From Nonomuraea indica (GTDB lineage: Bacteria; Actinomycetota; Actinomycetes; Streptosporangiales; Streptosporangiaceae), in the NCBI RefSeq assembly GCF_002850745.1, contig NZ_KZ559468.1, positions 663,119-727,118 of the forward strand: DNA of 64,000 bases, written 5' to 3'. Under the pieces are notes generated by a model that worked only from the letters and a program-made list of their open reading frames with translations, was not told the origin of the DNA and ran no database searches. The position numbers were made by a program, and so were the translations under genes. Of this stretch, positions 1 to 64,000 are shown piece by piece; position 1 is the stretch's first letter, and the number at the start of each line of letters is the position of its first letter.

Positions 1-299
1 GCTTCCTGCTGAAAGTGCGCAGCGAGCGCCTCGACGAATACCGCGAACGCCACCGGGCCGTGTGGCCCGACATGATCGACGCTCTCCGGGAGGCGGGCTG
101 GGGCAACTACTCGCTGTTCCTGCGCGAGGACGGGCTGCTCGTCGGCTACCTGGAGACCGACGACTTCGGGGCCGCGCAGCGGCGGATGGCCGAGACGGAC
201 GTCAACGACAGGTGGCAGGCCGAGATGGCGCCGTTCTTCGAGGCGGGACGGCCCGACGAGGGCTTCCCCACGCTGGAGGAAGTGTTCCACATTGACTGA
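1..299 (+). CDS. rhaM: L-rhamnose mutarotase, 5' partial
   Basis: Interconverts alpha and beta anomers of L-rhamnose in the cytoplasm, feeding the isomerase encoded next. The reading frame is open from base 3 (F-L-L-K-V-R), so the true start lies upstream of the window and the GTG at 15 is probably internal. The visible 98 residues have the family signature: an RxxEYRxRH segment, a HxxVWPDM-like stretch, then NYSLFLR and GYLETDDF, ending at about the usual 105-residue length. The stop overlaps the TTG start of rhaI by 8 bases, so the two are translationally coupled. Family recognition is firm; the missing N-terminus is short. Confidence 0.9.
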   Translation, partial: FLLKVRSERLDEYRERHRAVWPDMIDALREAGWGNYSLFLREDGLLVGYLETDDFGAAQRRMAETDVNDRWQAEMAPFFEAGRPDEGFPTLEEVFHID

Positions 300-1458
300 A
301 TCGGGGAAGAACGTGATCAAGCAGGAGCTGCGGCGGCAGCGGATCGAGACGCCGTCCTGGGCCTACGGCAACTCAGGCACCAGGTTCAAGGTGTTCGCGC
401 AGAAGGGCGTGCCGCGCGACCCGTACGAGAAGCTGGCCGACGCCGCGCAGGTGCACCGGTTCACGGGCGTCGCCCCCACCGTGGCGCTGCACATCCCGTG
501 GGACAAGGTCGACGACTACGCCGACCTGGCCAGGCACGCCGCCGAGCTGGGCGTGCGCATCGGCGCCATCAACTCCAACGTCTTCCAGGACGACGACTAC
601 ATGCTCGGCAGCGTGACCCACCCCGACCCGGCGGTCCGCAAGAAGGCGCTGGCCCACCTGCTCGAATGCGTGGACATCATGGACCGGACCGGGTCCGACA
701 CGCTCAAGCTGTGGTTCTCCGACGGCACCAACTACCCCGGCCAGGACGACATCCGCGCCCGGCAGGACCGGCTGGCCGAGGCGCTGGCCGCCGTCTACGA
801 GCGGCTCGGCGACGACCAGCGCTTCCTGCTGGAGTACAAGCTGTTCGAGCCGGCCTTCTACACCACCGACCTGCCCGACTGGGGCACCGCCTACGCCCAC
901 TGCGTCAAGCTGGGCCCCAAGGCGCAGGTCGTGGTCGACACCGGGCACCACGCGCCCGGCACGAACATCGAGTTCATCGTGGCGTTCCTGCTGCGCGAGG
1001 GGAAGCTCGGCGGGTTCGACTTCAACTCGCGCTTCTACGCCGACGACGACCTCATGGTGGGCGCGGCCGACCCGTTCCAGCTCTTCCGGATCATGTACGA
1101 GGTGATCCGGGGCGGCGGGTACACCGAGGAGACGGCGTTCATGCTCGACCAGTGCCACAACATCGAGCCCAAGATCCCGGGCCAGATCCGGTCGGTGATG
1201 AACGTCCAGGAGGCCACCGCCAAGGCGCTGCTCGTGGACCGCGACGCGCTGGCCGCCGCCCAGCGCGAGGGTGACGTGCTCGGCGCGAACGCCGTGTTCA
1301 TGGACGCCTACAACACCGACGTCCGCCCCCTGCTCGCCGAGCTGCGCGAGGAGATGGGGCTCGACCCGGACCCGATGGCCGCCTACGCAAGGTCCGGATA
1401 CTTCGACACGATCGCCACCGAGCGGGTCGGTGGCACGCAGGCAGGATGGGGAGCCTGA
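292..1458 (+). CDS. rhaI: L-rhamnose isomerase (actinobacterial RhaI type)
   Basis: Converts L-rhamnose to L-rhamnulose, a metal-dependent TIM-barrel enzyme of the xylose-isomerase superfamily. The 388-residue product carries the motifs of the Pseudomonas stutzeri/actinobacterial type rather than E. coli RhaA: ETPSWAYGNSGTRFKVF near the N-terminus, HIPWDKVDDY, and later GTNYPGQDD, the EYKLFEP strand and VDTGHHAPGTN, which supply metal-binding Glu, Asp and His. The TTG start at 292 is preceded by GGAGGA at about 275-280; an in-frame GTG at 313 is a weaker alternative. Second gene of a rhamnose operon, overlapping both neighbours by a few bases. Confidence 0.93.
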   Translation: MTESGKNVIKQELRRQRIETPSWAYGNSGTRFKVFAQKGVPRDPYEKLADAAQVHRFTGVAPTVALHIPWDKVDDYADLARHAAELGVRIGAINSNVFQDDDYMLGSVTHPDPAVRKKALAHLLECVDIMDRTGSDTLKLWFSDGTNYPGQDDIRARQDRLAEALAAVYERLGDDQRFLLEYKLFEPAFYTTDLPDWGTAYAHCVKLGPKAQVVVDTGHHAPGTNIEFIVAFLLREGKLGGFDFNSRFYADDDLMVGAADPFQLFRIMYEVIRGGGYTEETAFMLDQCHNIEPKIPGQIRSVMNVQEATAKALLVDRDALAAAQREGDVLGANAVFMDAYNTDVRPLLAELREEMGLDPDPMAAYARSGYFDTIATERVGGTQAGWGA

Positions 1459-3512
1459 TGCACGCCGCACAACCGCAGGCCGTACAGGAGCTGCTGGAAC
1501 GATCGCACGCGCTGGGGGCCGACCCGCGCAACACCAACTACGCGGGAGGCAACACCTCCGCCAAGGCCGCGGCGACCGACCCGGTGACGGGTGACGACGT
1601 CGAGCTGATGTGGGTGAAGGGCTCCGGCGGCGACCTCGGCACCCTCACCGCGGGCGGCCTCGCCGTGCTCCGCCTCGACCGGCTGCGCGCCCTGACCGGC
1701 GTCTACCCGGGCGAGGAGCGCGAGGACGAGATGGTCGCCGCGTTCGACTACTGCCTGCACGGCAAGGGCGGCGCCGCGCCGTCCATCGACACCGCCATGC
1801 ACGGCCTCGTCGACGCCGCCCACGTCGACCATCTCCACCCCGACTCCGGCATCGCCATCGCCACCGCCGCCGACGGTCCCGCGCTGACGGAGCGGATCTT
1901 CGGCGACCGGGTCGTGTGGGTGCCCTGGCGGCGCCCCGGCTTCCAGCTCGGGCTCGACATCTCCGCCATCAAGGCGGCCAACCCGCAGGCCATCGGCTGC
2001 ATCCTGGGCGGCCACGGCATCACCGCCTGGGGCGCGACGAGCGAGGAGTGCCAGGCCAACTCCCTGGAGATCATCCGCACCGCGGAGCGGTACATCGCCG
2101 AGCACGGCCGGCCCGACCCGTTCGGTCCCGTGATCCACGAGCCGCTGCCCGAGCAGGCCCGCCGGCGCCGCGCCGCCGAGCTGTTCCCGGTGATCCGCGG
2201 CCTGGCGAGCACCGACGCCCGCCAGGTCGGCCACTACACCGACTCGCCGGAGGTCCTCGACTTCCTCGCCCGCGCCGAGCACCCGCGCCTGGCCGCGCTC
2301 GGCACGTCCTGCCCGGACCACTTCCTGCGCACCAAGGTCGCCCCGCTCGTGCTGGACCTGACCCCGGACGCGCCGCTGGAGGAGGCCGTGGCCCGGCTGC
2401 GGGAGCTGCACCTCGCCTACCGCGAGGAGTACGCCGCCTACTACGACCGGCACGCCACGGCCGGCTCGCCGCCGATGCGCGGCGCGGACCCGGCGATCGT
2501 CCTGGTGCCCGGCGTCGGCATGTTCAGCTTCGGCAAGGACAAGCAGACCGCGCGGGTGGCCGGCGAGTTCTACGTCAACGCCATCAACGTGATGCGCGGC
2601 GCCGAGGCGCTGTCCAGCTACCGGCCGATCGCGGAGTCGGAGAAGTTCCGCATCGAGTACTGGGAGCTGGAGGAGGCCAAGCTGCGGCGTCTGCCCGCGC
2701 CCAAGCCGCTGGCCGGGCGCGTCGCCCTGATCACCGGCGGCGGCTCCGGCATCGGCGCGGCCACCGCGCGCAGGCTGGCCGCCGAGGGCGCGTGCGTGGT
2801 CGTCGCCGACCGCGACGTCGCCGCCGCCGGCAAGGTCGCGGCCGAGCTCGGCGCCAAGGCGCTGCGCGCGGAGGACGTCGCGATCGCCGCCGAGGTGGAC
2901 GTCACCTCCGAGGAGCAGGTCGCCGAGGCCGTACGGCAGGCCGTCCTCGCCTTCGGCGGCATCGACCTGGTGGTCAACAACGCCGGCCTGTCGCTGTCGC
3001 GGTCCCTGCTGGAGACCACCCTCGCCGACTGGGACCTGCAGCACGACGTGATGGCCCGCGGCTCCTTCCTCGTCTCCCGCGAGGTGGCCCGCGTGCTCAT
3101 CGACCAGGCGATGGGCGGCGACATCGTCTACATCTCCTCCAAGAACGCCGTCTTCGCCGGGCCCAACAACGTCGCCTACGGCGCCGCCAAGGCCGACCAG
3201 GCCCACCAGGTGCGCCTGCTCGCGGCGGAGCTGGGCGGCCACGGCGTCCGCGTCAACGGCATCAACCCCGACGGCGTGGTGCGCGGCTCCGGCATCTTCG
3301 CCTCCGGCTGGGGAGCCAACCGCGCGGCCGTGTACGGGGTCGAGGAGGAGCGGCTCGGCGAGTTCTACGCGCAGCGCACCCTGCTCAAGCGGGAGGTGCT
3401 GCCGGAACACGTGGCGGCCGCGGTGTTCGCCCTGACGTGCGGCGAGCTGTCGCACACGACCGGCCTGCACATCCCCGTGGACGCCGGCGTGGCGGCCGCC
3501 TTCCTCCGCTAG
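1458..3512 (+). CDS. bifunctional rhamnulose-1-phosphate aldolase / short-chain dehydrogenase
   Basis: A 684-residue two-domain enzyme. The N-terminal part (about 1-400) is a class II aldolase/adducin-like domain with the zinc-site context HVDHLHPDSGIA and a second GGHGITAW segment. The C-terminal part (about 415-684) is an SDR with the TGGGSGIG nucleotide motif, NNAG and the catalytic Y-x-x-x-K (YGAAKAD). This matches the RhaD aldolase-ADH fusion family, which cleaves rhamnulose (phosphate) and handles the lactaldehyde product. The ATG at 1458 overlaps the rhaI stop (TGATG) and has GGGGAG at about 1447; an ATG at 1446 is possible. No rhamnulokinase or operon regulator is in the window, so they would lie upstream or elsewhere. 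Confidence 0.92.
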   Translation: MHAAQPQAVQELLERSHALGADPRNTNYAGGNTSAKAAATDPVTGDDVELMWVKGSGGDLGTLTAGGLAVLRLDRLRALTGVYPGEEREDEMVAAFDYCLHGKGGAAPSIDTAMHGLVDAAHVDHLHPDSGIAIATAADGPALTERIFGDRVVWVPWRRPGFQLGLDISAIKAANPQAIGCILGGHGITAWGATSEECQANSLEIIRTAERYIAEHGRPDPFGPVIHEPLPEQARRRRAAELFPVIRGLASTDARQVGHYTDSPEVLDFLARAEHPRLAALGTSCPDHFLRTKVAPLVLDLTPDAPLEEAVARLRELHLAYREEYAAYYDRHATAGSPPMRGADPAIVLVPGVGMFSFGKDKQTARVAGEFYVNAINVMRGAEALSSYRPIAESEKFRIEYWELEEAKLRRLPAPKPLAGRVALITGGGSGIGAATARRLAAEGACVVVADRDVAAAGKVAAELGAKALRAEDVAIAAEVDVTSEEQVAEAVRQAVLAFGGIDLVVNNAGLSLSRSLLETTLADWDLQHDVMARGSFLVSREVARVLIDQAMGGDIVYISSKNAVFAGPNNVAYGAAKADQAHQVRLLAAELGGHGVRVNGINPDGVVRGSGIFASGWGANRAAVYGVEEERLGEFYAQRTLLKREVLPEHVAAAVFALTCGELSHTTGLHIPVDAGVAAAFLR

Positions 3513-3527
3513 GGACGGCACACACCC

Positions 3528-3556
3528 GCCGGGGGCGCGGCACCCGCGCCCCCGGC
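3528..3556. terminator. bidirectional hairpin between rhamnose operon and GNAT gene
   Basis: A perfect 13-bp inverted repeat (left arm GCCGGGGGCGCGG) with a 3-base loop sits between two convergent genes, 15 bases after the aldolase stop. There is no T-tract, as is usual for high-GC actinobacterial terminators. Confidence 0.75.
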
Positions 3557-3591
3557 TCCGTGCGTGAGCACCGGCGGCACCCCCGAGCCGA

Positions 3592-4134
3592 TCAGCCGGA
3601 GGCGCGCAGGGGGCGGACGCGCACGGCGTTGCGGACCGGTTCGCCCGCCTGTTCGCCGGTGTACTCGGTGACCTTGACGTAGCCGCGCTCGTCGTAGAGG
3701 CGGCCCAGCTCGGGGCTTCCCGCCCAGTGGTCGAGGGCCAGCGCGGGAGCGCCGTGGGCCACGGCGAGCCGTTCGGCCTCCGCCAGCAGGGCCGTGCCGA
3801 CGCCGCGGCCGTCGGCGCCGCGGTCGGTCAGCACGGTGTGGATGAACATCGATCCGCCGGGCACGGTCCCGGCGGGGATCCGCGGCGGGACACCGGGTGC
3901 CGCGGCCAGCATCCCGACGCAGCGGCCGTCCCGTTCGGCCAGGGTGATGACACCCTCCCGCGCCCAGCCGGCGACCCGGCCGGGGAAGCCGGGGATGCGG
4001 GAGAACGGGACCGTGCCCCATTGCTCCGGCCGGCCTCGGGCGACGAGCCACGCCTGGACGGAGTCCATCAGGGCGAGCAGGGCTGTGACGTCGGCGACCG
4101 TCGCCGGCCGTAGGGCGAGGGAAGAGCGTGGCAT
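3592..4134 (-). CDS. GNAT-family N-acetyltransferase
   Basis: A 180-residue acetyl-CoA-dependent N-acyltransferase of unknown substrate. Motif A is visible as RGADGRGVGTALLAEAE (the R/Q-x-x-G-x-G/A pyrophosphate loop), followed by ALDHWAGSPELGRLYDERGYVKV, the usual C-terminal part of the fold. The ATG at 4134 is chosen over a GTG at 4164 because GGAGG lies 5 bases upstream. It is divergent from the marR gene at 4197 with about 60 bp between them, so MarR may control both; that is inference from layout. Confidence 0.82.
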   Translation of the reverse strand: MPRSSLALRPATVADVTALLALMDSVQAWLVARGRPEQWGTVPFSRIPGFPGRVAGWAREGVITLAERDGRCVGMLAAAPGVPPRIPAGTVPGGSMFIHTVLTDRGADGRGVGTALLAEAERLAVAHGAPALALDHWAGSPELGRLYDERGYVKVTEYTGEQAGEPVRNAVRVRPLRASG

Positions 4135-4171
4135 GGAGGCCTCCGTGGGAGTTACACTTCGCACGACGCCA

Positions 4172-4203
4172 TTGATTCAATTTTCTAAGGGTTAGATTGT
4201 CAA
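4172..4203. promoter_or_regulatory. candidate MarR operator, interrupted inverted repeat
   Basis: An AT-rich dyad in the divergent GNAT/marR intergenic region. TTGA..CAAT..CTAA on the left mirrors TTAG-ATTG-TCAA on the right around a GGG centre, with small insertions in the left arm. It overlaps the marR start codon and ribosome site, a usual position for MarR autorepression. No experimental consensus is known for this regulator. Confidence 0.5.
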
Positions 4204-4664
4204 AGCAATCCAGGATCCAGGCGGTGACCCGGGCCGTCCAGGAGCTGCAGGACGCCACCGACCTCATCGACGAGCTGGCCGCCCGGCGCCTCGGTGTCAA
4301 CCGCACCGACCTGAGATGCCTGAGCCGGCTCACCGCGCGCGGCCCGCTCACGGCGAGCGAGCTGGCGGCCGCCGCCGGTCTCACCGGAGGCGCCGCCACC
4401 ACCGCCATCGACCGGCTGGAGCGGACCGGCCTCGGCGAACGGGTCCGCGACACGGCGGACCGGCGCCGCGTGCTGGTGCGCCTGTCCGAACGCGGCCGGA
4501 GAGCCGTGCGGGAGATCTGGGGGCCGATCGCCGCCGACGCGCAGGCCGAGCTTCTCCGGTTCACCGACACCGAGCTCGACGTCATCGAGACGTTCCTGCG
4601 CCGCGCGCTGGACAACCAGGCCCGGCACGCCGGCCGCCTGCGCGGGGCGACCGAGGGCGGCTGA
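4197..4664 (+). CDS. MarR-family transcriptional regulator
   Basis: A 155-residue winged-helix regulator. The recognition region LTASELAAAAGLTGGAATTAIDRLERTGL (about 50-80) is followed by the wing signature DTADRRRVLVRLSERG, the hallmark of MarR proteins. The TTG start is supported by AAGGG at 4187-4191. The gene is divergent from a GNAT enzyme and convergent with a flavin monooxygenase; the former is the more likely target. The ligand cannot be read from sequence. Confidence 0.88.
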   Translation: MSKQSRIQAVTRAVQELQDATDLIDELAARRLGVNRTDLRCLSRLTARGPLTASELAAAAGLTGGAATTAIDRLERTGLGERVRDTADRRRVLVRLSERGRRAVREIWGPIAADAQAELLRFTDTELDVIETFLRRALDNQARHAGRLRGATEGG

Positions 4665-4698
4665 CCGCGCCACGCTGCCCCGCCTGCGCCGGTCAGCC
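4659..4698. terminator. inverted repeat across two convergent stop codons
   Basis: A 9-bp stem (GGCTGACCG and its complement) with a 22-base loop spans the 3' ends of the convergent marR and flavin monooxygenase genes. The loop is long for an intrinsic terminator, so this is tentative. Confidence 0.4.
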
Positions 4699-5895
4699 CG
4701 CGATGTGCTCCGGTCGCACGCCGAGGCCGATGAAACGACCCATGGCGTGACGCAGCGGCGGCAGGGCCCTGAACGCGGTGAAGATCGGCGGTACGTGTTC
4801 GGTCGTGTCGTCGGACAGGTCCTTGGGATACAGGTCGCGCAGGATGCCGACCTGGAAGGCCTGGGTCACCTTGGCGGCGAGCTGCCTGCGCGACTGGACC
4901 GCGGCGAGGTCGCCCTCGCCGGGCACGCCGGGGCGCAGGAGGGCGGGGCCGAGCAGGTTGGCGGTGGCCACCGCGTCCTGGACCGCCAGGTTGATGCCGA
5001 CGCCGCCCGCGGGCGACATGGCGTGGGCGGCGTCTCCGATGCACAGCAACCCCGGCCGATGCCACCGCGGCAGCCGGTCGACCCGCACCGTCAGCTGGTG
5101 CACCTGCTCCCAGCCGATGATCTCGCCGAGGCGGTCGCGCAGGGCGGGCGCCAGCTCCGCGACCCGTTCCCTGAAGGCGGGCAGGCCCGCCTCCTTGACC
5201 TCGGCGAACGCCGCGGCCGGGATCGCGTAGGCGAGCTGCCAGAACTCGCCCCTGTCGATGGAGATCAGCGCCCCCTTGCCGCCCTGGAAGAAGGGCACGC
5301 GGTCGCCGTCGTGGCGGGGGAGCCGGAACCACAGCACGTCCATGGGGGGCGAGCCGGCGACGGGCCTCAGCCCGGCCCGCGCCCGGATCGTGGAGTGGCG
5401 GCCGTCCGCGGCGATCACCAGGTCGGCCCGCACCTCGACCGGCCCGTCGGCGGTGGCCGCCCGCACCCCGACGGCCCGGCCGTCCTCGGTGACGAGCTCG
5501 GTCGCCTCGGTGCTGCGCAGCAGCCGGAAGCAGGGATACGCGGCGGCCTTGCCGGCCAGGAAGTCGAGCACGTCCCACTGCGGCATGAAGGCGATGTAGG
5601 GGCACCGGACCTTCAACCGGGTGAAGTCGGCGAAGGTGACGGCCCGGCCGCCGAGGTTCACGGTGACGGAGGGCATCGTGGTGTGCGGCAGCCGCAGGAA
5701 CTCCTCGATCCAGCCCAGCTCGGCGATCAGCTCCAGCGTGGAGGGGTGGACGGTGTCACCCCTGAAGTCCCTGAGGAAGTCGGCGTGCTTCTCCAGCACG
5801 ATCACGTCGACGCCCTGACGGGCCAGCAGCAGGCCGGCCATCATCCCCGCAGGGCCGCCGCCGACGACGACGCATCGGGTGGTCTCGGTGCGCAT
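4693..5895 (-). CDS. FAD-dependent monooxygenase (class A flavoprotein)
   Basis: A 400-residue aromatic-hydroxylase-type flavoprotein. The N-terminal Rossmann GGGPAGMMAGLLLARQG binds the FAD ADP moiety, a DG/LVIAADGRHSTIRA motif lies near the middle, and CIGDAAHAMSPAGGVGINLAVQDA near residue 285 binds the FAD ribityl/phosphate. These place it with PHBH/PheA-like single-component hydroxylases; the substrate is unknown. It starts 6 bases after the TetR stop on the same strand, so the two form an operon and the enzyme is probably induced by the TetR ligand, perhaps a toxic aromatic or antibiotic. Confidence 0.85.
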   Translation of the reverse strand: MRTETTRCVVVGGGPAGMMAGLLLARQGVDVIVLEKHADFLRDFRGDTVHPSTLELIAELGWIEEFLRLPHTTMPSVTVNLGGRAVTFADFTRLKVRCPYIAFMPQWDVLDFLAGKAAAYPCFRLLRSTEATELVTEDGRAVGVRAATADGPVEVRADLVIAADGRHSTIRARAGLRPVAGSPPMDVLWFRLPRHDGDRVPFFQGGKGALISIDRGEFWQLAYAIPAAAFAEVKEAGLPAFRERVAELAPALRDRLGEIIGWEQVHQLTVRVDRLPRWHRPGLLCIGDAAHAMSPAGGVGINLAVQDAVATANLLGPALLRPGVPGEGDLAAVQSRRQLAAKVTQAFQVGILRDLYPKDLSDDTTEHVPPIFTAFRALPPLRHAMGRFIGLGVRPEHIAG

Positions 5896-5901
5896 GGTGT
5901 C

Positions 5902-6468
5902 TCACCTTCCGTGGGGGAAGAGCAGGTCGACGAGGCCCGCCACGTCGACGGGGGACCCGGTCCTCCGGCCGATGGCCACGGCGGCGAACAGGGTCGTCGC
6001 CGCCGTCGCCGTGTCGTGCGGGCGCAGCTCGCCGGCCGCGACCCGCGCGGCCAGGAAGCCGGCGATGAGCCGCCGGCCCTCGCCCACCAGCTCCGCCAGC
6101 GCCGCGCGGGCCTGCGTGGCGCCGAAGAACACGGCCACGAGGTCGGCGTTGTCGGCGAGCAGCCGGTCGAACGCGCCCAGCAGCTCGGTCAGCACCTCGG
6201 TGGCGGGCCGCTCCTGGTGGTCGGCCGCCAGCAGCTCGCGCAGGCGCGGCAGGAAGCCCCGCTCGGCCAGCAGCGTCTCGACCAGGGCCTCCTTGCTCTC
6301 GAAGTAGCGGTACAGCAGCCCGGGCGTCACCCCCGCCGCCTCGGCGATGTCCTTGACCGAGGCGCCGTCCACGCCCTTGCCGGCGAAAGTCCGCAACGCC
6401 GCGTCGAGAAGCCGCTCACGCCGCCACTCGGCCTGTTCCTTCCGGGTCCTCGCCATCGCCCCATCCAT
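5902..6468 (-). CDS. TetR/AcrR-family transcriptional regulator
   Basis: A 188-residue repressor. The N-terminal HTH is clear (RRERLLDAALRTFAGKGVDGASVKDIAEAAGVTPGLLYRYFESKEAL, about residues 15-60), followed by a divergent ligand-binding domain. The ATG at 6468 lies directly against a 20-bp palindrome; a second ATG at 6456 is possible. It precedes the flavin monooxygenase with a 6-base gap and very likely represses its own operon through that palindrome. Confidence 0.9.
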   Translation of the reverse strand: MDGAMARTRKEQAEWRRERLLDAALRTFAGKGVDGASVKDIAEAAGVTPGLLYRYFESKEALVETLLAERGFLPRLRELLAADHQERPATEVLTELLGAFDRLLADNADLVAVFFGATQARAALAELVGEGRRLIAGFLAARVAAGELRPHDTATAATTLFAAVAIGRRTGSPVDVAGLVDLLFPHGR

Positions 6469-6487
6469 TGAATAAACGTTTACTCAA
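6468..6487 (-). promoter_or_regulatory. TetR operator with adjacent -10 element
   Basis: TTGAATAAACGTTTACTCAA is a 20-bp palindrome with a single mismatched pair, lying just upstream of the tetR start. A TATGAT hexamer on the minus strand (6488-6493) sits immediately upstream, so a bound repressor would block initiation. The short leader leaves little room for a ribosome site, which suggests a leaderless or nearly leaderless message. Confidence 0.8.
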
Positions 6488-6542
6488 TCATAGGAGGGCG
6501 GGGCGCCGGGCGCAACGGCGGGGTCCATGGTCGCCTCGCCCG

Positions 6543-6962
6543 TCATCGGGGAACGGCGGCGGCCCGGCACCCGTCGAGGAGGAAGAGGGCCACCGGGACG
6601 AGGACGAGGAAGAAGCCGAAGGTCGGGAAGAGCACGTAGGCGCCGAAGACCGCCCACGCCAGCAGGACCCACCCGACATAGGCGGGAAGCGCGCGGCCCT
6701 CGCGGGCACGTCCCACGGCCATCAGCCCGAGGAGGATCAGCGGGACCGCGAAGCTGCCGGGCATGGCCCAGAAGGCCAGCTTGGAGTGCGGCAGCTCCGG
6801 AGACCCCAGACCCCAGTGGAGCTCCCCGGCCATCCAGCCCGCCCAGTGCCGCCAGGTCATCGCGGCGACGAGAGCGCTGTGCCCGACGCCGATCGCCACG
6901 CACCCCCAGCCGCCCCACATCGTCAGGGACGCGGGCCTGGCTCCGGTGCGGATCGTGCCCAT
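6543..6962 (-). CDS. small four-helix membrane protein (DUF6463-like)
   Basis: A 139-residue protein with about four hydrophobic segments (around 16-35, 68-83, 94-112 and 114-130) and conserved-looking GHSALVAAMTW and ELHWGL motifs. Length and topology resemble the DUF6463 family, but the assignment is from memory of its pattern. The ATG at 6962 has GGAGGAG at good spacing. It is downstream of and co-directional with the FAH-MBL fusion (18-base gap), so it is probably cotranscribed. Function unknown. Confidence 0.65.
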   Translation of the reverse strand: MGTIRTGARPASLTMWGGWGCVAIGVGHSALVAAMTWRHWAGWMAGELHWGLGSPELPHSKLAFWAMPGSFAVPLILLGLMAVGRAREGRALPAYVGWVLLAWAVFGAYVLFPTFGFFLVLVPVALFLLDGCRAAAVPR

Positions 6963-6979
6963 GTTCGTCTCCTCCGGGC

Positions 6980-8911
6980 TCACGAGAGGGCCCTTCCGGC
7001 CATCATGGCCAGCAGCGTCATCTGGTCCAGGTCGGGCGTGGCGGCGGGGTCGAGCTCGCGGTAGCGGCGGTGCAGGTTGACCACGATCCGCTCGGAGTCC
7101 AGCCAGGTGGCGTACTCGTCCAGGTCCACCGCCTCCACCGCCTCGGCGAAGGACAGGCCGCGGGCGTGGGCGGCGTCCGCCTGCTCGACCACGTGGGCGA
7201 GATAGCCGCGCACCGCGCGGATCCCGTCCGGGTCGGTGACCGGGCCGTGGCCGGGGACGATCGTGTGCGCGCCGGTGTCGATCATCCGGTCGCAGGCGGC
7301 GATCCAGTTGCCGATCGGGCCGCTCCACACGATCGGGGTGCAGCCGACGAACAGCAGGTCCCCCGCGAAGAGCACGCCCGCGTCCGGCACGTGCACGACC
7401 GAGTCGGCGCCGGTGTGGGCGGGGCCGAGATCCATCACCCGCACCTCGCGGCCGCCGACCTCCAAGGTCAGCTCCCCCTCGAAGGTCAGGTCGGGCAGCC
7501 GCAGGCGGATGCCGCTGAAGTCGAAGGCGCCGAAGCGTTCGCGGAAGTAGGGGGTCATGGGGCCGAGGTCCACGACCTGGGTGGCGGTCAGCATCTCCGG
7601 AGGCATCTCGTGCCGCATCTCGGAGCAGGTGGCCTCCGCGGCGACGATCCGGACGTGCTCGCCCAGCAGCTGGTTGCCGTGGGTGTGGTCGCCGTTGGCG
7701 TGCGTGATGACGGCGTGGGTGAGCGGGTGCCGGTCCGTGACCGGGCGCATGGCGTCGAGCATCTCGGCGGTCAGCGGCAGGTCGAACAGGGTGTCGACCA
7801 GGAGGGAGGCCCCCTCGCCGGCGACCAGGCCCGCGTTGCTCCAGCCGTACCCGCCGTCGGGCAGCAGCCAGGCCCACACGCCCGCGCCGACCTCGTGCAG
7901 CCCGCGCGTGTAGGGCAGCTTCGCCGGGGCGCGGTTGACCCGCGGCCGCGGAGGCCGCCGGTCCGGGTCGGGCCGGGGCGGCAGCGGGTGCGGCGCGGCG
8001 GACGCGCGGACGGTCTGCCGGGTACGGCCGAGCCCCTCGACCGTCAGCTCGACGACGTCGCCGTCCCGCAGCCAGCCGGGGAAGGCGGCCGGGTCGCCGA
8101 GGGACAGGTGCTCGACGAGGCAGCAGCCGGGGACCGTGCCGGAGCCGAAGACGTCGCCGGGCATCAGGTCCACGCCGCGCGAGGCGTAGGAGATGACCTC
8201 GCCGAAGCTCCAGTCCATGGCGTCGGTACGGCCCGAGCCGATGGACCTGCCGTTGACCTTCGCCTCGACCCGCAGGGCGAGCCTGCCGTCGCGGCGGTAG
8301 GGGGCCAGCTCGTCCGGGGTGACCAGGAACGGGCCGAGCGTGGTCGCGCCGTCCTTGCCCTTGGCCTGGCCGATCGCCAGCGGCGCCTCGCGCAGCTGCA
8401 GGTCGCGGGCCGACCAGTCGTTGTAGATGGTGTAGCCGATGATGTGCTCCTCGGCCTGCTCCGGGGTGAGGTCCCGGCCGCCCGGCCCGATGACCGCGGC
8501 GATCTCCAGCTCGAAGTCGAACCAGGCGCTGCCGGGCGAGATCGTCACCTCGTCGTCCGGACCGGCGATCGTCGAGGGGCAGGCGAAGTAGTAGGCCGGG
8601 ATCTGGTACCAGGCGTCGTCGAGCGTGCGGGGGGAGCCGGTCGCCTGCCGGCAGTTGCGCATGTGGTCCAGGAAGCACAGGCAGTCGCGGACCGAGGGCG
8701 GACGGGGGATCGGCGCGCGCAGCCTGGCCCCGGCCAGCGGGACGGCCTCCGCCTCCGACGCCAGGGCCGCCTCCCCGGCCGCCCGCAACTCCGCCGCGCC
8801 CCGGCCGACGAGCTCGATCAGAGCGACGCCTGGGGCGACCGGGTGGATCCGGTCGTCGCCGATGACGCCGACGCGGTCTCCCGTACCCGTCGCGTAAGTC
8901 ACCCAACGCAT
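6980..8911 (-). CDS. fumarylacetoacetase-like / metallo-beta-lactamase-fold fusion protein
   Basis: A 643-residue protein with two enzyme domains in one uninterrupted frame. Residues about 60-305 are a fumarylacetoacetate hydrolase-family domain: metal ligands in FDFELEIAAVIG (E134, E136) and YNDWSARD (D165), the SFGEVISYASRG segment and a terminal GDVVELTVEGLG. A proline/arginine-rich linker (about 305-332) leads to an MBL-fold domain (about 335-640) with HANGDH (404-409; Asn at the second metal position instead of His), AHTGAD (H499), AGDLLF (D518) and VPGHGP (H555). The two activities usually occur as separate proteins. The ATG at 8911 has GAGGAGG upstream. Role probably in aromatic or keto-acid catabolism; substrate unknown. 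Confidence 0.85.
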   Translation of the reverse strand: MRWVTYATGTGDRVGVIGDDRIHPVAPGVALIELVGRGAAELRAAGEAALASEAEAVPLAGARLRAPIPRPPSVRDCLCFLDHMRNCRQATGSPRTLDDAWYQIPAYYFACPSTIAGPDDEVTISPGSAWFDFELEIAAVIGPGGRDLTPEQAEEHIIGYTIYNDWSARDLQLREAPLAIGQAKGKDGATTLGPFLVTPDELAPYRRDGRLALRVEAKVNGRSIGSGRTDAMDWSFGEVISYASRGVDLMPGDVFGSGTVPGCCLVEHLSLGDPAAFPGWLRDGDVVELTVEGLGRTRQTVRASAAPHPLPPRPDPDRRPPRPRVNRAPAKLPYTRGLHEVGAGVWAWLLPDGGYGWSNAGLVAGEGASLLVDTLFDLPLTAEMLDAMRPVTDRHPLTHAVITHANGDHTHGNQLLGEHVRIVAAEATCSEMRHEMPPEMLTATQVVDLGPMTPYFRERFGAFDFSGIRLRLPDLTFEGELTLEVGGREVRVMDLGPAHTGADSVVHVPDAGVLFAGDLLFVGCTPIVWSGPIGNWIAACDRMIDTGAHTIVPGHGPVTDPDGIRAVRGYLAHVVEQADAAHARGLSFAEAVEAVDLDEYATWLDSERIVVNLHRRYRELDPAATPDLDQMTLLAMMAGRALS

Positions 8912-9103
8912 GGAGAACCTCCTCGTTCTATGTTGGCCGACACAGGATATACCAGTCAGCATTCGCTCTGTCGTCCGGCAAGTCCGCAGCGGCGTGATCG
9001 ACCGAAGGACCGACCGGCGACATTTCCTCGGGGCACGTCATGCCAAGAGGGTCAGCGCGCACGAAGCCAGGCGAGGCCTCCTGCATGGCTTCGCCCTGGA
9101 AAC

Positions 9104-9440
9104 CGCGCTGCGCTGACCGGTCGTGCGGGTCGCGCGCGCCCAGGCGGCGTGGGGGAACAGGCCGACGTCCGGGGCTCCGGGCCGGAAGTCGTACCGGACG
9201 ACGGGCGGCGGGTGGCGGAGCTTCGGCCCCTCGGGTGTGGAGATCGCGTTGACGACGGTGCCCCAGCCCTGCCGGGAGGTCAGGTAGCCCTCGGCGGTGA
9301 GCTGGTGGTAGGCCGCGACGACCACATCGCGGGTGATCTGGAGATCGGAGGTGAGTGCCCGGGACGACCGTCGGCCGGAGCGACCCCGCCGTGATCGTCG
9401 ACGTACGGTACCGACCCACCTCAACGGCGAAGACCCCCAC
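9104..9440 (-). pseudogene. remnant of a MocR/PdxR-type GntR regulator
   Basis: On the minus strand, SRALTSDLQITRDVVVAAY followed by QLTAEGYLTSRQGWGTVV (about 9245-9370) is the second half of a GntR winged helix, and FRPGAPDVGLFPHAAWARA (about 9125-9185) is the start of the aminotransferase-like domain of MocR proteins. The preceding ITAGSLRP-like segment lies in another frame (about 9380-9430), so the HTH is frameshifted, and the remaining roughly 350 residues are missing. The rest of 8963-9581 holds no recognisable gene. Confidence 0.65.
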
Positions 9441-9581
9441 CCGGACAGAGCCGGGCAGCTGAGCGATGGGGAAGGTCACAGCCGACGCAGTCGTGCCGAT
9501 CGAGCGCGACCTGCCCGAGCGGCGACCGGTCAGGCAGGGCGTGACGACCGTGGGGCCGGGCGACGGCGGCGGGCCGTGCCG

Positions 9582-11045
9582 TCAGCGCGGCAGGTAGGCG
9601 GACCATCGTCCAGGACGGACGCCCTGCAGCGGCCGCCGCTCCCAGGCCAGCAGGAACGGCGCCGGAACCGCGCGGCCGCTGTCCACGGCGACCACCTGCT
9701 TCCCCGCGGCCTCGGCGGCGCGCACCGCGGCGGGCACGTCGTTCAGCCCCGCCCAGTTCAGCACGGTGTGCCCGTCGCAGCCCATCCGGTAGGCGATCAT
9801 CACCGCGTGCTCGCCGTACACCAGGCAGGGAGGGTGGACGCGTAGGTCCCGCAGTTCCCGGGCGACCCGCACGTGGGCCTCCCGCTTGGCCAGCCGGGGC
9901 GCGACGACCTTGTCCAGCGTGACGCCCTGCAGGGTGAGGTGCGCGAGGAAGCCCGCGGCGGCCAGGCAGGCGCCGGCCCGGCGCCGCGCCGTCCCCCTCG
10001 CGCCCTCCAGCAGCGCGAGCGCGCCGTGCGCGATCGGGAACGCCAGCAGCGCGTACGTGGGGAGCAGGAAGCGGGGGGCCGCGTACCCGACCAGGAAGAC
10101 GTACGGCACGGCCGACGACACGCCCGCCACGGCCGGCATGAGGGCTTCGGCGAGGCGGCCACGGTGCCGGGCCGCGTACAGCCCGAGCAGGACGAGCACC
10201 GGGATCGCGCTCCACCACAGCACCCAGGACGGCATGGCGGGGCCGCAGTGCGCGGGAGGCCGGCACAGCAGCGGGCCGTTCAGCGCCCGCGCGTGCTCGT
10301 ACAGCGAGAAGTGCAGCCCGGTCTCGTTGGCTGCGCCGGCGGCCTGCCAGCGCGCGAGCGGCCCGCCGAACCGCACGTACGCCTCGACGACCCAGTCCGC
10401 CCATCCGGCGGCGAGACCGGCGACCAGCGCGACCGCCACCCGGGGCCGTCGCCCGCCCGGCCGGACGAGCGCCAGCCCCAGCGGGAGGACGAGCCAGAGG
10501 CTGTCGGGCGGCCGCACCAGGGCGACCGCGGCCACGCACAGCGCCAGCCCGATCACGCAGCCGCGCCCGGCGTCCGGCCGCAGGCAGCGCAGGAAGAACC
10601 CGACGGCGCCCACCGCCCCGAACGCCACCCACATGTTGGGCATCGCCTCGCTGCCGTAGAACAACGCCAGCCACAGCGAGGCGAACAGCAGCGCGGCCAC
10701 GGGCGCCACGGCTCCCGGGCGCAGCCGCAGCCAGGTCGCGAACGACGCGTAGAGCGCCAGGGCCGACAGCAGGCACAGGTAGACGCGCAGCGCCTCCGTC
10801 GAGGACGTCACCAGCACCACCGGCGCGACGATCAGCGTGATCCCGCGGGCGCGAGGCGCGATGAACTCGACCGCGGGCACCCGGGGATCGACCTGGCTGA
10901 CGTAGACCACCTCGTCCCACCCCAGCCCCATGCCGGGGCCGGCCGCGACCAGCTGGACGGTTCCGTAGCAGACGGCCACGAGCGCCAGCAGGGCCCGCCA
11001 GGGGTCGGCTCGCAGCCACGAGTGCGTCGACGCGCTTGGTCTCAT
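9582..11045 (-). CDS. polytopic membrane protein, GT-C glycosyltransferase-like
   Basis: A 487-residue protein with about ten hydrophobic segments. After the first membrane segment comes GWDEVVYVSQVD, resembling the first extracytoplasmic loop DE motif of GT39-like polyprenyl-phosphate-sugar glycosyltransferases. A soluble C-terminal tail follows (about 385-487: HPPCLVYGEHAVMIAYRMGCDG, then WERRPLQG). It may transfer a sugar to a cell-wall or protein acceptor on the outer face; neither donor nor acceptor can be inferred. The first ATG at 11045 gives a plausible N-terminus. Neighbours do not form an obvious pathway with it. Confidence 0.65.
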   Translation of the reverse strand: MRPSASTHSWLRADPWRALLALVAVCYGTVQLVAAGPGMGLGWDEVVYVSQVDPRVPAVEFIAPRARGITLIVAPVVLVTSSTEALRVYLCLLSALALYASFATWLRLRPGAVAPVAALLFASLWLALFYGSEAMPNMWVAFGAVGAVGFFLRCLRPDAGRGCVIGLALCVAAVALVRPPDSLWLVLPLGLALVRPGGRRPRVAVALVAGLAAGWADWVVEAYVRFGGPLARWQAAGAANETGLHFSLYEHARALNGPLLCRPPAHCGPAMPSWVLWWSAIPVLVLLGLYAARHRGRLAEALMPAVAGVSSAVPYVFLVGYAAPRFLLPTYALLAFPIAHGALALLEGARGTARRRAGACLAAAGFLAHLTLQGVTLDKVVAPRLAKREAHVRVARELRDLRVHPPCLVYGEHAVMIAYRMGCDGHTVLNWAGLNDVPAAVRAAEAAGKQVVAVDSGRAVPAPFLLAWERRPLQGVRPGRWSAYLPR

Positions 11046-11171
11046 GGCGCCTTTCCTAGCGCCGGCGCCCTCGCGGACGCGGCCGCGACGAGGAGACTTG
11101 CCGTAAGGGATGCGCAGTCATGACGTTGCATCGGTGCGCCCGGGCGGCGCGCGCCCGGCCGGGGCGGCCGG

Positions 11172-11942
11172 CTACCGCTTGATGGTGTAGCTGTCGCCGT
11201 ACACCTTCCAGGTCAGCGGCGGGTCGAGGTCGAGGTTGCCCTTCCTGAGGAAGACCCGCTGCGCGGTGTCCACGCGGCTGGTGTCCTCGTGCGCCTCCTC
11301 GGCCTTCATGGCCGCCTTGCGGGCGTCGAGGAAGGCGTTGAGGTACGTGGTCTCGTTCCCGCCCTGCGCCGGGGTCTTCGCCCTGGCCAGGGCCGACTTG
11401 CGGATGCCGCCGAAGCTGAGCCGGTCGCCGCCCGGGCCGTGCATGACCAGGGCGTCGTAGTAGGCGAACTGGCCGAGCGCCCGCAGCCCGTCCTTCTTGG
11501 CCTGCTCGACCGCGGGGTCGAAGTAGACGCGGTCGCGCTCGTCGTTCTGCGCCCGCTGGAAGGCGGGGTCCTTGGCGGCCTGCTTCCAGTCCCGGGTGAA
11601 ATGCGGGTCCAGGCCCTTGTGGGAGGCCGTGCCGTTGACGCGGCGCAGCGCGGGGAGGTACTTGGCCAGCACGTTGCCGGGCCGGCGCGCGGTGTAGAGC
11701 TCGACGAGGGCGAGCATGTCGCCCGTGCCGGAGCAGAACCCGATGATGCCCGCCGTGTACCCGCGGCCGTCCTTGATGTCCTCGATGTAGCCGTACTGCG
11801 CCTTCCAGTCGAGCGAGGAGTTCTCGGCGCTGGACACCAGTCGCATGGCGATGTCCTTCTTGTGCGGGTCGGTGAGATCCACGGGCGCCTGTCCCGTTAA
11901 GGACAGCACGAGGGCGAGGGACGTGAGGGCCGTCGGCGACAT
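11172..11942 (-). CDS. csn: secreted chitosanase, GH46
   Basis: Hydrolyses beta-1,4 bonds in chitosan outside the cell. A short signal peptide (about 1-20) precedes a 236-residue catalytic domain. The catalytic pair is visible: E40 in SSAENSS and D58 in IKDGRGYTAG, with the same 18-residue spacing as E22/D40 of the Streptomyces N174 enzyme. Further family motifs are YGYIEDI, GFCSGTGDM and the DALVMHGPGG segment. The length of 256 is typical. It is monocistronic, directly downstream of a perfect 29-bp palindrome that is probably its operator. Confidence 0.93.
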   Translation of the reverse strand: MSPTALTSLALVLSLTGQAPVDLTDPHKKDIAMRLVSSAENSSLDWKAQYGYIEDIKDGRGYTAGIIGFCSGTGDMLALVELYTARRPGNVLAKYLPALRRVNGTASHKGLDPHFTRDWKQAAKDPAFQRAQNDERDRVYFDPAVEQAKKDGLRALGQFAYYDALVMHGPGGDRLSFGGIRKSALARAKTPAQGGNETTYLNAFLDARKAAMKAEEAHEDTSRVDTAQRVFLRKGNLDLDPPLTWKVYGDSYTIKR

Positions 11943-11950
11943 GGAGGCTC

Positions 11951-11979
11951 CGTTCGTTAGGAAACTTTCCTAACGAACG
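11951..11979 (-). promoter_or_regulatory. 29-bp perfect palindrome, candidate CsnR-type operator
   Basis: Two perfect 14-base arms (CGTTCGTTAGGAAA and its complement) around one central base, 8 bp upstream of the chitosanase ATG. Palindromes with a TTAGGAAA core upstream of actinomycete chitosanase genes are the known targets of the ROK-family repressor CsnR; the match is from memory. No ROK gene is present here, so the regulator would act in trans. GGAG for translation begins at the palindrome edge. Confidence 0.75.
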
Positions 11980-12025
11980 GTACTCTCCTCGACGGGTGCC
12001 GGGGGGCGAATCCGGCGAAACCCGC

Positions 12026-12664
12026 TCACGGCCGCAGCGCGGCCAGCTGCTCCTCGAACGGGACGACCGCCTCCACATCATCGCCGGGCCCGGCGGGCCG
12101 GCGGCGCGTGGCGGCCTGACCCGTCATGAGACCGGCCAGCTCGGCGCCCGCCCGCCCCACCCGCTCGGCGAGCCCCTCGGTGAACGCGTCGCCGCCGCCG
12201 CCCCAGTCCTCCGACGCCGCGTACACGGCCGTCGGCACCACCACGGCCCGCAGGTAGGCGAACAGCGGGCGCATGGCGTGCTCCAGCACCAGCGAATGCC
12301 GGGCCGTGCCGCCGGTCGCCGCCACCAGCACGGGCACGCCGGCCAGCGCGTCCGGGTCGAGGACGTCCACGAACGACTTGAACAGGCCGCTGTAGGAGGC
12401 GGTGAACACCGGGGTGACGGCGACGAGGCCGTCGGCGCCGGTGACCGCGTCGACCGCCTCACGCAGCCTCGTGTTGGGGAACCCGGTCACCAGGGCGTTG
12501 GCGATGTCGCCGGCGAGGTCGCGCAGCTCGATCACCCGCGCCTCGACGGGTGCGCCGGCGGCCGGCTCCTCCAGGCGGGCGCGGGTGGCCTGGACGAGGC
12601 GGTCGGCGAGCAGGCGGGTGGAGGACGGCTGGCTGAGCCCCGCCGACACGGCGACGAGCTTCAT
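12026..12664 (-). CDS. NADPH-dependent FMN reductase, CE1759 type
   Basis: A 212-residue flavodoxin-like reductase supplying reduced FMN. It shows VAVSAGLSQPSSTRLLADRL at the N-terminus (the phosphate-binding loop of NADPH-FMN reductases), VTPVFTASYSGLFKSFVDVLD and VLVAATGGTARHS in the middle. The ATG at 12664 with GAGGAG upstream is preferred to the longer frame. It lies 59 bases downstream of an LLM-class monooxygenase on the same strand. This pair is the known CE1758/CE1759 duo, where the reductase feeds flavin to its partner. Confidence 0.88.
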   Translation of the reverse strand: MKLVAVSAGLSQPSSTRLLADRLVQATRARLEEPAAGAPVEARVIELRDLAGDIANALVTGFPNTRLREAVDAVTGADGLVAVTPVFTASYSGLFKSFVDVLDPDALAGVPVLVAATGGTARHSLVLEHAMRPLFAYLRAVVVPTAVYAASEDWGGGGDAFTEGLAERVGRAGAELAGLMTGQAATRRRPAGPGDDVEAVVPFEEQLAALRP

Positions 12665-12723
12665 GGACGATCTCCTCTTCGGTCTCGGACTGTCGGTCTC
12701 GGGGTGTGGTCCCAGGTTCGCGG

Positions 12724-13803
12724 TCACGCCGCGGAAGGCTCCGACGTGCGGGCCGCGTGCGTGGGGGCGTCCGGCACGCCGGCGGGACGGTTCTTGGCGA
12801 ACTCGCGGCGCAGCACGGGCACGACCTCCTCCCCCAGGATGTCGAGCTGCTCCAGCACCGTCTTCAGCGGCAGCCCGGCGTGGTCCATGAGGAACAGCTG
12901 GCGCTGGTAGTCGCCGAAGTGCTCGCGAAAGGTGAGCGTCCGGTCGATCACCTGCTGCGGGCTGCCGACCGTGAGCGGCGTCTCGGCCATGAAGTCCTCC
13001 AGCGAGGGACCGTGGCCGTACACGGGGGCGTTGTCGAAGTACGGGCGGAACTCGCGGACGGCGTCCTGGGAGTTCTTGCGCATGAACACCTGGCCGCCGA
13101 GGCCCACGATGGCCTGCTCGGGAGTGCCGTGCCCGTAGTGCGCGTACCGCTGCCGGTAGAGGGTGATGAGGCGGATGAAGTGCTCCTTGGGCCAGAAGAT
13201 GTTGTTGGCGAAGAACCCGTCACCGTAGTAGGCGGCCTGCTCCGCGATCTCCGGGCTGCGGATGGAGCCGTGCCAGACGAACGGCGGCACCCCGTCCAGC
13301 GGGCGCGGCGTGGCGGTGAAGCCCTGCAGCGGCGTGCGGAAGCGGCCCTCCCAGTCGACGACGTCCTCGCGCCACAGCTTGTGCAGCAGCGCGTAGTTCT
13401 CGATGGCCAGCGGGATGCCCTGCCGGATGTCCTGCCCGAACCACGGGTAGACCGGCCCGGTGTTCCCCCGGCCCAGGATGAGGTCCACCCGGCCGTCGGC
13501 CAGGTGCTGCAGCATGGCGTAGTCCTCGGCGATCTTGACCGGGTCGTTGGTCGTGATCAGCGTGGTGGCCGTGGACAGGATGAGCCGCTCGGTCCGGGCG
13601 GCGATGTAGCCGAGCATGGTGGTGGGGGAGGAGGGGACGAACGGCGGGTTGTGGTGCTCGCCGGTCGCGAACACGTCGAGCCCGACCTCCTCGGCCTTGA
13701 GCGCGATCGTCACCATGGCCTTGATGCGCTCGCGCTCGCTGGGGGTCCGGCCCGTCGTGGGGTCGGTAGTCACATCCCCGACGCTGAAGATTCCGAACTG
13801 CAT
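12724..13803 (-). CDS. LLM-class flavin-dependent oxidoreductase, CE1758 type
   Basis: A 359-residue luciferase-like TIM-barrel monooxygenase. Diagnostic stretches are MQFGIFSVGDVT, DVFATGEHHNPPFVPSSPTT, LADGRVDLILGRGNTGPVYPWFG and VWHGSIRSPEIAEQAA. Together with the reductase gene after it, this forms a two-component monooxygenase. The substrate is unknown; relatives act on alkanesulfonates and other small molecules. The upstream minus-strand segment (13804-13860) is relatively AT-rich with a repeated TTGAA-type element and is the likely promoter. Confidence 0.88.
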   Translation of the reverse strand: MQFGIFSVGDVTTDPTTGRTPSERERIKAMVTIALKAEEVGLDVFATGEHHNPPFVPSSPTTMLGYIAARTERLILSTATTLITTNDPVKIAEDYAMLQHLADGRVDLILGRGNTGPVYPWFGQDIRQGIPLAIENYALLHKLWREDVVDWEGRFRTPLQGFTATPRPLDGVPPFVWHGSIRSPEIAEQAAYYGDGFFANNIFWPKEHFIRLITLYRQRYAHYGHGTPEQAIVGLGGQVFMRKNSQDAVREFRPYFDNAPVYGHGPSLEDFMAETPLTVGSPQQVIDRTLTFREHFGDYQRQLFLMDHAGLPLKTVLEQLDILGEEVVPVLRREFAKNRPAGVPDAPTHAARTSEPSAA

Positions 13804-13921
13804 CTTTGGTCACCATCCTTGACTATTGAAAGTTGAACATCCACTCCAGCGTTGATCGCCCCTCCTTTATTCCACAAAGCGGTCGCGGCCGGTGGCCCGG
13901 CGCCCTTCCCGTGCCGAACGC

Positions 13922-14001
13922 GGGGCGTGAGCGGTCGCCCGGAGCGCGGTACGGGGCGTCAGCGGTCGCCCGGAGCGCGGTACGGGGCGTCAGCGGTCGC
14001 C
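13922..14001. repeat. 31-bp tandem repeat, 2.6 copies
   Basis: Units at 13922-13952 and 13953-13983 differ at one base, with an 18-base partial copy at 13984-14001. The last copy runs into the final codons of the NAD-binding protein gene, so the array looks like an expansion of its 3' end. Confidence 0.85.
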
Positions 14002-14664
14002 AGGCGCCCCCGCGGCGGCGGCGTTGATGGCGGCCGGGCCGAGCACCCGCTCCGGCGCCCCGTGCTCCGCGAGCGCGATCATGGCCCGCCCGATCTGCTC
14101 GGTCGTGGTCACCGCCGCCGGGAACAGCCGCCTCAGCACCGGGGAGAACGGCGCCGTCACCACGTACGCCAGCCGGTACCACCTGGTCCGCGACGTGATG
14201 CCGTGCAGCGGCTGGATGTAGCCGGGCCGGAACATGTACGCCTCCAGCGGCAGCGCCAGCAGCGCGTTCTCCGTGGCGCCCTTGACCCTGGCCCACATCG
14301 CCCGGCCGTGCGCGTCGGTGCCCGCCCCCGAGACGTACACGAACGTGGAGCCGGGGTTCAGCCGGGCCAGCGTGGTGCCCGCCGCCAGCGTGACGTCGTA
14401 GGTGATCCGCCGGTAGTCGCGCTCGGCCATCCCGGCCGAGGAGACGCCGAGGCAGAAGAAGCAGGCGTCGTGGCCGGCGAGCTCGCCCTCCAGGGGCGCC
14501 AGGTCGAGCAGGTCGGCGTGGGCGAGCTCGCGCAGCTTGGGATGCGGTCGGCCGGTGGGCGACCGGCCGACCGTGAGCACCCGCTCGACGCGGTCGTCGA
14601 GCAGGCACTCGCGCAGCACGCCCTGCCCGACCATGCCGGTGGCGCCGAAAATGATCACTCGCAT
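13990..14664 (-). CDS. NAD(P)-binding epimerase-like protein
   Basis: A 224-residue Rossmann protein: the N-terminal FGATGMVGQGVLRECL is a clear GxxGxxG dinucleotide motif, followed by FFCLGVSS and FVYVSGAGTD, characteristic of atypical SDRs of the NmrA/HTATIP2-like group. VKGATENALLALPLEAYMFRPGYIQP is the C-terminal half. The substrate is unknown. The 3' end lies in a 31-bp tandem repeat, and the last residues are probably repeat-derived. Upstream distance to the next gene does not suggest an operon. Confidence 0.78.
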   Translation of the reverse strand: MRVIIFGATGMVGQGVLRECLLDDRVERVLTVGRSPTGRPHPKLRELAHADLLDLAPLEGELAGHDACFFCLGVSSAGMAERDYRRITYDVTLAAGTTLARLNPGSTFVYVSGAGTDAHGRAMWARVKGATENALLALPLEAYMFRPGYIQPLHGITSRTRWYRLAYVVTAPFSPVLRRLFPAAVTTTEQIGRAMIALAEHGAPERVLGPAAINAAAAGAPGDR

Positions 14665-14727
14665 GTCAGGCTCCGTTCCTGGCCCGCATGCTACCCATGA
14701 TCGGCCGGCGGCTCTCCCCGGGCGGGA

Positions 14728-15708
14728 TCAGACCCCGACGCGCCCGCCCCAGTCCAGGAGCGCGCGGGCGGTGTCGAAGCGGCGGCTGGAGACCGACTCG
14801 CCGAGCAGCACGCCCACCAGCAGCCTGCCGTCACGCTCGCCCGCGAAGGCCAGGCTGAACCCGGCGGCGCGGGTGAACCCGGTCTTCAGGCCGACCGCGC
14901 CCGGGCTGCCGAGCAGCCTGTTGGTGTTCGACCAGGTGTAGGAGCGGTGCGTGCCCGTCCTGGCGGTCGTGTACCGGCGGGTGCTGGTCACCTGGCGCAG
15001 CAGCGGGTCGCGCAGCGCCTGAACGCCGAGCACCGCCTGGTCCCTGGCGGTCGAGTAGCCGTCGCTGCCCGGCATGGGCAGGCCGTCGGCGTTGACGTAG
15101 AAGGTGTCGTTCATGCCGAGTTGCTTGGCCGTGGCGTTCATCCTGGCCACGAACCCGGCCACTCCGGGGCCGTAGGTGCGGGCGAGCGCGTGGGCGGCGT
15201 CGGCGCCCGAGGGCAGCATGAGCGCGTACAGCATGTCCTTGACCGGGAGCCGGTCGCCGGGGCGCAGGTAGGCGGTGGTGCCGCCGCCCTCCCGGGCGTA
15301 GCGCGCGTCCTCGGGCCTGACCTCCACCAGGTCGCCCGGCCGGGCGGACTTGAGCACCAGGTAGGCGGTCATGGTCTTGGTGAGGCTGGCGATCGGCATG
15401 CGCCGGTTCTCGGCCTCGCCGAACCGGACGGCGCCGGTCTCGGCGTCGACCAGGATGGCGGCCTTGCCGTACACGGTGGGCGGCTCGGCGGCGGCCCGTG
15501 ACCCGGCCACGGGCAGGGCGGTCGCGGGCGCGGCGGAGGAGGCGGTGGAGGACGCGGTGGAGGACGCGATGGCCGCGGAGGTGGCCGCGAGGGTGGCCGC
15601 GGAGGCGGGCTGTGGCGCCGCGGTCCGGGCATGCGCGGGCGCTGCGAAGCCCGTGAGCAGCGCCAGGGCGCCGGCGCAGAGCAGCAGGGGAGCTTTCCGG
15701 TCATGCAT
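14728..15708 (-). CDS. D-alanyl-D-alanine carboxypeptidase, peptidase S11
   Basis: Trims the terminal D-Ala of peptidoglycan stem peptides. A signal peptide (about 1-27) is followed by an Ala/Ser/Thr-rich linker with repeated ASST units (about 30-75), then the transpeptidase fold. Active-site motifs are S108-L-T-K111 and K275-T-G. The second motif reads S167-G-A instead of the classic S-x-N, a variation seen in actinobacterial homologues. The ATG at 15708 is preferred over longer in-frame starts because the signal peptide begins there. Length 326 is normal. Confidence 0.88.
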   Translation of the reverse strand: MHDRKAPLLLCAGALALLTGFAAPAHARTAAPQPASAATLAATSAAIASSTASSTASSAAPATALPVAGSRAAAEPPTVYGKAAILVDAETGAVRFGEAENRRMPIASLTKTMTAYLVLKSARPGDLVEVRPEDARYAREGGGTTAYLRPGDRLPVKDMLYALMLPSGADAAHALARTYGPGVAGFVARMNATAKQLGMNDTFYVNADGLPMPGSDGYSTARDQAVLGVQALRDPLLRQVTSTRRYTTARTGTHRSYTWSNTNRLLGSPGAVGLKTGFTRAAGFSLAFAGERDGRLLVGVLLGESVSSRRFDTARALLDWGGRVGV

Positions 15709-15831
15709 GCGCACAGCCTGCCGGAAAATTGATGCCCTGTTGACCGTTTTGGGCGATTTGTCTGGTTTAAGCGTTGCTTCTCGGCCCTCCACCTGGGGTT
15801 TCACGAAGGTAAATCTTTGCGACGGCGCGGC

Positions 15832-17319
15832 TCACAGCGGCCCCCGCCGCCAGGGCCCGCGGATCGCGTACGTCCGGCCGGGCGGGTCGAGCGACGCCGT
15901 CGCGCCGAGCTGGTTGACGAACAGGGTGGAGCCGTCCGGGCTGAAACAGGCCCCGGCGAACTCGCTGTCGTCGGCGACGTTCACCGCGAACTCGAACGGC
16001 TCGCCCCGGCGAGGGTCGAGCCCGATCAGGCGGTTGACGTTGACCAGGCCCGGCGCCAGCGGATGGGGGTCGGCGTCGGCCGAGCCCGCATCGTCCTCGC
16101 ACAGGACGATGCCGCCGCGCGGCGTGAACGTGAGGTTGTCCGGCGAGTCGAGCTCCTTGCGCCCCGGCGACTCGTACACCAGCACCAGGGTGCCTCCGTC
16201 GCGGCGGCCGGGGACGTAGCGCCAGACCTGCCCGTAGCCCTCCCGGTAGCCGTCCGCGCCGGGCGCGTCGCCGTTCTTGGCGTCGCCGCCGCTGGTGGAG
16301 TTGAAGAACACGCCGCCGTCGCCGTACCAGCAGCCCTCCAGACGGTTGAACTTCGCCGCGCCCTTGGCCAGGCCCTGCTGGGCGCAGGTCGGCGCGCCGC
16401 CCTCCAGGTCGGGGTCGGGGTCGTCGATCCGCACCCACTCCACCGGCAGTCGCGCCCCCATCGTCTGGCCCTCCCGGCAGTCGTAGCCGTCGACGCCCCT
16501 GACCTTGAGCATCTCCAGCACGCCGCCGGCGGACAGGTCACGCGGGTCGCGGGGACGGAACCGGTAGAAGCCGTCGGGCCGGCCCGCGTCGTCCTCGGTC
16601 TCGTACACGTAGCCCGTGCGCGGATCGACGGCGACGGCCTCGTGCGAGAAGCGGCCCATCGCGGTGAGCGGCATCGACGCGGCCGGCCTGCCCGGCTCGG
16701 GGCCGTCCAGCGGCACCTCGAAGATGTAGCCGTGCTTGCGCTGCCAGCCCTGGGCGGGCCCTGCCGTGGTCTCCTCGCAGGTCAGCCAGCCGCGCCGGTG
16801 CAGCATCATGCCGCCCGCGCAGTTGACGATCGTGCCGTTGAGGCTGACGAAGTGCCGCACCACCTCGCCGCTGCGCAAGTCGACCTCCAGCGTGGTGGTG
16901 CCGCCGACGCCCAGCTCGTCGTAGCGCGCCGAACCCGGCACGTGCACGCGGCCGGTCGGCGAGCCGGGGCCGGTGCGCACCTCGTGGTTGCGGACGAGCC
17001 GGACGGTGTGGCGGCGGGTGCCGGGGAAGGCCGCCATGCCGTCGTGCGCGATGGGCGTCGGCACCCCGTCGGACATGGGGGTGCCGGTGCGGCCGAGCAC
17101 GGAGTAGGAGAAGCCGGCGGGCAGGGCCAGCAGCTCCTCACCGGTGTTGCGTGACGCGACGCGGCGCAGCGCGCCGTATCCCGCCTCACCCGGACGGGAC
17201 GGCCTGCGGCCGTCCGCCGCCCAGGCGGCGTGCGCGCCCAGCGTCTGCACGGCCAGGCCGCTCGCCAGGCCGGTCGCCAGAGTGCCGCCGAGGAAGGATC
17301 GTCGGTCGAGCGCGGTCAT
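15832..17319 (-). CDS. PhoX/DUF839-family phosphatase, Tat-exported
   Basis: A 495-residue protein. The N-terminal DRRSFLGGTLATGLASGLAV is a twin-arginine signal, so it is exported folded, as expected for PhoX alkaline phosphatases that assemble an Fe/Ca cofactor. Family features are VRNHEV, GGTTTLEVDLRSGEVVRHFVSLNGT, CAGG near the cofactor site, a WLTCEETTAG segment, and ending STLFVNQLGATA. The start at 17319 has GAGGAG upstream; an ATG at 17343 would add 8 residues. Probably releases phosphate from organic esters under starvation, though no PHO box was identified. Confidence 0.85.
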   Translation of the reverse strand: MTALDRRSFLGGTLATGLASGLAVQTLGAHAAWAADGRRPSRPGEAGYGALRRVASRNTGEELLALPAGFSYSVLGRTGTPMSDGVPTPIAHDGMAAFPGTRRHTVRLVRNHEVRTGPGSPTGRVHVPGSARYDELGVGGTTTLEVDLRSGEVVRHFVSLNGTIVNCAGGMMLHRRGWLTCEETTAGPAQGWQRKHGYIFEVPLDGPEPGRPAASMPLTAMGRFSHEAVAVDPRTGYVYETEDDAGRPDGFYRFRPRDPRDLSAGGVLEMLKVRGVDGYDCREGQTMGARLPVEWVRIDDPDPDLEGGAPTCAQQGLAKGAAKFNRLEGCWYGDGGVFFNSTSGGDAKNGDAPGADGYREGYGQVWRYVPGRRDGGTLVLVYESPGRKELDSPDNLTFTPRGGIVLCEDDAGSADADPHPLAPGLVNVNRLIGLDPRRGEPFEFAVNVADDSEFAGACFSPDGSTLFVNQLGATASLDPPGRTYAIRGPWRRGPL

Positions 17320-17571
17320 GGGCTGCTCCTCGGGGACGTCCATGGGGATGAACGGGGCTGCCGCCAGCGTAGGCGCGACCCCGGATCGCCAGGAGGCCCA
17401 ATTGGCGCGTGTCGCGCGCGGGCCCGGTGACCACGTCACGCGCTGACCGCCGGCGCCCGTCCGGCGAGCATCGGCCGGATCGGGGTGCGCCTCGCCCGCG
17501 GCCAGGACCACGCCGCCACCCCGGCGCGCTGCCGGAGCCGGCCCGGCTCGACGGGGCGGGCGAGTACCAGA

Positions 17572-17805
17572 TTCCACTTCATCGGCATCTGGAACAATGA
17601 CTTCCTGCCCCCGGTCATGCTGTCGGACCAACAGCTCTACCCCGTCACGCTCGGCCTGGCGCTGTGGAACTCCCAGACGTTCCGTGACCCGGCCTTCCTC
17701 GAGCCGACGGTCACGGGCGCGGCGGTGTCCGCACTCCTCCTCGTCATCAACCGCCCCGGCGTCGCCCGGCGGGCGGGGCACACCGCAGGGAGCGTTAAAG
17801 GATGA
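17572..17805 (+). pseudogene. C-terminal remnant of a sugar ABC-transporter permease
   Basis: An open frame contains FHFIGIWNNDFLPPVML then SDQQLYPVTLGL, the conserved last third of MalG/AraQ-type permeases (including part of the EAA-loop-distal region), and ends in TAGSVKG, the normal C-terminus. Everything upstream is missing: the frame before 17572 is unrelated and no binding protein, first permease or start region is present. Its stop overlaps the ATG of the GH42 gene (ATGA), so this was the last transporter gene of a beta-galactoside operon. About 78 codons survive. Confidence 0.8.
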
Positions 17806-19751
17806 ACTTCCTGAGCGACCGGCTCGGCTTCGGCGCCGACTACAACCCCGAACAGTGGTCACCCGAGGTCTGGCGCGACGACATCCGTCTCATGCGCGAG
17901 GCCGGGGTCACCATCGTCACGCTGGGCATCTTCTCCTGGGCCACCGTCGAGCCGGAGCCGGGCCGCCACGACTTCGGCTGGCTCGACGAGGTCATGGACC
18001 TGCTCGGCGCGGCCGGCATCGACGTCTCCCTGGCCACCGGCACGGCCTCCCCGCCCTCGTGGCTATCGCGCCGGCACCCCGAGACCCTCCCGGTCAACCG
18101 CGACGGCGTGCGCCTTTCGCCCGGCTCGCGCCAGCACTACTGCCCCAGCTCGCCCGTCTACCGCGAGGCCGCCGTCAGCCTGGCCGTCCAGATGGCCAAG
18201 CGCTACGGCGCCCACCCGGCGCTCAAGCTGTGGCACGTCGGCAACGAGTACGGCTGCCACGTCCAGGAGTGCTACTGCGACGTCTCCGCCGGCGACTTCC
18301 GCGACTGGCTGCGCGAGCGATACGGCGACCTCGACGCGCTCAACGCCGCCTGGTCCACCACGTTCTGGAGCCAGCGCGTCACCGACTGGGCCGACGTGCT
18401 GCCGCCGCGCACCGCGCCCACCCTGCGCAACCCCGCCCAGGAGCTCGACTGGCGCCGCTTCAGCTCCGACGCGCTGCTCGCCTGCTACCGCGCCGAACGC
18501 GCCGTGCTCCAGGAGCTCACCCCCGACGTGCCCGTCACCACCAACATCATGGGCATGTGGGAGCCGGTCGCCGACTACGCCTCCTGGGCCGCCGACTTCG
18601 ACATCGTCGCCCTCGACATCTACCCCGAGCCGAAGGACCCCGCCGCCCACATCGACGCCGCCTTCTTCCACGACCAGATGCGCTCGCTCGGCGGCGGCCG
18701 GCCCTACATGATGATGGAGACCGCCACCAGCGCCATCAGCTACCGCCCGCCCAACCGTCCCAAGCGCACCGGCCTCAACCGGCTGTGGAGCCACCAGGCG
18801 GTGGCGCGCGGCGCCGACGCGGTCATGTACTTCCAGTGGCGGGCCTCGGCCGGCGGGGCGGAGAAGTTCCACTCGGCCGTCGTCTCCCACGGCGGCTCCG
18901 ACAACCGGATCTTCCGCGAGGCCGCCGCCCTCGGCGCCGAGCTCGCCACCCTGTCCGACGTGGCCGGCGGCCGGGTGCCCGCCGAGGTGGCCGTCGTGCA
19001 CGACTACGCCAACTGGTGGGCGCTGGAGCTGGACGCCCGGCCCGGCGAGCTGAGGATCCCCGACCGGGTGCGCGCCCACTACGCCCCGCTGTGGCACGCC
19101 AACGTCACCGTCGACGTGGTGCCGCCCGAGGCCGACCTTTCTGCGTACAAGCTGGTCGTCGTGCCCAACCTCTACCTGTGCACCGACGCGGCGGCCGACG
19201 GGCTGCGGCGCCACGTCGAGGACGGCGGTCACCTGCTCATGTCGTTCTTCAGCGGCATCGCCGACGAGTGCGACCGGATCCGGCTGGGCGGCTACCCGGG
19301 CGCCTTCCGCGAGCTGCTCGGGCTGCGGGTGGAGGAGTTCTGGCCGCTCAGCGACGGCGAGCGGGCCGGGCTCAGCTCCGGCGGCAGCGCCGACCTGTGG
19401 GCCGACCACATCGTGCCCGAAGGGGCCGAGGTGCTGGCCGCCTACACCGGCGGGCCGCTGGCCGGCCTGCCCGCCGTGACCCGGCACGCCTACGGCGCGG
19501 GCACCGCCACCTACCTCGGCACCCGGCCCGACGAGCAGGCCATGCGCGACCTCGTCGCCGACACCCTCCGGCTGGCGGGCGTCGCCCCCGTCGTGGCGGG
19601 GCTGCCCGCCGGGGTGGAGGCCGTGCGCCGTGGCTCGCGCCTGTTCCTGCTCAACCACAACGACCACCCCGTCCACGCGGCCGGCGCCGACCTCGCGCCG
19701 CTCGACGTCGCCGTCCTGCCGCTCCGCCACGACCCCGGGAAGGGCGCGTGA
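17802..19751 (+). CDS. beta-galactosidase, GH42
   Basis: A 649-residue cytoplasmic glycosidase. The TIM barrel begins FGADYNPEQW, with catalytic acid/base E149 (WHVGNEYG) and nucleophile E306 (MMMETATSA). Cysteines around CHVQECYCD (about 152-160) resemble the zinc site of GH42 enzymes. A trimerisation domain (about 390-590) and a small beta domain (to 649) follow, so it looks full length. Its start overlaps the stop of a truncated ABC permease, and its stop overlaps the GTG of a truncated SDR: the gene is an intact survivor of a partly deleted sugar operon, so its native promoter may be gone. Confidence 0.93.
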   Translation: MNFLSDRLGFGADYNPEQWSPEVWRDDIRLMREAGVTIVTLGIFSWATVEPEPGRHDFGWLDEVMDLLGAAGIDVSLATGTASPPSWLSRRHPETLPVNRDGVRLSPGSRQHYCPSSPVYREAAVSLAVQMAKRYGAHPALKLWHVGNEYGCHVQECYCDVSAGDFRDWLRERYGDLDALNAAWSTTFWSQRVTDWADVLPPRTAPTLRNPAQELDWRRFSSDALLACYRAERAVLQELTPDVPVTTNIMGMWEPVADYASWAADFDIVALDIYPEPKDPAAHIDAAFFHDQMRSLGGGRPYMMMETATSAISYRPPNRPKRTGLNRLWSHQAVARGADAVMYFQWRASAGGAEKFHSAVVSHGGSDNRIFREAAALGAELATLSDVAGGRVPAEVAVVHDYANWWALELDARPGELRIPDRVRAHYAPLWHANVTVDVVPPEADLSAYKLVVVPNLYLCTDAAADGLRRHVEDGGHLLMSFFSGIADECDRIRLGGYPGAFRELLGLRVEEFWPLSDGERAGLSSGGSADLWADHIVPEGAEVLAAYTGGPLAGLPAVTRHAYGAGTATYLGTRPDEQAMRDLVADTLRLAGVAPVVAGLPAGVEAVRRGSRLFLLNHNDHPVHAAGADLAPLDVAVLPLRHDPGKGA

Positions 19752-19897
19752 GCGACCGCATCACCGGCAGGCGCGCCGTCGTGACGGGCGGCGCGCCCGG
19801 CGCCGGCGCGGCCACGGCCACCGCCCGACCGCCTGACGTGCCACCGCCTGACCGCCTGGCGTGCCACCGCCTGACCGCCTGGCGTGCCACCGCCTGA
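19748..19897 (+). pseudogene. truncated short-chain dehydrogenase start
   Basis: A GTG at 19748, overlapping the GH42 stop (GTGA), begins VSDRITGRRAVVTGGAPGAG, the N-terminal strand and TGxxxGxG NAD(P) motif of an SDR. After about 24 codons it runs into a 23-bp minisatellite and stops at 19897. The remaining roughly 230 residues are absent. Likely a sugar dehydrogenase lost by deletion or repeat expansion. Confidence 0.75.
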
Positions 19898-19936
19898 CCG
19901 CCTGGCGTGCCATTGCCTGACCGCCTGGCGTGCCAC
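19822..19936. repeat. 23-bp minisatellite, 5 copies
   Basis: Five tandem units at 19822, 19845, 19868, 19891 and 19914, the middle ones being CGCCTGACCGCCTGGCGTGC plus CAC. The first and last units carry point changes. The array cuts the SDR remnant. The following 19937-20109 contains nothing recognisable. Confidence 0.92.
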
Positions 19937-20109
19937 CGTCCTGGTCGTCGGTCTCGCCCCGCCGTCGCCCGTTGACGACGTCCGGCCCGGCGCAGGACCC
20001 GACCCGTCGCCCGGCGGCTGCGTCCCGGCGGGACGGTGCACGGCTCCCGGCCGGGCTCCAGCTCACCTGCCGGCCCGGCAGATGAGCTGGCAAAGGTCAA
20101 CGGGTCGGG

Positions 20110-21222
20110 TCAACGGGCGGGGCGCTGGGAGGCGGCCGGGCAGAAGCGGGCCTCGAAGAGCTGGTGGAAGGTCTTCAGGTGGTCGTTCCAGTCGCCGTTC
20201 ATGTTGCTCACCAGCGTGTGGGCGCCCTTGCGGTCGCCCATCGCGTACGTCACCGAGCCCTGGATGTACCCGCCGCCGCCCCAGAGCGTGACCCCGCACG
20301 ACAGGTTCTGCGAGTAGACGCCGAGGCCGTACCGGGTGTTCGGGACCCAGTCCGCGCCCTCCGTCGAGACGGTGGTGAACATCTCCTTCTGCAGGGCCGG
20401 CGGGAGGAGCCGGCCGCGCAGCAGGGCCCGCAGGAACCGGTGCAGGTCAGAGGTCGTCGACACCATGCCCCCGGCGGCGCCCGCCCAGCTCAGGTCCGCG
20501 TCCGTCACGTCGTGGATCTCCGTGGGACGACCGGCCTGGTCGAACTTCGAGTAGTGGCGCGCGTGCGGATCGCGCATCGTGTTGTCGGCGTCCGGCAGGT
20601 ACGTACCCGTCAGGCGCAGCGGCCGGGCGATGCGGCGGTCGATCTCCTCCGCGAGGGTGGAGCCGGTCGCGCGTTCGACGATCATCCCCGCGAGGGTGTA
20701 GTTGACCTTGGAGTAGATGAAGCGCCTGCCGGGCTCCTCCGGGCGCGGGGTCGGCTGCCCGGGGACGGCGTCGGGCAGCCCGCTGGTGTGGTTGAGCAGG
20801 CGCCTGATGGTGATCTTGGTGCCGTCCCCGCCGAGATGCTCCTCCACCATGCCGGGCAGCCACTTGGCCACGGTGTCGTCCAGGCTCAGCTTCCCCGCCG
20901 CCGCCAGCTGCAGGACCACCGTGCCGGTGAACGCCTTGGTGAAGCTGCCGATGCGGAAGTGCTCCCCCGGCCGGCGCTCGCGGCGGCTCTTCAGGTCGGC
21001 CACCCCCGCCGTGCCGAACCACGGCTTCGCGTGACCGTCCCTGAGCTCGGCGACGATGCCGGGGACGCCACCCTCACCCGCGGCCCGGTCGAGCACGCGC
21101 TGGAGCGCGGCGTGGCGTGGGGCGCGCTCGGCCGCGGAGGCGGCGGCGGGGCCCGTCATGGCGCTTCCCGCCACGGTGAGGGCGGCGACGAGCAGACCGG
21201 CATGGGCACGGAACACGGACAT
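20110..21222 (-). CDS. secreted serine hydrolase, beta-lactamase/R61-type fold
   Basis: A 370-residue exported protein: signal peptide about 1-30, then the class C beta-lactamase/D,D-peptidase fold. The nucleophile motif is S93-F-T-K96; the second is Y170-S-K (YSKVNYTLAGMIVE, aligning with YSN in R61). The third motif, usually H/K-T/S-G, is replaced by GGGGYIQG, so the oxyanion-side basic residue is missing. It may be a D-aminopeptidase, an esterase or a peptidase with altered specificity. The ATG at 21222 has AAGGAGG at good spacing. Confidence 0.83.
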   Translation of the reverse strand: MSVFRAHAGLLVAALTVAGSAMTGPAAASAAERAPRHAALQRVLDRAAGEGGVPGIVAELRDGHAKPWFGTAGVADLKSRRERRPGEHFRIGSFTKAFTGTVVLQLAAAGKLSLDDTVAKWLPGMVEEHLGGDGTKITIRRLLNHTSGLPDAVPGQPTPRPEEPGRRFIYSKVNYTLAGMIVERATGSTLAEEIDRRIARPLRLTGTYLPDADNTMRDPHARHYSKFDQAGRPTEIHDVTDADLSWAGAAGGMVSTTSDLHRFLRALLRGRLLPPALQKEMFTTVSTEGADWVPNTRYGLGVYSQNLSCGVTLWGGGGYIQGSVTYAMGDRKGAHTLVSNMNGDWNDHLKTFHQLFEARFCPAASQRPAR

Positions 21223-21647
21223 GAATGCCTCCTTGGGCATGACGGAATGGCCGGAGGTCGGCCGGATGGATCCAGGCATGGCTGTGCCTGGACAGAGGGT
21301 GGTCGTCTTGGTGGGCGTGGGGACCGGAGAGGAAGCTCCGGCCGGGACGTGTGCTCCCGGCGTCAGGGCACAACGGGCGCACGAAGGAGGTCCCGGCGTC
21401 CGGGGTGCAGAGCGGACGCGGGCGGGGGATCCGGCGTCAGTGGGCAGAGCGGGCGCACGCGGGCGAGGCCGGCGTCAAGGGGGCACGGCGGGCACGCGTG
21501 GGGGCGCGGCCGGGCTGGTGCGACCGTCTCGCGGACGGTGTCGAAGGCCCACGGGAGACGCGCTCATCGGCGCAGGTGCCGGTCAGCGAAGCGGGAGACG
21601 ACGCCTCAGGGTGGGCGAAGTGAGGGTACGGGAGGCGGGTGTGCTCG
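21223..21647. other. intergenic region with degenerate repeats
   Basis: A 425-bp region without a credible gene. It contains an 8-bp stem hairpin (TCCAGGCA and its complement, 21271-21292) upstream of the serine hydrolase, and four degenerate copies of a roughly 39-bp GGCGTC...GCGGGCGCACGCGGG unit between about 21357 and 21512. Open frames here have no family signature. Confidence 0.5.
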
Positions 21648-22136
21648 TCAGGCGATGCCGTCGTCGGTGATGGAACTCTGGACCCGGGCCAGCAGCTCGG
21701 CGCGGTCGACGCCGGCCAGGGCCAGCGCGCGGGGCACCGTGCCGACCTCGGCCCGCAGGATGCCGAGGAGCACGTGCGCAGGCCTCAGGTCCCTCTTGCG
21801 GGATGCCGACGCGAAGCCCCGCTCGATGGCGAGCTTGCCCGTCTCGCCCATCCTGGGCTGATGGCTCGGCGTGACGGTGTTCGGCCGGGGCAGGCCGAAC
21901 GAGGAAGGGGACACCCCCACCATGCTCAGGCTGTGCTGCGTCTCCGCCTCGAGAGCGGCCCGGACCGCCGGGTAGTCGAGGCCGAAGGAGGCCAGGATGC
22001 GCTGCGGCGCGGTGCCCTCCTGCGCCGCGACGGCCAGCAGAAGATGCTGCGCCTCGACCGTGGATGATCCGTGCCTCTGTGCCTCCATGCCTCCCTCGGT
22101 GAGGATCGTGTGCAGGTAGGCGTCGAACGGTTTCAT
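21648..22136 (-). CDS. Clp N-terminal (Clp R) domain protein
   Basis: A 162-residue protein consisting only of the Clp N-domain repeat pair, without AAA modules. The first repeat (about 1-60) has HTILTEGGMEAQRHGSSTVEAQHLLLA; the second (about 90-150) has ETGKLAIERGFASASRKRDLRPAHVLLGIL. Such stand-alone proteins may act as adaptors or substrate sensors for ClpC. The ATG overlaps the stop of the HTH gene (ATGA) and has AGGAG upstream, so the two are one translationally coupled operon. Confidence 0.88.
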   Translation of the reverse strand: MKPFDAYLHTILTEGGMEAQRHGSSTVEAQHLLLAVAAQEGTAPQRILASFGLDYPAVRAALEAETQHSLSMVGVSPSSFGLPRPNTVTPSHQPRMGETGKLAIERGFASASRKRDLRPAHVLLGILRAEVGTVPRALALAGVDRAELLARVQSSITDDGIA

Positions 22137-22369
22137 GGTGCACGTCTCCTGAGCTTGACGCCGGCGACGATGAGTCGCTTGGCGTGCTTCTTGTGGACCG
22201 CCTGGCGGGTCACGCCGAGCGCCTCGGCGACCTGCGGCCAACTCCAGCCCGCGCGCATCGCCTGCTCGACGGCGGCGTCCTCCAGCTGGTCGGCCAGCCG
22301 CCGCATGGCCACCACGGCAGCCAGCGCGTCGGCGGGATCCTGGTGGACGGGGATGTCGCTGTCGGACAT
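22133..22369 (-). CDS. small helix-turn-helix regulator
   Basis: A 78-residue protein. The C-terminal half, WSWPQVAEALGVTRQAVHKKHAKRL, is a sigma-70 region 4/MerR-like HTH commonly found next to stand-alone Clp-N proteins in actinobacteria. The N-terminal half is a short acidic helix that may dimerise. The ATG at 22369 has no ribosome site and sits 7 bases below a good -10 hexamer. It is probably translated from a leaderless message and controls its own operon through the overlapping palindrome. Confidence 0.85.
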   Translation of the reverse strand: MSDSDIPVHQDPADALAAVVAMRRLADQLEDAAVEQAMRAGWSWPQVAEALGVTRQAVHKKHAKRLIVAGVKLRRRAP

Positions 22370-22373
22370 GTAA

Positions 22374-22415
22374 GCAACATTAATTGACTAATCCGGCTTA
22401 GTCAACACAAGTTGC
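22374..22415 (-). promoter_or_regulatory. promoter with nested palindromic operator (leaderless)
   Basis: On the minus strand TTGACT (22400-22405) and TAATGT (22377-22382) are 17 bp apart, a textbook sigma-70-like promoter, and the HTH start codon follows 7 bases later. The same bases form a dyad: TTGACTAA and TTAGTCAA around TCCGGC, and an outer GCAAC/GTTGC pair at equal 5-base spacing on each side. A protein bound here would occlude the -35 and spacer. Confidence 0.82.
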
Positions 22416-22809
22416 TTGATGCGAGGGCCCGACTCGGAAGGGAACGCGGCCGGCTTGCAAGGGGGAGTACGCCCCGCCCGAAGGCGGCACGCCGGCCCCG
22501 CTCCCCTGCGGCTGGCCTGCGTGCGGCCCCACTCGGGTCTCGACCCGGTCCGGCTCAAGGGGGCCGCCGATGCGTCGTGGGCGAAGCCCCGTCGCCCGCC
22601 CCGCCCGCGTCGGGGCGGGAAGGGGGAGCCCCCGGCGGACCGGCCTGACGGACGACAACGCACCGCCCCTGAAGCTCGCCGAGGTCAGGGCAGCCGCCCG
22701 TTGCCTCGGTGTGAGTGATCGGCGCGGGTGGATCCGCGTATCGTGGCAGAGTGCCGTCCCGGCCCTCTCCGGGGCGGCGCCTCTGTGTCCTCAGGGCCCG
22801 GGGCCGGGC
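22416..22809. other. gene-free GC-rich intergenic region
   Basis: A 394-bp stretch between the HTH promoter and the end of the ABC exporter. Open frames on both strands are proline/arginine/glycine-rich without family signatures and without good ribosome sites, so no gene is called. No repeat or RNA signature was recognised. Confidence 0.5.
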
Positions 22810-24633
22810 TCAGCCCTCGCCGACGGCGACGAAGCCCGAGCCGGCGCGGTAGTGCGGGGACTGGTGGCGGAAGTAGGTGTTGTAGACCTGGCAGTAGCGG
22901 CCCCCGCGGGCCAGCAGGGTCGCGTGGTCGCCCTCCTCGACGACGCGGCCGTGGTCCAGCACCAGGATCCGGTCGACGTGCTCGATCGTGGACAGGCGGT
23001 GGGCGATGACGATTGACGTGCGGCCTGCCAGCACCACGTCGAGCCCCTCCTGGATCTGCGCCTCGGTCAGCGGGTCGACGCTGGCGGTGGCCTCGTCCAG
23101 CACCACGATCGCCGGGTCCTGGATGAGCAGGCGAGCCAGGGCCACGAGCTGGCGCTGGCCCATGGACAGGGCACGGCCGTGCTCGCCGACGTCGGTGCGC
23201 AGGCCCTGGGGCAGGGCGTCGACCCAGTCGCCGCCGCCCACCGCCGCCGCCGCGGCGGCTACCTCCTCGTCGGTGGCCTCAGGGCGCGGGTAGCGGATGT
23301 TGTCGGCGACCGTGCCGCTGAACAGGAACGGGACCTGCGGCACCGCGCCGATCTGCCTGCGGTAGCCGGCCAGGTCGAGGGTGCGGATGTCGCGACCGTC
23401 GATGAGCAACCGGCCTTCCTGGAACTCGTAGAACCGGGTGATCAGCTTGCTGAGCGTCGACTTGCCGGCCCCGGTGTGGCCGACCAGCGCCACGGTCTCC
23501 CCGGCCTCGATCGCCAGGTCGAAGTCGCGCAGCACGGGGTTGCCCGGGACGTAGCCGAAGGTCACCTGCTGGAACTCGATCCGCCCCGCCAGCCGGCCCA
23601 CTGGCTGCGGGTCGATCTGCACGACCCGGGGCGGGGCGTCAATGAGCGCGAAGACCCGTTCGGAGGCCGACAGGCCCTGCTGGAACTGCGACCAGAAGGC
23701 GGCGATGGACGTCAGCGGGAACCAGAAGAGCGCCACGCCCTGCAGGAAGAGGAACCAGTCGCCCGCCGTCAGACTGCCGTCGAGCGCCCGCGTGCCGCCG
23801 AGCTGCACCAGGGCCACCGTGGCGAGCCCCGCCACCAGGAAGAGCACGGGGAAGATGGACGAGAACACGAAGCCCTGCCCGAGCGTCACCCGGTAGCTCT
23901 GCTGGTTGATCGGCCGGAACTCGTCGTAGACCTGCCGCTCCTGGCGGAAGTTCTTGGCCACCGTGATGCCGCCCATGGTCTCCTGCAGGTTGGCGTTGAC
24001 CCGGCTCAGCGACCGCTGCGCCCGGCGGGTGCTGGTGCGGGCGATCCGCCGGAACAGCAGCGCGATGCCCACGATGACCGGCACCATGAGCAGGGTCAGC
24101 AGGGCCAGCTCCGCGCTGCGCAGGAAGAGCAGCCCGGTGACCAGGCCGACCATCAGCACCTGGCTGATCAGGTCCATCGTGAGCGTGGAGACCGTGGCGA
24201 AGTCGTCGGTGTCGGAGGTCACCCGGCTGACGATCTTGCCGGAGGGGGTCTCGTCGTAGAACGACAGGTCCCGCTCCAGCACGGCGTCGAACGCGTCCTC
24301 CCGGAGCCGGAGCACGACGTCGCCGGTGACGCGCGCGCTCTGCCACTGCCGGATGAAGTTGAAGCCCCACCCGAGCGCCCCGGCCAGCAGCATCCCCAGG
24401 GTGACCTGCCAGCCCACGTCGGCGATGGTGCCCTGCTGGATGGCGTCGACCGCCTGGCTGCCCAGGAACGGCAGGGCGGCCTGACTGACCGAGCCGAGCA
24501 CGATCATGACGGCGACCAGGACCATGACGCGCAGCTTGGGGCGGAAGTAGGACATGATCCGGCGAAACAGGACCCGGTCGCTGTAGGTGCGGTCGTAGTC
24601 CTCGGCGTCGAGGCCGTCCATGATGAAGCCCAT
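22810..24633 (-). CDS. ABC exporter half-transporter, subunit B
   Basis: A 607-residue type IV exporter half: six TM helices (about 30-320), then an ATPase domain. Walker A is GHTGAGKST and Walker B IVVLDEATAS with an intact catalytic Glu, but the signature motif reads LSMGQ instead of LSGGQ. The partner upstream has the complementary pattern, so the pair should form one active and one degenerate ATP site. Its ATG overlaps the partner stop (TGATG). Probably a multidrug or lipid exporter. An internal ATG at 24621 is a possible start. Confidence 0.9.
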   Translation of the reverse strand: MGFIMDGLDAEDYDRTYSDRVLFRRIMSYFRPKLRVMVLVAVMIVLGSVSQAALPFLGSQAVDAIQQGTIADVGWQVTLGMLLAGALGWGFNFIRQWQSARVTGDVVLRLREDAFDAVLERDLSFYDETPSGKIVSRVTSDTDDFATVSTLTMDLISQVLMVGLVTGLLFLRSAELALLTLLMVPVIVGIALLFRRIARTSTRRAQRSLSRVNANLQETMGGITVAKNFRQERQVYDEFRPINQQSYRVTLGQGFVFSSIFPVLFLVAGLATVALVQLGGTRALDGSLTAGDWFLFLQGVALFWFPLTSIAAFWSQFQQGLSASERVFALIDAPPRVVQIDPQPVGRLAGRIEFQQVTFGYVPGNPVLRDFDLAIEAGETVALVGHTGAGKSTLSKLITRFYEFQEGRLLIDGRDIRTLDLAGYRRQIGAVPQVPFLFSGTVADNIRYPRPEATDEEVAAAAAAVGGGDWVDALPQGLRTDVGEHGRALSMGQRQLVALARLLIQDPAIVVLDEATASVDPLTEAQIQEGLDVVLAGRTSIVIAHRLSTIEHVDRILVLDHGRVVEEGDHATLLARGGRYCQVYNTYFRHQSPHYRAGSGFVAVGEG

Positions 24634-26693
24634 CAGGCCACCCCTCCCCGCTCGCCCGCACGGACGCTCGCCACGGCCGTCATCCTGCCGTCACGCCTGG
24701 CCCCGTCGTTCGCGTCGTCTTCGGGGGCGTCAGGCATGGCCCCGTCGTCCGCGTCGTCTTCGGGGGTGTCAGGCCTGGCCCCGTCGGTCCCGTCGGGTCC
24801 TGAGGCTTCAACTCGGGAGCCGCCGGTCCCGTCAGCCCCCGAGCTGTCCCCGGCCGCGTCTCCGGCCGCGTCTCCGGCCGCGTCTCCGGCCGCGTCTCCG
24901 GACGGCGGGTCGCGGTGCAGGTCCACCTCGTCGTAGTGGGAGAAGATCCGCCGGTAGAGAGGGCTGCGCGCGATCAGCTCGTCGTGCGTGCCGCAGTCGA
25001 CCAGCTCGCCGCGCCGCAGCAGCAGCACCTTGTCCGCCCACCGGATCTGCGACAGCCGGTGGGTGATCAGCAGCGTGGTGCGCCCGTCGAGGATGCGGCC
25101 GATGGCCTGCTGGATGAGGTCTTCGGTGGCCGAGTCGATGGCGCTGGTCGAGTCGTCCAGCACGAGGATCGCCGGGTCGGTCAGCAGCGCCCGCGCAATG
25201 GCCAGCCGCTGGCGCTGCCCGCCCGACAGGGTGACGCCGCGCTCGCCGATGACGGTGTCGTAGCCGTCGCCCAGCTCGGCGATGAACTCGGCCGCCTGCG
25301 CGTCCTCCGCCGCCCGCACCACGGCCTCCCGGTCGGCCCGCTGGCCGAGGCTGAAGGCGATGTTCTCGGCCACCGAGCGGGAGAACAGCACGATGTCCTG
25401 CTCGATCGTCGAGATCTGCGAACGCAGCGAGTCGAGCCGCCACTCGCGCACGTCGACGCCGTCCACCAGGATCCGGCCCGAGGTGACGTCGTAGATGCGG
25501 GGGACCAGCTTGGTCAGCGTGCTCTTGCCGGAGCCCGTCTCGCCGACGATCGCGACGGTCTCGCCGGGCCGCACGGTGAACGAGACGCCCCGCAGCACCG
25601 GCTCGCCGCCCTCGTAGCCGAACGTGACGTCGTCGAAGACGATCTCGCCCTTGATCGCGGCGGTGTGGCCGTCCGGGCGCTGCTCCAGCTCGTCCTCGGA
25701 CGTCATCAGAGCGAGGATCCGGCGCGAGGAGACGATGCCGATCTGCACCAGCGAGAAGGTGAAGATGGACATCTGCGCCGGGAACCCGAGCATGCCCATG
25801 AGGCCCATGAACGACACCAGCTCGCCCACGGTGATCACGCCCGTGCCGTGCAGGTGGAGGCCGTGCCACAGCGCCGCCGCCATGGTGCAGGCGAACAGCA
25901 GCGTCGGCAGGTAGCGGGCCTGGACCAGGCCGTTGCGGGCGAAGGAGTCGCGGTAGCGGCGCGCGAGGGTGCGGAACCGCCGGCGCTCCTGCTCCTCCTG
26001 CGCGGTCACCTTGATCACTTCGATGCCGCGGACGGCCTGGTTGAGGCCGGCGTTGAGGTCGCCGAACTCCTCGCGCATCCGGCTCGCCACCGGGTTGAGC
26101 CGGCGCATGTACTGCCACAGGGCGGCGGCGAACACGACCGCGAACACGGCGGGCACGAGCAGGAGCCGCGGGTCGATCGCGCCGATGAAGAACAGCGGCA
26201 CCAGCCCGGTCAGCCCGGAGTCGACGATCAGGTCGATCCCAGGAGTGATCATGATGGACAGCTGGCGGATGTCGTTGGCGGCCCGCGCCATCAGGTCGCC
26301 GACCCGCTGGCGGTTGTGGAAGGTCTGGCTCTTGCCCAGCAGGCTCACGTAGAGCTCGTCGCGGGCGTCACGCTCCAGCCGCTTGGCCAGGACCTCGCTC
26401 GACAGCCGGGCGACCAGGTCGAAGACGCCGCGGGCCAGCACGATGGCCAGCAGCGCGAGCGCGACCAGCCCGAGCGCCGCGGCCGGATCGCCGTGCTCGC
26501 CGAGGACGGCGTCGAAGGCGTCGCCGGTCAGGTCGGGCACCATGGCGTTGAGGACCACCATCACCAGCGACCCGCCGAGGAAGCCGAGCAGGTGCACGGG
26601 ATGGCGGCGCAGGTGCGACCAGAGCCAGCGCACCGGGCCCCGTCGGTCGTGGCGCGGCCCGGCCACGGAGAACTCCGAACTGCTGGCGGTCAC
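24633..26693 (-). CDS. ABC exporter half-transporter, subunit A with low-complexity tail
   Basis: A 686-residue exporter half. TM domain about 20-330, Walker A GETGSGKST, canonical LSGGQ, and Walker B ILVLDDSTSA, where the catalytic Glu is Asp. Pairing this Asp site with the LSMGQ of subunit B gives a degenerate site, as in TM287/288-type heterodimers. The last about 90 residues are an acidic low-complexity tail (GDAAGDAAGD repeats, then two PEDDA..DGA units) coded by 12-bp and about 39-bp tandem repeats, with no known function. GTG start at 26693; the AT-rich 26720-26745 is the likely promoter. Confidence 0.9.
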   Translation of the reverse strand: MTASSSEFSVAGPRHDRRGPVRWLWSHLRRHPVHLLGFLGGSLVMVVLNAMVPDLTGDAFDAVLGEHGDPAAALGLVALALLAIVLARGVFDLVARLSSEVLAKRLERDARDELYVSLLGKSQTFHNRQRVGDLMARAANDIRQLSIMITPGIDLIVDSGLTGLVPLFFIGAIDPRLLLVPAVFAVVFAAALWQYMRRLNPVASRMREEFGDLNAGLNQAVRGIEVIKVTAQEEQERRRFRTLARRYRDSFARNGLVQARYLPTLLFACTMAAALWHGLHLHGTGVITVGELVSFMGLMGMLGFPAQMSIFTFSLVQIGIVSSRRILALMTSEDELEQRPDGHTAAIKGEIVFDDVTFGYEGGEPVLRGVSFTVRPGETVAIVGETGSGKSTLTKLVPRIYDVTSGRILVDGVDVREWRLDSLRSQISTIEQDIVLFSRSVAENIAFSLGQRADREAVVRAAEDAQAAEFIAELGDGYDTVIGERGVTLSGGQRQRLAIARALLTDPAILVLDDSTSAIDSATEDLIQQAIGRILDGRTTLLITHRLSQIRWADKVLLLRRGELVDCGTHDELIARSPLYRRIFSHYDEVDLHRDPPSGDAAGDAAGDAAGDAAGDSSGADGTGGSRVEASGPDGTDGARPDTPEDDADDGAMPDAPEDDANDGARRDGRMTAVASVRAGERGGVA
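24851..24898. repeat. 12-bp in-frame tandem repeat, 4 copies
   Basis: Four copies of CGGCCGCGTCTC encode the repeated G-D-A-A tail of ABC subunit A. A second, roughly 39-bp duplication (about 24711-24788) codes the adjacent PEDDA units. Copy number is likely variable without breaking the frame. Confidence 0.9.
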
Positions 26694-26790
26694 GTGCGGG
26701 CTCCCTGACGTCGGGCCGGAGGATTATCGAAATTTTTTTCTAGCATCCGGCACCGACAGAAAGCCAACGATTATCGCCCCCGGGAACGAC

Positions 26791-26819
26791 GAAGGCCCCG
26801 GCCATGGGCCGGGGCCTTC
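26791..26819 (-). terminator. terminator of the tRNA operon
   Basis: A perfect 13-bp stem (GAAGGCCCCGGCC and its complement) with a 3-base loop, starting 4 bases past the CCA end of tRNA-Val on the minus strand. A weak T-rich run follows further downstream. Confidence 0.88.
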
Positions 26820-26822
26820 GGA

Positions 26823-26897
26823 TGGTGGACGATACTGGGATTGAACCAGTGACCTCTTCCGTGTCAGGGAAGCGCTCTCCCGCTGAGCTAATCGTCC
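26823..26897 (-). tRNA. tRNA-Val (GAC)
   Basis: The minus strand folds with acceptor GGACGAT/ATCGTCC, D-arm TTAGCTCAGCGGGAGAGC, anticodon loop CTGACAC (GAC) and T-loop TTCAATC. The 3' CCA is encoded. Last of three co-directional tRNAs. Its body is almost identical to tRNA-Val(CAC) at 39057. Confidence 0.97.
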
Positions 26898-26903
26898 TCG
26901 CAG

Positions 26904-26974
26904 AGGTGGAGACGGGATTTGAACCCGTGTAGACGGCTTTGCAGGCCGCTGCCTCGCCTCTCGGCCACTCCACC
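26904..26974 (-). tRNA. tRNA-Cys (GCA)
   Basis: Minus strand with acceptor GGTGGAG/CTCCACC, anticodon loop CTGCAAA (GCA), T-loop TTCAAAT and the U73 discriminator expected for Cys. CCA is not encoded. Six bases separate it from the Val tRNA. Confidence 0.97.
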
Positions 26975-26989
26975 GAGCCGGAAGCTCCG

Positions 26990-27061
26990 AGCGGAAGACG
27001 GGATTCGAACCCGCGACCCTCACCTTGGCAAGGTGATGCTCTACCACTGAGCCACTTCCGC
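26990..27061 (-). tRNA. tRNA-Gly (GCC)
   Basis: Minus strand with acceptor GCGGAAG/CTTCCGC, D-arm TGGCTCAGTGGTAGAGCA, anticodon loop TTGCCAA (GCC) and T-loop TTCGAAT. CCA is not encoded. First of the Gly-Cys-Val cluster; the promoter is presumably between 27062 and the stop of the DinB gene at 27095, or further upstream. Confidence 0.97.
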
Positions 27062-27094
27062 GTCGCCGCCGCGTGATGCGGTGACGAGAGAACT

Positions 27095-27592
27095 CTAGCG
27101 AATCCTGGCCGAGTCCCCAAACCGGAGGTCGCCGACCTGTTCGGCGTACCAGGTGACGCCGGCGACGTGCTCGGCGATCGCGCGCAGCGTCCAGTTGGGG
27201 TCGCGCGGCACGTCCCAGGCGTCGGGGACGGTGGCGTACCGGTTCACGTACGCCTGGGCGAGGCGGGTCCAGCGGGACCTGGCCTCGGCCAGGTCCGTCT
27301 CCGTGAGGCGGGCCCAGTCGGCCTCCAGCGTCACCGTCCGGCCGTGCCAGAGGTCGGGCTGCGGAGCGGCGCCGGCGAGCAGCGCCTCCACCTCGGCCAG
27401 GTGGTCCACCAGGTGGTCCTGGATGCGGCGGACGGCCTTCGACGGGGTCCACAGGTTCGCGCCGTCCGTCGTGATGGGCCTGCCGTCCCAGGCCATCCAG
27501 GTCGAGGCCAGTTCGAGGCACCGGTCCACCGCGGCGGCCACCAGGAGGGCGGGGTTGTCGTCGGCGGGGGCGGGAGTCGTGTCGGTCGTCAT
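27095..27592 (-). CDS. DinB / maleylpyruvate isomerase N-terminal family protein
   Basis: A 165-residue four-helix-bundle protein. IQDHLVDHLAEVEALL (about 55-70) and WTLRAIAEHVAGVTWYAEQV (about 133-152) supply His residues at the metal-ligand positions of the DinB/mycothiol-dependent enzyme superfamily. These use mycothiol, the actinobacterial thiol, for S-transfer or isomerisation; the substrate is unknown. The ATG start at 27592 follows a GC-rich region without an obvious promoter. It ends 33 bp upstream of the tRNA cluster. Confidence 0.7.
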   Translation of the reverse strand: MTTDTTPAPADDNPALLVAAAVDRCLELASTWMAWDGRPITTDGANLWTPSKAVRRIQDHLVDHLAEVEALLAGAAPQPDLWHGRTVTLEADWARLTETDLAEARSRWTRLAQAYVNRYATVPDAWDVPRDPNWTLRAIAEHVAGVTWYAEQVGDLRFGDSARIR

Positions 27593-27895
27593 GCCAGCAC
27601 TCTGGCGGCTGGTCGTTCAAGGGGGCGTCGAAGGATGCCCGCGCCGGACCGCCCGGGCACGTCGTGCCCGGCCGTCATGTCGCGTCCGGCGCGGCGGGCG
27701 TCGGGCTCGGCGTCGGCATGTCGGGTCCGGGGCGGGCATGTAGCGGGCCGGCACGGGCAGGTTGCGGGCGGGCCCGGGCAGGTCGCGTCGGGCGCGGGCG
27801 CGTCGGGGCCTGTGGGGGCGGGCCCGACGAGGCCGCGTCGGGTCCGGCGCCATGCTTCGACGGGGCCCGAAACGTCCGCGCGTTAGGGTCGGGGC
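27593..27895. other. G-rich low-complexity intergenic region
   Basis: A 303-bp divergent region. From about 27680 to 27860 the plus strand is packed with short GGGC/GGGTC runs (many GCGGGC and GTCGGG units) that could form G-quadruplex or stem structures. No gene was recognised; open frames here are artefacts of the composition. Confidence 0.5.
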
Positions 27896-28609
27896 ATGGC
27901 AGCAGAGCATGTCGCACGCGACGCCGACATCGCCCCGGTGGCGGCACTCATCGCCGATCCCACCAGGGCCGCGATCCTGACCGCACTGCTCGGCGGCCGG
28001 GCGCTCGCCGCGGGCGAGCTGGCCCGGCTGGCCGGGGTCAGCGCCGCCACCGCCAGCGCCCACCTGTCCCGACTGCTCGACGGGGGGCTCGTCGACGTCG
28101 TGCGCCAGGGCAGGCACCGCTACTACCGGCTCGCCGGGCACGAGGTGGCCGAGGTGCTGGAGGTGCTGGCCAGGGTCGGCACGCGACCACCCGTACGGTC
28201 GCTGCGCCAGTCCCGGCAGGCGCGCCTGCTGGAGGAGGCCCGCACCTGCTACGACCACCTGGCCGGGCGGGCCGGCGTCGGCCTGCTGGACCAGCTGCGC
28301 GCGGGCGGCCACCTCGACGGCGAGGAGGTCACGCCCGCGGGCGAACGCCTGCTCGCGCGGCTCGGCGTCGATGTGACGGCTGCGCGGCGAGCCAGGCGGC
28401 GCTTCGCCCCCGAGTGCCTCGACTGGACCGAGCGCAGGGCCCACCTCGGCGGCGCGCTCGGCGCGGCGGTGACCGGCGCCCTGCTGGACCTCGGCTGGTA
28501 CGTCAGAGGGCCGGTGCCGAGGGCGGTGACCCTGACCGACGAGGGCAGGGGAGGGCTGGCCGCGCTGTTCTCCGGTAAGGAGCTAACATCGCATACGCCG
28601 GTTACTTAG
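27896..28609 (+). CDS. ArsR-family regulator
   Basis: A 237-residue regulator with an N-terminal winged helix (ALIADPTRAAILTALLGGRALAAGELARLAGVSAATASAHLSRLLDGGLV, about 16-65) and RQGRHRYYRLAG as the wing. The C-terminal extension contains FAPECLDWTERRAHLGGALGAA, a conserved feature of a larger ArsR subgroup; no CxC metal motif is seen, so it probably senses an organic ligand. Its stop is 15 bases before hutH, so it is in the histidine-lyase operon and may regulate histidine use. Confidence 0.85.
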   Translation: MAAEHVARDADIAPVAALIADPTRAAILTALLGGRALAAGELARLAGVSAATASAHLSRLLDGGLVDVVRQGRHRYYRLAGHEVAEVLEVLARVGTRPPVRSLRQSRQARLLEEARTCYDHLAGRAGVGLLDQLRAGGHLDGEEVTPAGERLLARLGVDVTAARRARRRFAPECLDWTERRAHLGGALGAAVTGALLDLGWYVRGPVPRAVTLTDEGRGGLAALFSGKELTSHTPVT

Positions 28610-28623
28610 TGAGAGAGAGCACC

Positions 28624-30174
28624 ATGCGCGACAACGGAGTCGTGAACGTCGGCCCAGAGCCCCTGACCTTCGACGACGTCATCCGGGTGGCCCGGCACGG
28701 CGCCGCCGTCCAGCTCACCGACGACGCCGTCGCGGCGATCGCGGCCGCCCGGCAGCGGGTGGACGAGCTGGCCGAGAGCCCCACCCCCGCCTACGGCGTC
28801 TCCACCGGGTTCGGCGCGCTCGCCACCCGGCACATCGACCCGGCGCTGCGCGCCCAGCTCCAGCGCTCCCTCGTCCGCTCCCACGCGGCGGGCAGCGGCC
28901 CGGAGGTGGAGGCGGAGGTGGTGCGCGCGCTCATGCTGCTGCGCCTGCACACGCTCGCCACCGGTCACACCGGCATCCGGCCGACCACGGCCAAGACCCT
29001 CGCCGCGCTCATCAGCGCCGGGATCACCCCGGTGGTGCACGAGTACGGCAGCCTCGGCTGCTCCGGCGACCTCGCGCCGCTGGCCCACGTCGCGCTCACC
29101 CTCATGGGCGAAGGCGTCGTCCGCGACGCGTCGGGCCGGCTCACCTCGGCCGCCGAGGCGCTCAAGCAGGCCGGCGTCGAGCCCGTCGAGCTGGCCGCCA
29201 AGGAGGGCCTGGCCCTGATCAACGGCACCGACGGCATGCTCGGCATGCTGATCCTGGCCATCGACGACCTGACCCGGCTCGTGCGGACCGCCGACATCAG
29301 CGCCGCGATGAGCGTCGAGGCGCTCCTCGGCACCGACCGCGTCTTCGCCCCCGAGCTGCAGGCGCTGCGGCCGCAACCCGGCCAGGCCCTGGCCGCCGCC
29401 AACATGACGAGGATCCTGGCCGGGTCCGGGATCATGGAAAGCCACCGCGACCCGGGCTCCTGCACCCGCGTCCAGGACGCCTACTCCCTGCGCTGCGCCC
29501 CGCAGGTGGCGGGGGCGGCCCGCGACACGATCGCGCACGCCGCCAACGTCGCCACCTGGGAGCTGGCCAGCGCCGTGGACAACCCGGCCGTCCTCGCCGA
29601 CGGGCGCGTGGAGTCCAACGGCAACTTCCACGGCGCTCCCGTGGCGTACGTGCTGGACTTCCTCGCGATCGTGGCCGCCGACCTGGCCTCGATGTCGGAG
29701 CGCCGCACCGACCGGTTCCTCGACGTGGCGCGCAACCACGGCCTGCCGGCGTTCCTGGCCGACGACCCGGGCGTCGACTCCGGTCACATGATCGCCCAGT
29801 ACACCCAGGCGGCCGTCGTGTCCGAGCTGAAGCGCCTGGCCGTGCCGGCCAGCGTCGACTCGATCCCCAGTTCGGCGATGCAGGAGGACCACGTCTCGAT
29901 GGGCTGGTCGGCGGCGCGCAAGCTGCGCAGGTCCGTCGACGGGCTCACCCGCGTGCTCGCCGTCGAGGTACTCACCGCCGCCCGCGCGATCGACCTGCGC
30001 GCGCCGCTCACCCCCGCCCCGGCCACGGCCGCGGTGGTGCGGGCGCTGCGGGAGACGGTCCCGGGCCCCGGCCCCGACCGCTTCCTGGCTCCGGAGATCG
30101 AGTCGGCGGTCCGCCTGGTGGCGGACGGCTCCGTCGTGGCGGCCGTGGAGTCCGTCACCGGCCCGCTCGCCTGA
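28624..30174 (+). CDS. hutH: histidine ammonia-lyase
   Basis: Deaminates L-histidine to urocanate, the first step of histidine catabolism. The 516-residue product has the catalytic Y57 region (AYGVSTGFG) and the MIO-forming tripeptide within EYGSLGCSGDLAPLAH. The tripeptide is C146-S-G rather than the common A-S-G, a variant found in actinobacterial HutH. VESNGNFHGAPVAYVLDF and the QEDHVSMGWSAARK segment complete the active site. The ATG at 28624 has GAGAGAG upstream; a GTG at 28609 is less likely. No hutU or hutI lies nearby, so the pathway is scattered. Confidence 0.93.
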   Translation: MRDNGVVNVGPEPLTFDDVIRVARHGAAVQLTDDAVAAIAAARQRVDELAESPTPAYGVSTGFGALATRHIDPALRAQLQRSLVRSHAAGSGPEVEAEVVRALMLLRLHTLATGHTGIRPTTAKTLAALISAGITPVVHEYGSLGCSGDLAPLAHVALTLMGEGVVRDASGRLTSAAEALKQAGVEPVELAAKEGLALINGTDGMLGMLILAIDDLTRLVRTADISAAMSVEALLGTDRVFAPELQALRPQPGQALAAANMTRILAGSGIMESHRDPGSCTRVQDAYSLRCAPQVAGAARDTIAHAANVATWELASAVDNPAVLADGRVESNGNFHGAPVAYVLDFLAIVAADLASMSERRTDRFLDVARNHGLPAFLADDPGVDSGHMIAQYTQAAVVSELKRLAVPASVDSIPSSAMQEDHVSMGWSAARKLRRSVDGLTRVLAVEVLTAARAIDLRAPLTPAPATAAVVRALRETVPGPGPDRFLAPEIESAVRLVADGSVVAAVESVTGPLA

Positions 30175-30190
30175 TCCCCGCGGCCGCCGG

Positions 30191-31390
30191 TCAGGGCAGG
30201 GCGACGACGAGGTCCACCTCCAGCAGCAGCCCCGGCATGAACAGCCGCGGCACCTCCACGGTGGTGCTGGCCGGCGGCGTGCCGGTGATGTACGCGCGGC
30301 GCACGGCGCCGTACTCGGCCCGCAGGTCCATGTCCGTCAGGTACGTCCTGACGAACGTGACGTCCTCGAACCCGGCGCCCTGGTCGGCCAGGATGCGCGC
30401 CAGGCACCGGAAGACGTGCTCGGCCTGCGCCGTCATGTCGCCCTCGCCCACCACGGCGCCCCGCTCGTCGAGGGCGGCCTGACCGGAGACGTACAGCGTG
30501 TCGCCGGCCCGCACCGCGTGCGAGTACATGCCGTTCGTGGCGGGCACGGTCGGCAGGTTCAGCGGCACCGCCCGGCCGCGGCGGACCGGCGGCCCGGCGG
30601 ACAGGTGCGCGGCGATCGCCGTCAGGTCCCGGTCGCCGAGACCGGCCGCCTCCGCCTCCTGCAGGCGCCTGCGGGCGGCCGTGGCCAGCGACGCGCCGTC
30701 CCAGGCGGCCAGGGACAGGTCCTTGGCCGCCAGGCCGAGCGCGTACCTCGTCGGCCCGGCGGGGGCGCGCAGCCGTTCGGCGAGCCCGCCCAGCGGCGTG
30801 TCCCCCAGCGCGTCCGCCAGCGCGGCACGCGGCACACCGTGCGCCTCGCCGTACGCGAACGTCTCCGCGAGCAGCACCTGGGCCGGGACGAGCGCGCTCA
30901 TGACGGCGAGCTTCAGCGCCGCGCCCGCGCCCAGCGGCCCCGCCTCCCGCACCGTGCCGAACGTCGCCAGCACCGCCCGGCACCCCTGCGTGTCCACGCC
31001 GGGCCCGGTGAGGCCGCCCGCCAGGACGGTGAGCGTGCCCTCGGCCGCGGGTCCCACGCTGCCCAGCACCGGGGCGTCCACCAGGCCGACCGAGCCGGGC
31101 AGCAGCGCGCGCACCTCGCGCACCGCCTCCGGCCCGATGGTGGACATCTCCACCACCGTCGCCCCGGCGCGCAACCCGGGAAGAGCCGCGGCCAGCACCT
31201 CGCGCACCGCGGCCGGGTCGCGGAGCATCGTGATCACCAGGTCGGCCCCGGCGACCGCCCCGGCCACCGGCGCCCCCGTGCCGCGCCGCCACACCGTCAC
31301 CCGGTGCCCGGCCTCCTCCAGCCGCCGCGCCATGGGGACGCCCATGCGGCCCTGTCCGAGAAACGCGATCCGGCCCTGATACGTCGTCAT
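30191..31390 (-). CDS. beta-hydroxyacid dehydrogenase-RidA fusion
   Basis: A 399-residue fusion. Residues 1-270 are a 6-phosphogluconate/3-hydroxyisobutyrate dehydrogenase-like unit: FLGQGRMGVPMARRLEEAGH (NAD loop), VEMSTIGPEAV, DAPVLGSVGPAAEGTL (substrate loop), and GAGAALKLAVM with the catalytic Lys. Residues about 285-399 are a RidA/YjgF domain ending VEVPRLFMPGLLLEVDLVVAL, which typically hydrolyses reactive enamines and imines. Linking an imine deaminase to a (possibly imine-reducing) dehydrogenase suggests handling an unstable intermediate. Divergent from a LysR gene 57 bp away, which probably controls it. Confidence 0.85.
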   Translation of the reverse strand: MTTYQGRIAFLGQGRMGVPMARRLEEAGHRVTVWRRGTGAPVAGAVAGADLVITMLRDPAAVREVLAAALPGLRAGATVVEMSTIGPEAVREVRALLPGSVGLVDAPVLGSVGPAAEGTLTVLAGGLTGPGVDTQGCRAVLATFGTVREAGPLGAGAALKLAVMSALVPAQVLLAETFAYGEAHGVPRAALADALGDTPLGGLAERLRAPAGPTRYALGLAAKDLSLAAWDGASLATAARRRLQEAEAAGLGDRDLTAIAAHLSAGPPVRRGRAVPLNLPTVPATNGMYSHAVRAGDTLYVSGQAALDERGAVVGEGDMTAQAEHVFRCLARILADQGAGFEDVTFVRTYLTDMDLRAEYGAVRRAYITGTPPASTTVEVPRLFMPGLLLEVDLVVALP

Positions 31391-31447
31391 GCGAGCAGTG
31401 AAGCCCACCCCGACGGATTCCACCACCGACTAGATTGCATGCCAGCC

Positions 31448-32365
31448 ATGACTGAAACGCATGCCTTCGACACCGCTGCCCTCCGCCTCTTCGACGAGGT
31501 CGCCAGGAGCGGATCCTTCACCGCCGCCGCCGAACTGCTCGGCTACACCCAGTCGGCCGTCTCCCGGCGGGTCGCCGCGCTCGAACGGGCCGCCGGCGGA
31601 CCGCTGTTCGAGCGGCTGGCCCGCGGCGTCCGGCTGACCCCCGCCGGGCTGGCGCTGCACCGGCACGCCGTCGCCGTCCTCGACCGGCTCGACCGGGCGG
31701 GGGAGGAGCTGGCCGCCATCCACGGCGGCAGCGGCGGCACGCTGCGAATAGGCGCGTTCGCCACCGCCAACGTGGACCTCGTGCCGGTCGCGCTCGGCAG
31801 GTTCGCCGCGGCGCGGCCCGAGGTGGAGCTGCGGCTGGTCGAGGGGCTCACCGGCCGCCTGCTCGAACGGCTCGCCGCCGGCGCGCTGGACGTCGCCGTG
31901 GTCAGCGACTATCCCGCCGGCCTGCCCGCCGAGGCCGGGCACCTGGTCCGGCTGCGCGAGGACCGGCTGCTGGTGGCGCTGCCCGCCGCCCACCGGCTGG
32001 CCGGCGAGGACAGCGTGCGGCTGGGCGACCTGGCGGCGGAGAACTGGATCGAGGCCGCGCCGCGCGGGCAGCCGACGCTGCTGTCCACCGCCTGCGCCGC
32101 CGCCGGGTTCGCGCCGCGCGGCGGGCTGCGGGTGGCGGAGTGGTCGGGCAAGTTCGGCTTCGTGGCCGCGGGGCTCGGGGTGACGCTCGTGCCCGAGCTG
32201 GCGGCGCGGGCCGTACCCGCCGGAGTGGTGCTGCGCCCGCTGCGCGGGACGACGCCCGCCCGCACCGTGTACGCGGCCCTGCCCCCCACCCCGCTGCCCG
32301 CCGCGCTGGAGCTCGTCCGGCTCCTGGGAGAATGGCAGGCGTGCACGACGGCTACGCCCACGTAG
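31448..32365 (+). CDS. LysR-family transcriptional regulator
   Basis: A 305-residue LTTR: N-terminal HTH ARSGSFTAAAELLGYTQSAVSRRVAALERAAGGPLFERLARGVRLTPAG (about 20-68), linker helix, and a two-lobed effector domain beginning GTLRIGAFATANVDLVP. It is divergent from the dehydrogenase-RidA fusion, the usual LysR target layout. An ATG at 31439 is an alternative start. Its last 34 bases overlap the pabB start in another frame. Confidence 0.9.
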   Translation: MTETHAFDTAALRLFDEVARSGSFTAAAELLGYTQSAVSRRVAALERAAGGPLFERLARGVRLTPAGLALHRHAVAVLDRLDRAGEELAAIHGGSGGTLRIGAFATANVDLVPVALGRFAAARPEVELRLVEGLTGRLLERLAAGALDVAVVSDYPAGLPAEAGHLVRLREDRLLVALPAAHRLAGEDSVRLGDLAAENWIEAAPRGQPTLLSTACAAAGFAPRGGLRVAEWSGKFGFVAAGLGVTLVPELAARAVPAGVVLRPLRGTTPARTVYAALPPTPLPAALELVRLLGEWQACTTATPT

Positions 32366-33342
32366 GCCGGCTTCTCGCCACGGGCCTGCGCGACCTCACC
32401 ACCGACCTGTCCGCCCTCGACGGACGGGGCTGGTGGGCCGTGGTCGTCGACTTCGAGGGCAAGGTGACGTGCGCGCGCTTCGAGCACGTACGGCCCGCGC
32501 CGCTGCCCGCCCCGAGCGGACCCTGGCACGGCCCCCGCCCGCACGAGTGGCGCAGCTCCCTCGACCGGACCGCCTACGAGCGGGGCGTGCGGGCCATCCG
32601 CGACCACATCGAGCGGGGCGAGGTCTACCAGGCCAACCTGTGCCGGGTGCTGTCCGCGCCCGTGCCGCCCGACGCCGACCCGCTCGCCCTGGCCGCCCGC
32701 CTGGCCGAGGGCAACCCCGCCCCCTACGCCGCCGTCGTCCGGGTGCCCGGCATGGCCGTGGTGTCGGCGTCGCCCGAGCTCTACCTGTCGCGCGACGGCG
32801 ACGTGATCGAGTCCAGGCCCATCAAGGGCACCGGCGTCACCGCCGCCGACCTGCTGGAGAAGGACTACGCCGAGAACGTCATGATCGTCGACCTGGTCCG
32901 CAACGACCTCGGGCGGGTCGCCGAGGTCGGCTCCGTCGAGGTGCCCTCGCTGTGCGCCGTCGAGGAGCATCCGGGCCTGGTGCACCTCGTGTCCACCGTA
33001 CGAGCCAGGCTGCTGCCCGAGGCCGGTTGGGCGGAGCTGTTCGAGGCGACCTTCCCGCCCGGTTCGGTCACCGGTGCCCCCAAATCGTCGGCGCTGCGCA
33101 TCATCAACGAACTCGAACCCGAGCCCCGGGGGCCTTACTGTGGGGCTGTGGGCTGGGTCGACGCCGACCGTCGCAGGGCGGCGCTGGCCGTGGGCATCCG
33201 TACATTCCAGATCTCCGCCGAGGAGATCCGGTTCGGCACGGGAGCGGGCATCACGTGGGGCAGCGACCCGCGGCGTGAGTGGCTCGAGACCGAGCTGAAG
33301 GCGTCCAGGCTCATCTCACTGGCATCCACAGGAGGCATCTGA
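32332..33342 (+). CDS. pabB: aminodeoxychorismate synthase component I-like (chorismate-binding)
   Basis: Makes 4-amino-4-deoxychorismate from chorismate for folate p-aminobenzoate. The 336-residue protein holds the chorismate-binding core: IERGEVYQANLCR, VVSASPELYLSR, the ESRPIKGTG motif with catalytic Lys, DLVRNDLGRVAEVGSVEVP, GSVTGAPKSSALRIINELE and a final GAGITWGSDP. The N-terminal non-catalytic part is short compared with TrpE. The start (ATG 32332 or GTG 32341) is uncertain. It is directly followed by pabC. Confidence 0.88.
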   Translation: MAGVHDGYAHVGRLLATGLRDLTTDLSALDGRGWWAVVVDFEGKVTCARFEHVRPAPLPAPSGPWHGPRPHEWRSSLDRTAYERGVRAIRDHIERGEVYQANLCRVLSAPVPPDADPLALAARLAEGNPAPYAAVVRVPGMAVVSASPELYLSRDGDVIESRPIKGTGVTAADLLEKDYAENVMIVDLVRNDLGRVAEVGSVEVPSLCAVEEHPGLVHLVSTVRARLLPEAGWAELFEATFPPGSVTGAPKSSALRIINELEPEPRGPYCGAVGWVDADRRRAALAVGIRTFQISAEEIRFGTGAGITWGSDPRREWLETELKASRLISLASTGGI

Positions 33343-34173
33343 ATGAACATCCCTGTCTGGGTCAACGGGGAGCTGCTCGACCCCCGGCAGGCCGTGGTCT
33401 CGGTGTTCGACCACGGGCTGATGGTCGGCGACGGCGTGTTCGAGACCGTGAAGATCGTGCACGGCCGCTCGTTCGCGCTCACCCGCCACCTCGACCGGCT
33501 CAAGCTCTCCGCCCAGCGCATGGACCTGCCCGAGCCCGACGTCGACGCCATCGCCGAGGGCGTCGAGAAGCTGCTGGCCGCGGCCCCGGGCTGGCCCCTC
33601 GGCCGCATCCGGATCACCTACACCAGCGGCCCGGGCCCGCTCGGCTCCGACCGCGGCGACCAGGGCACCACCTCCGTCGTGATCGTGGACGAGCAGAAGC
33701 CGTTCCCGGCCACCGCCGCCGTCACCGTCGTCCCCTGGCCGCGCAACGAGCGCGGCGCGCTGGCCGGCGTCAAGAGCACCTCCTACGGCGACAACGCCAA
33801 GGCCCTCGCCTACGCCAAGGCGCGCGGCGGCGGCGAGGCCGTCTTCGGCAACCTGGCCGGCGACCTGTGCGAGGGCACCGGCTCCAACGTGTTCCTCGTG
33901 CGCGACGGGCGGCTGCTCACCCCCACGCTGGCCTCCGGCTGCCTGGCCGGCGTCACGCGGGCGCTGGTGCTGGAGTGGTGCGGCGGCGAGGAGGCCGACG
34001 TGCCCCTGTCGGCCCTGTACGAGGCCGAGGAGGCGTTCCTCACCTCCACCACCCGCGACGTCCAGCCGATCCGGCTCGTCGACGACCGGGCGCTGCCGGT
34101 CGCGCCGGGTCCCGTCACGACCGAGGCGATGCGGGTCTTCGCCGAGCGTTCGGCCGCCGACGTCGACCCCTGA
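33343..34173 (+). CDS. pabC: class IV aminotransferase, probable aminodeoxychorismate lyase
   Basis: A 276-residue PLP fold-type IV enzyme. GDGVFETVKIVHGRSFALTRHLDRL is the N-terminal signature, the PLP Lys is in AGVKSTSYGDNAKAL, and EGTGSNVFLVRDGRLLTPTL binds the phosphate. Its ATG follows the pabB stop with no gap, so cleaving aminodeoxychorismate to p-aminobenzoate and pyruvate is the natural role; a branched-chain aminotransferase cannot be excluded from motifs alone. Confidence 0.88.
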   Translation: MNIPVWVNGELLDPRQAVVSVFDHGLMVGDGVFETVKIVHGRSFALTRHLDRLKLSAQRMDLPEPDVDAIAEGVEKLLAAAPGWPLGRIRITYTSGPGPLGSDRGDQGTTSVVIVDEQKPFPATAAVTVVPWPRNERGALAGVKSTSYGDNAKALAYAKARGGGEAVFGNLAGDLCEGTGSNVFLVRDGRLLTPTLASGCLAGVTRALVLEWCGGEEADVPLSALYEAEEAFLTSTTRDVQPIRLVDDRALPVAPGPVTTEAMRVFAERSAADVDP

Positions 34174-34215
34174 GCGCGTTCCGGTTCCGTACGTTCCGTG
34201 TGAGATGAGGTCGGG

Positions 34216-36051
34216 TTGGCCACTGGCGTGCTCCGGAGAGGAGACCCGGAGCGGTTAGGCGTGCACCGGGTCGTGGGCAGGCTCGGGCAGGGCGGCCAGG
34301 GGATCGTCTACCTGGGCGAGACGCCCACCGGCGAACGGGTCGCCATCAAGGTCATGACGGGCGCCATCGACCGTTCCTTCGAACGCGAGCTGGCCGCCGC
34401 CCGCCAGGTGGACGAGTTCTGCACGGCCCGGGTGATCAGCGCCGACCTCGACCACGACCCGCCGTACGTGGTGAGCGAGTTCATCGACGGCCCGCCGCTG
34501 GCGGCGGTCGCCCCGCTGGGCGGGGCGACGCTGACGCGGCTGGCCATCGGCACGGCGACCGCGCTCACCGCCATCCACCGCGCCGGGGTGGTGCACCGCG
34601 ACTTCAAGCCCGGCAACGTGCTGATGGGGCCCGACGGCCCGCGCGTCATCGACTTCGGCATCGCCCGGCTCGCCGACGTCACCACCAGGAGCGGCCTGAC
34701 CGGCACGCCCCCGTACATGGCGCCCGAGCAGTTCGGCGACGAGCCGTCCGGCCCGCCGGCCGACGTGTTCGCCTGGGGATCGACGATGGTGTTCGCCGCG
34801 ACCGGGCGGCCCCCGTTCGGCGGCGACACGATCGGGGCGATCATCCACCGGATCATCAACCGGGAGCCCGACCTCGGCGAGCTGCCGGGGCCGCTGCGCG
34901 ACGTCGTCGCGCGCTGCCTGGCCAAGGACCCGGCGGCCCGGCCGACGGCCCGTGACGTGCTGCTCGACCTGCTCGGCGAGGAACGGCCCGCCGGCGACGC
35001 CCGAGTCCCCGCCCCGGCCGCCGTGCCGGGCGGGGACGTCGAGCCGGGCCGTACCGCGTGGCGGCGTACCGCTCCCGGCGGCACCGCGCCGGACCACGCC
35101 GGGCGGGGCCGTGGCGGGCGGGACGGCGGCCGGCCGGACGGCGGGGGCGCCGGACCGTGGGCCGCGGAGCCGCACGACGGGCCCGCGACGTGGCGCGTGT
35201 CCCGCCGGCGGCTGCTGATCGGCGGCGCCACGGCGACCCTCGCGGCGGCGGCCGGCGGCCTGCTCTGGCAGTCGGCCACCCGGACGTCGGCCACCTCCAC
35301 CGGCCCCCGCTCCTCCGGAGCGCCCGTCACGGCGCGGCCCGCCACCGGGGCGCCCGGCACCGCGACGCCCGGCGCGAGCCGGACGCCGGAGGGCACGACG
35401 TCACCTCCCGCCGCCGAGCGGCTGGCACTCATGTCGGCGATCCAGACCGCCCTCGCCGCGACGCCGATGGCCGACCTCGACTACGAGGGCGGCCTCGACC
35501 AGAGCGAGTTCAACGCCGAGGCCACCGGCCGGCTCGCCTACGACGCGAGCACGCCGGCGGCCGATTCTGCCGTGAACTTCGAGCTGTCCATCAGCGCTCC
35601 CCGCATCAGCGGCCGGCAGGGCGAGGTCACCGTGATCCAGCACGGCGAGGACCTCGGCTGCTACCAGCGGGGCAGGAAGGTCGGCGCGCAGGCGAGCGAG
35701 CTCCTCGACCACGCCGGGCACATCGCCCTCATGGCGTCGGTGGCGACGCTCACCGAGCTCGTCGCGCTGACCCGGGTGCCGCGCCGCTCGCAGCGGACCT
35801 ACAGCGGGTCGCTGCGGGCCACCGAGAGCCACCAGGCGATGCGCGACGAGCTCATGAAGATCGCGGGCGGGTGGACGGAGGAGGAGCTCGCCAGGACCAC
35901 GCTCGTCTGGAAGACGGAGCTCGACCCCGAGGACCGGCCGACGATGTTCCTGCTGAGCTGGAAGTACCCCATCGAGGGCACCGTGCTGACCTCGACCTGG
36001 CAGACCCGCTACCGGGACTGGCGCGACGGCGCGATCTCCGCCCCCCGGTAG
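34216..36051 (+). CDS. membrane Ser/Thr protein kinase
   Basis: A 611-residue transmembrane kinase. The N-terminal kinase domain (about 15-265) has the glycine loop GRLGQGGQGIVY, VAIKVM (ATP Lys), HRDFKPGNVL (catalytic loop), DFGIARL and TPPYMAPEQF. A Gly/Pro-rich linker precedes one TM helix (about 333-352, after a stretch of arginines). The exterior part (about 375-611) is a Thr/Ala-rich stalk plus an unrecognised beta-rich domain, not PASTA, which may sense an envelope ligand or lipid as LppX/LprG-like folds do. The TTG start has GAGG upstream. Confidence 0.88.
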   Translation: MATGVLRRGDPERLGVHRVVGRLGQGGQGIVYLGETPTGERVAIKVMTGAIDRSFERELAAARQVDEFCTARVISADLDHDPPYVVSEFIDGPPLAAVAPLGGATLTRLAIGTATALTAIHRAGVVHRDFKPGNVLMGPDGPRVIDFGIARLADVTTRSGLTGTPPYMAPEQFGDEPSGPPADVFAWGSTMVFAATGRPPFGGDTIGAIIHRIINREPDLGELPGPLRDVVARCLAKDPAARPTARDVLLDLLGEERPAGDARVPAPAAVPGGDVEPGRTAWRRTAPGGTAPDHAGRGRGGRDGGRPDGGGAGPWAAEPHDGPATWRVSRRRLLIGGATATLAAAAGGLLWQSATRTSATSTGPRSSGAPVTARPATGAPGTATPGASRTPEGTTSPPAAERLALMSAIQTALAATPMADLDYEGGLDQSEFNAEATGRLAYDASTPAADSAVNFELSISAPRISGRQGEVTVIQHGEDLGCYQRGRKVGAQASELLDHAGHIALMASVATLTELVALTRVPRRSQRTYSGSLRATESHQAMRDELMKIAGGWTEEELARTTLVWKTELDPEDRPTMFLLSWKYPIEGTVLTSTWQTRYRDWRDGAISAPR

Positions 36052-36063
36052 CCGGTCGGCCCC

Positions 36064-37455
36064 TCAGTAGGCCCGCTGCGTCTGCACGTTGAACTCGTCC
36101 ATCTCGACCTGCTTGGCGGGGTCCGTCAGCGGGTCGTCGATGGCGATGACGTCCAGGCCCTTCCGGATGTCGCTGGAGTAGATGTAGCCGTTGTAGTAGT
36201 ACGCCGACCAGGACCCGGCGATGCCCTCCCGCTCGAACGGCCCGCGCTCGAAGTAGCCGATCTCCTTCGGCGCCGACGAGTCGGTGAAGTCCCAGACCGA
36301 CACGCCGCCCTGGTACCACGCCTGGACCATGACGTCCTTGCCCTCGACGGGGATCAGAGAGCCGTTGTGGGCGACGCAGTTCTCGCTCTGCTCCTGTTCG
36401 CGGGAGATCTTGAAGTAGCCGCGGCGCTCCAGCTTGCCGTCCACGATGTCGTAGATCGCGTTGGCGCCCTTGGTGGCGGGCGTCCGGGTGTCGCAGGTCG
36501 GCATCATGCCGCCGCCCAGCTCGTCGCCGAAGACCACCTTCGTGGCGTCGTTGTTGAACGTCGCCGAGTGCCAGATCTGGAAGTTCTCCTCGTCGCGGAT
36601 CTGCTGCAGGACCTTGGGCTTGACCGGGTCGGTGATGTCGAGCAGCACGCCGTCCCCGAAGCAGGCGGCGGCGGCGAGGTTCTTCTCCGGGTAGGCGGTG
36701 ATGTCGTGGCAGCCGCCGGTGTTCTTCTGCCGGTCGGGGAAGATGTCCGGCTTGGCCACCAGCTTCGCGGACTCGGGGTCCTTCATCGGGATCTCGACGA
36801 CCTGGATGACCTGGTGCGGCGGCGGGCACGTCGCAGAGTCGGGCTCGGGACCGGGGGAGGAGGCGTACACGTACAGGGTGTCGCCCTTGGGCACCATGGT
36901 GTGGGTGTGCGAGCCGCAGTCGGTGCGCACCGCGGAGACGTACTTCGGGCTCTTCTTGTCGCTGATGTCGAAGATGCGCAGCCCTTCCCAGGCCCGCCGG
37001 TCGGAGGTCGAGGAGCACTTCTCGTCGCTGCGCGGCTCGTCGATCGACAGGATCAGCAGGTCGCCGTGGACCGAGACGTCGTTCTGCTGGGCTGGGCAGG
37101 ACACCTGGCTGACCGTCTTGGGCCGGGTCGGGTCGCTGATGTCGTAGATCGTGAATCCGCCGAAGTTGCCGACGAACGCGTAGTCGCCCTGGAAGGCCAG
37201 GTCGGTGTTCCAGTCGTCCTCGCCGTCGAGCGGGGCCGCCCGGGGCACGTTCGTGACGAGCTTGACGTTGTCGCTGGTCTTCACGTCCCCGGAGGCGGCG
37301 GGGCCCGCTGTGCCGCTCGCTGTGCCGCTCGCCGTGCCGCCGGGCGTCGCCGCGGCCCGAGGCGACGACGTCGCCGGTGAGCCGCCGCCTGAGCACGCGG
37401 ACACCAGCAGGAGCGCCGCGCACAACACCGCCCCCCGTACCTTGGCAGAGATCAC
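36064..37455 (-). CDS. LVIVD-repeat lipoprotein
   Basis: A 463-residue surface lipoprotein: signal peptide with lipobox LVSAC (Cys21), then a Thr/Ala/Gly spacer (about 25-60) and repeated beta-propeller-like blades (LVIVD motifs such as GGFTIYDISDPTRPK, GLRIFDISDKKSP, GVLLDITDPVKPK, GGVSVWDFTDSSAPK). Several Cys and His (DCGSHTHTM, GGCHDITAY, WHSATF) may bind metal. Function unknown. Divergent from a DUF305 lipoprotein with a 29-bp gap, a recurring neighbour in actinobacteria. GTG start with AGAGAGG upstream. Confidence 0.85.
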   Translation of the reverse strand: MISAKVRGAVLCAALLLVSACSGGGSPATSSPRAAATPGGTASGTASGTAGPAASGDVKTSDNVKLVTNVPRAAPLDGEDDWNTDLAFQGDYAFVGNFGGFTIYDISDPTRPKTVSQVSCPAQQNDVSVHGDLLILSIDEPRSDEKCSSTSDRRAWEGLRIFDISDKKSPKYVSAVRTDCGSHTHTMVPKGDTLYVYASSPGPEPDSATCPPPHQVIQVVEIPMKDPESAKLVAKPDIFPDRQKNTGGCHDITAYPEKNLAAAACFGDGVLLDITDPVKPKVLQQIRDEENFQIWHSATFNNDATKVVFGDELGGGMMPTCDTRTPATKGANAIYDIVDGKLERRGYFKISREQEQSENCVAHNGSLIPVEGKDVMVQAWYQGGVSVWDFTDSSAPKEIGYFERGPFEREGIAGSWSAYYYNGYIYSSDIRKGLDVIAIDDPLTDPAKQVEMDEFNVQTQRAY

Positions 37456-37484
37456 GCGCGCACCTCTCTTCTCGTGGGCTCAGT

Positions 37485-38144
37485 ATGGAAGCTATGCCAG
37501 TACGATCCCGGTCGTGCACGTTCTTTGTCACAGTTGTGGCGTCTTTCGTGCTGGCCGGTTGTGCCCAGAAGGCCGAGGTGCCGTCGCCGGTCTCGGGTGA
37601 CAATCCGGTGATCGTCCCCGACGGGCCCGGCGCCCCGGCACGTACGGCGACGCCCGGGGAGCGCATCGGGCGGCCGTCACCCGAGCCGGCGGCGGCCGAC
37701 GTCCGCTTCGCCGAGGGCATGATCCCGCACCACCGCCAGGCCCTGGAGATGACCGGACTGGTCGCCGGGCGGACGACCTCGCCGGTGATCAGGAGGTTCG
37801 CCGAGCAGATCGCGGTGGCGCAGCGGCCCGAGATCACAATGATGTCGTCGTGGCTGTCGGCCGTGGGGCGCGCGGCGCCCGGCGGCCACGAGCACGGCCC
37901 CGGCGGCTACGGGATGGCCACGCCGGAGGAGATGAACACGTTGCGCGCGGCGCGCGACGTGGCGTTCGACCGGCGCTTCCTCACCCTCATGATCAGGCAT
38001 CACGAGGGCGCGCTGAAGATGGCCCAGGAGCAGCTCGCCGCCGGCCGGGACGAGTCCATGCGCCGCATGGCGCGCGACGTCTACGCCGGGCAGAGCATCG
38101 AGATCGCCCGGATGCGCCGGGCGCTGGAGAGGATCCCGGGCTGA
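37485..38144 (+). CDS. DUF305 lipoprotein
   Basis: A 219-residue protein with a lipoprotein signal (VLAGC, near residue 23) and a duplicated DUF305 core: FAEGMIPHHRQALEM and FLTLMIRHHEGALKMAQEQ. The paired His/Met/Glu motifs are typical of ferritin-like metal-binding bundles and of copper-associated proteins. Function in metal handling is inferred. ATG at 37485 or 37494. The short 29-bp gap to the LVIVD gene implies overlapping divergent promoters. Confidence 0.85.
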   Translation: MEAMPVRSRSCTFFVTVVASFVLAGCAQKAEVPSPVSGDNPVIVPDGPGAPARTATPGERIGRPSPEPAAADVRFAEGMIPHHRQALEMTGLVAGRTTSPVIRRFAEQIAVAQRPEITMMSSWLSAVGRAAPGGHEHGPGGYGMATPEEMNTLRAARDVAFDRRFLTLMIRHHEGALKMAQEQLAAGRDESMRRMARDVYAGQSIEIARMRRALERIPG

Positions 38145-38169
38145 CGGGAGCCGGAGGACCGAGCGGCCG

Positions 38170-38226
38170 CGGCCGTCAGGAGGGCCACAGCATGACGGCC
38201 ACGGCCGTCAGGAGGGCCAGAGCATG
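38170..38226. repeat. duplicated 3' end of ssgB
   Basis: A 25-base segment at 38170-38194 is repeated with one change at 38202-38226. It contains the M-L-W-P-S-stop codons of ssgB on the minus strand, so the gene's last codons were tandemly duplicated just beyond its stop. Confidence 0.82.
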
Positions 38227-38624
38227 TTGGTCAGCTCGGCGTCGAGGTCCATGAAGTCGGTCTCCCGCCCGGCGGGCACCTTCTCGTACGTCCGGTGGAG
38301 GAACTCGGTGAGCGGGGCCAGCGGCACCTCGAACAGCGCCTGACCGAACGGGGACGTCAGGCTGATGTGCAGTGTGCGCTCGCCGTCGGCGCGCGCCGGC
38401 CATACCTGGACGTCGCCGTCGCCGACGCGCCGCACGATGCCCACGGTCAGGAGCTCGCGGGCGAAGATCCACTCGACCGGCTCGTCGTTCCCCACGTGGA
38501 AGGCCATGCGGATGGCGTACGGGTCGTCGGCCGTGTAGCTCAGTCCGGCGAGCAGGGGGACGGTCGTTCGGTCGGGGACCACAAGCCGAAGGCCAAGCTC
38601 GGCGGAGACGGTGGTGCTGTTCAT
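38208..38624 (-). CDS. ssgB: SsgA-family sporulation/cell-division regulator (SsgB-like)
   Basis: A 138-residue protein of the SALP family, restricted to sporulating actinobacteria. It carries VSAELGLRLVVP, DDPYAIRMAFHVG, PVEWIFARELLTVGI, DVQVWPARADGERTLHISLTSPFGQALFE and the C-terminal DLDAELTNML typical of SsgB, the member that positions FtsZ at sporulation septa. The ATG at 38624 follows an AT-rich upstream segment (38625-38645). The family is certain; choosing SsgB over other SALPs rests on the overall pattern and length. Confidence 0.88.
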   Translation of the reverse strand: MNSTTVSAELGLRLVVPDRTTVPLLAGLSYTADDPYAIRMAFHVGNDEPVEWIFARELLTVGIVRRVGDGDVQVWPARADGERTLHISLTSPFGQALFEVPLAPLTEFLHRTYEKVPAGRETDFMDLDAELTNMLWPS

Positions 38625-39056
38625 CGTCAGCCAAACCTTTTTTGTCGTAGGTCCCCTCTTCGGGGCTTTCGCTGCTCGGTGCGGGCTTCGTCCTGAGCTA
38701 TGACGCGGAACGAAGAAACCTGTAGGAAAGATTCCGCCCTCGGGGCCTTCTGTAACACACATCACAGCTGGACATTCGGGCATCTATCTGGTCAAACGGG
38801 GATCAATTGGGTCGTATTTGCGAGGGTTTTGCGTGCTCCGGAACCGATCCCGGGGGAGGCCGCCATGAACGTTTCTGGAGAAAGGATCACGATCGGCCCC
38901 TTCCGGAACACGACGATGGTATGCCACCGACCCGTCATGCCGACGGGCAACCACATCCATTCCCCCGAATCCTTCCTCCGACGCCGCTCGCTTCGCCAGT
39001 AGGTGCCAGAGTGCGGTATGGTTTTCCCGTCGGCGCCGCAAGGGGCCGCACAGGGC
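38625..39056. other. ssgB upstream region / tRNA leader
   Basis: A 432-bp region unusually AT-rich for this genome in parts (38630-38645, 38745-38815). It should hold the divergent promoters of ssgB and tRNA-Val. One short frame with a good ribosome site is listed separately; nothing else was recognised. Confidence 0.5.
38865..39002 (+). CDS. possible small protein of 45 residues
   Basis: An ATG at 38865 is preceded by GGGGGAGG at good spacing and opens a frame MNVSGERITIGPFRNTTMVC... rich in His, Arg and Pro, ending SLRQ at 39002. There is no known family and no membrane segment. The strong ribosome site is the only support. It stops 54 bases before the tRNA. Confidence 0.3.
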   Translation: MNVSGERITIGPFRNTTMVCHRPVMPTGNHIHSPESFLRRRSLRQ

Positions 39057-39131
39057 GGGCGATTAGCTCAGCGGGAGAGCGCTTCGTTCACACCGAAGAG
39101 GTCACTGGTTCGATCCCAGTATCGCCCACCA
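39057..39131 (+). tRNA. tRNA-Val (CAC)
   Basis: Acceptor GGGCGAT/ATCGCCC, D-arm TTAGCTCAGCGGGAGAGC, anticodon stem CTTCG/CGAAG with loop TTCACAC (CAC), T-loop TTCGATC, encoded CCA. Apart from the anticodon arm it differs from tRNA-Val(GAC) at 26823 in one acceptor pair and one T-loop base. Confidence 0.97.
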
Positions 39132-39143
39132 GAGTATGCAGGT

Positions 39144-39180
39144 CACGAAGGGCTCCGGAGCTGATCCGGGGCCCTTCGTG
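39144..39180 (+). terminator. tRNA-Val terminator
   Basis: A 15-bp stem, CACGAAGGGCTCCGG pairing with its complement (one G-U pair), 7-base loop, 13 bases after the tRNA end. Strong intrinsic hairpin without a T-tract. Confidence 0.87.
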
Positions 39181-39254
39181 CATGTCCGGGCCCCGACGGT
39201 GCGAGCGCGAGCAGAGCCGCGGGCGGGTGCGGTCCACGGTGCGGCGCAGCCTCG

Positions 39255-40271
39255 TCAGGGGCGGGCGGTGGAGGCTCGGGCGACCAGCGTGGGGGCCAGG
39301 CGCTCGGACTCGACAGCCTCTCCCGCGAGGAGCCGGGTCAGTGACATGAGGGCCCTGCGTCCCATCTCGCGGGTGGGCACGGTGACGCTCGTCAGCGGGA
39401 TCGGCAGCTCCGCGGCCAGGGGCGTGTCGTTGTATCCCATGATCGACAGGTCGGTGCCCACCGTCAGGCCATGGTCGCGTGCGGCGCCCATGGCGCCGAT
39501 GGCCGCGAAGTCGTTCACCGCGAAGATGGCCGTCGGCCGGTCCGGCCTCGACAGGAGCTTCTCGGCGGCGGCGCGCCCGCCGGCCGTGTCGAACGGCGAG
39601 TGCAGCACCAGCGGCGCCGCGAGGCCGCGGTCGCGGTAGTAGCCGACGAACCCGGCGGTGCGGTCGGTCCCGGTGCTGGCGTACGGCTCCCCGGCGATGA
39701 CCGCGACGTCGACGTGCCCCAGTCCGTGCAGGTGCTCGGCGGCCAGCCGCCCGCCGGTCACGTCGTCGGCCGTCACCGAGGGATGGTCGCCGGCGCGCCG
39801 GTTGACCAGGACGAACTTCCCGCCGTCCGCGGCCAGCTCGTCGAGGAAGCCGCTGTCGAGGCTGGCGTCACCGAAGATCAGCCCGTCGACCCGCCTGGCG
39901 AGCATCATCCTGGTGCGCAGTCGCCGCGTCTGCTCGTCGTCGCGGCTGTTGGCGGTGATGGTGGTGAGGCCGAGCTCGCCCGCGGCCTCGTCGATGCCCT
40001 CGTAGATCATCGCCAGCACGAGGTCGGACAACCGCGGCACGAGAACGCCCACGAGCCTGCTTCGCCCGGTCCGCAGCCCGCTCCCGTGGGGATCGGGCTG
40101 GTACCCCAGCTCCTCCGCAAGGCGGCGGATGCGCGCGGCGGTGTCACCGGACGCAGCCCGCACGCCGTCGCCGGTGCGCCCGTTGAGGACCCTGGACACC
40201 GTCGAGACATGCAGGCCGAGCTGGTCGGCGATGGACCGCAGGGTCACCTGGTGCGCCTTGGGCTGCGCCAC
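39255..40271 (-). CDS. LacI-family transcriptional regulator
   Basis: A 338-residue repressor: HTH VTLRSIADQLGLHVSTVSRVLNG (about 9-31), hinge with GYQPDPHGSGLRTGRS, and a periplasmic-binding-protein-like sensor domain (VGVLVPRLSDLVLAMIYEGIDEAA to TSVTVPTREMGRRALMSL). GTG start. It is divergent from the nitrilase/amidase operon, with two tandem CAAACGTTTG operators between them, so it represses that operon and relieves it on binding a small molecule, perhaps the substrate or a sugar-like part of it. Confidence 0.9.
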   Translation of the reverse strand: MAQPKAHQVTLRSIADQLGLHVSTVSRVLNGRTGDGVRAASGDTAARIRRLAEELGYQPDPHGSGLRTGRSRLVGVLVPRLSDLVLAMIYEGIDEAAGELGLTTITANSRDDEQTRRLRTRMMLARRVDGLIFGDASLDSGFLDELAADGGKFVLVNRRAGDHPSVTADDVTGGRLAAEHLHGLGHVDVAVIAGEPYASTGTDRTAGFVGYYRDRGLAAPLVLHSPFDTAGGRAAAEKLLSRPDRPTAIFAVNDFAAIGAMGAARDHGLTVGTDLSIMGYNDTPLAAELPIPLTSVTVPTREMGRRALMSLTRLLAGEAVESERLAPTLVARASTARP

Positions 40272-40351
40272 GAACGCCTCGCTTTCCGCGGATGGGCCGG
40301 CTCCTACGGTACGACCTCTTGACGTCGTCCCGATACGGCGTCCATGCTATC

Positions 40352-40375
40352 CCAAACGTTTGGCCCAAACGTTTG
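40352..40375. promoter_or_regulatory. two tandem LacI operators
   Basis: Palindromes CCAAACGTTTGG (40352-40363) and CAAACGTTTG (40366-40375), centres 13 bp apart, lie 20 bases upstream of the nitrilase ATG. The central CpG palindrome is typical of LacI/GalR sites. Close spacing would place two dimers on neighbouring turns. Confidence 0.88.
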
Positions 40376-40395
40376 CGCAACACAAGGAGCGTGAC

Positions 40396-41295
40396 ATGAC
40401 CGACGCAGAGAACCATCCGGTCAGCCCGGCACGGGTCGCGGTGATCCAGTTCGACCCCCAGGTCGGCCTGGACAACCGCGCCGCCAACACCGATCGGGCG
40501 CTCGCGCTCGCCGAACGCGCGGCCGACGACGGCGCGACGCTGATCGTCCTGCCTGAACTGTCGGCCACGGGCTACAGCTTCCGCGACCGCGCCGAGGCGT
40601 ACGCGCACGCCGAGGAGGTCCCGGACGGGGCGACGGTGCGCACCTGGGAGTCCTTCGCCCGCGAGCGCGGCGTGCACGTCGTCACCGGCCTGGCCGAGCG
40701 TGAGGGCGTCCGCCTCTTCGACACCGCCGTCCTCGTCGGCCCCGACGGGTACGTGGGCCGCTACCGCAAGACCCACCTGTGGAACCGGGAGAAGCTCTGG
40801 TTCACCCCTGGCGACCTCGGCTTCCCGGTCTTCGACACCCCGATCGGCCGCATCGGCCTGCTCATCTGCTGGGACATCTGGTTCCCCGAGGTGCCGAGGC
40901 TCCTGGCCCAGCAGGGCGCGGACATCATCTGCAGCGTCAACAACTGGGTGTGGACCCCTCCGCCGATCTTCGACGAGACCGGCAGGTGCATGGCCTCGTA
41001 CCTGACCATGACCGCCGCCCACGTCAACAACGTGTTCATCGCCGCCGCCAACCGCGTCGGCACGGACCGGGGCGCCCGTTTCCTCGGTTGCTCGCTCATC
41101 GCCGGGACCAACGGCTGGCCCATCGGCCGGGTGGCGGGCGCGGAGGAGGAGACCATCCTGACGGCCGACATCGACGTCGTCTCCGCGCGCAGCGCACCGA
41201 TATGGAACCAGCTCAACGACCTGATCCGCGACCGGCGCACCGACCTGTACGACCCGTTGCTCGGCTACGGGCTGGGCCACGTGGCGCCGCGCTGA
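40396..41295 (+). CDS. carbon-nitrogen hydrolase (nitrilase superfamily)
   Basis: A 299-residue enzyme with the Glu-Lys-Cys triad: E54 (LPELSATGY), K125 (YRKTHLW) and C158 (LLICWDIWFPEV). The superfamily includes nitrilases, amidases and carbamoylases; the subfamily cannot be fixed by eye, but CWD...FPE favours an amidase or carbamoylase. The ATG has AAGGAG upstream. First gene of a LacI-controlled operon with a membrane protein, an amidase-signature enzyme and a MetX-like hydrolase. It may remove one amide, urea or nitrile group in a stepwise breakdown. Confidence 0.88.
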   Translation: MTDAENHPVSPARVAVIQFDPQVGLDNRAANTDRALALAERAADDGATLIVLPELSATGYSFRDRAEAYAHAEEVPDGATVRTWESFARERGVHVVTGLAEREGVRLFDTAVLVGPDGYVGRYRKTHLWNREKLWFTPGDLGFPVFDTPIGRIGLLICWDIWFPEVPRLLAQQGADIICSVNNWVWTPPPIFDETGRCMASYLTMTAAHVNNVFIAAANRVGTDRGARFLGCSLIAGTNGWPIGRVAGAEEETILTADIDVVSARSAPIWNQLNDLIRDRRTDLYDPLLGYGLGHVAPR

Positions 41296-42476
41296 TGACG
41301 ACCGTCAACGCACCGGCCCGCACCGGCGTGCGACGCCTTGTCGCCGCGGTCCTGGTCGTCACCCTGACCGCGCTTCTGGCGATGTGGCTGACGGCCATCC
41401 GTCCCACGCTGCCGGCGATCGTGCCCGGCTACGCCTCCTGGGGCCTGGGGTATACGGACCCGACCTGGTACGCGTACTGGATCATCGGCGACACCACCGA
41501 GGCCACGCTGGCCAAGTCCGCGCTCGGCGGGCTGCTGATGATCGCGGGGGCCTGGCTGGCGCACACCGCCCGCCGCCGCGGGAAGCGCTGGCAGGGCTTC
41601 GCCCTGGCGTGCGGCACCGGCGTGCTGTGGCCGTGGGTGCTGGCCGCCGCGGGACTGGGAGTCCTGGCGAGCAACCTGCTGTGGGGCTGGACGCTCGACG
41701 GCTGGCAGCCCACGTTCGCCCCGATGGTGTCGGTCCCGCCCGCTCTCGTGATCCTGTACGGCCCCGGCTGGCGCGTGGCGGCGACCGGCGCGGCGCTCGG
41801 CGCGGCGCTCATCACGCCGCTCGCCCTGGTGCTCGTCAACCTGGTGTGCACGCCCCTCGGCATGTCGCCCGTGGTCGGCAGCACGCTGGCCATGTCCGTC
41901 GGCGGGTTCGGGGCCTTCCTGCTCTGCCGGAGGCTGCCCTGGATGCCGCCGCTGCGTACGTCACCCCCGGCGTCGCCGGAGGCGGCGCCCGTCCGGTACG
42001 GAGCGTCCTGGGTGCCGCGCCGCATCCTGGCCGATTTCACCGAGGCGCACTTCTTCGGCAACGAGTGGGCGGGAGCGGCGCTGCTGTTGGGGTGCGTCCT
42101 GCACTACCTGCTCAACCCGGCCGCACCGGCCTACGGCACCGGCCTGCTCCCGCACCTGATCGCGGCGCAGGTCCTGACGGCGGCCTGCGGGCTGCTGCTG
42201 TGGAGCGGGCGGTGGGAAGCCGGCGGCTGGTACCCCACCTTCGTCCCCATCGTGTCCGTGACGCCGGCCACGGTGCTGGCCTTCGGCGGCACCCTGCACT
42301 CGATCGTGGCCGGAGCCGTGCTGGGCGCCGCCGTGGCCCCTCCACTCGCCGCGGCGCTCGCCCGGCGGTTGCCGAACGACGTCCATCCCATGGTCGCCTA
42401 CACGGCCTCCATGGCCGTGTGCACCGCGACCCTCATCCCCGTCCTCGACCTGCTTCCCGGCTTCCACCGGGCCTGA
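41295..42476 (+). CDS. duplicated polytopic membrane protein, probable transporter
   Basis: A 393-residue protein with about ten TM segments in two related halves. WGWTLDGWQPTFAPMVSVPPALVILYG...GAALGAALITPLA (about 133-185) matches WSGRWEAGGWYPTFVPIVSVTPATVLAFGG...GAVLGAAVAPPLA (about 295-350). This internal repeat suggests an inverted- or direct-repeat transporter fold. No known family was recognised. The ATG overlaps the nitrilase stop (TGATG), so it is in the operon and is probably the importer of the substrate. Confidence 0.75.
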   Translation: MTTVNAPARTGVRRLVAAVLVVTLTALLAMWLTAIRPTLPAIVPGYASWGLGYTDPTWYAYWIIGDTTEATLAKSALGGLLMIAGAWLAHTARRRGKRWQGFALACGTGVLWPWVLAAAGLGVLASNLLWGWTLDGWQPTFAPMVSVPPALVILYGPGWRVAATGAALGAALITPLALVLVNLVCTPLGMSPVVGSTLAMSVGGFGAFLLCRRLPWMPPLRTSPPASPEAAPVRYGASWVPRRILADFTEAHFFGNEWAGAALLLGCVLHYLLNPAAPAYGTGLLPHLIAAQVLTAACGLLLWSGRWEAGGWYPTFVPIVSVTPATVLAFGGTLHSIVAGAVLGAAVAPPLAAALARRLPNDVHPMVAYTASMAVCTATLIPVLDLLPGFHRA

Positions 42477-42504
42477 CCAGCCGACCATGACAAGAAGGGA
42501 ACTC

Positions 42505-43914
42505 ATGTCGACGGCCAGCGGCTCCGGCCGCGCACCCGAAGGGCACTTCGCCGGCCGTACGCTCGCCGAACTCGCCCGGGACCTGCGAGCCGGGAGCACC
42601 ACGTCGGTGGAGCTCACCCGGCACGCCCTCGACGCCATCGCCCGGCTCGACCCCCGGCTCAACGCGTTCATCACCGTGGACGCCGACGGCGCGATGGCCG
42701 CCGCCCGGCAGGCCGACGCCGAGCTGGCCCGCGGCGTCGACCGGGGTCCGCTGCACGGCGTGCCCGCCGGGGTCAAGGACGTCATCATGGTCAGGGGCCT
42801 GCCCGCGACCATGGGCTCGCGGCACTTCGCCGGCCACGTTCCCGACGCCGACGCGGCCTGCGTGACGCTTCTCCGCCAGGCGGGAGGCGTCATCGTCGGC
42901 AAGACCAACACCCACGAGTTCGCCTACGGCCCGACCGGCGACCGCTCGGCCGCCGGCCCGTCGCTCAACCCCAGGGACACCTCCCGCATGCCGGGGGGAT
43001 CCAGCAGCGGCAGCGCGGTCGCCGTCGCGGCGGGCATGGTCCCGCTCGCGCTCGGCACCGACACCGGCGGCTCGGTCCGCATCCCGGCGGCGCTGTGCGG
43101 CGTCAGCGGCTTCAAGCCGTCCTACGGGGCACTCGCGGCGGACGGCGTCTTCCCCCTGTCCAAGACCCTCGACCACGTGGGGGTGCTGGCCGGCGACGCC
43201 CAGAGCTGCCTGGTCGCCTACCGGTCGCTCCTGGCCGGCGGCAGCCCGCCGCCGGCCGTCCCGGCCGAGGCCGGACAGCACCCCTCCGAGCAGCCCGACG
43301 CCCGGCCACGCGTCGGCTGGCTGGACCCGGCCGCCCTCTTCGCCTGCGATCCGCGGGTGGTCCACGCCGCCCGCCAGGCGATCGGGGCCGGGACCGGGTC
43401 CGTGGCGGAGCGCCGGCTGTCACCGCAGGACGCCGACGACCTCCGCCAGGCCTTCGTGGCGATCCAGAGCCACGAGGTCATCGAGGTGCACGCCGGGCGC
43501 ATGGCGGACGATCCCGGCCTGTTCGACGCCGAGGTGCTCGGGCGGCTGCGCGCCGCCGCGACCGTCCCGGCCCGGAGGTACGCCCCCGCGATGCGGACCC
43601 GGACCCGGCTGATCGCGGCGATCGGCGGGCTGTTCGGCCATGACGACGTGCTGGCCACGCCGACCGTTCCCATCACCGCGCCGCTCCTCGGCCGGCGGGA
43701 GCTGGACCTCGACGGCACGCGCGTCGCCGTACGAGACGCGCTGCTCTCACTGACCAGCCCGTGGAACGTGCTCGGCCTGCCCGCGCTGAGCATCCCCGCC
43801 GGGACGGTGGACGGCCTGCCCGTCGGGCTCCAGCTCATCTGCCGGCCCGGTGACGAGCACCTGCTCTTCCGGGCCGCGGCACTCTGTACACCAAGGGAGA
43901 AAGCACATGCATGA
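42505..43914 (+). CDS. amidase-signature family hydrolase
   Basis: A 469-residue AS-family amidase with the Ser-cisSer-Lys triad: K91 (GVPAGVKDVI), the Gly/Ser loop GGSSSGSAVAVAAG (about 164-177) and S190 (GTDTGGSVRIPAALCGVSGFKPS). It is of the GatA-like/Asp-aryl amide type, but no GatB or GatC is near, so it is catabolic rather than tRNA-linked. The ATG at 42505 has AAGAAGGGA upstream and is preferred over 42487. Its last 8 bases overlap the start of the MetX-like gene. Confidence 0.9.
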   Translation: MSTASGSGRAPEGHFAGRTLAELARDLRAGSTTSVELTRHALDAIARLDPRLNAFITVDADGAMAAARQADAELARGVDRGPLHGVPAGVKDVIMVRGLPATMGSRHFAGHVPDADAACVTLLRQAGGVIVGKTNTHEFAYGPTGDRSAAGPSLNPRDTSRMPGGSSSGSAVAVAAGMVPLALGTDTGGSVRIPAALCGVSGFKPSYGALAADGVFPLSKTLDHVGVLAGDAQSCLVAYRSLLAGGSPPPAVPAEAGQHPSEQPDARPRVGWLDPAALFACDPRVVHAARQAIGAGTGSVAERRLSPQDADDLRQAFVAIQSHEVIEVHAGRMADDPGLFDAEVLGRLRAAATVPARRYAPAMRTRTRLIAAIGGLFGHDDVLATPTVPITAPLLGRRELDLDGTRVAVRDALLSLTSPWNVLGLPALSIPAGTVDGLPVGLQLICRPGDEHLLFRAAALCTPREKAHA

Positions 43915-44968
43915 CATCTACGAACTGCCGGGCTTCCGGCTCGACAGCGGCGCCGTCCTCGACCCGGCCAGGCTCGCGTACCGGACCTACGGTGAGCTGA
44001 ACGCGACCCGGACGAACGCCGTGCTCTTCCCCACGTGGTTCGCCGGGGACCACACCTCCAACGAGTGGCTCATCGGCCCGGGCAAGGCACTCGACCCCCG
44101 CGAGCACTTCGTCATCGTGCCCAACCTGTTCGGCAACGGCCTGTCCTCCTCGCCCTCCAACACCCCGGCGCCCCATGACGCCGCCGGCTTCCCGGCGATC
44201 ACGATTCGCGACAACGTCAGGGCGCAGCACCGGCTGGTCACCGAGCACCTCGGCGTCGAGCGGCTGAAGCTCGTCCTCGGCTGCTCCATGGGAGCGCTGC
44301 AGACCTACCAGTGGGCGGTCAGCCATCCGGACATGGTCGAGCGGGCCCTGCCGTTCTGCGGGGCTCCGCGGACGTCGCCGCACAACGCGGTCTTCATCGA
44401 GAGCCTGCGGGCGGCCCTCACCCTGGACGCCGCCTTCGAGGGCGGACGCTACCGGACACCGCCGCTGGCGGGCATCAGGGCGTTCGCCCGCGTCTACGCC
44501 GGGTGGGGGTTCTCGCAGCCCTTCTACTGGGAGGAGGAGTACCGGCGGCTCGGGTTCGCGTCACGGGAGGAGTTCGTGAGGGGGTTCTGGGAGGCCAACT
44601 TCATCGGCCAGGACGCCAACAACCTCCTCGCGATGCTCGGCACCTGGCAGGACGCCGACGTCTCGGCCACGCCGGGCCTGGACGGCGACATCGAACGAGC
44701 CCTGGGCTCCATCACGGCCAGGGTCGTCGCCCTTCCCGCGGAGAGGGACCTGTACTTCCCTCCGGAGGACGAGGTCCGTGCCGCCCGGCACATCCCGCAC
44801 GGCGAGGTCCGCGTGATCCCGGGAATCTGGGGCCACATGGCGGGCAGCGGAGCCAACCCCGAGGACGCCGCCTTCATCGACGCGGCCGTCAGGGACCTGC
44901 TCTCCGCCCCCGTACCCGCCGCCGGGCCGGCCGCCGAAAGGCGCGCCGAAACGCCCGCCCGTCTGTGA
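43907..44968 (+). CDS. MetX-like alpha/beta hydrolase
   Basis: A 353-residue homoserine-acetyltransferase-family protein: triad S127 (GCSMGALQTYQWA), D281 (ERDLYFPPED) and H310 (GIWGHMAGSG). YRTYGELN...NAVLFPTWFAGDH and LFGNGLSSSPSNT match family landmarks. True MetX usually has GGSMG; here GCSMG, and the setting is catabolic, so hydrolase activity (ester or acyl transfer of the breakdown product) is more likely than methionine synthesis. AAGGGAG precedes the ATG at 43907. Last gene of the LacI-controlled operon. Confidence 0.85.
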   Translation: MHDIYELPGFRLDSGAVLDPARLAYRTYGELNATRTNAVLFPTWFAGDHTSNEWLIGPGKALDPREHFVIVPNLFGNGLSSSPSNTPAPHDAAGFPAITIRDNVRAQHRLVTEHLGVERLKLVLGCSMGALQTYQWAVSHPDMVERALPFCGAPRTSPHNAVFIESLRAALTLDAAFEGGRYRTPPLAGIRAFARVYAGWGFSQPFYWEEEYRRLGFASREEFVRGFWEANFIGQDANNLLAMLGTWQDADVSATPGLDGDIERALGSITARVVALPAERDLYFPPEDEVRAARHIPHGEVRVIPGIWGHMAGSGANPEDAAFIDAAVRDLLSAPVPAAGPAAERRAETPARL

Positions 44969-45031
44969 CGGACCGTCCCGGCGGGCGTCTGCCGTCCCGG
45001 TGCGACGCAGGCTCGGCGTCGCACCGGGCCC

Positions 45032-45077
45032 GGTTGTCGCACTGGTTCCGGTTGTCGCACTGGTTCCGGTTGTCGGA
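45032..45077. repeat. 18-bp tandem repeat, 2.6 copies
   Basis: GGTTGTCGCACTGGTTCC at 45032 and 45050, with a partial third copy at 45068. It lies just downstream of the MetX-like gene in a gene-poor stretch (44969-45221). Confidence 0.9.
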
Positions 45078-45221
45078 CCGGGCCGGGTGGTCGCCCGGTC
45101 GGGTGTGACCGCCCGTAACGTCCGTGACATCCCGCGTCCGCGGCGACGGCCGCGCCGGATCGACCGGCGCCGCGACGGCCGGCCGGGGAAAACCACGGGA
45201 TTTTTGTCGGTGCGGCACGGC

Positions 45222-45434
45222 ATGATGATGACCATCATGGTCATCTCCCCGTCACTTCCGTTCACCGCGATCCGGTCGCCGCTCGGCGAGATCGTCGTCT
45301 TCTACGTCGGCCCCGAGCCGCGGCTCACGCCCGAGCAGGCCGTCGCCTTCGCCGACCAGCTCCGCGAGCTGGCGACCGAGACTCCCCGCGCCGCCATGGA
45401 CGACGCGCTGGCCGACATGTGCCCGGTGGGCTGA
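45222..45434 (+). CDS. hypothetical small protein
   Basis: About 70 residues from one of several clustered ATGs (45222, 45225, 45228, 45237). The product VISPSLPFTAIRSPLGEIVV then GPEPRLTPEQAVAFADQLRELA looks like a soluble alpha/beta protein with a C-terminal helix. No family was recognised and the ribosome site is weak. The upstream AT run (45199-45205) may be a promoter. Confidence 0.4.
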   Translation: MMMTIMVISPSLPFTAIRSPLGEIVVFYVGPEPRLTPEQAVAFADQLRELATETPRAAMDDALADMCPVG

Positions 45435-45449
45435 CACCTCGCCCGCGCC

Positions 45450-45976
45450 GCAGACATCGGCGCCCGACTGTCCGCCGACCGGGCGGGTCAGGTGTCGTTC
45501 ACGTTGCGCCACACCTCGCCCCGTGACGACAAGACCGTCACGGCCCGCGACGGCCGGCTGACCATCCGCGGCGCCCTCGCCGACAACGGCCTGCGCTTCG
45601 AGGCACAGGTGCAGGTCGTCGCCCAGGGCGGCACCCGTGCCGACGACGGCGACACGGTGACCGTCAGCGGCGCCGACAGCGCCGTGCTCGTGCTGTCCGC
45701 CGGCACCGGCCACGCCGACCGCCACCCCGCCTACCGGGGGGACGACCCGCACGCCAAGGTCCCCGCCGCCGTGGACGCGGCGTCCGCCACGAGCTACGCC
45801 GACCTCGAACGGGCCCACCTGGCCGACTACCGCGAGCTGTTCGACCGGGTGCGGCTCGACCTCGGCGGACGCGTCCCCCGCCGCGCCGACCGACGAGTAC
45901 GCCGCCGCTGCACCGGCGGCCCCTCCACGTCAACATCAACCTGCACATGAACCACTGGGCCCGCGCGGCGGAGCTG
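45450..45976 (+). pseudogene. decayed GH95 alpha-L-fucosidase fragment
   Basis: An open frame carries RLSADRAGQVSFTLRHTS, GRLTIRGALADNGLRFEAQV and SGADSAVLVLSAGTGHAD then HLADYRELFDRVRLDLG, the end of the N-terminal domain and linker of GH95 enzymes. At about 45870-45890 the frame shifts, and HVNINLHMNHW (45926 onward, another frame) matches the NINLQMNYW motif of the GH95 catalytic barrel. The stretch between and everything after is missing. It ends against the convergent monooxygenase gene. Confidence 0.75.
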
Positions 45977-45982
45977 AGACGG

Positions 45983-47719
45983 TCAGGCGGCCGGGGGTCC
46001 CGCGGGTGAGCCCAGGGCGCGGCACAGGGCCGCCGCGACCTCGGGAGGCGACGGCCGGTGCAGCACCGCCGCGACGTGCGCGTCCGGCCGGACGACCCAC
46101 AGCTCGCCCGGCCGCGCCGCCAGGGCCCGCGTGAGCGTCCCGGCGGCGTCGACGTCACCGAGGCGCAGCAGCCGGACCGGCGCCCGCGTGGCCCGCCGCG
46201 CCGCGTCCAGCGCGGCGGCGGCGCCGTCGACGCCGCCGGCCGCCAGCAGCAGGAACCCGTCCCTGGCCACCTCGCGCAGCCGCGCCACCCGCTCGCCCGC
46301 CACGCGGATCGGCGCGTCGGGCACGATCACGCCGGGGGCGGCCGGCGGCACGGAGCCGCGAGGCGGCCGCCCGGCGAACGGCCGCGACGGGTCCGGCGTC
46401 GTCAGCGGCGAGTCCACGTACCAGAACGGCTCGGCGAGCCGGCCCGAGTCGACGGCGGCCCGCGCCGCCGGGTCGGTGGCCGCCGTCTCCAGCGCGGCCA
46501 GCCGGAACCGGCGCTCCGCCTCGGTGCCCGGCACCAGGAACCGCATCGTCGCCGCGGTCACGTCGAGGTTCTCCAGGGCGGCGGCGTGCCGCTCGGTGTG
46601 GTAGCTGTCGAGCAGTTCCTCGCCCGCCCAGCCGTTCAGCGTGAAGGCGAGCTTCCAGGCGGCGTTCTCCGCGTCCTGCACCCCGGAGTTCAGCCCCCGC
46701 GCGCCGAACGGCGCGACGAGGTGCGCCACGTCGCCGGCGAGCAGCACCCGGCCGGTCCGCATGCGGTCCACCACCCGGGAGTGGAAGCGGTAGACCGAGC
46801 TCCACACCACCTCGTACGGGCGGTCGCCGATGACGGCGCGGATCCGCGCGTCCCGCGCCCCCGAGGAGAGCTCCCGGTCCTCGTCATAGCCGGGCGGCAC
46901 CTGCCAGTCCACGCGGTACGTCGAGCCGGGGCACGGGTGGATCAGCACCTGACGGCCGGGGTTCCACGGCGGGTCGAAGTAGAAGCGCCGCTCGCGGGCC
47001 CACCCCGGAAGGTCGGCACGGATGTCGCAGATGAGGAACCGGTCGTCGAAGGAGCGCCCGGCGAAGCGCAGGCCGAGCAGCCCGCGCAGCCGCTCCGCCT
47101 TCGCCCCCGCGCAGACCAGCGCGTACGCGGCCCGTACGCGCACCCGCCCGGCGGCGGTCAGGCAGGTCAGCGTCACCCCGGCCGGGTCCTGGGCGAGGCC
47201 GGTCACCAGGTGGTCCCAGCGCGCCTCGATCAACGGCTCGGCGGCGATGCGCTCGTCGAGGAGCCGCTCGGTGCGCGACTGGGAGATGTTGACGAACGGC
47301 GGGAACGCCGACCGGCCAGCCTCGGCGAAGGTGAGGCTGAACAGCTCCCGGTCCCGGTGGAAGGTGCGGGCCGTCGTCCAGGTCAGCCCTTCGGCGGCGA
47401 TGCGCCGGCCCACGCCGGCCGCCTCCCAGACGTCCAGCACGTCGCGCTGCTGCACGATCGACCTGGAACCGGCCGCCTCCCGGCGCGGCCGCCCGTCCAG
47501 CAGCAGCGTGGGCACGCCCCAGCGGGCCAGCAGCAGCGCCGCCGTCTGCCCCACCGGCCCGTTGCCGACCACCGCGACCGGCACCTCCACGACCGGCACC
47601 TCCACGACCGGCACCCCCGCGACGGACGGCACTGGCCCGGGTGTCACCGGCTCGGGTGTCACCGGCTCGGGTGTCACCGGCTCGGGTGTCACCGGCTCGG
47701 GTGTCACCGGCTCAGTCAT
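45983..47719 (-). CDS. FAD-dependent aromatic monooxygenase with repeated N-terminal tail
   Basis: A 578-residue PheA/MhpA-type hydroxylase. After a 45-residue tail of five T-P-E-P-V units and two V-V-E-V-P units comes AVVGNGPVGQTAALLLARWG (FAD Rossmann), later GDVAHLVAPFGARGLNSGVQDAENAAWKLA (second FAD motif) and a thioredoxin-like C-terminal domain (about 480-578). The tail is encoded by 15-bp tandem repeats and is probably not part of the enzyme fold; a start nearer PVAVVGNGP could be the ancestral one. Downstream of, and co-directional with, an MBL hydrolase (6-base gap), suggesting one catabolic operon. Confidence 0.85.
   Translation of the reverse strand: MTEPVTPEPVTPEPVTPEPVTPEPVTPGPVPSVAGVPVVEVPVVEVPVAVVGNGPVGQTAALLLARWGVPTLLLDGRPRREAAGSRSIVQQRDVLDVWEAAGVGRRIAAEGLTWTTARTFHRDRELFSLTFAEAGRSAFPPFVNISQSRTERLLDERIAAEPLIEARWDHLVTGLAQDPAGVTLTCLTAAGRVRVRAAYALVCAGAKAERLRGLLGLRFAGRSFDDRFLICDIRADLPGWARERRFYFDPPWNPGRQVLIHPCPGSTYRVDWQVPPGYDEDRELSSGARDARIRAVIGDRPYEVVWSSVYRFHSRVVDRMRTGRVLLAGDVAHLVAPFGARGLNSGVQDAENAAWKLAFTLNGWAGEELLDSYHTERHAAALENLDVTAATMRFLVPGTEAERRFRLAALETAATDPAARAAVDSGRLAEPFWYVDSPLTTPDPSRPFAGRPPRGSVPPAAPGVIVPDAPIRVAGERVARLREVARDGFLLLAAGGVDGAAAALDAARRATRAPVRLLRLGDVDAAGTLTRALAARPGELWVVRPDAHVAAVLHRPSPPEVAAALCRALGSPAGPPAA
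47641..47715. repeat. 15-bp in-frame tandem repeat, 5 copies
   Basis: Five units of GTGTCACCGGCTCGG (last with one change) encode the T-P-E-P-V repeats at the monooxygenase N-terminus. A second 15-bp duplication at about 47576-47608 encodes V-V-E-V-P. Confidence 0.93.
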
Positions 47720-47725
47720 CGCGGC

Positions 47726-48688
47726 TCATTCCTGCAGCTCGTCCCAGACCGCGCGGTCGCGGTCGGCCGTCCAGACGGCGGGCCGCTCCACGCCGGACAA
47801 CTCGTCCCACAGCCGCGCCACGTCGAACGGCAGGCAGTGCTCGAAGATCGGCCACCCGCCGTAGCGGCCGGCCAGGGCGGCGTGCGCGGCCCGGAACGCC
47901 TCCCGGCGCGTGCCCCCGCGCTCGTGCACCGCGCCCACCTCGCGCAGCAGCACCCGCAGGAAGTGCCGGGTCTGCCCGATGGCGGCGGCCACGGCGTCGG
48001 GCCCGCGCGCCACCGCGCCACGCCCGCCGACCAGGGTCTCGGCGCCGAAGGCGGCGACCCGGTCGAGCGTGCCCGCCGCCCACTCGCGGTGGAAGGCGTC
48101 GCCGGTGTAGAGCGCGGCCCGCGTCTCCACCAGGTCGCCGGCGAACAGCACCTTCTGCCGTGGCAGCCAGGCCACGATGTCGCCCTCGGTGTGGCCGCGC
48201 CCGCAGTACCGCAGCACCAGCTCGCCCCGGTCGCCGCCGAGATGGATGGCGAGCCGGTCGGAGAACGTGAGGGTGGGCCAGGTCAGCCCGGGGATGGACG
48301 CGGGCTCCTTGAACAGGCGCGGCATGCGCGCGTACTCCGACTCCCAGTCCTGCCGGCCCCGTTCGGCGATCAGCGCCCGCGTGTTGTCGTGCGCCACGAT
48401 CACCTCGGCGCCGAACGCGCTCGCGCCGAGCACCCGCACCGCGTGGTAGTGCGACAGGACCAGAAATCTGACCGGTTTGCCGGTGTGCTCGCGGAGCCTG
48501 TCGAGCCAGCCGCGGGCGGCCACGGGCGTCGCCATGGCCTCGAAGCAGACGAGGAAGTCCTCGCCCTCCACGGCGCCGACGTTGGGGTCGCCCTCGGCGG
48601 TCAGCGCGTAGACGCCGTCGCCGAGCACCTCCAGGGTCTGCGGCTTGTCGTCGAGATCGGCGGACGAGGCGAACGCCCTGCGCGCCAC
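47726..48688 (-). CDS. MBL-fold hydrolase, HxHxVR subfamily
   Basis: A 320-residue metallo-beta-lactamase-fold protein. The first metal motif is H80-Y-H-A-V-R in LSHYHAVRVLGASAFGAEVI, so the Asp-His pair of the canonical HxHxDH is replaced by Val-Arg; later RGHTEGD and FAGDLVE remain. I recall this HxHxVR pattern as typical of a family often found beside flavin monooxygenases, so the change is probably not decay but implies a one-metal or altered site. GTG start at 48688 with GGGAGGT upstream. In an operon with the monooxygenase; may hydrolyse its product. Confidence 0.85.
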   Translation of the reverse strand: MARRAFASSADLDDKPQTLEVLGDGVYALTAEGDPNVGAVEGEDFLVCFEAMATPVAARGWLDRLREHTGKPVRFLVLSHYHAVRVLGASAFGAEVIVAHDNTRALIAERGRQDWESEYARMPRLFKEPASIPGLTWPTLTFSDRLAIHLGGDRGELVLRYCGRGHTEGDIVAWLPRQKVLFAGDLVETRAALYTGDAFHREWAAGTLDRVAAFGAETLVGGRGAVARGPDAVAAAIGQTRHFLRVLLREVGAVHERGGTRREAFRAAHAALAGRYGGWPIFEHCLPFDVARLWDELSGVERPAVWTADRDRAVWDELQE

Positions 48689-48798
48689 GGCGCACCTCCC
48701 GGAAGTCGTCGCGGATGCGTGCCCCGCCGCGCCGGTCGCGCGACGGTGTCCCCCCAAGCCTTCCCCCCGCGTGCGCGCCGTAGCCCCGTGCGGCCGCG

Positions 48799-50082
48799 TC
48801 AGTCGCGCAGGCCGCCGCCGAGCTCGCGGACCATCTCGGTCAGCCGGGCGAAGACGCGGTCGTCGCCGACGCCGTCGTGCTCGTACTCGTTGGTCACCCA
48901 CGCCTGGGCGTTGCCCACCCGGGCCGCCGTGTCGAGCTGCAGGCCGGAGTCGACGTACATGTCGTCGAAGTAGACGGCCGCCGCCAGCGGCACCTCGTTG
49001 CCGGCCAGCCGCTCCGGGTCGTACAGCGGTGGCCAGTCGGCGCGCTCGGCCAGCAGCTCCACCGCCGGCCGGAAGGGGCGCAGCGCGCTGATCTCCTGGA
49101 ACATCCAGGGGTACATCATCTCCCCGGTGAACAGCAGCGGCCGCGCCGTCTCGGCGAAGCGCGGACGGCGGGCGCGCTCCCGCTCGGCGGCCCAGCCGGT
49201 GGGGCCGGGCCCGGAGCCGTAGATGCTCTCCTGCAGCGCCGCGAAGAGCGGGTTGTCGGCGAAGGAGCTGCGGGCCAGCACCTGGTGCAGGAACGTCCCG
49301 GTCACGTGCCCGCCGTCCAGCGCCTCGTCGAGCAGCCAGTGCATGCGCTCGTAGCCGGGCTTCATGCCGAAGTCGATGCCGAGGCTCTGCAGCCGCCGCA
49401 CGGTCAGCGGGTCGCCGTCCGGAAGCCGCACGTCGCCCTCGGCCAGCCGGTCGGCCAGCCGGGCGACCGTCTCCACGTGGTGCGGGTAGCGGCGGTAGAA
49501 GGCCGCGTTCTTCGCCTCGACCCGCGGGTACGTGCGCCGGTAGACCTCCGCCGCGTCCGGCTCCAGCGCGGGCAGGCCGCCTGTGACGTAGCACTCGCTG
49601 AGTCCCTCCGGGGCCCGCGACAGGTACGTCAGCGTGATGAACCCGCCGAAGCTCTGCCCGAGCGTCGCCCAGCGCCGCCCGCCGAAGACGGTGCGGCGCA
49701 GGTGCTCGGCGTCGGCCACGATCGAGTCGGCGCGGAACAGCGCCAGCAGCTCGGCGCCCCCGCGCGCGCCCAGGGCCGCCATCCGGCGTCCGTCGACGCG
49801 GGAGCTGCGGCCGGTGCCGCGCTGGTCCAGCAGGACCACCCGGTGGGTGCGCAGCGCCTGGCCGAGCCAGCCGGCCGTGCCGACCGGCCGCGGTCCCTTG
49901 CCGCCCGGGCCGCCCTGCAGGTAGAGCAGGCACGGCAGGTCCTCCCGGTCGCGTACGGGATCGACCAGCTCGCGGGCGAAGACCGTGATGGTCTCCCCGC
50001 CGGGCCGTGACCAGTCGAGCGGCACCTCCTCGAGGTGGTCGCGTACCCGCATGCCCGGGATCGTGTAGCTTGCCGTGATCAC
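48799..50082 (-). CDS. alpha/beta hydrolase, peptidase S33 (prolyl aminopeptidase-like)
   Basis: A 427-residue hydrolase: oxyanion HGGPG-like LYLQGGPGGKGPR, LDQRGTGRSS, nucleophile GQSFGGFITLTYLS, and a C-terminal VTNEYEHDGVGD segment with the acidic/His region typical of proline iminopeptidases. Acts on N-terminal proline peptides or on related ester/amide bonds. GTG start at 50082 with GGAGG upstream. It is transcribed toward the MBL/monooxygenase pair after a 110-bp gap and is divergent from a cytochrome P450. Confidence 0.85.
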   Translation of the reverse strand: MITASYTIPGMRVRDHLEEVPLDWSRPGGETITVFARELVDPVRDREDLPCLLYLQGGPGGKGPRPVGTAGWLGQALRTHRVVLLDQRGTGRSSRVDGRRMAALGARGGAELLALFRADSIVADAEHLRRTVFGGRRWATLGQSFGGFITLTYLSRAPEGLSECYVTGGLPALEPDAAEVYRRTYPRVEAKNAAFYRRYPHHVETVARLADRLAEGDVRLPDGDPLTVRRLQSLGIDFGMKPGYERMHWLLDEALDGGHVTGTFLHQVLARSSFADNPLFAALQESIYGSGPGPTGWAAERERARRPRFAETARPLLFTGEMMYPWMFQEISALRPFRPAVELLAERADWPPLYDPERLAGNEVPLAAAVYFDDMYVDSGLQLDTAARVGNAQAWVTNEYEHDGVGDDRVFARLTEMVRELGGGLRD

Positions 50083-50109
50083 CCGGCGGCCTCCCAGCCT
50101 TCAGTAAAA

Positions 50110-50142
50110 TGTGCCATTGCACAGGGACTCTAGGAGAGTCCC
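50110..50142. promoter_or_regulatory. dyad elements in divergent hydrolase/P450 region
   Basis: TGTGC-CATT-GCACA (50110-50123) and a hairpin GGGACTCT-AGG-AGAGTCCC (50124-50142) lie in the only AT-leaning part of the 188-bp divergent gap. Either may be an operator or an RNA structure in the P450 leader. No regulator gene is adjacent. Confidence 0.5.
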
Positions 50143-50270
50143 GTCACACTGCCAAGGGGGTCCTCAGGGACGAGGCGAAAGTAGGCCCGAGGTCTGATGA
50201 AGACCGGCCCCCGGGGATGGGACCATCGGTCAGGGATTCAACCCCGAGCATCCCAGCAGGACGGATTACG

Positions 50271-51440
50271 ATGTCAGACTCAGAGTTCCCCCTCGTCCAG
50301 TTCATGCGCGAGGGCTTCGACCCGGTCGCGGAGCTGGCCCGCATCCAGACCGAGCAGCCGGTCTTCCCCATGGCGATCCCCGGGGGCCAGACGGTCTACC
50401 TGGTCACGCGCTACAACGACGTGCGCAACGTGCTCGGCGACCACGAGCGTTTCAGCAACGACTTCGGCAACGTGATCGGCCTCGGCTCCACCCAGGAGGA
50501 CCCGGGCGGGCTGGGCTTCCGCGACCCGCCCGAGCACACCCGGCTGCGCAAGTACCTGACGCCGGAGTTCACCATGCGCCGCCTGCGCCGGCTGGAGCCC
50601 CGCATCGAGGCCATGGTCGAGGAGCACCTCGACCGGATGGAGGCCCAGGGCTCCCCGGCCGACCTGGTGGAGTCGTTCGCGCTGCCCATCCCGTCGCTCG
50701 TCGTCTGCGAGCTGCTCGGCGTCCCGTACGAGGAGCGCGCCGGGTTCCTCAAGATGAGCACCGACCGCTTCGACTTCACCGCCGGGCCCGAGGCGTCGCT
50801 GCAGGCCATCAACGACGCCATGACCTACCTCACCGACCTCGTCGCCCGCGAGCGCCTCGACCCCGGCGACGGCCTGCTCGGGCAGCTCCTGCGCGAGCAC
50901 GGCGACGAGCTCGACGACCGCACGCTGGCCAGCATGGCCGACGGCATGCTGACCGGCGGTCACGACACCAGCACCAGCATGCTCGCCCTCGGCACGCTGT
51001 GGCTGCTGGCCAACCCCGAGCAGGCCGCCAAGGTGCGCGAGGTCGACGGCTACGTCGTGCAGGTCGTCGAGGAGCTGCTGCGCTACATGTCGGTCGTGCA
51101 GGTGGCCTTCCCCCGGTTCGCCCGCGAGGACCTGGAGCTGCACGGCCAGCTGATCAAGAAGGGTGAGATGGTCCTCTGCTCGCTCGCCGCCGCCAACCGC
51201 GACCCCAACCTCGGCGGCGACATGAACGAGGTCAAGCCCTACCGTGACACGGCCGGCTCCCACCTGGCGTTCGGCCACGGCATCCACCGGTGCATCGGCG
51301 CGCCGCTCGCCCAGATGGAGATGCGCATCGCCTTCCCGGCGCTGCTGCGCCGCTTCCCCGGCCTGCGCGTCGCGGGAGAGGTGCCGTTCCGCAAGCTCGC
51401 CATCGTCTACGGCGTGGAGAAGCTACCCGTCGCGTGGTAA
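50271..51440 (+). CDS. cytochrome P450 (soluble bacterial, CYP105-like)
   Basis: A 389-residue P450. I-helix GGHDTS (229-234), ExxR as E268-E-L-L-R, and the heme loop FGHGIHRCIGAPLA with Cys341. Typical of class I soluble P450s that hydroxylate xenobiotics or secondary metabolites; electron partners are not nearby. The ATG at 50271 has AGGA upstream. Followed by HAD and DUF4031 genes with short gaps, an apparently cotranscribed set. Confidence 0.92.
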   Translation: MSDSEFPLVQFMREGFDPVAELARIQTEQPVFPMAIPGGQTVYLVTRYNDVRNVLGDHERFSNDFGNVIGLGSTQEDPGGLGFRDPPEHTRLRKYLTPEFTMRRLRRLEPRIEAMVEEHLDRMEAQGSPADLVESFALPIPSLVVCELLGVPYEERAGFLKMSTDRFDFTAGPEASLQAINDAMTYLTDLVARERLDPGDGLLGQLLREHGDELDDRTLASMADGMLTGGHDTSTSMLALGTLWLLANPEQAAKVREVDGYVVQVVEELLRYMSVVQVAFPRFAREDLELHGQLIKKGEMVLCSLAAANRDPNLGGDMNEVKPYRDTAGSHLAFGHGIHRCIGAPLAQMEMRIAFPALLRRFPGLRVAGEVPFRKLAIVYGVEKLPVAW

Positions 51441-51459
51441 GAGGGTTACGTTCACAAGT

Positions 51460-52230
51460 GTGAACTCACCCGTCATCGACCTGACCACGATCAGCGCCGT
51501 CGTGTTCGACACCGACGGTGTGGTCACCGACACCGCGCGGGGCCACGCGGCCGCCTGGAAGCACGTCTTCGACGTGTTCCTGCGCGGCCGCTCCGCGCCC
51601 TTCGACATCGAGGCCGACTACCTGTGCCACGTCGAGGGGCGGCCGCGGCTCGACGGCGTCCGCACGTTCCTGGCCTCGCGCGGCATCGAGCTGCCCGAGG
51701 GCGCGGCGGACGACGAGCCCGGCTCGCCCACCGTCCACGGGCTGGGCGTGGCCAAGGACCGCCTGTTCGTCGCGCAGGTGGACAAGTACGGCGTGGCCGC
51801 GTTCCCGTCGACCGTGGCGCTGTTGCACGAGCTGCGTCACCGCGGCGCCCGCACCGCCGCCGTCTCGGCCAGCCTGCACGGCCGCAAACTCGTCGCGTCG
51901 GCGGGTGTGGCCCACCTGTTCGACCTGGTGGTCGACGGTGGCGACGCGGCCCTGATGAACCTGCCCGGCAGACCCGACCCCGCCCTGTTCCTGGAGGCGG
52001 CCCGCCGGCTGAACATCACGCCCGCCAGGTCGGCCGTGATCGACGCCGCGCTGCCCGGGATCGAGGCGGCGCGCAAGGGCGGGTTCGGCGTGGTCGTCGC
52101 CGTCGCCCGGCCGGGCCCGGCCGGTGCCGCCCTTCGCGCCGCCGAACTGGGCGAGCGGGGCGCCGACGCGGTGGTGTCCGACCTCGGCGAACTGGAGGTG
52201 CGCGGCAGGGTCCTACCCTGGAGCCCGTGA
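51460..52230 (+). CDS. HAD-family hydrolase, beta-phosphoglucomutase-like
   Basis: A 256-residue HAD protein: FDTDGVVTDTARGHAAAWKHVF (catalytic D-x-D and cap start), AAVSAS (Ser of motif II), and DAALPGIEAARKGGFGVVVAVAR (motif IV region, weaker than usual). The LDGVRTFLASRGI pattern matches sugar-phosphate mutase/phosphatase relatives sometimes fused to GH65 enzymes. Here it stands alone after the P450. Its stop overlaps the GTG of the DUF4031 gene. Confidence 0.82.
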   Translation: MNSPVIDLTTISAVVFDTDGVVTDTARGHAAAWKHVFDVFLRGRSAPFDIEADYLCHVEGRPRLDGVRTFLASRGIELPEGAADDEPGSPTVHGLGVAKDRLFVAQVDKYGVAAFPSTVALLHELRHRGARTAAVSASLHGRKLVASAGVAHLFDLVVDGGDAALMNLPGRPDPALFLEAARRLNITPARSAVIDAALPGIEAARKGGFGVVVAVARPGPAGAALRAAELGERGADAVVSDLGELEVRGRVLPWSP

Positions 52231-52490
52231 CGGTGCTCATCGACCCCCCGAACTGGCCCGGGCCGCGCGGCCTCATGTGGTCGCACCTGGTCAGCGACCA
52301 CTCCCTGGACGAGCTGCACGCCTTCGCGGGGCTGCTCGGCGTGCCGGCGCGGGCGTTCGACCGTGACCACTACGACGTGCCGGAGACCGTGCACGCGCTG
52401 GCCGTCTCCCTGGGGGCGCAGGCGGTCAGCTCGCGCGAGCTGCTGCGCCGCCTCATCGACGCCGGACTGCGCCGCCGCAAACGCCGCTGA
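52227..52490 (+). CDS. DUF4031 protein
   Basis: An 87-residue protein starting VLIDPPNWPGPRGLMWSHLVSD with the conserved DHYDVP motif, matching DUF4031. GTG start overlapping the HAD stop (GTGA), so it is cotranscribed and coupled. Function unknown; small and basic at the C-terminus (RRRKRR). Confidence 0.85.
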   Translation: MTVLIDPPNWPGPRGLMWSHLVSDHSLDELHAFAGLLGVPARAFDRDHYDVPETVHALAVSLGAQAVSSRELLRRLIDAGLRRRKRR

Positions 52491-52511
52491 CCCGGCGCGC
52501 CGGGTGGCGCG

Positions 52512-53273
52512 TCAGCCGGCGGGGTGCGGCGCGGACGTGGTGAGGGCGGTCAGCTCGGCGCTCATGTTGGCCCGCGCCCGCGCCTCCCACAGCTCGTACG
52601 CCCGCGCGGTCCGGTAGAGCCGCGGCGTGGCCAGCAGCCTGCGCAGCACCTCCGCCCGGCCCTGCCGGAACAGGTCCTCGGGAACGTGCGCGTACTCCTC
52701 ACGCACCCGGGCCGCGTAGTCGCCGTAGCCGTCGCGGCCTAGCACCGCCAGGTCGGCGTCGCACAGCACGGCCCCGTCGAGGTCGTCGGCGGCCACCCGG
52801 TCGTGCGCGGCCGTCAGCCGTACCAGCCGGGCCACCTCGGCGACCCGCGCCGCCGGCACTCCGCAGCGCGGCAGCCGGGCGAGCGCCAGCCACGCGCTGC
52901 GCTCCTCGTCCCAGCCCGGCCGCCCGTCGTACACGGCGTCGTGGAACCAGGCCGCCAGCCGCACCGCCACCGGATCGCCCATGCCCCCGCCGGCCGGCTG
53001 CTGGTCCACGCCCGGGTCGTCGCCCGTCGGCCCGCCCGTGCCGCGTGCGTCGCCCGTCGGCCCGCCCGTACCGCGTGCGTCGCCCGTGGGGCCGGAGGTG
53101 TCCGACGGGCGGGGCGCGCCGGCGTACAGCTCGTCGACGGCGTCGAGGACGGCGGCCAGGTGGGTGATCGTGTGATAGCGGCGGTGCGGCTCCGACCAGC
53201 GGGCGACCAGCTCCGCGCCCAGGGCCGCAGCGGCGGGGGAGCGGCCCGCCACGGCGAGCCAGCGTGTCTGCAT
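52512..53273 (-). CDS. HD-domain phosphohydrolase with repeat insert
   Basis: A 253-residue predicted metal-dependent HD hydrolase: RYHTITHLAAVLDAVDEL (first His motif), AAWFHDAVYD (HD pair), and CDADLAVLGRDGYGDYAARVREEYAHV (the later Asp motif). Between the first two motifs sits a 40-residue Gly/Thr/Asp-rich loop of G-D-A-R-G-T-G-G-P-T repeats encoded by a 30-bp tandem array. The loop is probably disordered and tolerated. It is convergent with the DUF4031 gene; substrate unknown. Confidence 0.85.
   Translation of the reverse strand: MQTRWLAVAGRSPAAAALGAELVARWSEPHRRYHTITHLAAVLDAVDELYAGAPRPSDTSGPTGDARGTGGPTGDARGTGGPTGDDPGVDQQPAGGGMGDPVAVRLAAWFHDAVYDGRPGWDEERSAWLALARLPRCGVPAARVAEVARLVRLTAAHDRVAADDLDGAVLCDADLAVLGRDGYGDYAARVREEYAHVPEDLFRQGRAEVLRRLLATPRLYRTARAYELWEARARANMSAELTALTTSAPHPAG
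53020..53095. repeat. 30-bp in-frame tandem repeat inside the HD gene
   Basis: Units at 53020-53049 and 53050-53079 plus a partial copy, beginning TCGCCCGTCGGCCCGCCCGT. They encode the ten-residue G-D-A-R-G-T-G-G-P-T unit. Confidence 0.92.
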
Positions 53274-53312
53274 GCCGCCACCCTAGACACCTCGGTCCGG
53301 GGCCGGCGACGT

Positions 53313-54014
53313 CTACTCGCCGGAGGCCAGTTCGGGGCTCGGGCGGCCGGGGACGCCGGTGCGGCCGAGGTCGGCGCGCCGTCCGGCCTCGGCGCCGTCG
53401 TGGTAGCCGGTGCCGCTGGTGCGCGGCACGCTGAGCCGGATCCGCGGGTAGCGCGCCGTCACCGCCCGGTCCACCTCGTCCCGACGGTCGGCCAGCACGA
53501 GCGCGGTCCCCGTCACCGAAGCCTCGGCCGCGGCCCGCTCCTCGGCCTCGCGCAGCAGCCGGTACACCTCGTCGGTGAACCCGAGCAGCCAGGAACGCCG
53601 GTAGGCCCGGGCCGGACCGCCGCCCGCCTCCGGCGGCCGCACCCGGGCCAGCCCGGAGGCCATCTGCAGCAGCAGGGACGTCGCCAGGACGTCGGCACGT
53701 TCCAGGTCGGCGGCGAACCCGAAGACGTGCACCCGCTGCCCGCCGTCACCGCGGCCGAGCAGCAGCGGGCGGCAGCGCAGCGCCTGCGCCACCAGGCTCA
53801 CCAGGCGGGCCTTCTCCCGCGCCCACGGCGGCGGCAGCGTCACCACCCGGTCACCCGGCGTCTGGCGGGGGCCGGCCGGGTCGAGGGAGTCGATGCCGTG
53901 CCTGGCCATCAGGGCCGACGCCGCCGCCATGAACGTGGCCCGCTCGTGCTCGTTGTCGGTGCGCTCGGCCTTGGCCAGCAGCTTCCTGACCCGCTCGAGT
54001 GTGCGCTCCCTCAC
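53313..54014 (-). CDS. DUF2786 protein
   Basis: A 233-residue protein. The N-terminal RERTLERVRKLLAKAERTDNEHERATFMAAASALMARHGID is the DUF2786 domain, a helical pair also seen in phage and plasmid proteins. The rest (RRSWLLGFTDEVYRLLREAEERAA) resembles DUF7168-type companions. Function unknown. GTG start at 54014, 20 bases downstream of a membrane-HTH gene on the same strand, so probably one operon. Confidence 0.8.
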   Translation of the reverse strand: MRERTLERVRKLLAKAERTDNEHERATFMAAASALMARHGIDSLDPAGPRQTPGDRVVTLPPPWAREKARLVSLVAQALRCRPLLLGRGDGGQRVHVFGFAADLERADVLATSLLLQMASGLARVRPPEAGGGPARAYRRSWLLGFTDEVYRLLREAEERAAAEASVTGTALVLADRRDEVDRAVTARYPRIRLSVPRTSGTGYHDGAEAGRRADLGRTGVPGRPSPELASGE

Positions 54015-54034
54015 CTACGGCCCTCCGCCCGCGC

Positions 54035-55273
54035 CTAGGACTTGGTCAGCACCCGCCCGTCGGCGTTGATGACCGGGAAGGCCCCCGTGTCGACGATGCC
54101 GTGCTGCTGGAACAGGGCCTCGATGAGCGCGTGCGCCTCGGGCTCCAGCTTCCACAGGGCACGATACTGGCGGGCCGTGGCCAGCGAGATGCCGATCTCC
54201 TGGGCGATGTCCACGGTGCGCGGCACGATGCCCTTGGCGATCTGCCGGTCCCAGTAGGCGCGGGCGGCCCGCATCAGCGCCGCGCGCTGCGCCGTGTCGA
54301 CGACCTGCGGGGTGGTGTCGAGCACCGCGGCGTCGTCGTCGTCCTCCGCCACCAGCTCGGCCAGCGCGGGCGGCAGCTCGGGGCGGGCCGGGACGGGGTG
54401 GTGGTCGGCGTGCGGCTCCCATGGCACGCGCGGGTCGGCGTCGATCAGCGCCGAGGTGTTGTAGAGCGCGGCGATCTGCGCCAGGAGCGCCTCCTGGCGG
54501 GCCGGGTCGACGGCCAGGCCGGTGTGCTCCACGGCCTGGTCCATGGCCTTGTCCAGCTTGGCCAGCGCGGCCCGGACCTTCCGCTCGGGCGCGCCCTGCT
54601 CGCGCAGCGCCTTGGCCTTCTTGGCGGCCAGGGCCACGCGGGTCAGCCGGCGGTGCGCGTCGACCTCGCTCGCGGTGCGGTCGCTCACCTCCGCCAGGCC
54701 CACCCGGACCAGCAGCCGCTCGGGGGTGAGCCGCCAGTTGATGCGGCCGGTGCCGCGGATGCGGTGCCGCTCGATGGCCATGCCGCGCTCCCACAGCCAG
54801 GCCGCGACCAGCGGGGCCGCGAGCCGGAAGACGGCCTCGGGCAGGCTGCGCGCGTCCATGCTGGACAGGACCGCCGTCAGGCAGGTCAGCGCCCAGACCG
54901 CGACGCCGTCGATGCCGGCGGAGAAGTTCTCGCGCATGTTGCGGCGGGCCCGGACGGCCGAGGTGATGATGGCCACCTCGATGAAGGCGAACAGCAGCAG
55001 CCGCAGCGGCCCGTCCAGGCCGAGCACGTCACCGGAGAACAGCCACATGCCCTGGGCCGACACGGCGGTCGCGATGGACGCGGCCACGATCGTCAGCACG
55101 TCCTCGACCGGGCGGGGGGTGACGTAGCGGCGCCACAGGAAGCACGCGGCCCGCCAGGCGATCCTGATCAGCAGGAACGCCAGGGCGAGCGCGACCAGGC
55201 CGAGCAGCGCGATGACCGCCGTGGCGGCCGGTTTGTCCGTGACGAAGGTGGCGATTTCCTCGAATGTCGGCAT
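54035..55273 (-). CDS. membrane protein with C-terminal HTH
   Basis: A 412-residue protein. The N-terminal part has about four TM segments (around 18-40, 60-80, 88-106 and 123-140); a charged helical middle (about 180-260) follows, and the C-terminal DIAQEIGISLATARQYRALWKL is a probable helix-turn-helix. The layout, with a membrane anchor and DNA-binding end, is reminiscent of transfer or DUF2637-type proteins of actinobacterial plasmids, but no clear family was recognised. No ribosome site is seen at the ATG; the upstream AT-richer segment may give a leaderless message. Confidence 0.65.
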   Translation of the reverse strand: MPTFEEIATFVTDKPAATAVIALLGLVALALAFLLIRIAWRAACFLWRRYVTPRPVEDVLTIVAASIATAVSAQGMWLFSGDVLGLDGPLRLLLFAFIEVAIITSAVRARRNMRENFSAGIDGVAVWALTCLTAVLSSMDARSLPEAVFRLAAPLVAAWLWERGMAIERHRIRGTGRINWRLTPERLLVRVGLAEVSDRTASEVDAHRRLTRVALAAKKAKALREQGAPERKVRAALAKLDKAMDQAVEHTGLAVDPARQEALLAQIAALYNTSALIDADPRVPWEPHADHHPVPARPELPPALAELVAEDDDDAAVLDTTPQVVDTAQRAALMRAARAYWDRQIAKGIVPRTVDIAQEIGISLATARQYRALWKLEPEAHALIEALFQQHGIVDTGAFPVINADGRVLTKS

Positions 55274-55381
55274 CTGTCACTATCCGTGAGGGCTCGAACT
55301 CCAGCTGGGTGCGACAGATCATCGCAGAATGTCGCCACCTTGTACGCCAAACAGCCGCTCCAGCCCCATTTTCCGCAGGTG

Positions 55382-57013
55382 TCACCCCAGAGCCGACGAC
55401 ACCAGGGCGCGCGCCTCCTCCTGGACCTTGGCCAGATGGTCCGGCCCGCGGAACGACTCCGCGTAGATCTTGTAGACGTCCTCGGTCCCCGACGGCCGGG
55501 CCGCGAACCACGCGTTCTCCGTGGCGACCTTCACCCCGCCGAGCCCGGCGCCGTTGCCGGGAGCGGCCGTCAGCACCGACGTGATCGGCTCGCCGGCCAG
55601 GGTGGTCGCCGTCACCTGCTCGGCCGACAGCCTGCCCAGCACCGCCTTCTCCTCCCGCGTGGCCGGGGCGTCCACCCGGGCGTAGGCGGGCTCGCCGTAC
55701 CGTCCGGTCAGCTCGCGGTAGTGCGCGCTCGGCGACCGGCCCGTGACCGCGAGGATCTCCGCCGCCAGCAGCGCCAGGATGAGGCCGTCCTTGTCGGTCG
55801 TCCACACCGATCCGTCGCGGCGCAGGAACGACGCCCCGGCGCTCTCCTCGCCGCCGAAGCCGAGCGACCCGTCGAGCAGCCCCGGCACGAACCACTTGAA
55901 CCCGACCGGCACCTCGTACAGCCGGCGCCCCAGCGACCCGGCCACCCGGTCGATGACGCCGCTGCTCACCATCGTCTTGCCCACCCCCGCGTCGGCCGGC
56001 CAGCCGTCGCGGTGGGCGTAGAGGTAGCCGATGGCCACGGCGAGGTAGTGGTTGGGGTTCAGCAGCCCGCCGTCGGGCGTGACGACGCCGTGCCGGTCAG
56101 CGTCGGCGTCGTTGCCGGTCGAGACGTCGAAGCGGTCGCGCCCCGCGACCAGGGAGGCCATCGCGTACGGCGAGGAGCAGTCCATCCGGATCCGGCCGTC
56201 CCAGTCGAGCGTCATGAACCGCCACGTCGGGTCCACCAGCGGATTGACCACGGTCAGGTCGAGCCGGTGACGCTCGGCGATCTCGCCCCAGTAGGCCACG
56301 CTCGCCCCGCCCAGCGGGTCGGCCCCGATGCGCACCCCGGCCGCGCGGACGGCGTCGAGGTCCACCACGTTCGGCAGGTCGTCCACGTACGAGCCGAGGA
56401 AGTCGTAGCGCCCCGCCTCGCGGACGGCGCGCGCGTAGGGCGTCCGGCGCACGCCCTTCAGGCCGGCGGACAGCAGCGCGTTGGCCCGGTCCTGGATCCA
56501 CGACGTGGCGTCGGCGTCGGCGGGGCCGCCGTGCGGCGGGTTGTACTTGAAGCCGCCGTCGCCGGGCGGGTTGTGCGACGGCGTGATCACCACGCCGTCG
56601 GCCAGGCCCGTGGAGCGCCCCCGGTTGTGGGTGAGGATGGCGTGCGAGACGGCCGGCGTCGGCGTGTAGCCGTCGCGGGAGTCGACCAGCACGGTCACCT
56701 CGTTGGCCGCCAGCACCTCCAGCGCCGACACGCGGGCCGGCTCGGACAGCGCGTGCGTGTCGATGCCCAGGAACAGCGGCCCGTCGACGCCCTGCCCGGC
56801 GCGGTACTCGCAGATCGCCTGGGTGGTGGCCAGGATGTGGTCCTCGTTGAAGGCCGTGGCGAGCGACGAGCCGCGGTGCCCCGACGTGCCGAACGCGACC
56901 CGTTGCGCCACCTCGTCGGGGTCGGGGTGCAGGCTGTAGTAGGCCGTCACCAGCCGGGCGACGTCCACCAGGTCGGCGGGCTGGGCGGGCTGTCCTGCGC
57001 GGTCGTGGCTCAT
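55382..57013 (-). CDS. pgm: phosphoglucomutase, alpha-D-glucose-specific
   Basis: Interconverts glucose-1- and glucose-6-phosphate for glycogen, trehalose and cell-wall sugar synthesis. The 543-residue protein carries [10 protein letters not shown], the phosphoserine loop [15 protein letters not shown] (Ser in the SHN triplet), metal loop [10 protein letters not shown], sugar loop [12 protein letters not shown] and the phosphate-binding [16 protein letters not shown] at 57013 with AAGGTGG upstream. Monocistronic by its flanks. Confidence 0.95.
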
Positions 57014-57093
57014 GGGATCCACCTTACAAACGCCGCAAACGCCGCCTCCGGCTAGACTCGCGCCGACACGAACCAGAATGGAGTTCGGTATCT

Positions 57094-57987
57094 ATGCGCA
57101 TCGGATTGCTGCTCAACGAACCCACCGGTCCCGAGCCGCTGCGTGACCTGGCCGACGCGATCGCCGCCGCGCGCGCCGACGGCTTCGCGTCCGCCTGGAT
57201 GTCCCACATCTTCGGCCTCGACGCCATCACCGCGCTGGCCGTCGCCGGCGCCGCGACGCCCGGCATCGAGCTGGGCACCGCCGTCGTGCCCACCTACCCG
57301 CGCCACCCCGCCGTGCTCGCCCAGCAAGCCATGACCGCCAACGCCGCCCTCGGCGGCCGGCTGACGCTCGGCATCGGCCTGTCGCACCGGCTCGTCATCG
57401 AGGACATGTACGGCTACAGCTACGAGCGTCCCGCCCGGCACATGGCCGAGTACCTCGACGTCCTGCTGCCCGCGATCCGCGGCGAGCAGGTCGGCTACCA
57501 GGGCGAGACGCTCAAGGCCAACATCAGGCTGACCACGCCGGGAGCCGGGCTGCCCGTGCTCGTGGCCGCCCTCGCCCCGCGCATGCTCAGGCTCGCCGGT
57601 TCCCGGACCGCCGGGACCGTGCTCTGGATGACCGGCCCCAGGACCGTCGCCGAGCACGTCGCGCCCGCCCTGACCGCCGCGGCCGAGGAGGCCGGCCGCG
57701 ACCGGCCGCGCATCGTCTGCATGCTGCCGGTGTGCGTCACCGACGACCCCGCCGCCGCCCGGGCCCGCGCCGAGGAGATCTTCGCCGTGTACGGCCAGCT
57801 TCCCTCCTACCGCGCCATGCTCGACCGGGAGGGGGCGGCGGGGCCCGGGGACGTGGCGATCGTCGGCGACGAGGCGAGCGTCCGGGCGCAGATCGCGGAG
57901 CTGGCCGAGACCGGCGTCACCGACTTCGGAGCCGCCCTCTACTCCGGCCGCGAACGCACCAGGGACCTGCTGCGCAGCCTGCTCTGA
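57094..57987 (+). CDS. F420-dependent LLM-class oxidoreductase
   Basis: A 297-residue luciferase-like TIM barrel of the F420-dependent group: WMSHIFGLDAITALAVAG, LGTAVVPTYPRHPAVLAQQAMTANAALGGRLTLGIGLSHR, then MRPARHMAEYLDVLLP-like and LVAALAPRMLRLAGSRTAGTVLWMTGP. F420 is a common actinobacterial cofactor, consistent with the host. The substrate is unknown. Its ATG lies 80 bases from the divergent pgm gene. Confidence 0.88.
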   Translation: MRIGLLLNEPTGPEPLRDLADAIAAARADGFASAWMSHIFGLDAITALAVAGAATPGIELGTAVVPTYPRHPAVLAQQAMTANAALGGRLTLGIGLSHRLVIEDMYGYSYERPARHMAEYLDVLLPAIRGEQVGYQGETLKANIRLTTPGAGLPVLVAALAPRMLRLAGSRTAGTVLWMTGPRTVAEHVAPALTAAAEEAGRDRPRIVCMLPVCVTDDPAAARARAEEIFAVYGQLPSYRAMLDREGAAGPGDVAIVGDEASVRAQIAELAETGVTDFGAALYSGRERTRDLLRSLL

Positions 57988-58048
57988 CCTGGGACGGCCC
58001 GGCGCGTCGGGGGCCTGATCGGGAGGCATCCGAATAAACTCCCGCAAG

Positions 58049-58654
58049 GTGAAACGCTTGCTGCACGGCATCGACGTGTCCAACTGGCAAGGCAGGGTCG
58101 ACTGGGCCGCTCACGCCCGCGCCGGGGTCGCCTTCGCCTTCGCCAAGGCGACCGAGGGCGGCGACTTCACCGACAAGCACTTCGCGCGCAACTGGGAGGG
58201 CATGCGGGAGAACTGGATCGTCTGCGGCGCCTACCACTTCGCCCGCCCCAAGGGTGACGCGGCAGAGCAGGCGCACCACTTCCTGCGCGTGCTCAAGGAG
58301 GCGGGCGGGCTGCGCCGCGGCGACCTCGTCGCGCTCGACCTGGAGACCAACGACGGCCTGCGTCCCGAGCGGGTCGCCCGGCACGCCCGCCGCTGGTGCC
58401 GCCACGTCGAGCGGCACGCCGGCATCCGGCCGATCGTCTACACCTTTCCGGCGTTCGCCCGCGGCGGCCACTGCGCCGGGCTCGGCGACCACCCGCTGTG
58501 GATCGCCGACCCGGACCGGCCGCGCGGGCGCCCCGCGACGCCCGGACCGTGGCGCGAGTGGACGATCCACCAGTACGATCACAAGCCGCTCGACCGGAAC
58601 ATCTTCCTCGGCAGCCGTCAAGGGCTGACGAGGCTGGGCTACGACCCGCGATAG
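58049..58654 (+). CDS. GH25 lysozyme-like muramidase
   Basis: A 201-residue catalytic domain: [16 protein letters not shown] (catalytic Asp at the barrel start), [38 protein letters not shown] (second acid D-L-E) and WTIHQYDH near the end. It has no signal peptide or wall-binding domain, so it might be exported by another route, act after lysis, or be a domesticated endolysin. GTG start at 58049. Followed by thrS after 89 bases. Confidence 0.88.
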
Positions 58655-58743
58655 CATCGATGTTCACCGGCGAACGGGCCGCAGGGCGCCCACCGGCCGG
58701 CGCATTCCACCACACCCGCCACACCGACCCACAGGGAGCAACC

Positions 58744-60708
58744 GTGTCAGCCGAGCTACGCATCACCCTCGCCGGAGCCGAGCGTGTGGTCGCGGCCGGC
58801 ACGACGGCCGGTGACGCGCTCGAGGCCGACGGCCGCACCGTCATCGCCGCCCGGGTCAACGGCGAGCCGCGCGACCTCGCCCACCCGCTCGCCGACGGCG
58901 ACGTGGTGGAGCCGATCGACATCGCCAGTGACGACGGCCGCGCGATCGTCCGCCACTCCACCGCCCATGTCATGGCCCAGGCGGTCCAGGAGCTGTTCCC
59001 GGAGGCGAAGCTGGGCATCGGCCCGCCCGTCGACAACGGCTTCTACTACGACTTCGACGTCGCCCAGGCCTTCCAGCCCGACGACCTCAAGCGCGTCGAG
59101 AAGCGCATGCGCGAGATCGTCAAGCAGGGGCAGCTGTTCGCCCGCCGCCCCGTCACCGACGAGCAGGCCCGCGCGGAGCTCGCCGCCGAGCCGTACAAGC
59201 TGGAGCTGATCGGTCTCAAGGGCGGCGCGGCGGCGGAGGAGTCCGTCGAGGTCGGCGCGGGCGAGCTGACCATCTACGACAACCTCGACCCCAAGAGCGG
59301 CGAGCTGCGCTGGAAGGACCTGTGCCGCGGCCCGCACGTGCCGTCCACCCGGTCCATCCCGGCCTTCAAGCTCATGCGCTCCGGCGGCGCCTACTGGCGC
59401 GGCAGCGAGAAGAACCCGCAGCTCCAGCGCATCTACGGCACCGCGTGGGAGTCGCGCGACAAGCAGGACGAATACCTCAAGCTGCTGGAGGAGGCCGAGA
59501 AGCGCGACCACCGCAGGCTCGGCGCGGAGCTGGACCTGTTCAGCTTCCCGCCCGAGCTGGGCAGCGGGCTGCCGGTCTTCCATCCCAAGGGCGGGATCAT
59601 CCGCAAGGAGATGGAAGACTACATGCGCAAGCGGCAGGGCGAGGCGGGCTACGAGTTCGTCAACACCCCGCACATCACCAAGTCGCAGCTGTTCGAGACC
59701 TCCGGTCACCTGCCGTGGTACGCCGAGGACATGTTCCCGCCCTTCGAGCTGGAGGGCGTCGAGTACCGCGTCAAGCCGATGAACTGCCCGATGCACAACC
59801 TGATCTTCCGGGCGCGCGGGCGGTCCTACCGTGAGCTGCCGCTGCGGCTGTGCGAGTTCGGCTCCGTCTACCGCTACGAGAAGTCGGGCGTCGTCCACGG
59901 CCTGACCCGGGTGCGCGGCATGACGCAGGACGACTCCCACATCTACTGCACCCGCGAGCAGATGGCCGGCGAGATCAAGAGCCTGCTCACCTTCGTGCTC
60001 AGCGTGCTGCGCGACTTCGGCCTGTCGGAGTTCTACCTGGAGCTGTCCACCCGCGACGACTCCGACAAGTTCATCGGCGACCCGGCCGACTGGGAGGCGG
60101 CCACCGAGGCGCTGCGCCAGACGGCCGAGGAGTCGGGGCTGGAGCTGGTCGACGACCCGGGCGGCGCCGCCTTCTACGGCCCCAAGATCTCCGTCCAGGC
60201 CAAGGACGCGATCGGCCGAACCTGGCAGCTGTCCACCATCCAGCTCGACCTCAACCAGCCCAAGCGGTTCGAGCTCGAGTACCAGGCCGCCGACGGCAGC
60301 CGCCAGACGCCCGTCATGATCCACCGGGCGCTGTTCGGCTCGATCGAGCGGTTCCTCGGCGTGCTGACCGAGCACTACGCGGGCGCCTTCCCTCCGTGGC
60401 TGGCCCCGGTGCAGGTCGTCGGCATCCCGATCGCCGACGCGCACGTGGCCTACCTGCACGACGTCGCCAAGCGGCTGCGTGAGCGGGGCATCCGGGTCGA
60501 GATCGACACGGCCGACGACCGGATGCAGAAGAAGATCCGCAACGCCCAGCGGGCCAAGGTGCCGTTCATGCTGCTGGCGGGCGACGACGACATCGCCGGC
60601 GGCGCGGTGTCGTTCCGCTACCGCAGCGGCGAGCAGAAGAACGGCGTGCCGGTGGACGAGGCCGTCGCCGAGATCGTCGACGCGGTCGCCCGCCGCATCC
60701 AGGTCTGA
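58744..60708 (+). CDS. thrS: threonyl-tRNA synthetase
   Basis: Charges tRNA-Thr. The 654-residue class II synthetase has an N-terminal TGS domain (about 1-60), the editing domain with [10 protein letters not shown] and later the zinc ligand region, class II motif 1, motif 2 ([25 protein letters not shown]) and motif 3 ([15 protein letters not shown]), then the anticodon-binding domain (about 540-640). GTG start with CAGGGAGC upstream. No T-box was recognised in the 89-bp leader. Confidence 0.95.
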
Positions 60709-60721
60709 CCTCGCCGGTGGA

Positions 60722-60752
60722 GCGCCGCCGGCCCCGCGCGGGCCGGCGGCGC
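60722..60752. terminator. bidirectional terminator between thrS and PIG-L gene
   Basis: A perfect 13-bp stem (GCGCCGCCGGCCC and its complement) with a CGCGC loop, 14 bases after the thrS stop and 11 before the convergent PIG-L stop. No T-tract. Confidence 0.85.
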
Positions 60753-60762
60753 CGCCGGTGCC

Positions 60763-61479
60763 TCAGCGGGTGTAGAGGCGGAAGGTGACGGTCGGGCGGT
60801 CGCCGAACGGGCCGTCCTCCTGCCGGACCGCGTTCTCGACGAACGACCGCGCGTACGCCTCCGGGTCCTCGTCGGTGAGGGCCTCGATGTAGGTGCGGTG
60901 CTCCAGCAGCGAGCGCACCCCCTGGTCCAGCCCCGCGGTGACGTCCACCGCGTGCGTGGGGGAGTGGGTGGCGGCCACGGCCACCCAGCGCACCCCGTCC
61001 CACGGCTCGCCGCCGGCACCGGGGAAGATCCACCGGTTGCCCGCGTCGGCCGCCGCGTCGAGCGTGGCCCGCCCGACGGCCTTGTGGTCGGGCGTGTTCC
61101 AGTCGACGCCGCCGGGCCAGGTGTCGTCGAAGTTCAGCGTGATCAGCAGCTCCGGCCGGTGCCTGCGGATGGCCGCGGTGATGTCCCGCCGCAGCCGCGG
61201 CCCGTACTCGATCACCCCGTCCGCGTGGTCGAGGAACTCCACGCTCGACACGCCCACCGCGGCGGCGCCGGCCCGCTGCTCGCGTGCGCGCAGCGGCGCC
61301 GCCTTCTCGGGGTCCAGGGTGTCGATTCCCGCCTCGCCGCGGGTGGCGAGCAGGTAGGACACCTCCCGCCCCGCGCGGGTCCACACGGCGACGGCCGCCG
61401 CGCAGCCGTACTCCAGATCGTCGGGGTGCGCCACGACGGCGAGGGCCCGCCGCCAGTCTTCGGGCATCGGTTCCAGCAT
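60763..61479 (-). CDS. PIG-L/LmbE-family deacetylase
   Basis: A 238-residue zinc deacetylase: AVVAHPDDLEYGCAAAVA (AHPDDxE zinc/base motif near 16-22), LLATRGEAGID, EFLDHADGVI and TPDHKAVGRATLDAA. Relatives include MshB/Mca of mycothiol metabolism and deacetylases in antibiotic pathways; it lacks the length and extra regions of Mca and MshB (about 300), so another acetyl-sugar or acyl substrate is likely. Stand-alone, convergent with thrS. Confidence 0.88.
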   Translation of the reverse strand: MLEPMPEDWRRALAVVAHPDDLEYGCAAAVAVWTRAGREVSYLLATRGEAGIDTLDPEKAAPLRAREQRAGAAAVGVSSVEFLDHADGVIEYGPRLRRDITAAIRRHRPELLITLNFDDTWPGGVDWNTPDHKAVGRATLDAAADAGNRWIFPGAGGEPWDGVRWVAVAATHSPTHAVDVTAGLDQGVRSLLEHRTYIEALTDEDPEAYARSFVENAVRQEDGPFGDRPTVTFRLYTR

Positions 61480-61688
61480 GCCCTCACCCTAGGCTGCGGC
61501 GATCTCCTGTGCCGTCCCGCCGGGCTCGTGGCGAAGATGTCGTACGAGTGGTTTGCGGCCTTCGTGTAGGCGGTAGCTCTTACGCAGAGTAATCGACTCA
61601 CTACCGGACGGCGGGTGCGGGGCGATCCGCGCCCGCCCGCCGCGTGGTGAGACCGAGGCGATGCCGGGCCGACAAGGGGGCGAAGGCC

Positions 61689-62762
61689 ATGAGCACAGCC
61701 GAGCCGGAGACCGGGCTGGACCAGACCGGGCCGGACCATGCCGGGCTGGACGAGGTGCACATCCTGTGGACGTCCGAAGGCATGAGCTGCGACGGGGACA
61801 CCGTGTCCGTCACGGCCGCCACGCTGCCGAGCATCGAGGAGGTCCTCCTCGGGCTCGTGCCGGGACTGCCGAAGGTGCACCTGCACAACAAGGTCCTGGC
61901 CGCCGAGGTGGGCGGGGAGTTCATGGCCGCCTTCCACCGGGCGGCCGAGGGCAGCCTCGGGCCGTACATCTTCGTGGTGGAGGGGTCCATCCCCAACGAG
62001 AACATCAACGGCGAGGGCTACTGGACCTCGATGGGCAACGACCCGGCGACCGGTCAGCCCATCACCGTCAACCAGTGGATCGACCGGCTCGCGCCGGGCG
62101 CGTGGGCGGTCGTCGCGGCGGGCACCTGCGCGACCTACGGCGGCGTCCACGCCATGGCCGGCAACCCGACCGGCTGCATGGGGCTGGCCGACTACCTCGG
62201 GGCGGACTTCCGCTCCGCCGGCGGCCTGCCCATCGTCAACGTGCCCGGCTGTCCCGTCCAGCCCGACAACTTCATGGAGACGCTGACCTGGCTGCTCTAC
62301 CAGGCGGCCGGGCTGGCTCCGATGATCCCGCTCGACCGGCAACTGCGGCCGACCTGGCTGTTCGGCAAGACCGTGCACGAGGGCTGTGACCGGGCCGGCT
62401 ACTACGAGCAGGGCGACTTCGCCCGCGACTACAACTCCCCGAAGTGCCAGGTGAAGATCGGCTGCTGGGGGCCGGTCGTCAACTGCAACGTCACCAAGCG
62501 CGGCTGGATGGACGGCATCGGCGGCTGCCCCAACGTGGGCGGCATCTGCATCGGCTGCACGATGCCCGGCTTCCCCGACAAGTTCATGCCGTTCATGGAC
62601 GAGCCGCCCGGCGGGTCCATGTCCTCGGGCATGGCGTCCGTGTACGGCGGGCTGGTCCGCCGCCTGCGCGCCATCACCAACAAGACGGTCAACACCGAGC
62701 CGAAGTGGCGCCACCGGGGCGCGAAACTCACCAGCGGATACGACCCCCGCTGGCGGGCCTAG
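61689..62762 (+). CDS. hhyS: [NiFe] hydrogenase small subunit, group 1h (actinobacterial)
   Basis: The electron-transfer subunit with Fe-S clusters. HILWTSEGMSCDGDTVSVTAATLPSIEEVLLG has Cys34 with adjacent Asp residues instead of CxxC, in line with the 3-Cys/1-Asp proximal cluster of the Ralstonia actinobacterial-type enzyme. GTCATYGG, GCPVQPDN, HEGCDRAGYYEQGDF, CQVKIGCWGPVVNCN and GGICIGCTMPGFPDKFMPFMDEPPG carry the remaining ligands. No Tat signal is evident, as in the group 1h enzymes. High-affinity H2 oxidation during starvation or sporulation is the known role. ATG at 61689 with GGGGG upstream; 16-base gap to the large subunit. Confidence 0.92.
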   Translation: MSTAEPETGLDQTGPDHAGLDEVHILWTSEGMSCDGDTVSVTAATLPSIEEVLLGLVPGLPKVHLHNKVLAAEVGGEFMAAFHRAAEGSLGPYIFVVEGSIPNENINGEGYWTSMGNDPATGQPITVNQWIDRLAPGAWAVVAAGTCATYGGVHAMAGNPTGCMGLADYLGADFRSAGGLPIVNVPGCPVQPDNFMETLTWLLYQAAGLAPMIPLDRQLRPTWLFGKTVHEGCDRAGYYEQGDFARDYNSPKCQVKIGCWGPVVNCNVTKRGWMDGIGGCPNVGGICIGCTMPGFPDKFMPFMDEPPGGSMSSGMASVYGGLVRRLRAITNKTVNTEPKWRHRGAKLTSGYDPRWRA

Positions 62763-62778
62763 AAGGGGGATCGCCGAC

Positions 62779-64000
62779 GTGACCATCCGATCACCGCAGG
62801 AGCAGGAGACGCGCCAGCTCGTCGAGATGTCCTGGGACCCGATCACCAGGATCATCGGCAACCTGGGCATCTACACCAAGATCGACTTTCAGAACAACCA
62901 GGTCGTGGAGTGCAAGAGCACCTCGTCGCTGTTCCGCGGCTACAGCGTGTTCATGAAGGGCAAGGACCCGCGCGACTCCCACTTCATCACCAGCCGGATC
63001 TGCGGCATCTGCGGTGACAACCACGCCGTCTGCTCCATCTACGCGCAGAACATGGCCTACGGGGTCAAGACGCCCCCGCTGGGGGAGTGGATCGTCAACC
63101 TCGGCGAGGCCGCCGAGTACATGTTCGACCACACGCTCTTCCAGGACAACCTGGTCTTCGTCGACTACTGCGAGCAGATGGTCAAGGAGACCAACCCCAG
63201 CCTGCTACGGCGCGCGGAGACGACCGAGGCGCCGCGGGGCGACATCCACGGCTACCGGACCATCGCCGACATCATGCGCGCCTTCAACCCGTTCACCGGC
63301 GCGGTCTACCGCGAGGCCCTCCAGGTCAGCAGGCTCACCCGGGAGATGTGCTGCCTGATGGAGGGCCGGCACGTGCACCCGTCCACCCTCTACCCGGGCG
63401 GCGTCGGCACCGTGGCCACCCCGCAGGTGTTCACCGACTACCTGGTCCGCCTGTTGCGCACCGTCGACTTCATCAAGCGCGCGGTGCCGATGAACGACGA
63501 CGTCTTCGACTTCTTCTACGAGGCGCTGCCCGGCTACGAGGAGGTCGGCCGGCGGCGCGTCATGCTGGGCTGCTGGGGGGCGTTCCAGGACCCGGGCGTC
63601 GTCGACTACGACTACCGCACCATGAACGAGTGGGGCCGGCGGATGTTCGTCACGCCGGGCATCGTCCTCGACGGCGAGCTGCGCACCACGAACCTGGTCG
63701 ACATCAACCTCGGCATCCGCATCCTGCTGGGCAGCTCCTACTACGACGACTGGCAGGGCGAGGAGACCTTCGTCACCCACGACCCGCTCGGCAACCCGGT
63801 CGACCAGCGCCACCCGTGGAACCAGACGACGCTGCCCCGGCCGCAGAAGCGCGACCTCGACGGCGGCAACTACAGCTGGGTGATGAGCCCGCGCTGGTAC
63901 GACGAGCGCACGGCCGGCTATCTCGCCCTCGACACCGGCGGCGGCCCCCTCGCCCGGCTCTGGGCCACGGCGCTGGCCGGGCTCGTCGACACCGGCACCG
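62779..64000 (+). CDS. hhyL: [NiFe] hydrogenase large subunit, group 1h, 3' partial
   Basis: The catalytic subunit with the Ni-Fe-CO-CN site. The first ligand pair is R-I-C75-G-I-C78-G in ITSRICGICGDNHAV; the early VEMSWDPITRIIGNLGIYTKID and HVHPSTLYPGGVGT segments are family-typical. The frame is open from the GTG at 62779 (AAGGGGG upstream) to the window end, about 407 codons, so the C-terminal DPCxxCxxH motif and maturation cleavage site are outside. Maturation (hyp) genes should follow. Confidence 0.92.
   Translation, partial: MTIRSPQEQETRQLVEMSWDPITRIIGNLGIYTKIDFQNNQVVECKSTSSLFRGYSVFMKGKDPRDSHFITSRICGICGDNHAVCSIYAQNMAYGVKTPPLGEWIVNLGEAAEYMFDHTLFQDNLVFVDYCEQMVKETNPSLLRRAETTEAPRGDIHGYRTIADIMRAFNPFTGAVYREALQVSRLTREMCCLMEGRHVHPSTLYPGGVGTVATPQVFTDYLVRLLRTVDFIKRAVPMNDDVFDFFYEALPGYEEVGRRRVMLGCWGAFQDPGVVDYDYRTMNEWGRRMFVTPGIVLDGELRTTNLVDINLGIRILLGSSYYDDWQGEETFVTHDPLGNPVDQRHPWNQTTLPRPQKRDLDGGNYSWVMSPRWYDERTAGYLALDTGGGPLARLWATALAGLVDTGT

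Follow-up and report, generated by a model that had tools for sequence, protein, structure and literature searches.

A predicted amide-utilisation operon of Nonomuraea indica with a duplicated membrane protein as candidate importer

The window analysed here, a 64-kb stretch of DNA from the soil actinomycete Nonomuraea indica, contains a LacI-family gene divergent from a tight operon of four genes (Table 1), which encode a nitrilase-superfamily enzyme (Nit), a polytopic membrane protein (Mem), an amidase-signature hydrolase (Ami) and a MetX-like hydrolase. The start of Mem overlaps the stop of Nit at position 41295, the gap between Mem and Ami is 10 bp, and Ami and the MetX-like gene overlap by 8 bp. 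The genes lie where a preliminary description of this DNA had placed them, and its family calls for LacI, Nit, Ami and the MetX-like protein were all kept by Pfam scores (CN_hydrolase, Amidase, Abhydrolase_1, LacI, Peripla_BP_3). With an amide-hydrolase gene predicted to be co-operonic with a membrane protein suited to transport, and with a dedicated regulator, the locus would belong among the amide-utilisation operons of the ami/fmd kind.

Table 1. Genes and predicted features of the locus, in positions of the window.
Feature	Position	Strand	Remarks
LacI-family repressor gene (predicted)	39255..40271	-	338 aa
Candidate promoter TTGACG-18 bp-CATGCT	40319..40348	+	by eye; weak
Operator 1, CAAACGTTTG	40353..40362		putative; inside 12-mer CCAAACGTTTGG at 40352-40363
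Operator 2, CAAACGTTTG	40366..40375		putative; 13 bp downstream of operator 1
Nit, nitrilase-superfamily C-N hydrolase, probable amidase	40396..41295	+	299 aa
Mem, polytopic membrane protein, family without name, predicted amide/urea importer	41295..42476	+	393 aa
Mem repeat 1 (residues about 55-216)	41457..41942	+	hhalign, half against half
Mem repeat 2 (residues about 236-389)	42000..42461	+	hhalign; charge distribution points to an orientation opposite to repeat 1
Ami, amidase-signature hydrolase	42487..43914	+	475 aa
MetX-like alpha/beta hydrolase, not MetX equivalog	43907..44968	+	353 aa

The LacI protein scored above the cut-offs of Pfam LacI (29.2 bits) and Peripla_BP_3 (110 bits); no NCBIfam equivalog model matched it at its cut-off, the best being RbsR-like. 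The exact sequence CAAACGTTTG occurs twice in the 64 kb, which confirms the tandem operators noted in the preliminary description, with both copies 13 bp apart within the gap between LacI and Nit. With one mismatch allowed, 100 shuffles yielded a mean of 0.19 matches, and three of them reached two. The 12-mer CCAAACGTTTGG has a single copy in the 8,287,624-base genome (8.29 Mb), at the LacI-Nit promoter. The pair also precedes Nit in the actinomycete loci L007, L008 and L041 with the same spacing and in the Pseudomonas locus L009 with a spacing of 32 bp. LacI relatives were found in L007, L008 and L041 (84-87%) and in L009 and the Paenarthrobacter locus L002 (56-58%). Read by eye, the candidate promoter is conserved in the window, L007, L008 and L041; a consensus promoter scan found no promoter at its position. 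The DNA-binding and ligand domains, together with palindromic operators at the divergent promoter, make LacI the predicted repressor of the adjoining operon.

Nit matched Pfam CN_hydrolase with 186.6 bits (E 7e-55) and carries E54, K125, E132 and C158 at the expected catalytic positions, with roles that we assume from the nitrilase superfamily. Across 80 aligned rows, few regions are as well conserved as that surrounding the cysteine, and the domain with its Glu-Lys-Cys set places the protein in that superfamily. Similarly, the Amidase domain of Ami (325 bits, E 1.1e-96), with Lys and Ser-cisSer motifs, assigns it to the amidase signature family. K97 and the nucleophile S196 occupy the expected positions; we take their roles from the family, and S172 is presumably the cis-Ser, judged by the usual family spacing. 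The best PDB match of Ami was 2dc0, a probable amidase, followed by the biuret hydrolase 6c62. Its best NCBIfam match was AtzE-like, yet both curated AtzE cut-offs were missed (323.6 against 461 and 315.7 against 425.75), and an assignment as AtzE was rejected.

The MetX-like protein matched Pfam Abhydrolase_1 (43.1 bits) and exceeded the cut-off of the NCBIfam family PRK07581 (489.9 against 332 bits), to which it thus belongs. Its best PDB matches, 5e4y and 5d6o, are both deposited as homoserine O-acetyltransferase; it is not MetX, however, as the MetX_acetyl score of 148.2 fell far short of the cut-off of 500. S127, D281 and H310 stand at the expected catalytic positions, with roles that we take from the family, and we presume that PRK07581 proteins such as 5e4y and 5d6o act as ester hydrolases.

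Mem gave no meaningful match in Pfam, NCBIfam or the PDB sequences (its best Pfam match, E 0.24, was at chance level), in line with the preliminary description, which had recognised no family for it. In all five annotated plasmid records carrying Mem, out of six such records in all, it is annotated as hypothetical. The two halves suggested in that description were verified by hhalign, in which they aligned over 154 columns with 34% identity (probability 99.8%, E 4.3e-29). The most plausible topology is 1+5+5 helices with the halves inverted, where the helix count comes from family-averaged hydropathy and charge, the borders were set by eye and the inversion follows from loop charges. On this reading Mem has an internal inverted repeat of membrane helices, as in secondary transporters and channels, and the predicted topology suits a transporter or channel.

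None of the profiles of AmiS/UreI, UT and ThrE showed significant similarity to Mem, all probabilities being at most 15.8%. A motif resemblance, as we perceived it, had first suggested a duplicated AmiS/UreI channel (PF02293). These channels share the small-amide context of Mem, but the profile comparison gave a probability of 0.2-0.4% (7 AmiS rows), and the idea was abandoned. UT urea transporters (PF03253), which consist of two repeated halves and share a urea context, were likewise rejected as relatives at a probability of at most 8% (25 UT rows). ThrE (PF06738) also has two repeated membrane halves (96.6%), whereas its profile reached at most 15.8% against Mem over 54 columns (17 ThrE rows); weak Pfam ThrE matches occurred in 8 of 31 Mem family members (best E 0.0038).

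Among the 92 distinct Mem genes in the fetched loci, 74 had Nit directly upstream (same strand, <150 bp). An amide, urea or amidohydrolase gene was located within 400 bp of 86, a count that is partly circular because the partner labels asparaginase, AHyd1, AHyd3, urease and Ami18 were seeded from Mem loci. Hence, Mem does lie beside hydrolases in other genomes, as the preliminary description had expected. Five Mem genes had no recognised hydrolase within 6.5 kb, which counts against an amide-related role, and AHyd3 was the only partner label in four loci. Nit alone accompanied Mem in 23 of the 92 loci, and Nit plus an asparaginase homologue in 45. In L047, Mem heads a urease operon, with the UreA-UreB-UreC-UreE-UreF genes following 59 bp on. 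An AmiS/UreI gene was found near Mem on one Rhodococcus and one Prescottella plasmid.

All five genes of the window occurred together only in the window, L007 and L041 among the tabulated loci, where L040 is a second copy of L007 and L049 a second copy of the window. L008 has the MetX-like gene without Ami, and L009, L042 and L043 have Nit-Mem-Ami but not the MetX-like gene, which was labelled only in the window, L007, L008 and L041. Nit and Mem form the constant core, while the presence of Ami and of the MetX-like gene varies.

In a survey of the phylum, Mem was present in 6 of 396 genomes, the genome studied here included; two further matches (G012 and G301, loci L033 and L034) covered about 65 aligned residues at E about 2e-4 and were dropped from the original eight as chance local matches. 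Mem was also found in 66 of 199 Pseudomonas genomes, about a third of the species sampled, after G667 and G681 (E about 7e-4) had been removed from 68 matches. Loci were fetched for 57 of these 66 genomes (all except G691, G700, G725, G798, G810, G811, G823, G827 and G832). With Nit counted at an identity of at least 65%, 65 of the 199 genomes had both genes, 1 had Mem without such a Nit, 5 had Nit without Mem and 128 had neither, as raw counts that ignore kinship. The single exception with Mem, G812, contains a partial Nit ORF of 59%. Three Nit matches at 49-51% (G698, G702 and G826) were treated separately from the 70 matches with at least 65% identity. Contrary to expectation, neither Mem nor an ABC importer was recognised beside Nit in the five genomes with Nit only. 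The same searches recognised neither of them with the Nit copies on Streptomyces and Embleya plasmids; the plasmid records examined were 11 of the 66 with Nit relatives below 60% and all five at 60-80%.

Two operon types bear on the role of Mem. Phyllobacterium has the order Nit-Mem-amidase-tautomerase, whereas Variovorax has ABC importer-Nit-amidase-tautomerase, and no Mem was found in the Variovorax stretch. The amidases are 57% and the tautomerases 70% identical, and the two Nit proteins fall in one clade (support 97/96). The Variovorax ABC binding protein is closest to urea-binding proteins, with 348 bits, below the cut-off of 494.8. In the other type, Nit-Mem-asparaginase (43 of the 92 Mem loci) stands against Nit-ABC importer-asparaginase (all three Pseudomonas loci fetched), a comparison of Nit relatives of 49-51% identity that are not orthologues. 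Among 11 more distant Nit loci, four were without an ABC importer of the urea/amide type downstream. In orthologous or parallel operons, importers of this type (UrtA-like binding protein, TIGR03669/TIGR03407) adjoin genes for Nit, amidase, asparaginase or urease; Mem differs in gene composition, as a single protein with neither binding protein nor ATPase. The replacement of Mem by such importers beside the same hydrolases lends indirect support to the idea that Mem is an importer.

We therefore favour, with a probability of roughly 0.6, a substrate-induced operon that scavenges nitrogen, and possibly carbon, from an external amide, with Mem as the importer of the amide-like substrate. We infer the following order of steps. 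Without inducer, LacI would occupy the two operators, which lie directly behind the candidate promoter, and so block the operon; binding of the amide or a product to LacI would permit expression. Mem would import the substrate, Nit would split its amide group into acid and ammonia, and Ami would act on a second amide or a related one. Removal of an ester by the MetX-like enzyme may be a lineage-specific side branch.

The nature of the substrate allows other readings. The preliminary description had included nitriles, and Nit might be a true nitrilase in a nitrile-degrading operon, as its best NCBIfam model is named nitrilase and the chain closest to it in the PDB, 3ivz, carries the name nitrilase / beta-ureidopropionase. 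However, the name of this model, whose score (217.9 bits) is far below the cut-off of 500, constitutes the only pointer to nitrile chemistry, and the partners of Nit in its relatives are amidase, asparaginase and urease genes. We also take the CWD motif at the Nit cysteine to be of the amidase type. Nit is probably an amidase, and degradation of nitriles seems very improbable. The same description had the enzymes act in sequence on one substrate bearing an amide, a second amide and an ester group, which would suit the complete five-gene loci. Yet the partner hydrolases vary by lineage while Nit-Mem stays, as the absence of Ami from the set in L008 and the four-locus range of the MetX-like gene illustrate, and we consider such a sequence improbable.

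A further alternative arises from a flavin amine-oxidase gene: 48 of the 74 Nit-Mem loci carry one upstream in the same orientation. Its closest PDB chain is the tryptophan 2-monooxygenase 4iv9, and Arg98, Lys365 and Trp466 of 4iv9 (numbers counted from the alignment), which we take to be catalytic, align with residues invariant in ten aligned rows. In the IaaM/IaaH logic, tryptophan 2-monooxygenase is paired with an amide hydrolase. As the flavin enzyme could make an amide inside the cell in many Pseudomonas loci, uptake of an amino acid, or else release of a product, would fit these loci as well as import of an amide. Possibly, the Pseudomonas module is a decarboxylating amino-acid pathway, in which the flavin enzyme makes the amide, Nit yields the acid along auxin-like lines and the amino acid enters through Mem; the actinomycete operon would then be a shortened version that takes a ready-made amide. 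We hold this only tentatively, at somewhat less than even odds. With 131.6 bits, the match to 4iv9 is modest and does not allow the substrate to be predicted. Moreover, the window, L007, L008, L041, L042, L043, L009 and L002 had no flavin gene within 6.5 kb of Mem, so that the window is not directly explained, and no relative of the enzyme was found on plasmids at E 1e-30. Alternatively, Mem might handle a common product by letting out ammonia/ammonium or a carboxylic acid. Ammonia is a product common to nitrilases, amidases, asparaginases and urease, as it would be to Nit, Ami and the partner enzymes here, and an amide-making flavin enzyme would render amide import dispensable in many Pseudomonas loci. 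Nevertheless, the ABC systems that replace Mem beside the same hydrolases have a substrate-binding protein and hence are importers, which renders product exit rather unlikely.

Import of an amide by Mem would resemble a known arrangement. The part of PMC13209695 considered here describes amiC-amiR-amiE-ABC and fmdA/amiE-urtABCDE operons for nitrogen scavenging, with an amide hydrolase, a regulator and a transporter thought by its authors to import the amide. On that account the window shares the hydrolase, the regulator and a candidate amide transporter, but differs in having a lone duplicated membrane protein as this candidate, a LacI-type regulator, and Ami and the MetX-like hydrolase in addition. 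The preliminary description knew of no pathway with this combination. Searches of the open-licence literature, not all directed at precisely this set of genes, found no description of it (PMC8567248, in the portion considered, concerns other nitrilases), whereas the kind of operon, with amidase, importer and regulator, is known.

The chances appear evenly balanced that Mem represents a new family of importers for amides and urea-like compounds, without kinship to UT, AmiS/UreI or any Pfam/NCBIfam family, and that multi-gene ABC importers and this family have been exchanged repeatedly in both actinobacteria and proteobacteria. These gene exchanges offer a specific and cheap route to a functional test. 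Should Mem prove to import amides or urea, the uptake step now missing from a large set of nitrogen-scavenging operons would be filled in, and a membrane protein whose fold may be new would become a tractable target.

The operon described earlier in the window, a LacI gene facing four genes across two operators, is confirmed, and all five genes and both operators were found at the positions in the following table. Mem overlaps the stop of Nit, while Ami follows after a 10-bp gap and itself overlaps the MetX-like gene by 8 bp.

Coordinates of the features (window positions unless a locus is named)
Feature	Position	Strand
tRNA-Val (CAC)	39057-39131	
LacI repressor	39255-40271	-
Two tandem operators	40352-40375	
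Nit, nitrilase-superfamily enzyme	40396-41295	+
Mem, duplicated membrane protein	41295-42476	+
Ami, amidase-signature enzyme	42487-43914	+
MetX-like alpha/beta hydrolase	43907-44968	+
FAD-monooxygenase-like ORF	45983-47719	-
Mem away from Nit	L017:198-1388	
Mem away from Nit	L152:5967-7148	
Mem away from Nit	L021, L023, L024, near 8866-10074	
Mem relative and urease genes	L047:4724-10187	

The operator CAAACGTTTG has only two exact occurrences in the 64-kb window, and CCAAACGTTTGG occurs once in the genome (8,287,624 bases searched). A tandem pair with 13-bp spacing also lies 5' of Nit in Nonomuraea zeae (L007), Microtetraspora sp. (L008) and L041, a genome of the window's own genus; in Pseudomonas sp. 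Irchel s3h17 (L009) the spacing is 32 bp. A scripted check found tandem operator-type sites at 5/79 Nit ORFs, including L040, a second copy of L007, with the window's own gap checked separately. In Paenarthrobacter (L002), two related CAAACGATTG sites adjoin the LacI gene, 5' of an asparaginase gene. This distribution fits a predicted LacI regulon limited to one operon. A candidate weak promoter (TTGACG-18 bp-CATGCT) is kept in the four actinomycete loci (window, L007, L008, L041); the promoter scan did not detect it. The tRNA gene is ~120 bp away from the LacI gene, past its 3' end, and the N-terminus of the FAD-monooxygenase-like ORF, read by eye, has repeated EPVTP units.

In line with the preliminary description, Mem had no meaningful relative in Pfam, NCBIfam or PDB sequences (nor had the L023 copy in Pfam or NCBIfam), and its two halves proved homologous (154 columns, 34% identity, E 4.3e-29). 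Its profile showed no relation to AmiS/UreI or UT, and none significant to ThrE. Hydropathy averaged over 94 family sequences agrees with a single N-terminal helix followed by two sets of five (5+5), with borders placed by eye. The halves appear inverted, because their loop charges swap: K+R averages 2.6 in the a-b loop of half 1 and 0.0 (uncharged) in that of half 2, against 0.1 and 2.7 in the b-c loops. Acidic positions at the start of both halves (D66, E69; D247, E250, E257; conserved in ≥90% of 31 rows) are candidate substrate- or proton-binding positions.

Mem relatives were found in 6/396 genomes of the phylum (own genome included, two chance matches removed), 5/98 related genomes (own included, all five of its genus), 7/197 genomes of the order of G380, 3/39 of the family of G065 and 66/199 Pseudomonas genomes (two matches removed), as well as in 6 plasmid records and at 20 loci on GTDB contigs. 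In Pseudomonas G691, G700 and G811 the Mem gene is either broken into two pieces or interrupted by a stop codon, which suggests decay. Some Pseudomonas hold Mem genes away from Nit; those in L021, L023 and L024 adjoin a divergent conserved protein of 203-208 aa.

The 90 loci fetched contain 92 distinct Mem genes, whose neighbours were classified by script labels. Nit, in the same orientation, immediately precedes 74 of them. An amide, urea or amidohydrolase gene lay within 400 bp in 86/92, and the order Nit-Mem-asparaginase occurred in 43/92, although counts other than those of Nit and Ami are partly circular because seeds of several labels came from Mem loci. Five Mem genes had no amide, urea or amidohydrolase gene within 6.5 kb: those of L006, L023 and L124, and the additional copies of L017 (at the edge of the available stretch) and L152. 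Asparaginase homologues retained the GGT, G(T/S)DT and Lys motifs (ten rows).

Gene arrangements around Mem (AHyd3, amidohydrolase-type script label)
Arrangement	Loci
LacI-Nit-Mem-Ami-MetX-like	window, L007, L041
LacI-Nit-Mem-MetX-like	L008
LacI-Nit-Mem-Ami	L009
Nit-Mem-Ami	L001, L042, L043
LacI-asparaginase-Nit-Mem	L002
Amidase-Mem	L003-L005
Nit-Mem, with or without asparaginase and flavin amine oxidase	most Pseudomonas
Mem with amidase and amidohydrolase genes	L044-L046
Mem with AHyd3 alone	L048, L135-L138
Mem with urease	L047

A flavin amine-oxidase gene lies upstream in 48/74 Nit-Mem loci, and the closest PDB relative of its product is tryptophan 2-monooxygenase. Arg98, Lys365 and Trp466 of 4iv9, which we take to have catalytic roles, match residues invariant across ten flavin-enzyme rows, and hence it is plausible that the enzyme forms an amide at these Pseudomonas loci. 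Seven loci (L115, L116, L117, L123, L130, L140, L145) have two or three such ORFs 5' of Nit-Mem, which could be duplications or broken genes.

Two operon types carry an ABC importer instead of Mem. Variovorax paradoxus (L210) has a four-gene ABC importer followed by Nit, amidase and tautomerase, whereas Phyllobacterium (L001) has Mem between Nit and the amidase and tautomerase; the amidases are 57% and the tautomerases 70% identical. In a tree of 32 chosen rows, the Variovorax Nit falls inside a clade (support 97/96) with the Mem-associated Nit of Phyllobacterium, L042 and L043 and with a copy from a Streptomyces plasmid, for which a search found no Mem. All three fetched Pseudomonas loci with a 49-51% Nit relative read Nit-ABC importer-asparaginase, where other loci have Nit-Mem-asparaginase. 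Among plasmid Nit relatives (47-53%; 11 loci inspected of 66 records), an ABC importer lies directly downstream of Nit in seven (L213, L214, L215, L218, L220, L222, L223), followed by urease genes in L213, L218, L222 and L223; none of this type was downstream of Nit in L216, L217, L219 and L221. The binding proteins of L210 (nearest to urea-binding proteins), L213, L214 and L215 were urea-type by best score, with 0/4 above the respective model cut-off; the other plasmid importers were typed from annotation, and the three Pseudomonas importers by 61-63% binding-protein identity to L214. Five Pseudomonas genomes had Nit without Mem and no importer of this type recognised nearby, and neither was recognised beside the Embleya and Streptomyces plasmid Nit copies. 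The Nit (64%) of Streptomyces plasmid L211, without Mem, is surrounded by transposases and a Doc-type gene.

In L047, from a 2.1-Mb genome, a Mem relative preceded by a D-Ala-D-Ala ligase gene lies immediately 5' of ureABC, ureE and ureF, and is a candidate urea permease. Given this position at the head of a urease operon and the exchanges with ABC importers, import of an amide or urea-like compound would be the simplest function for Mem. Alternatively, Mem may export a product, since Nit, Ami, asparaginase and urease all release ammonia, but its replacement by ABC importers beside related hydrolases argues against export.

ABC transporters are already known from amide operons (PMC13209695); the window operon differs in having Mem as candidate importer. 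The operon probably serves amide scavenging, with a candidate importer of a previously undescribed kind, and its interest rests on the membrane protein rather than on the number of hydrolases.
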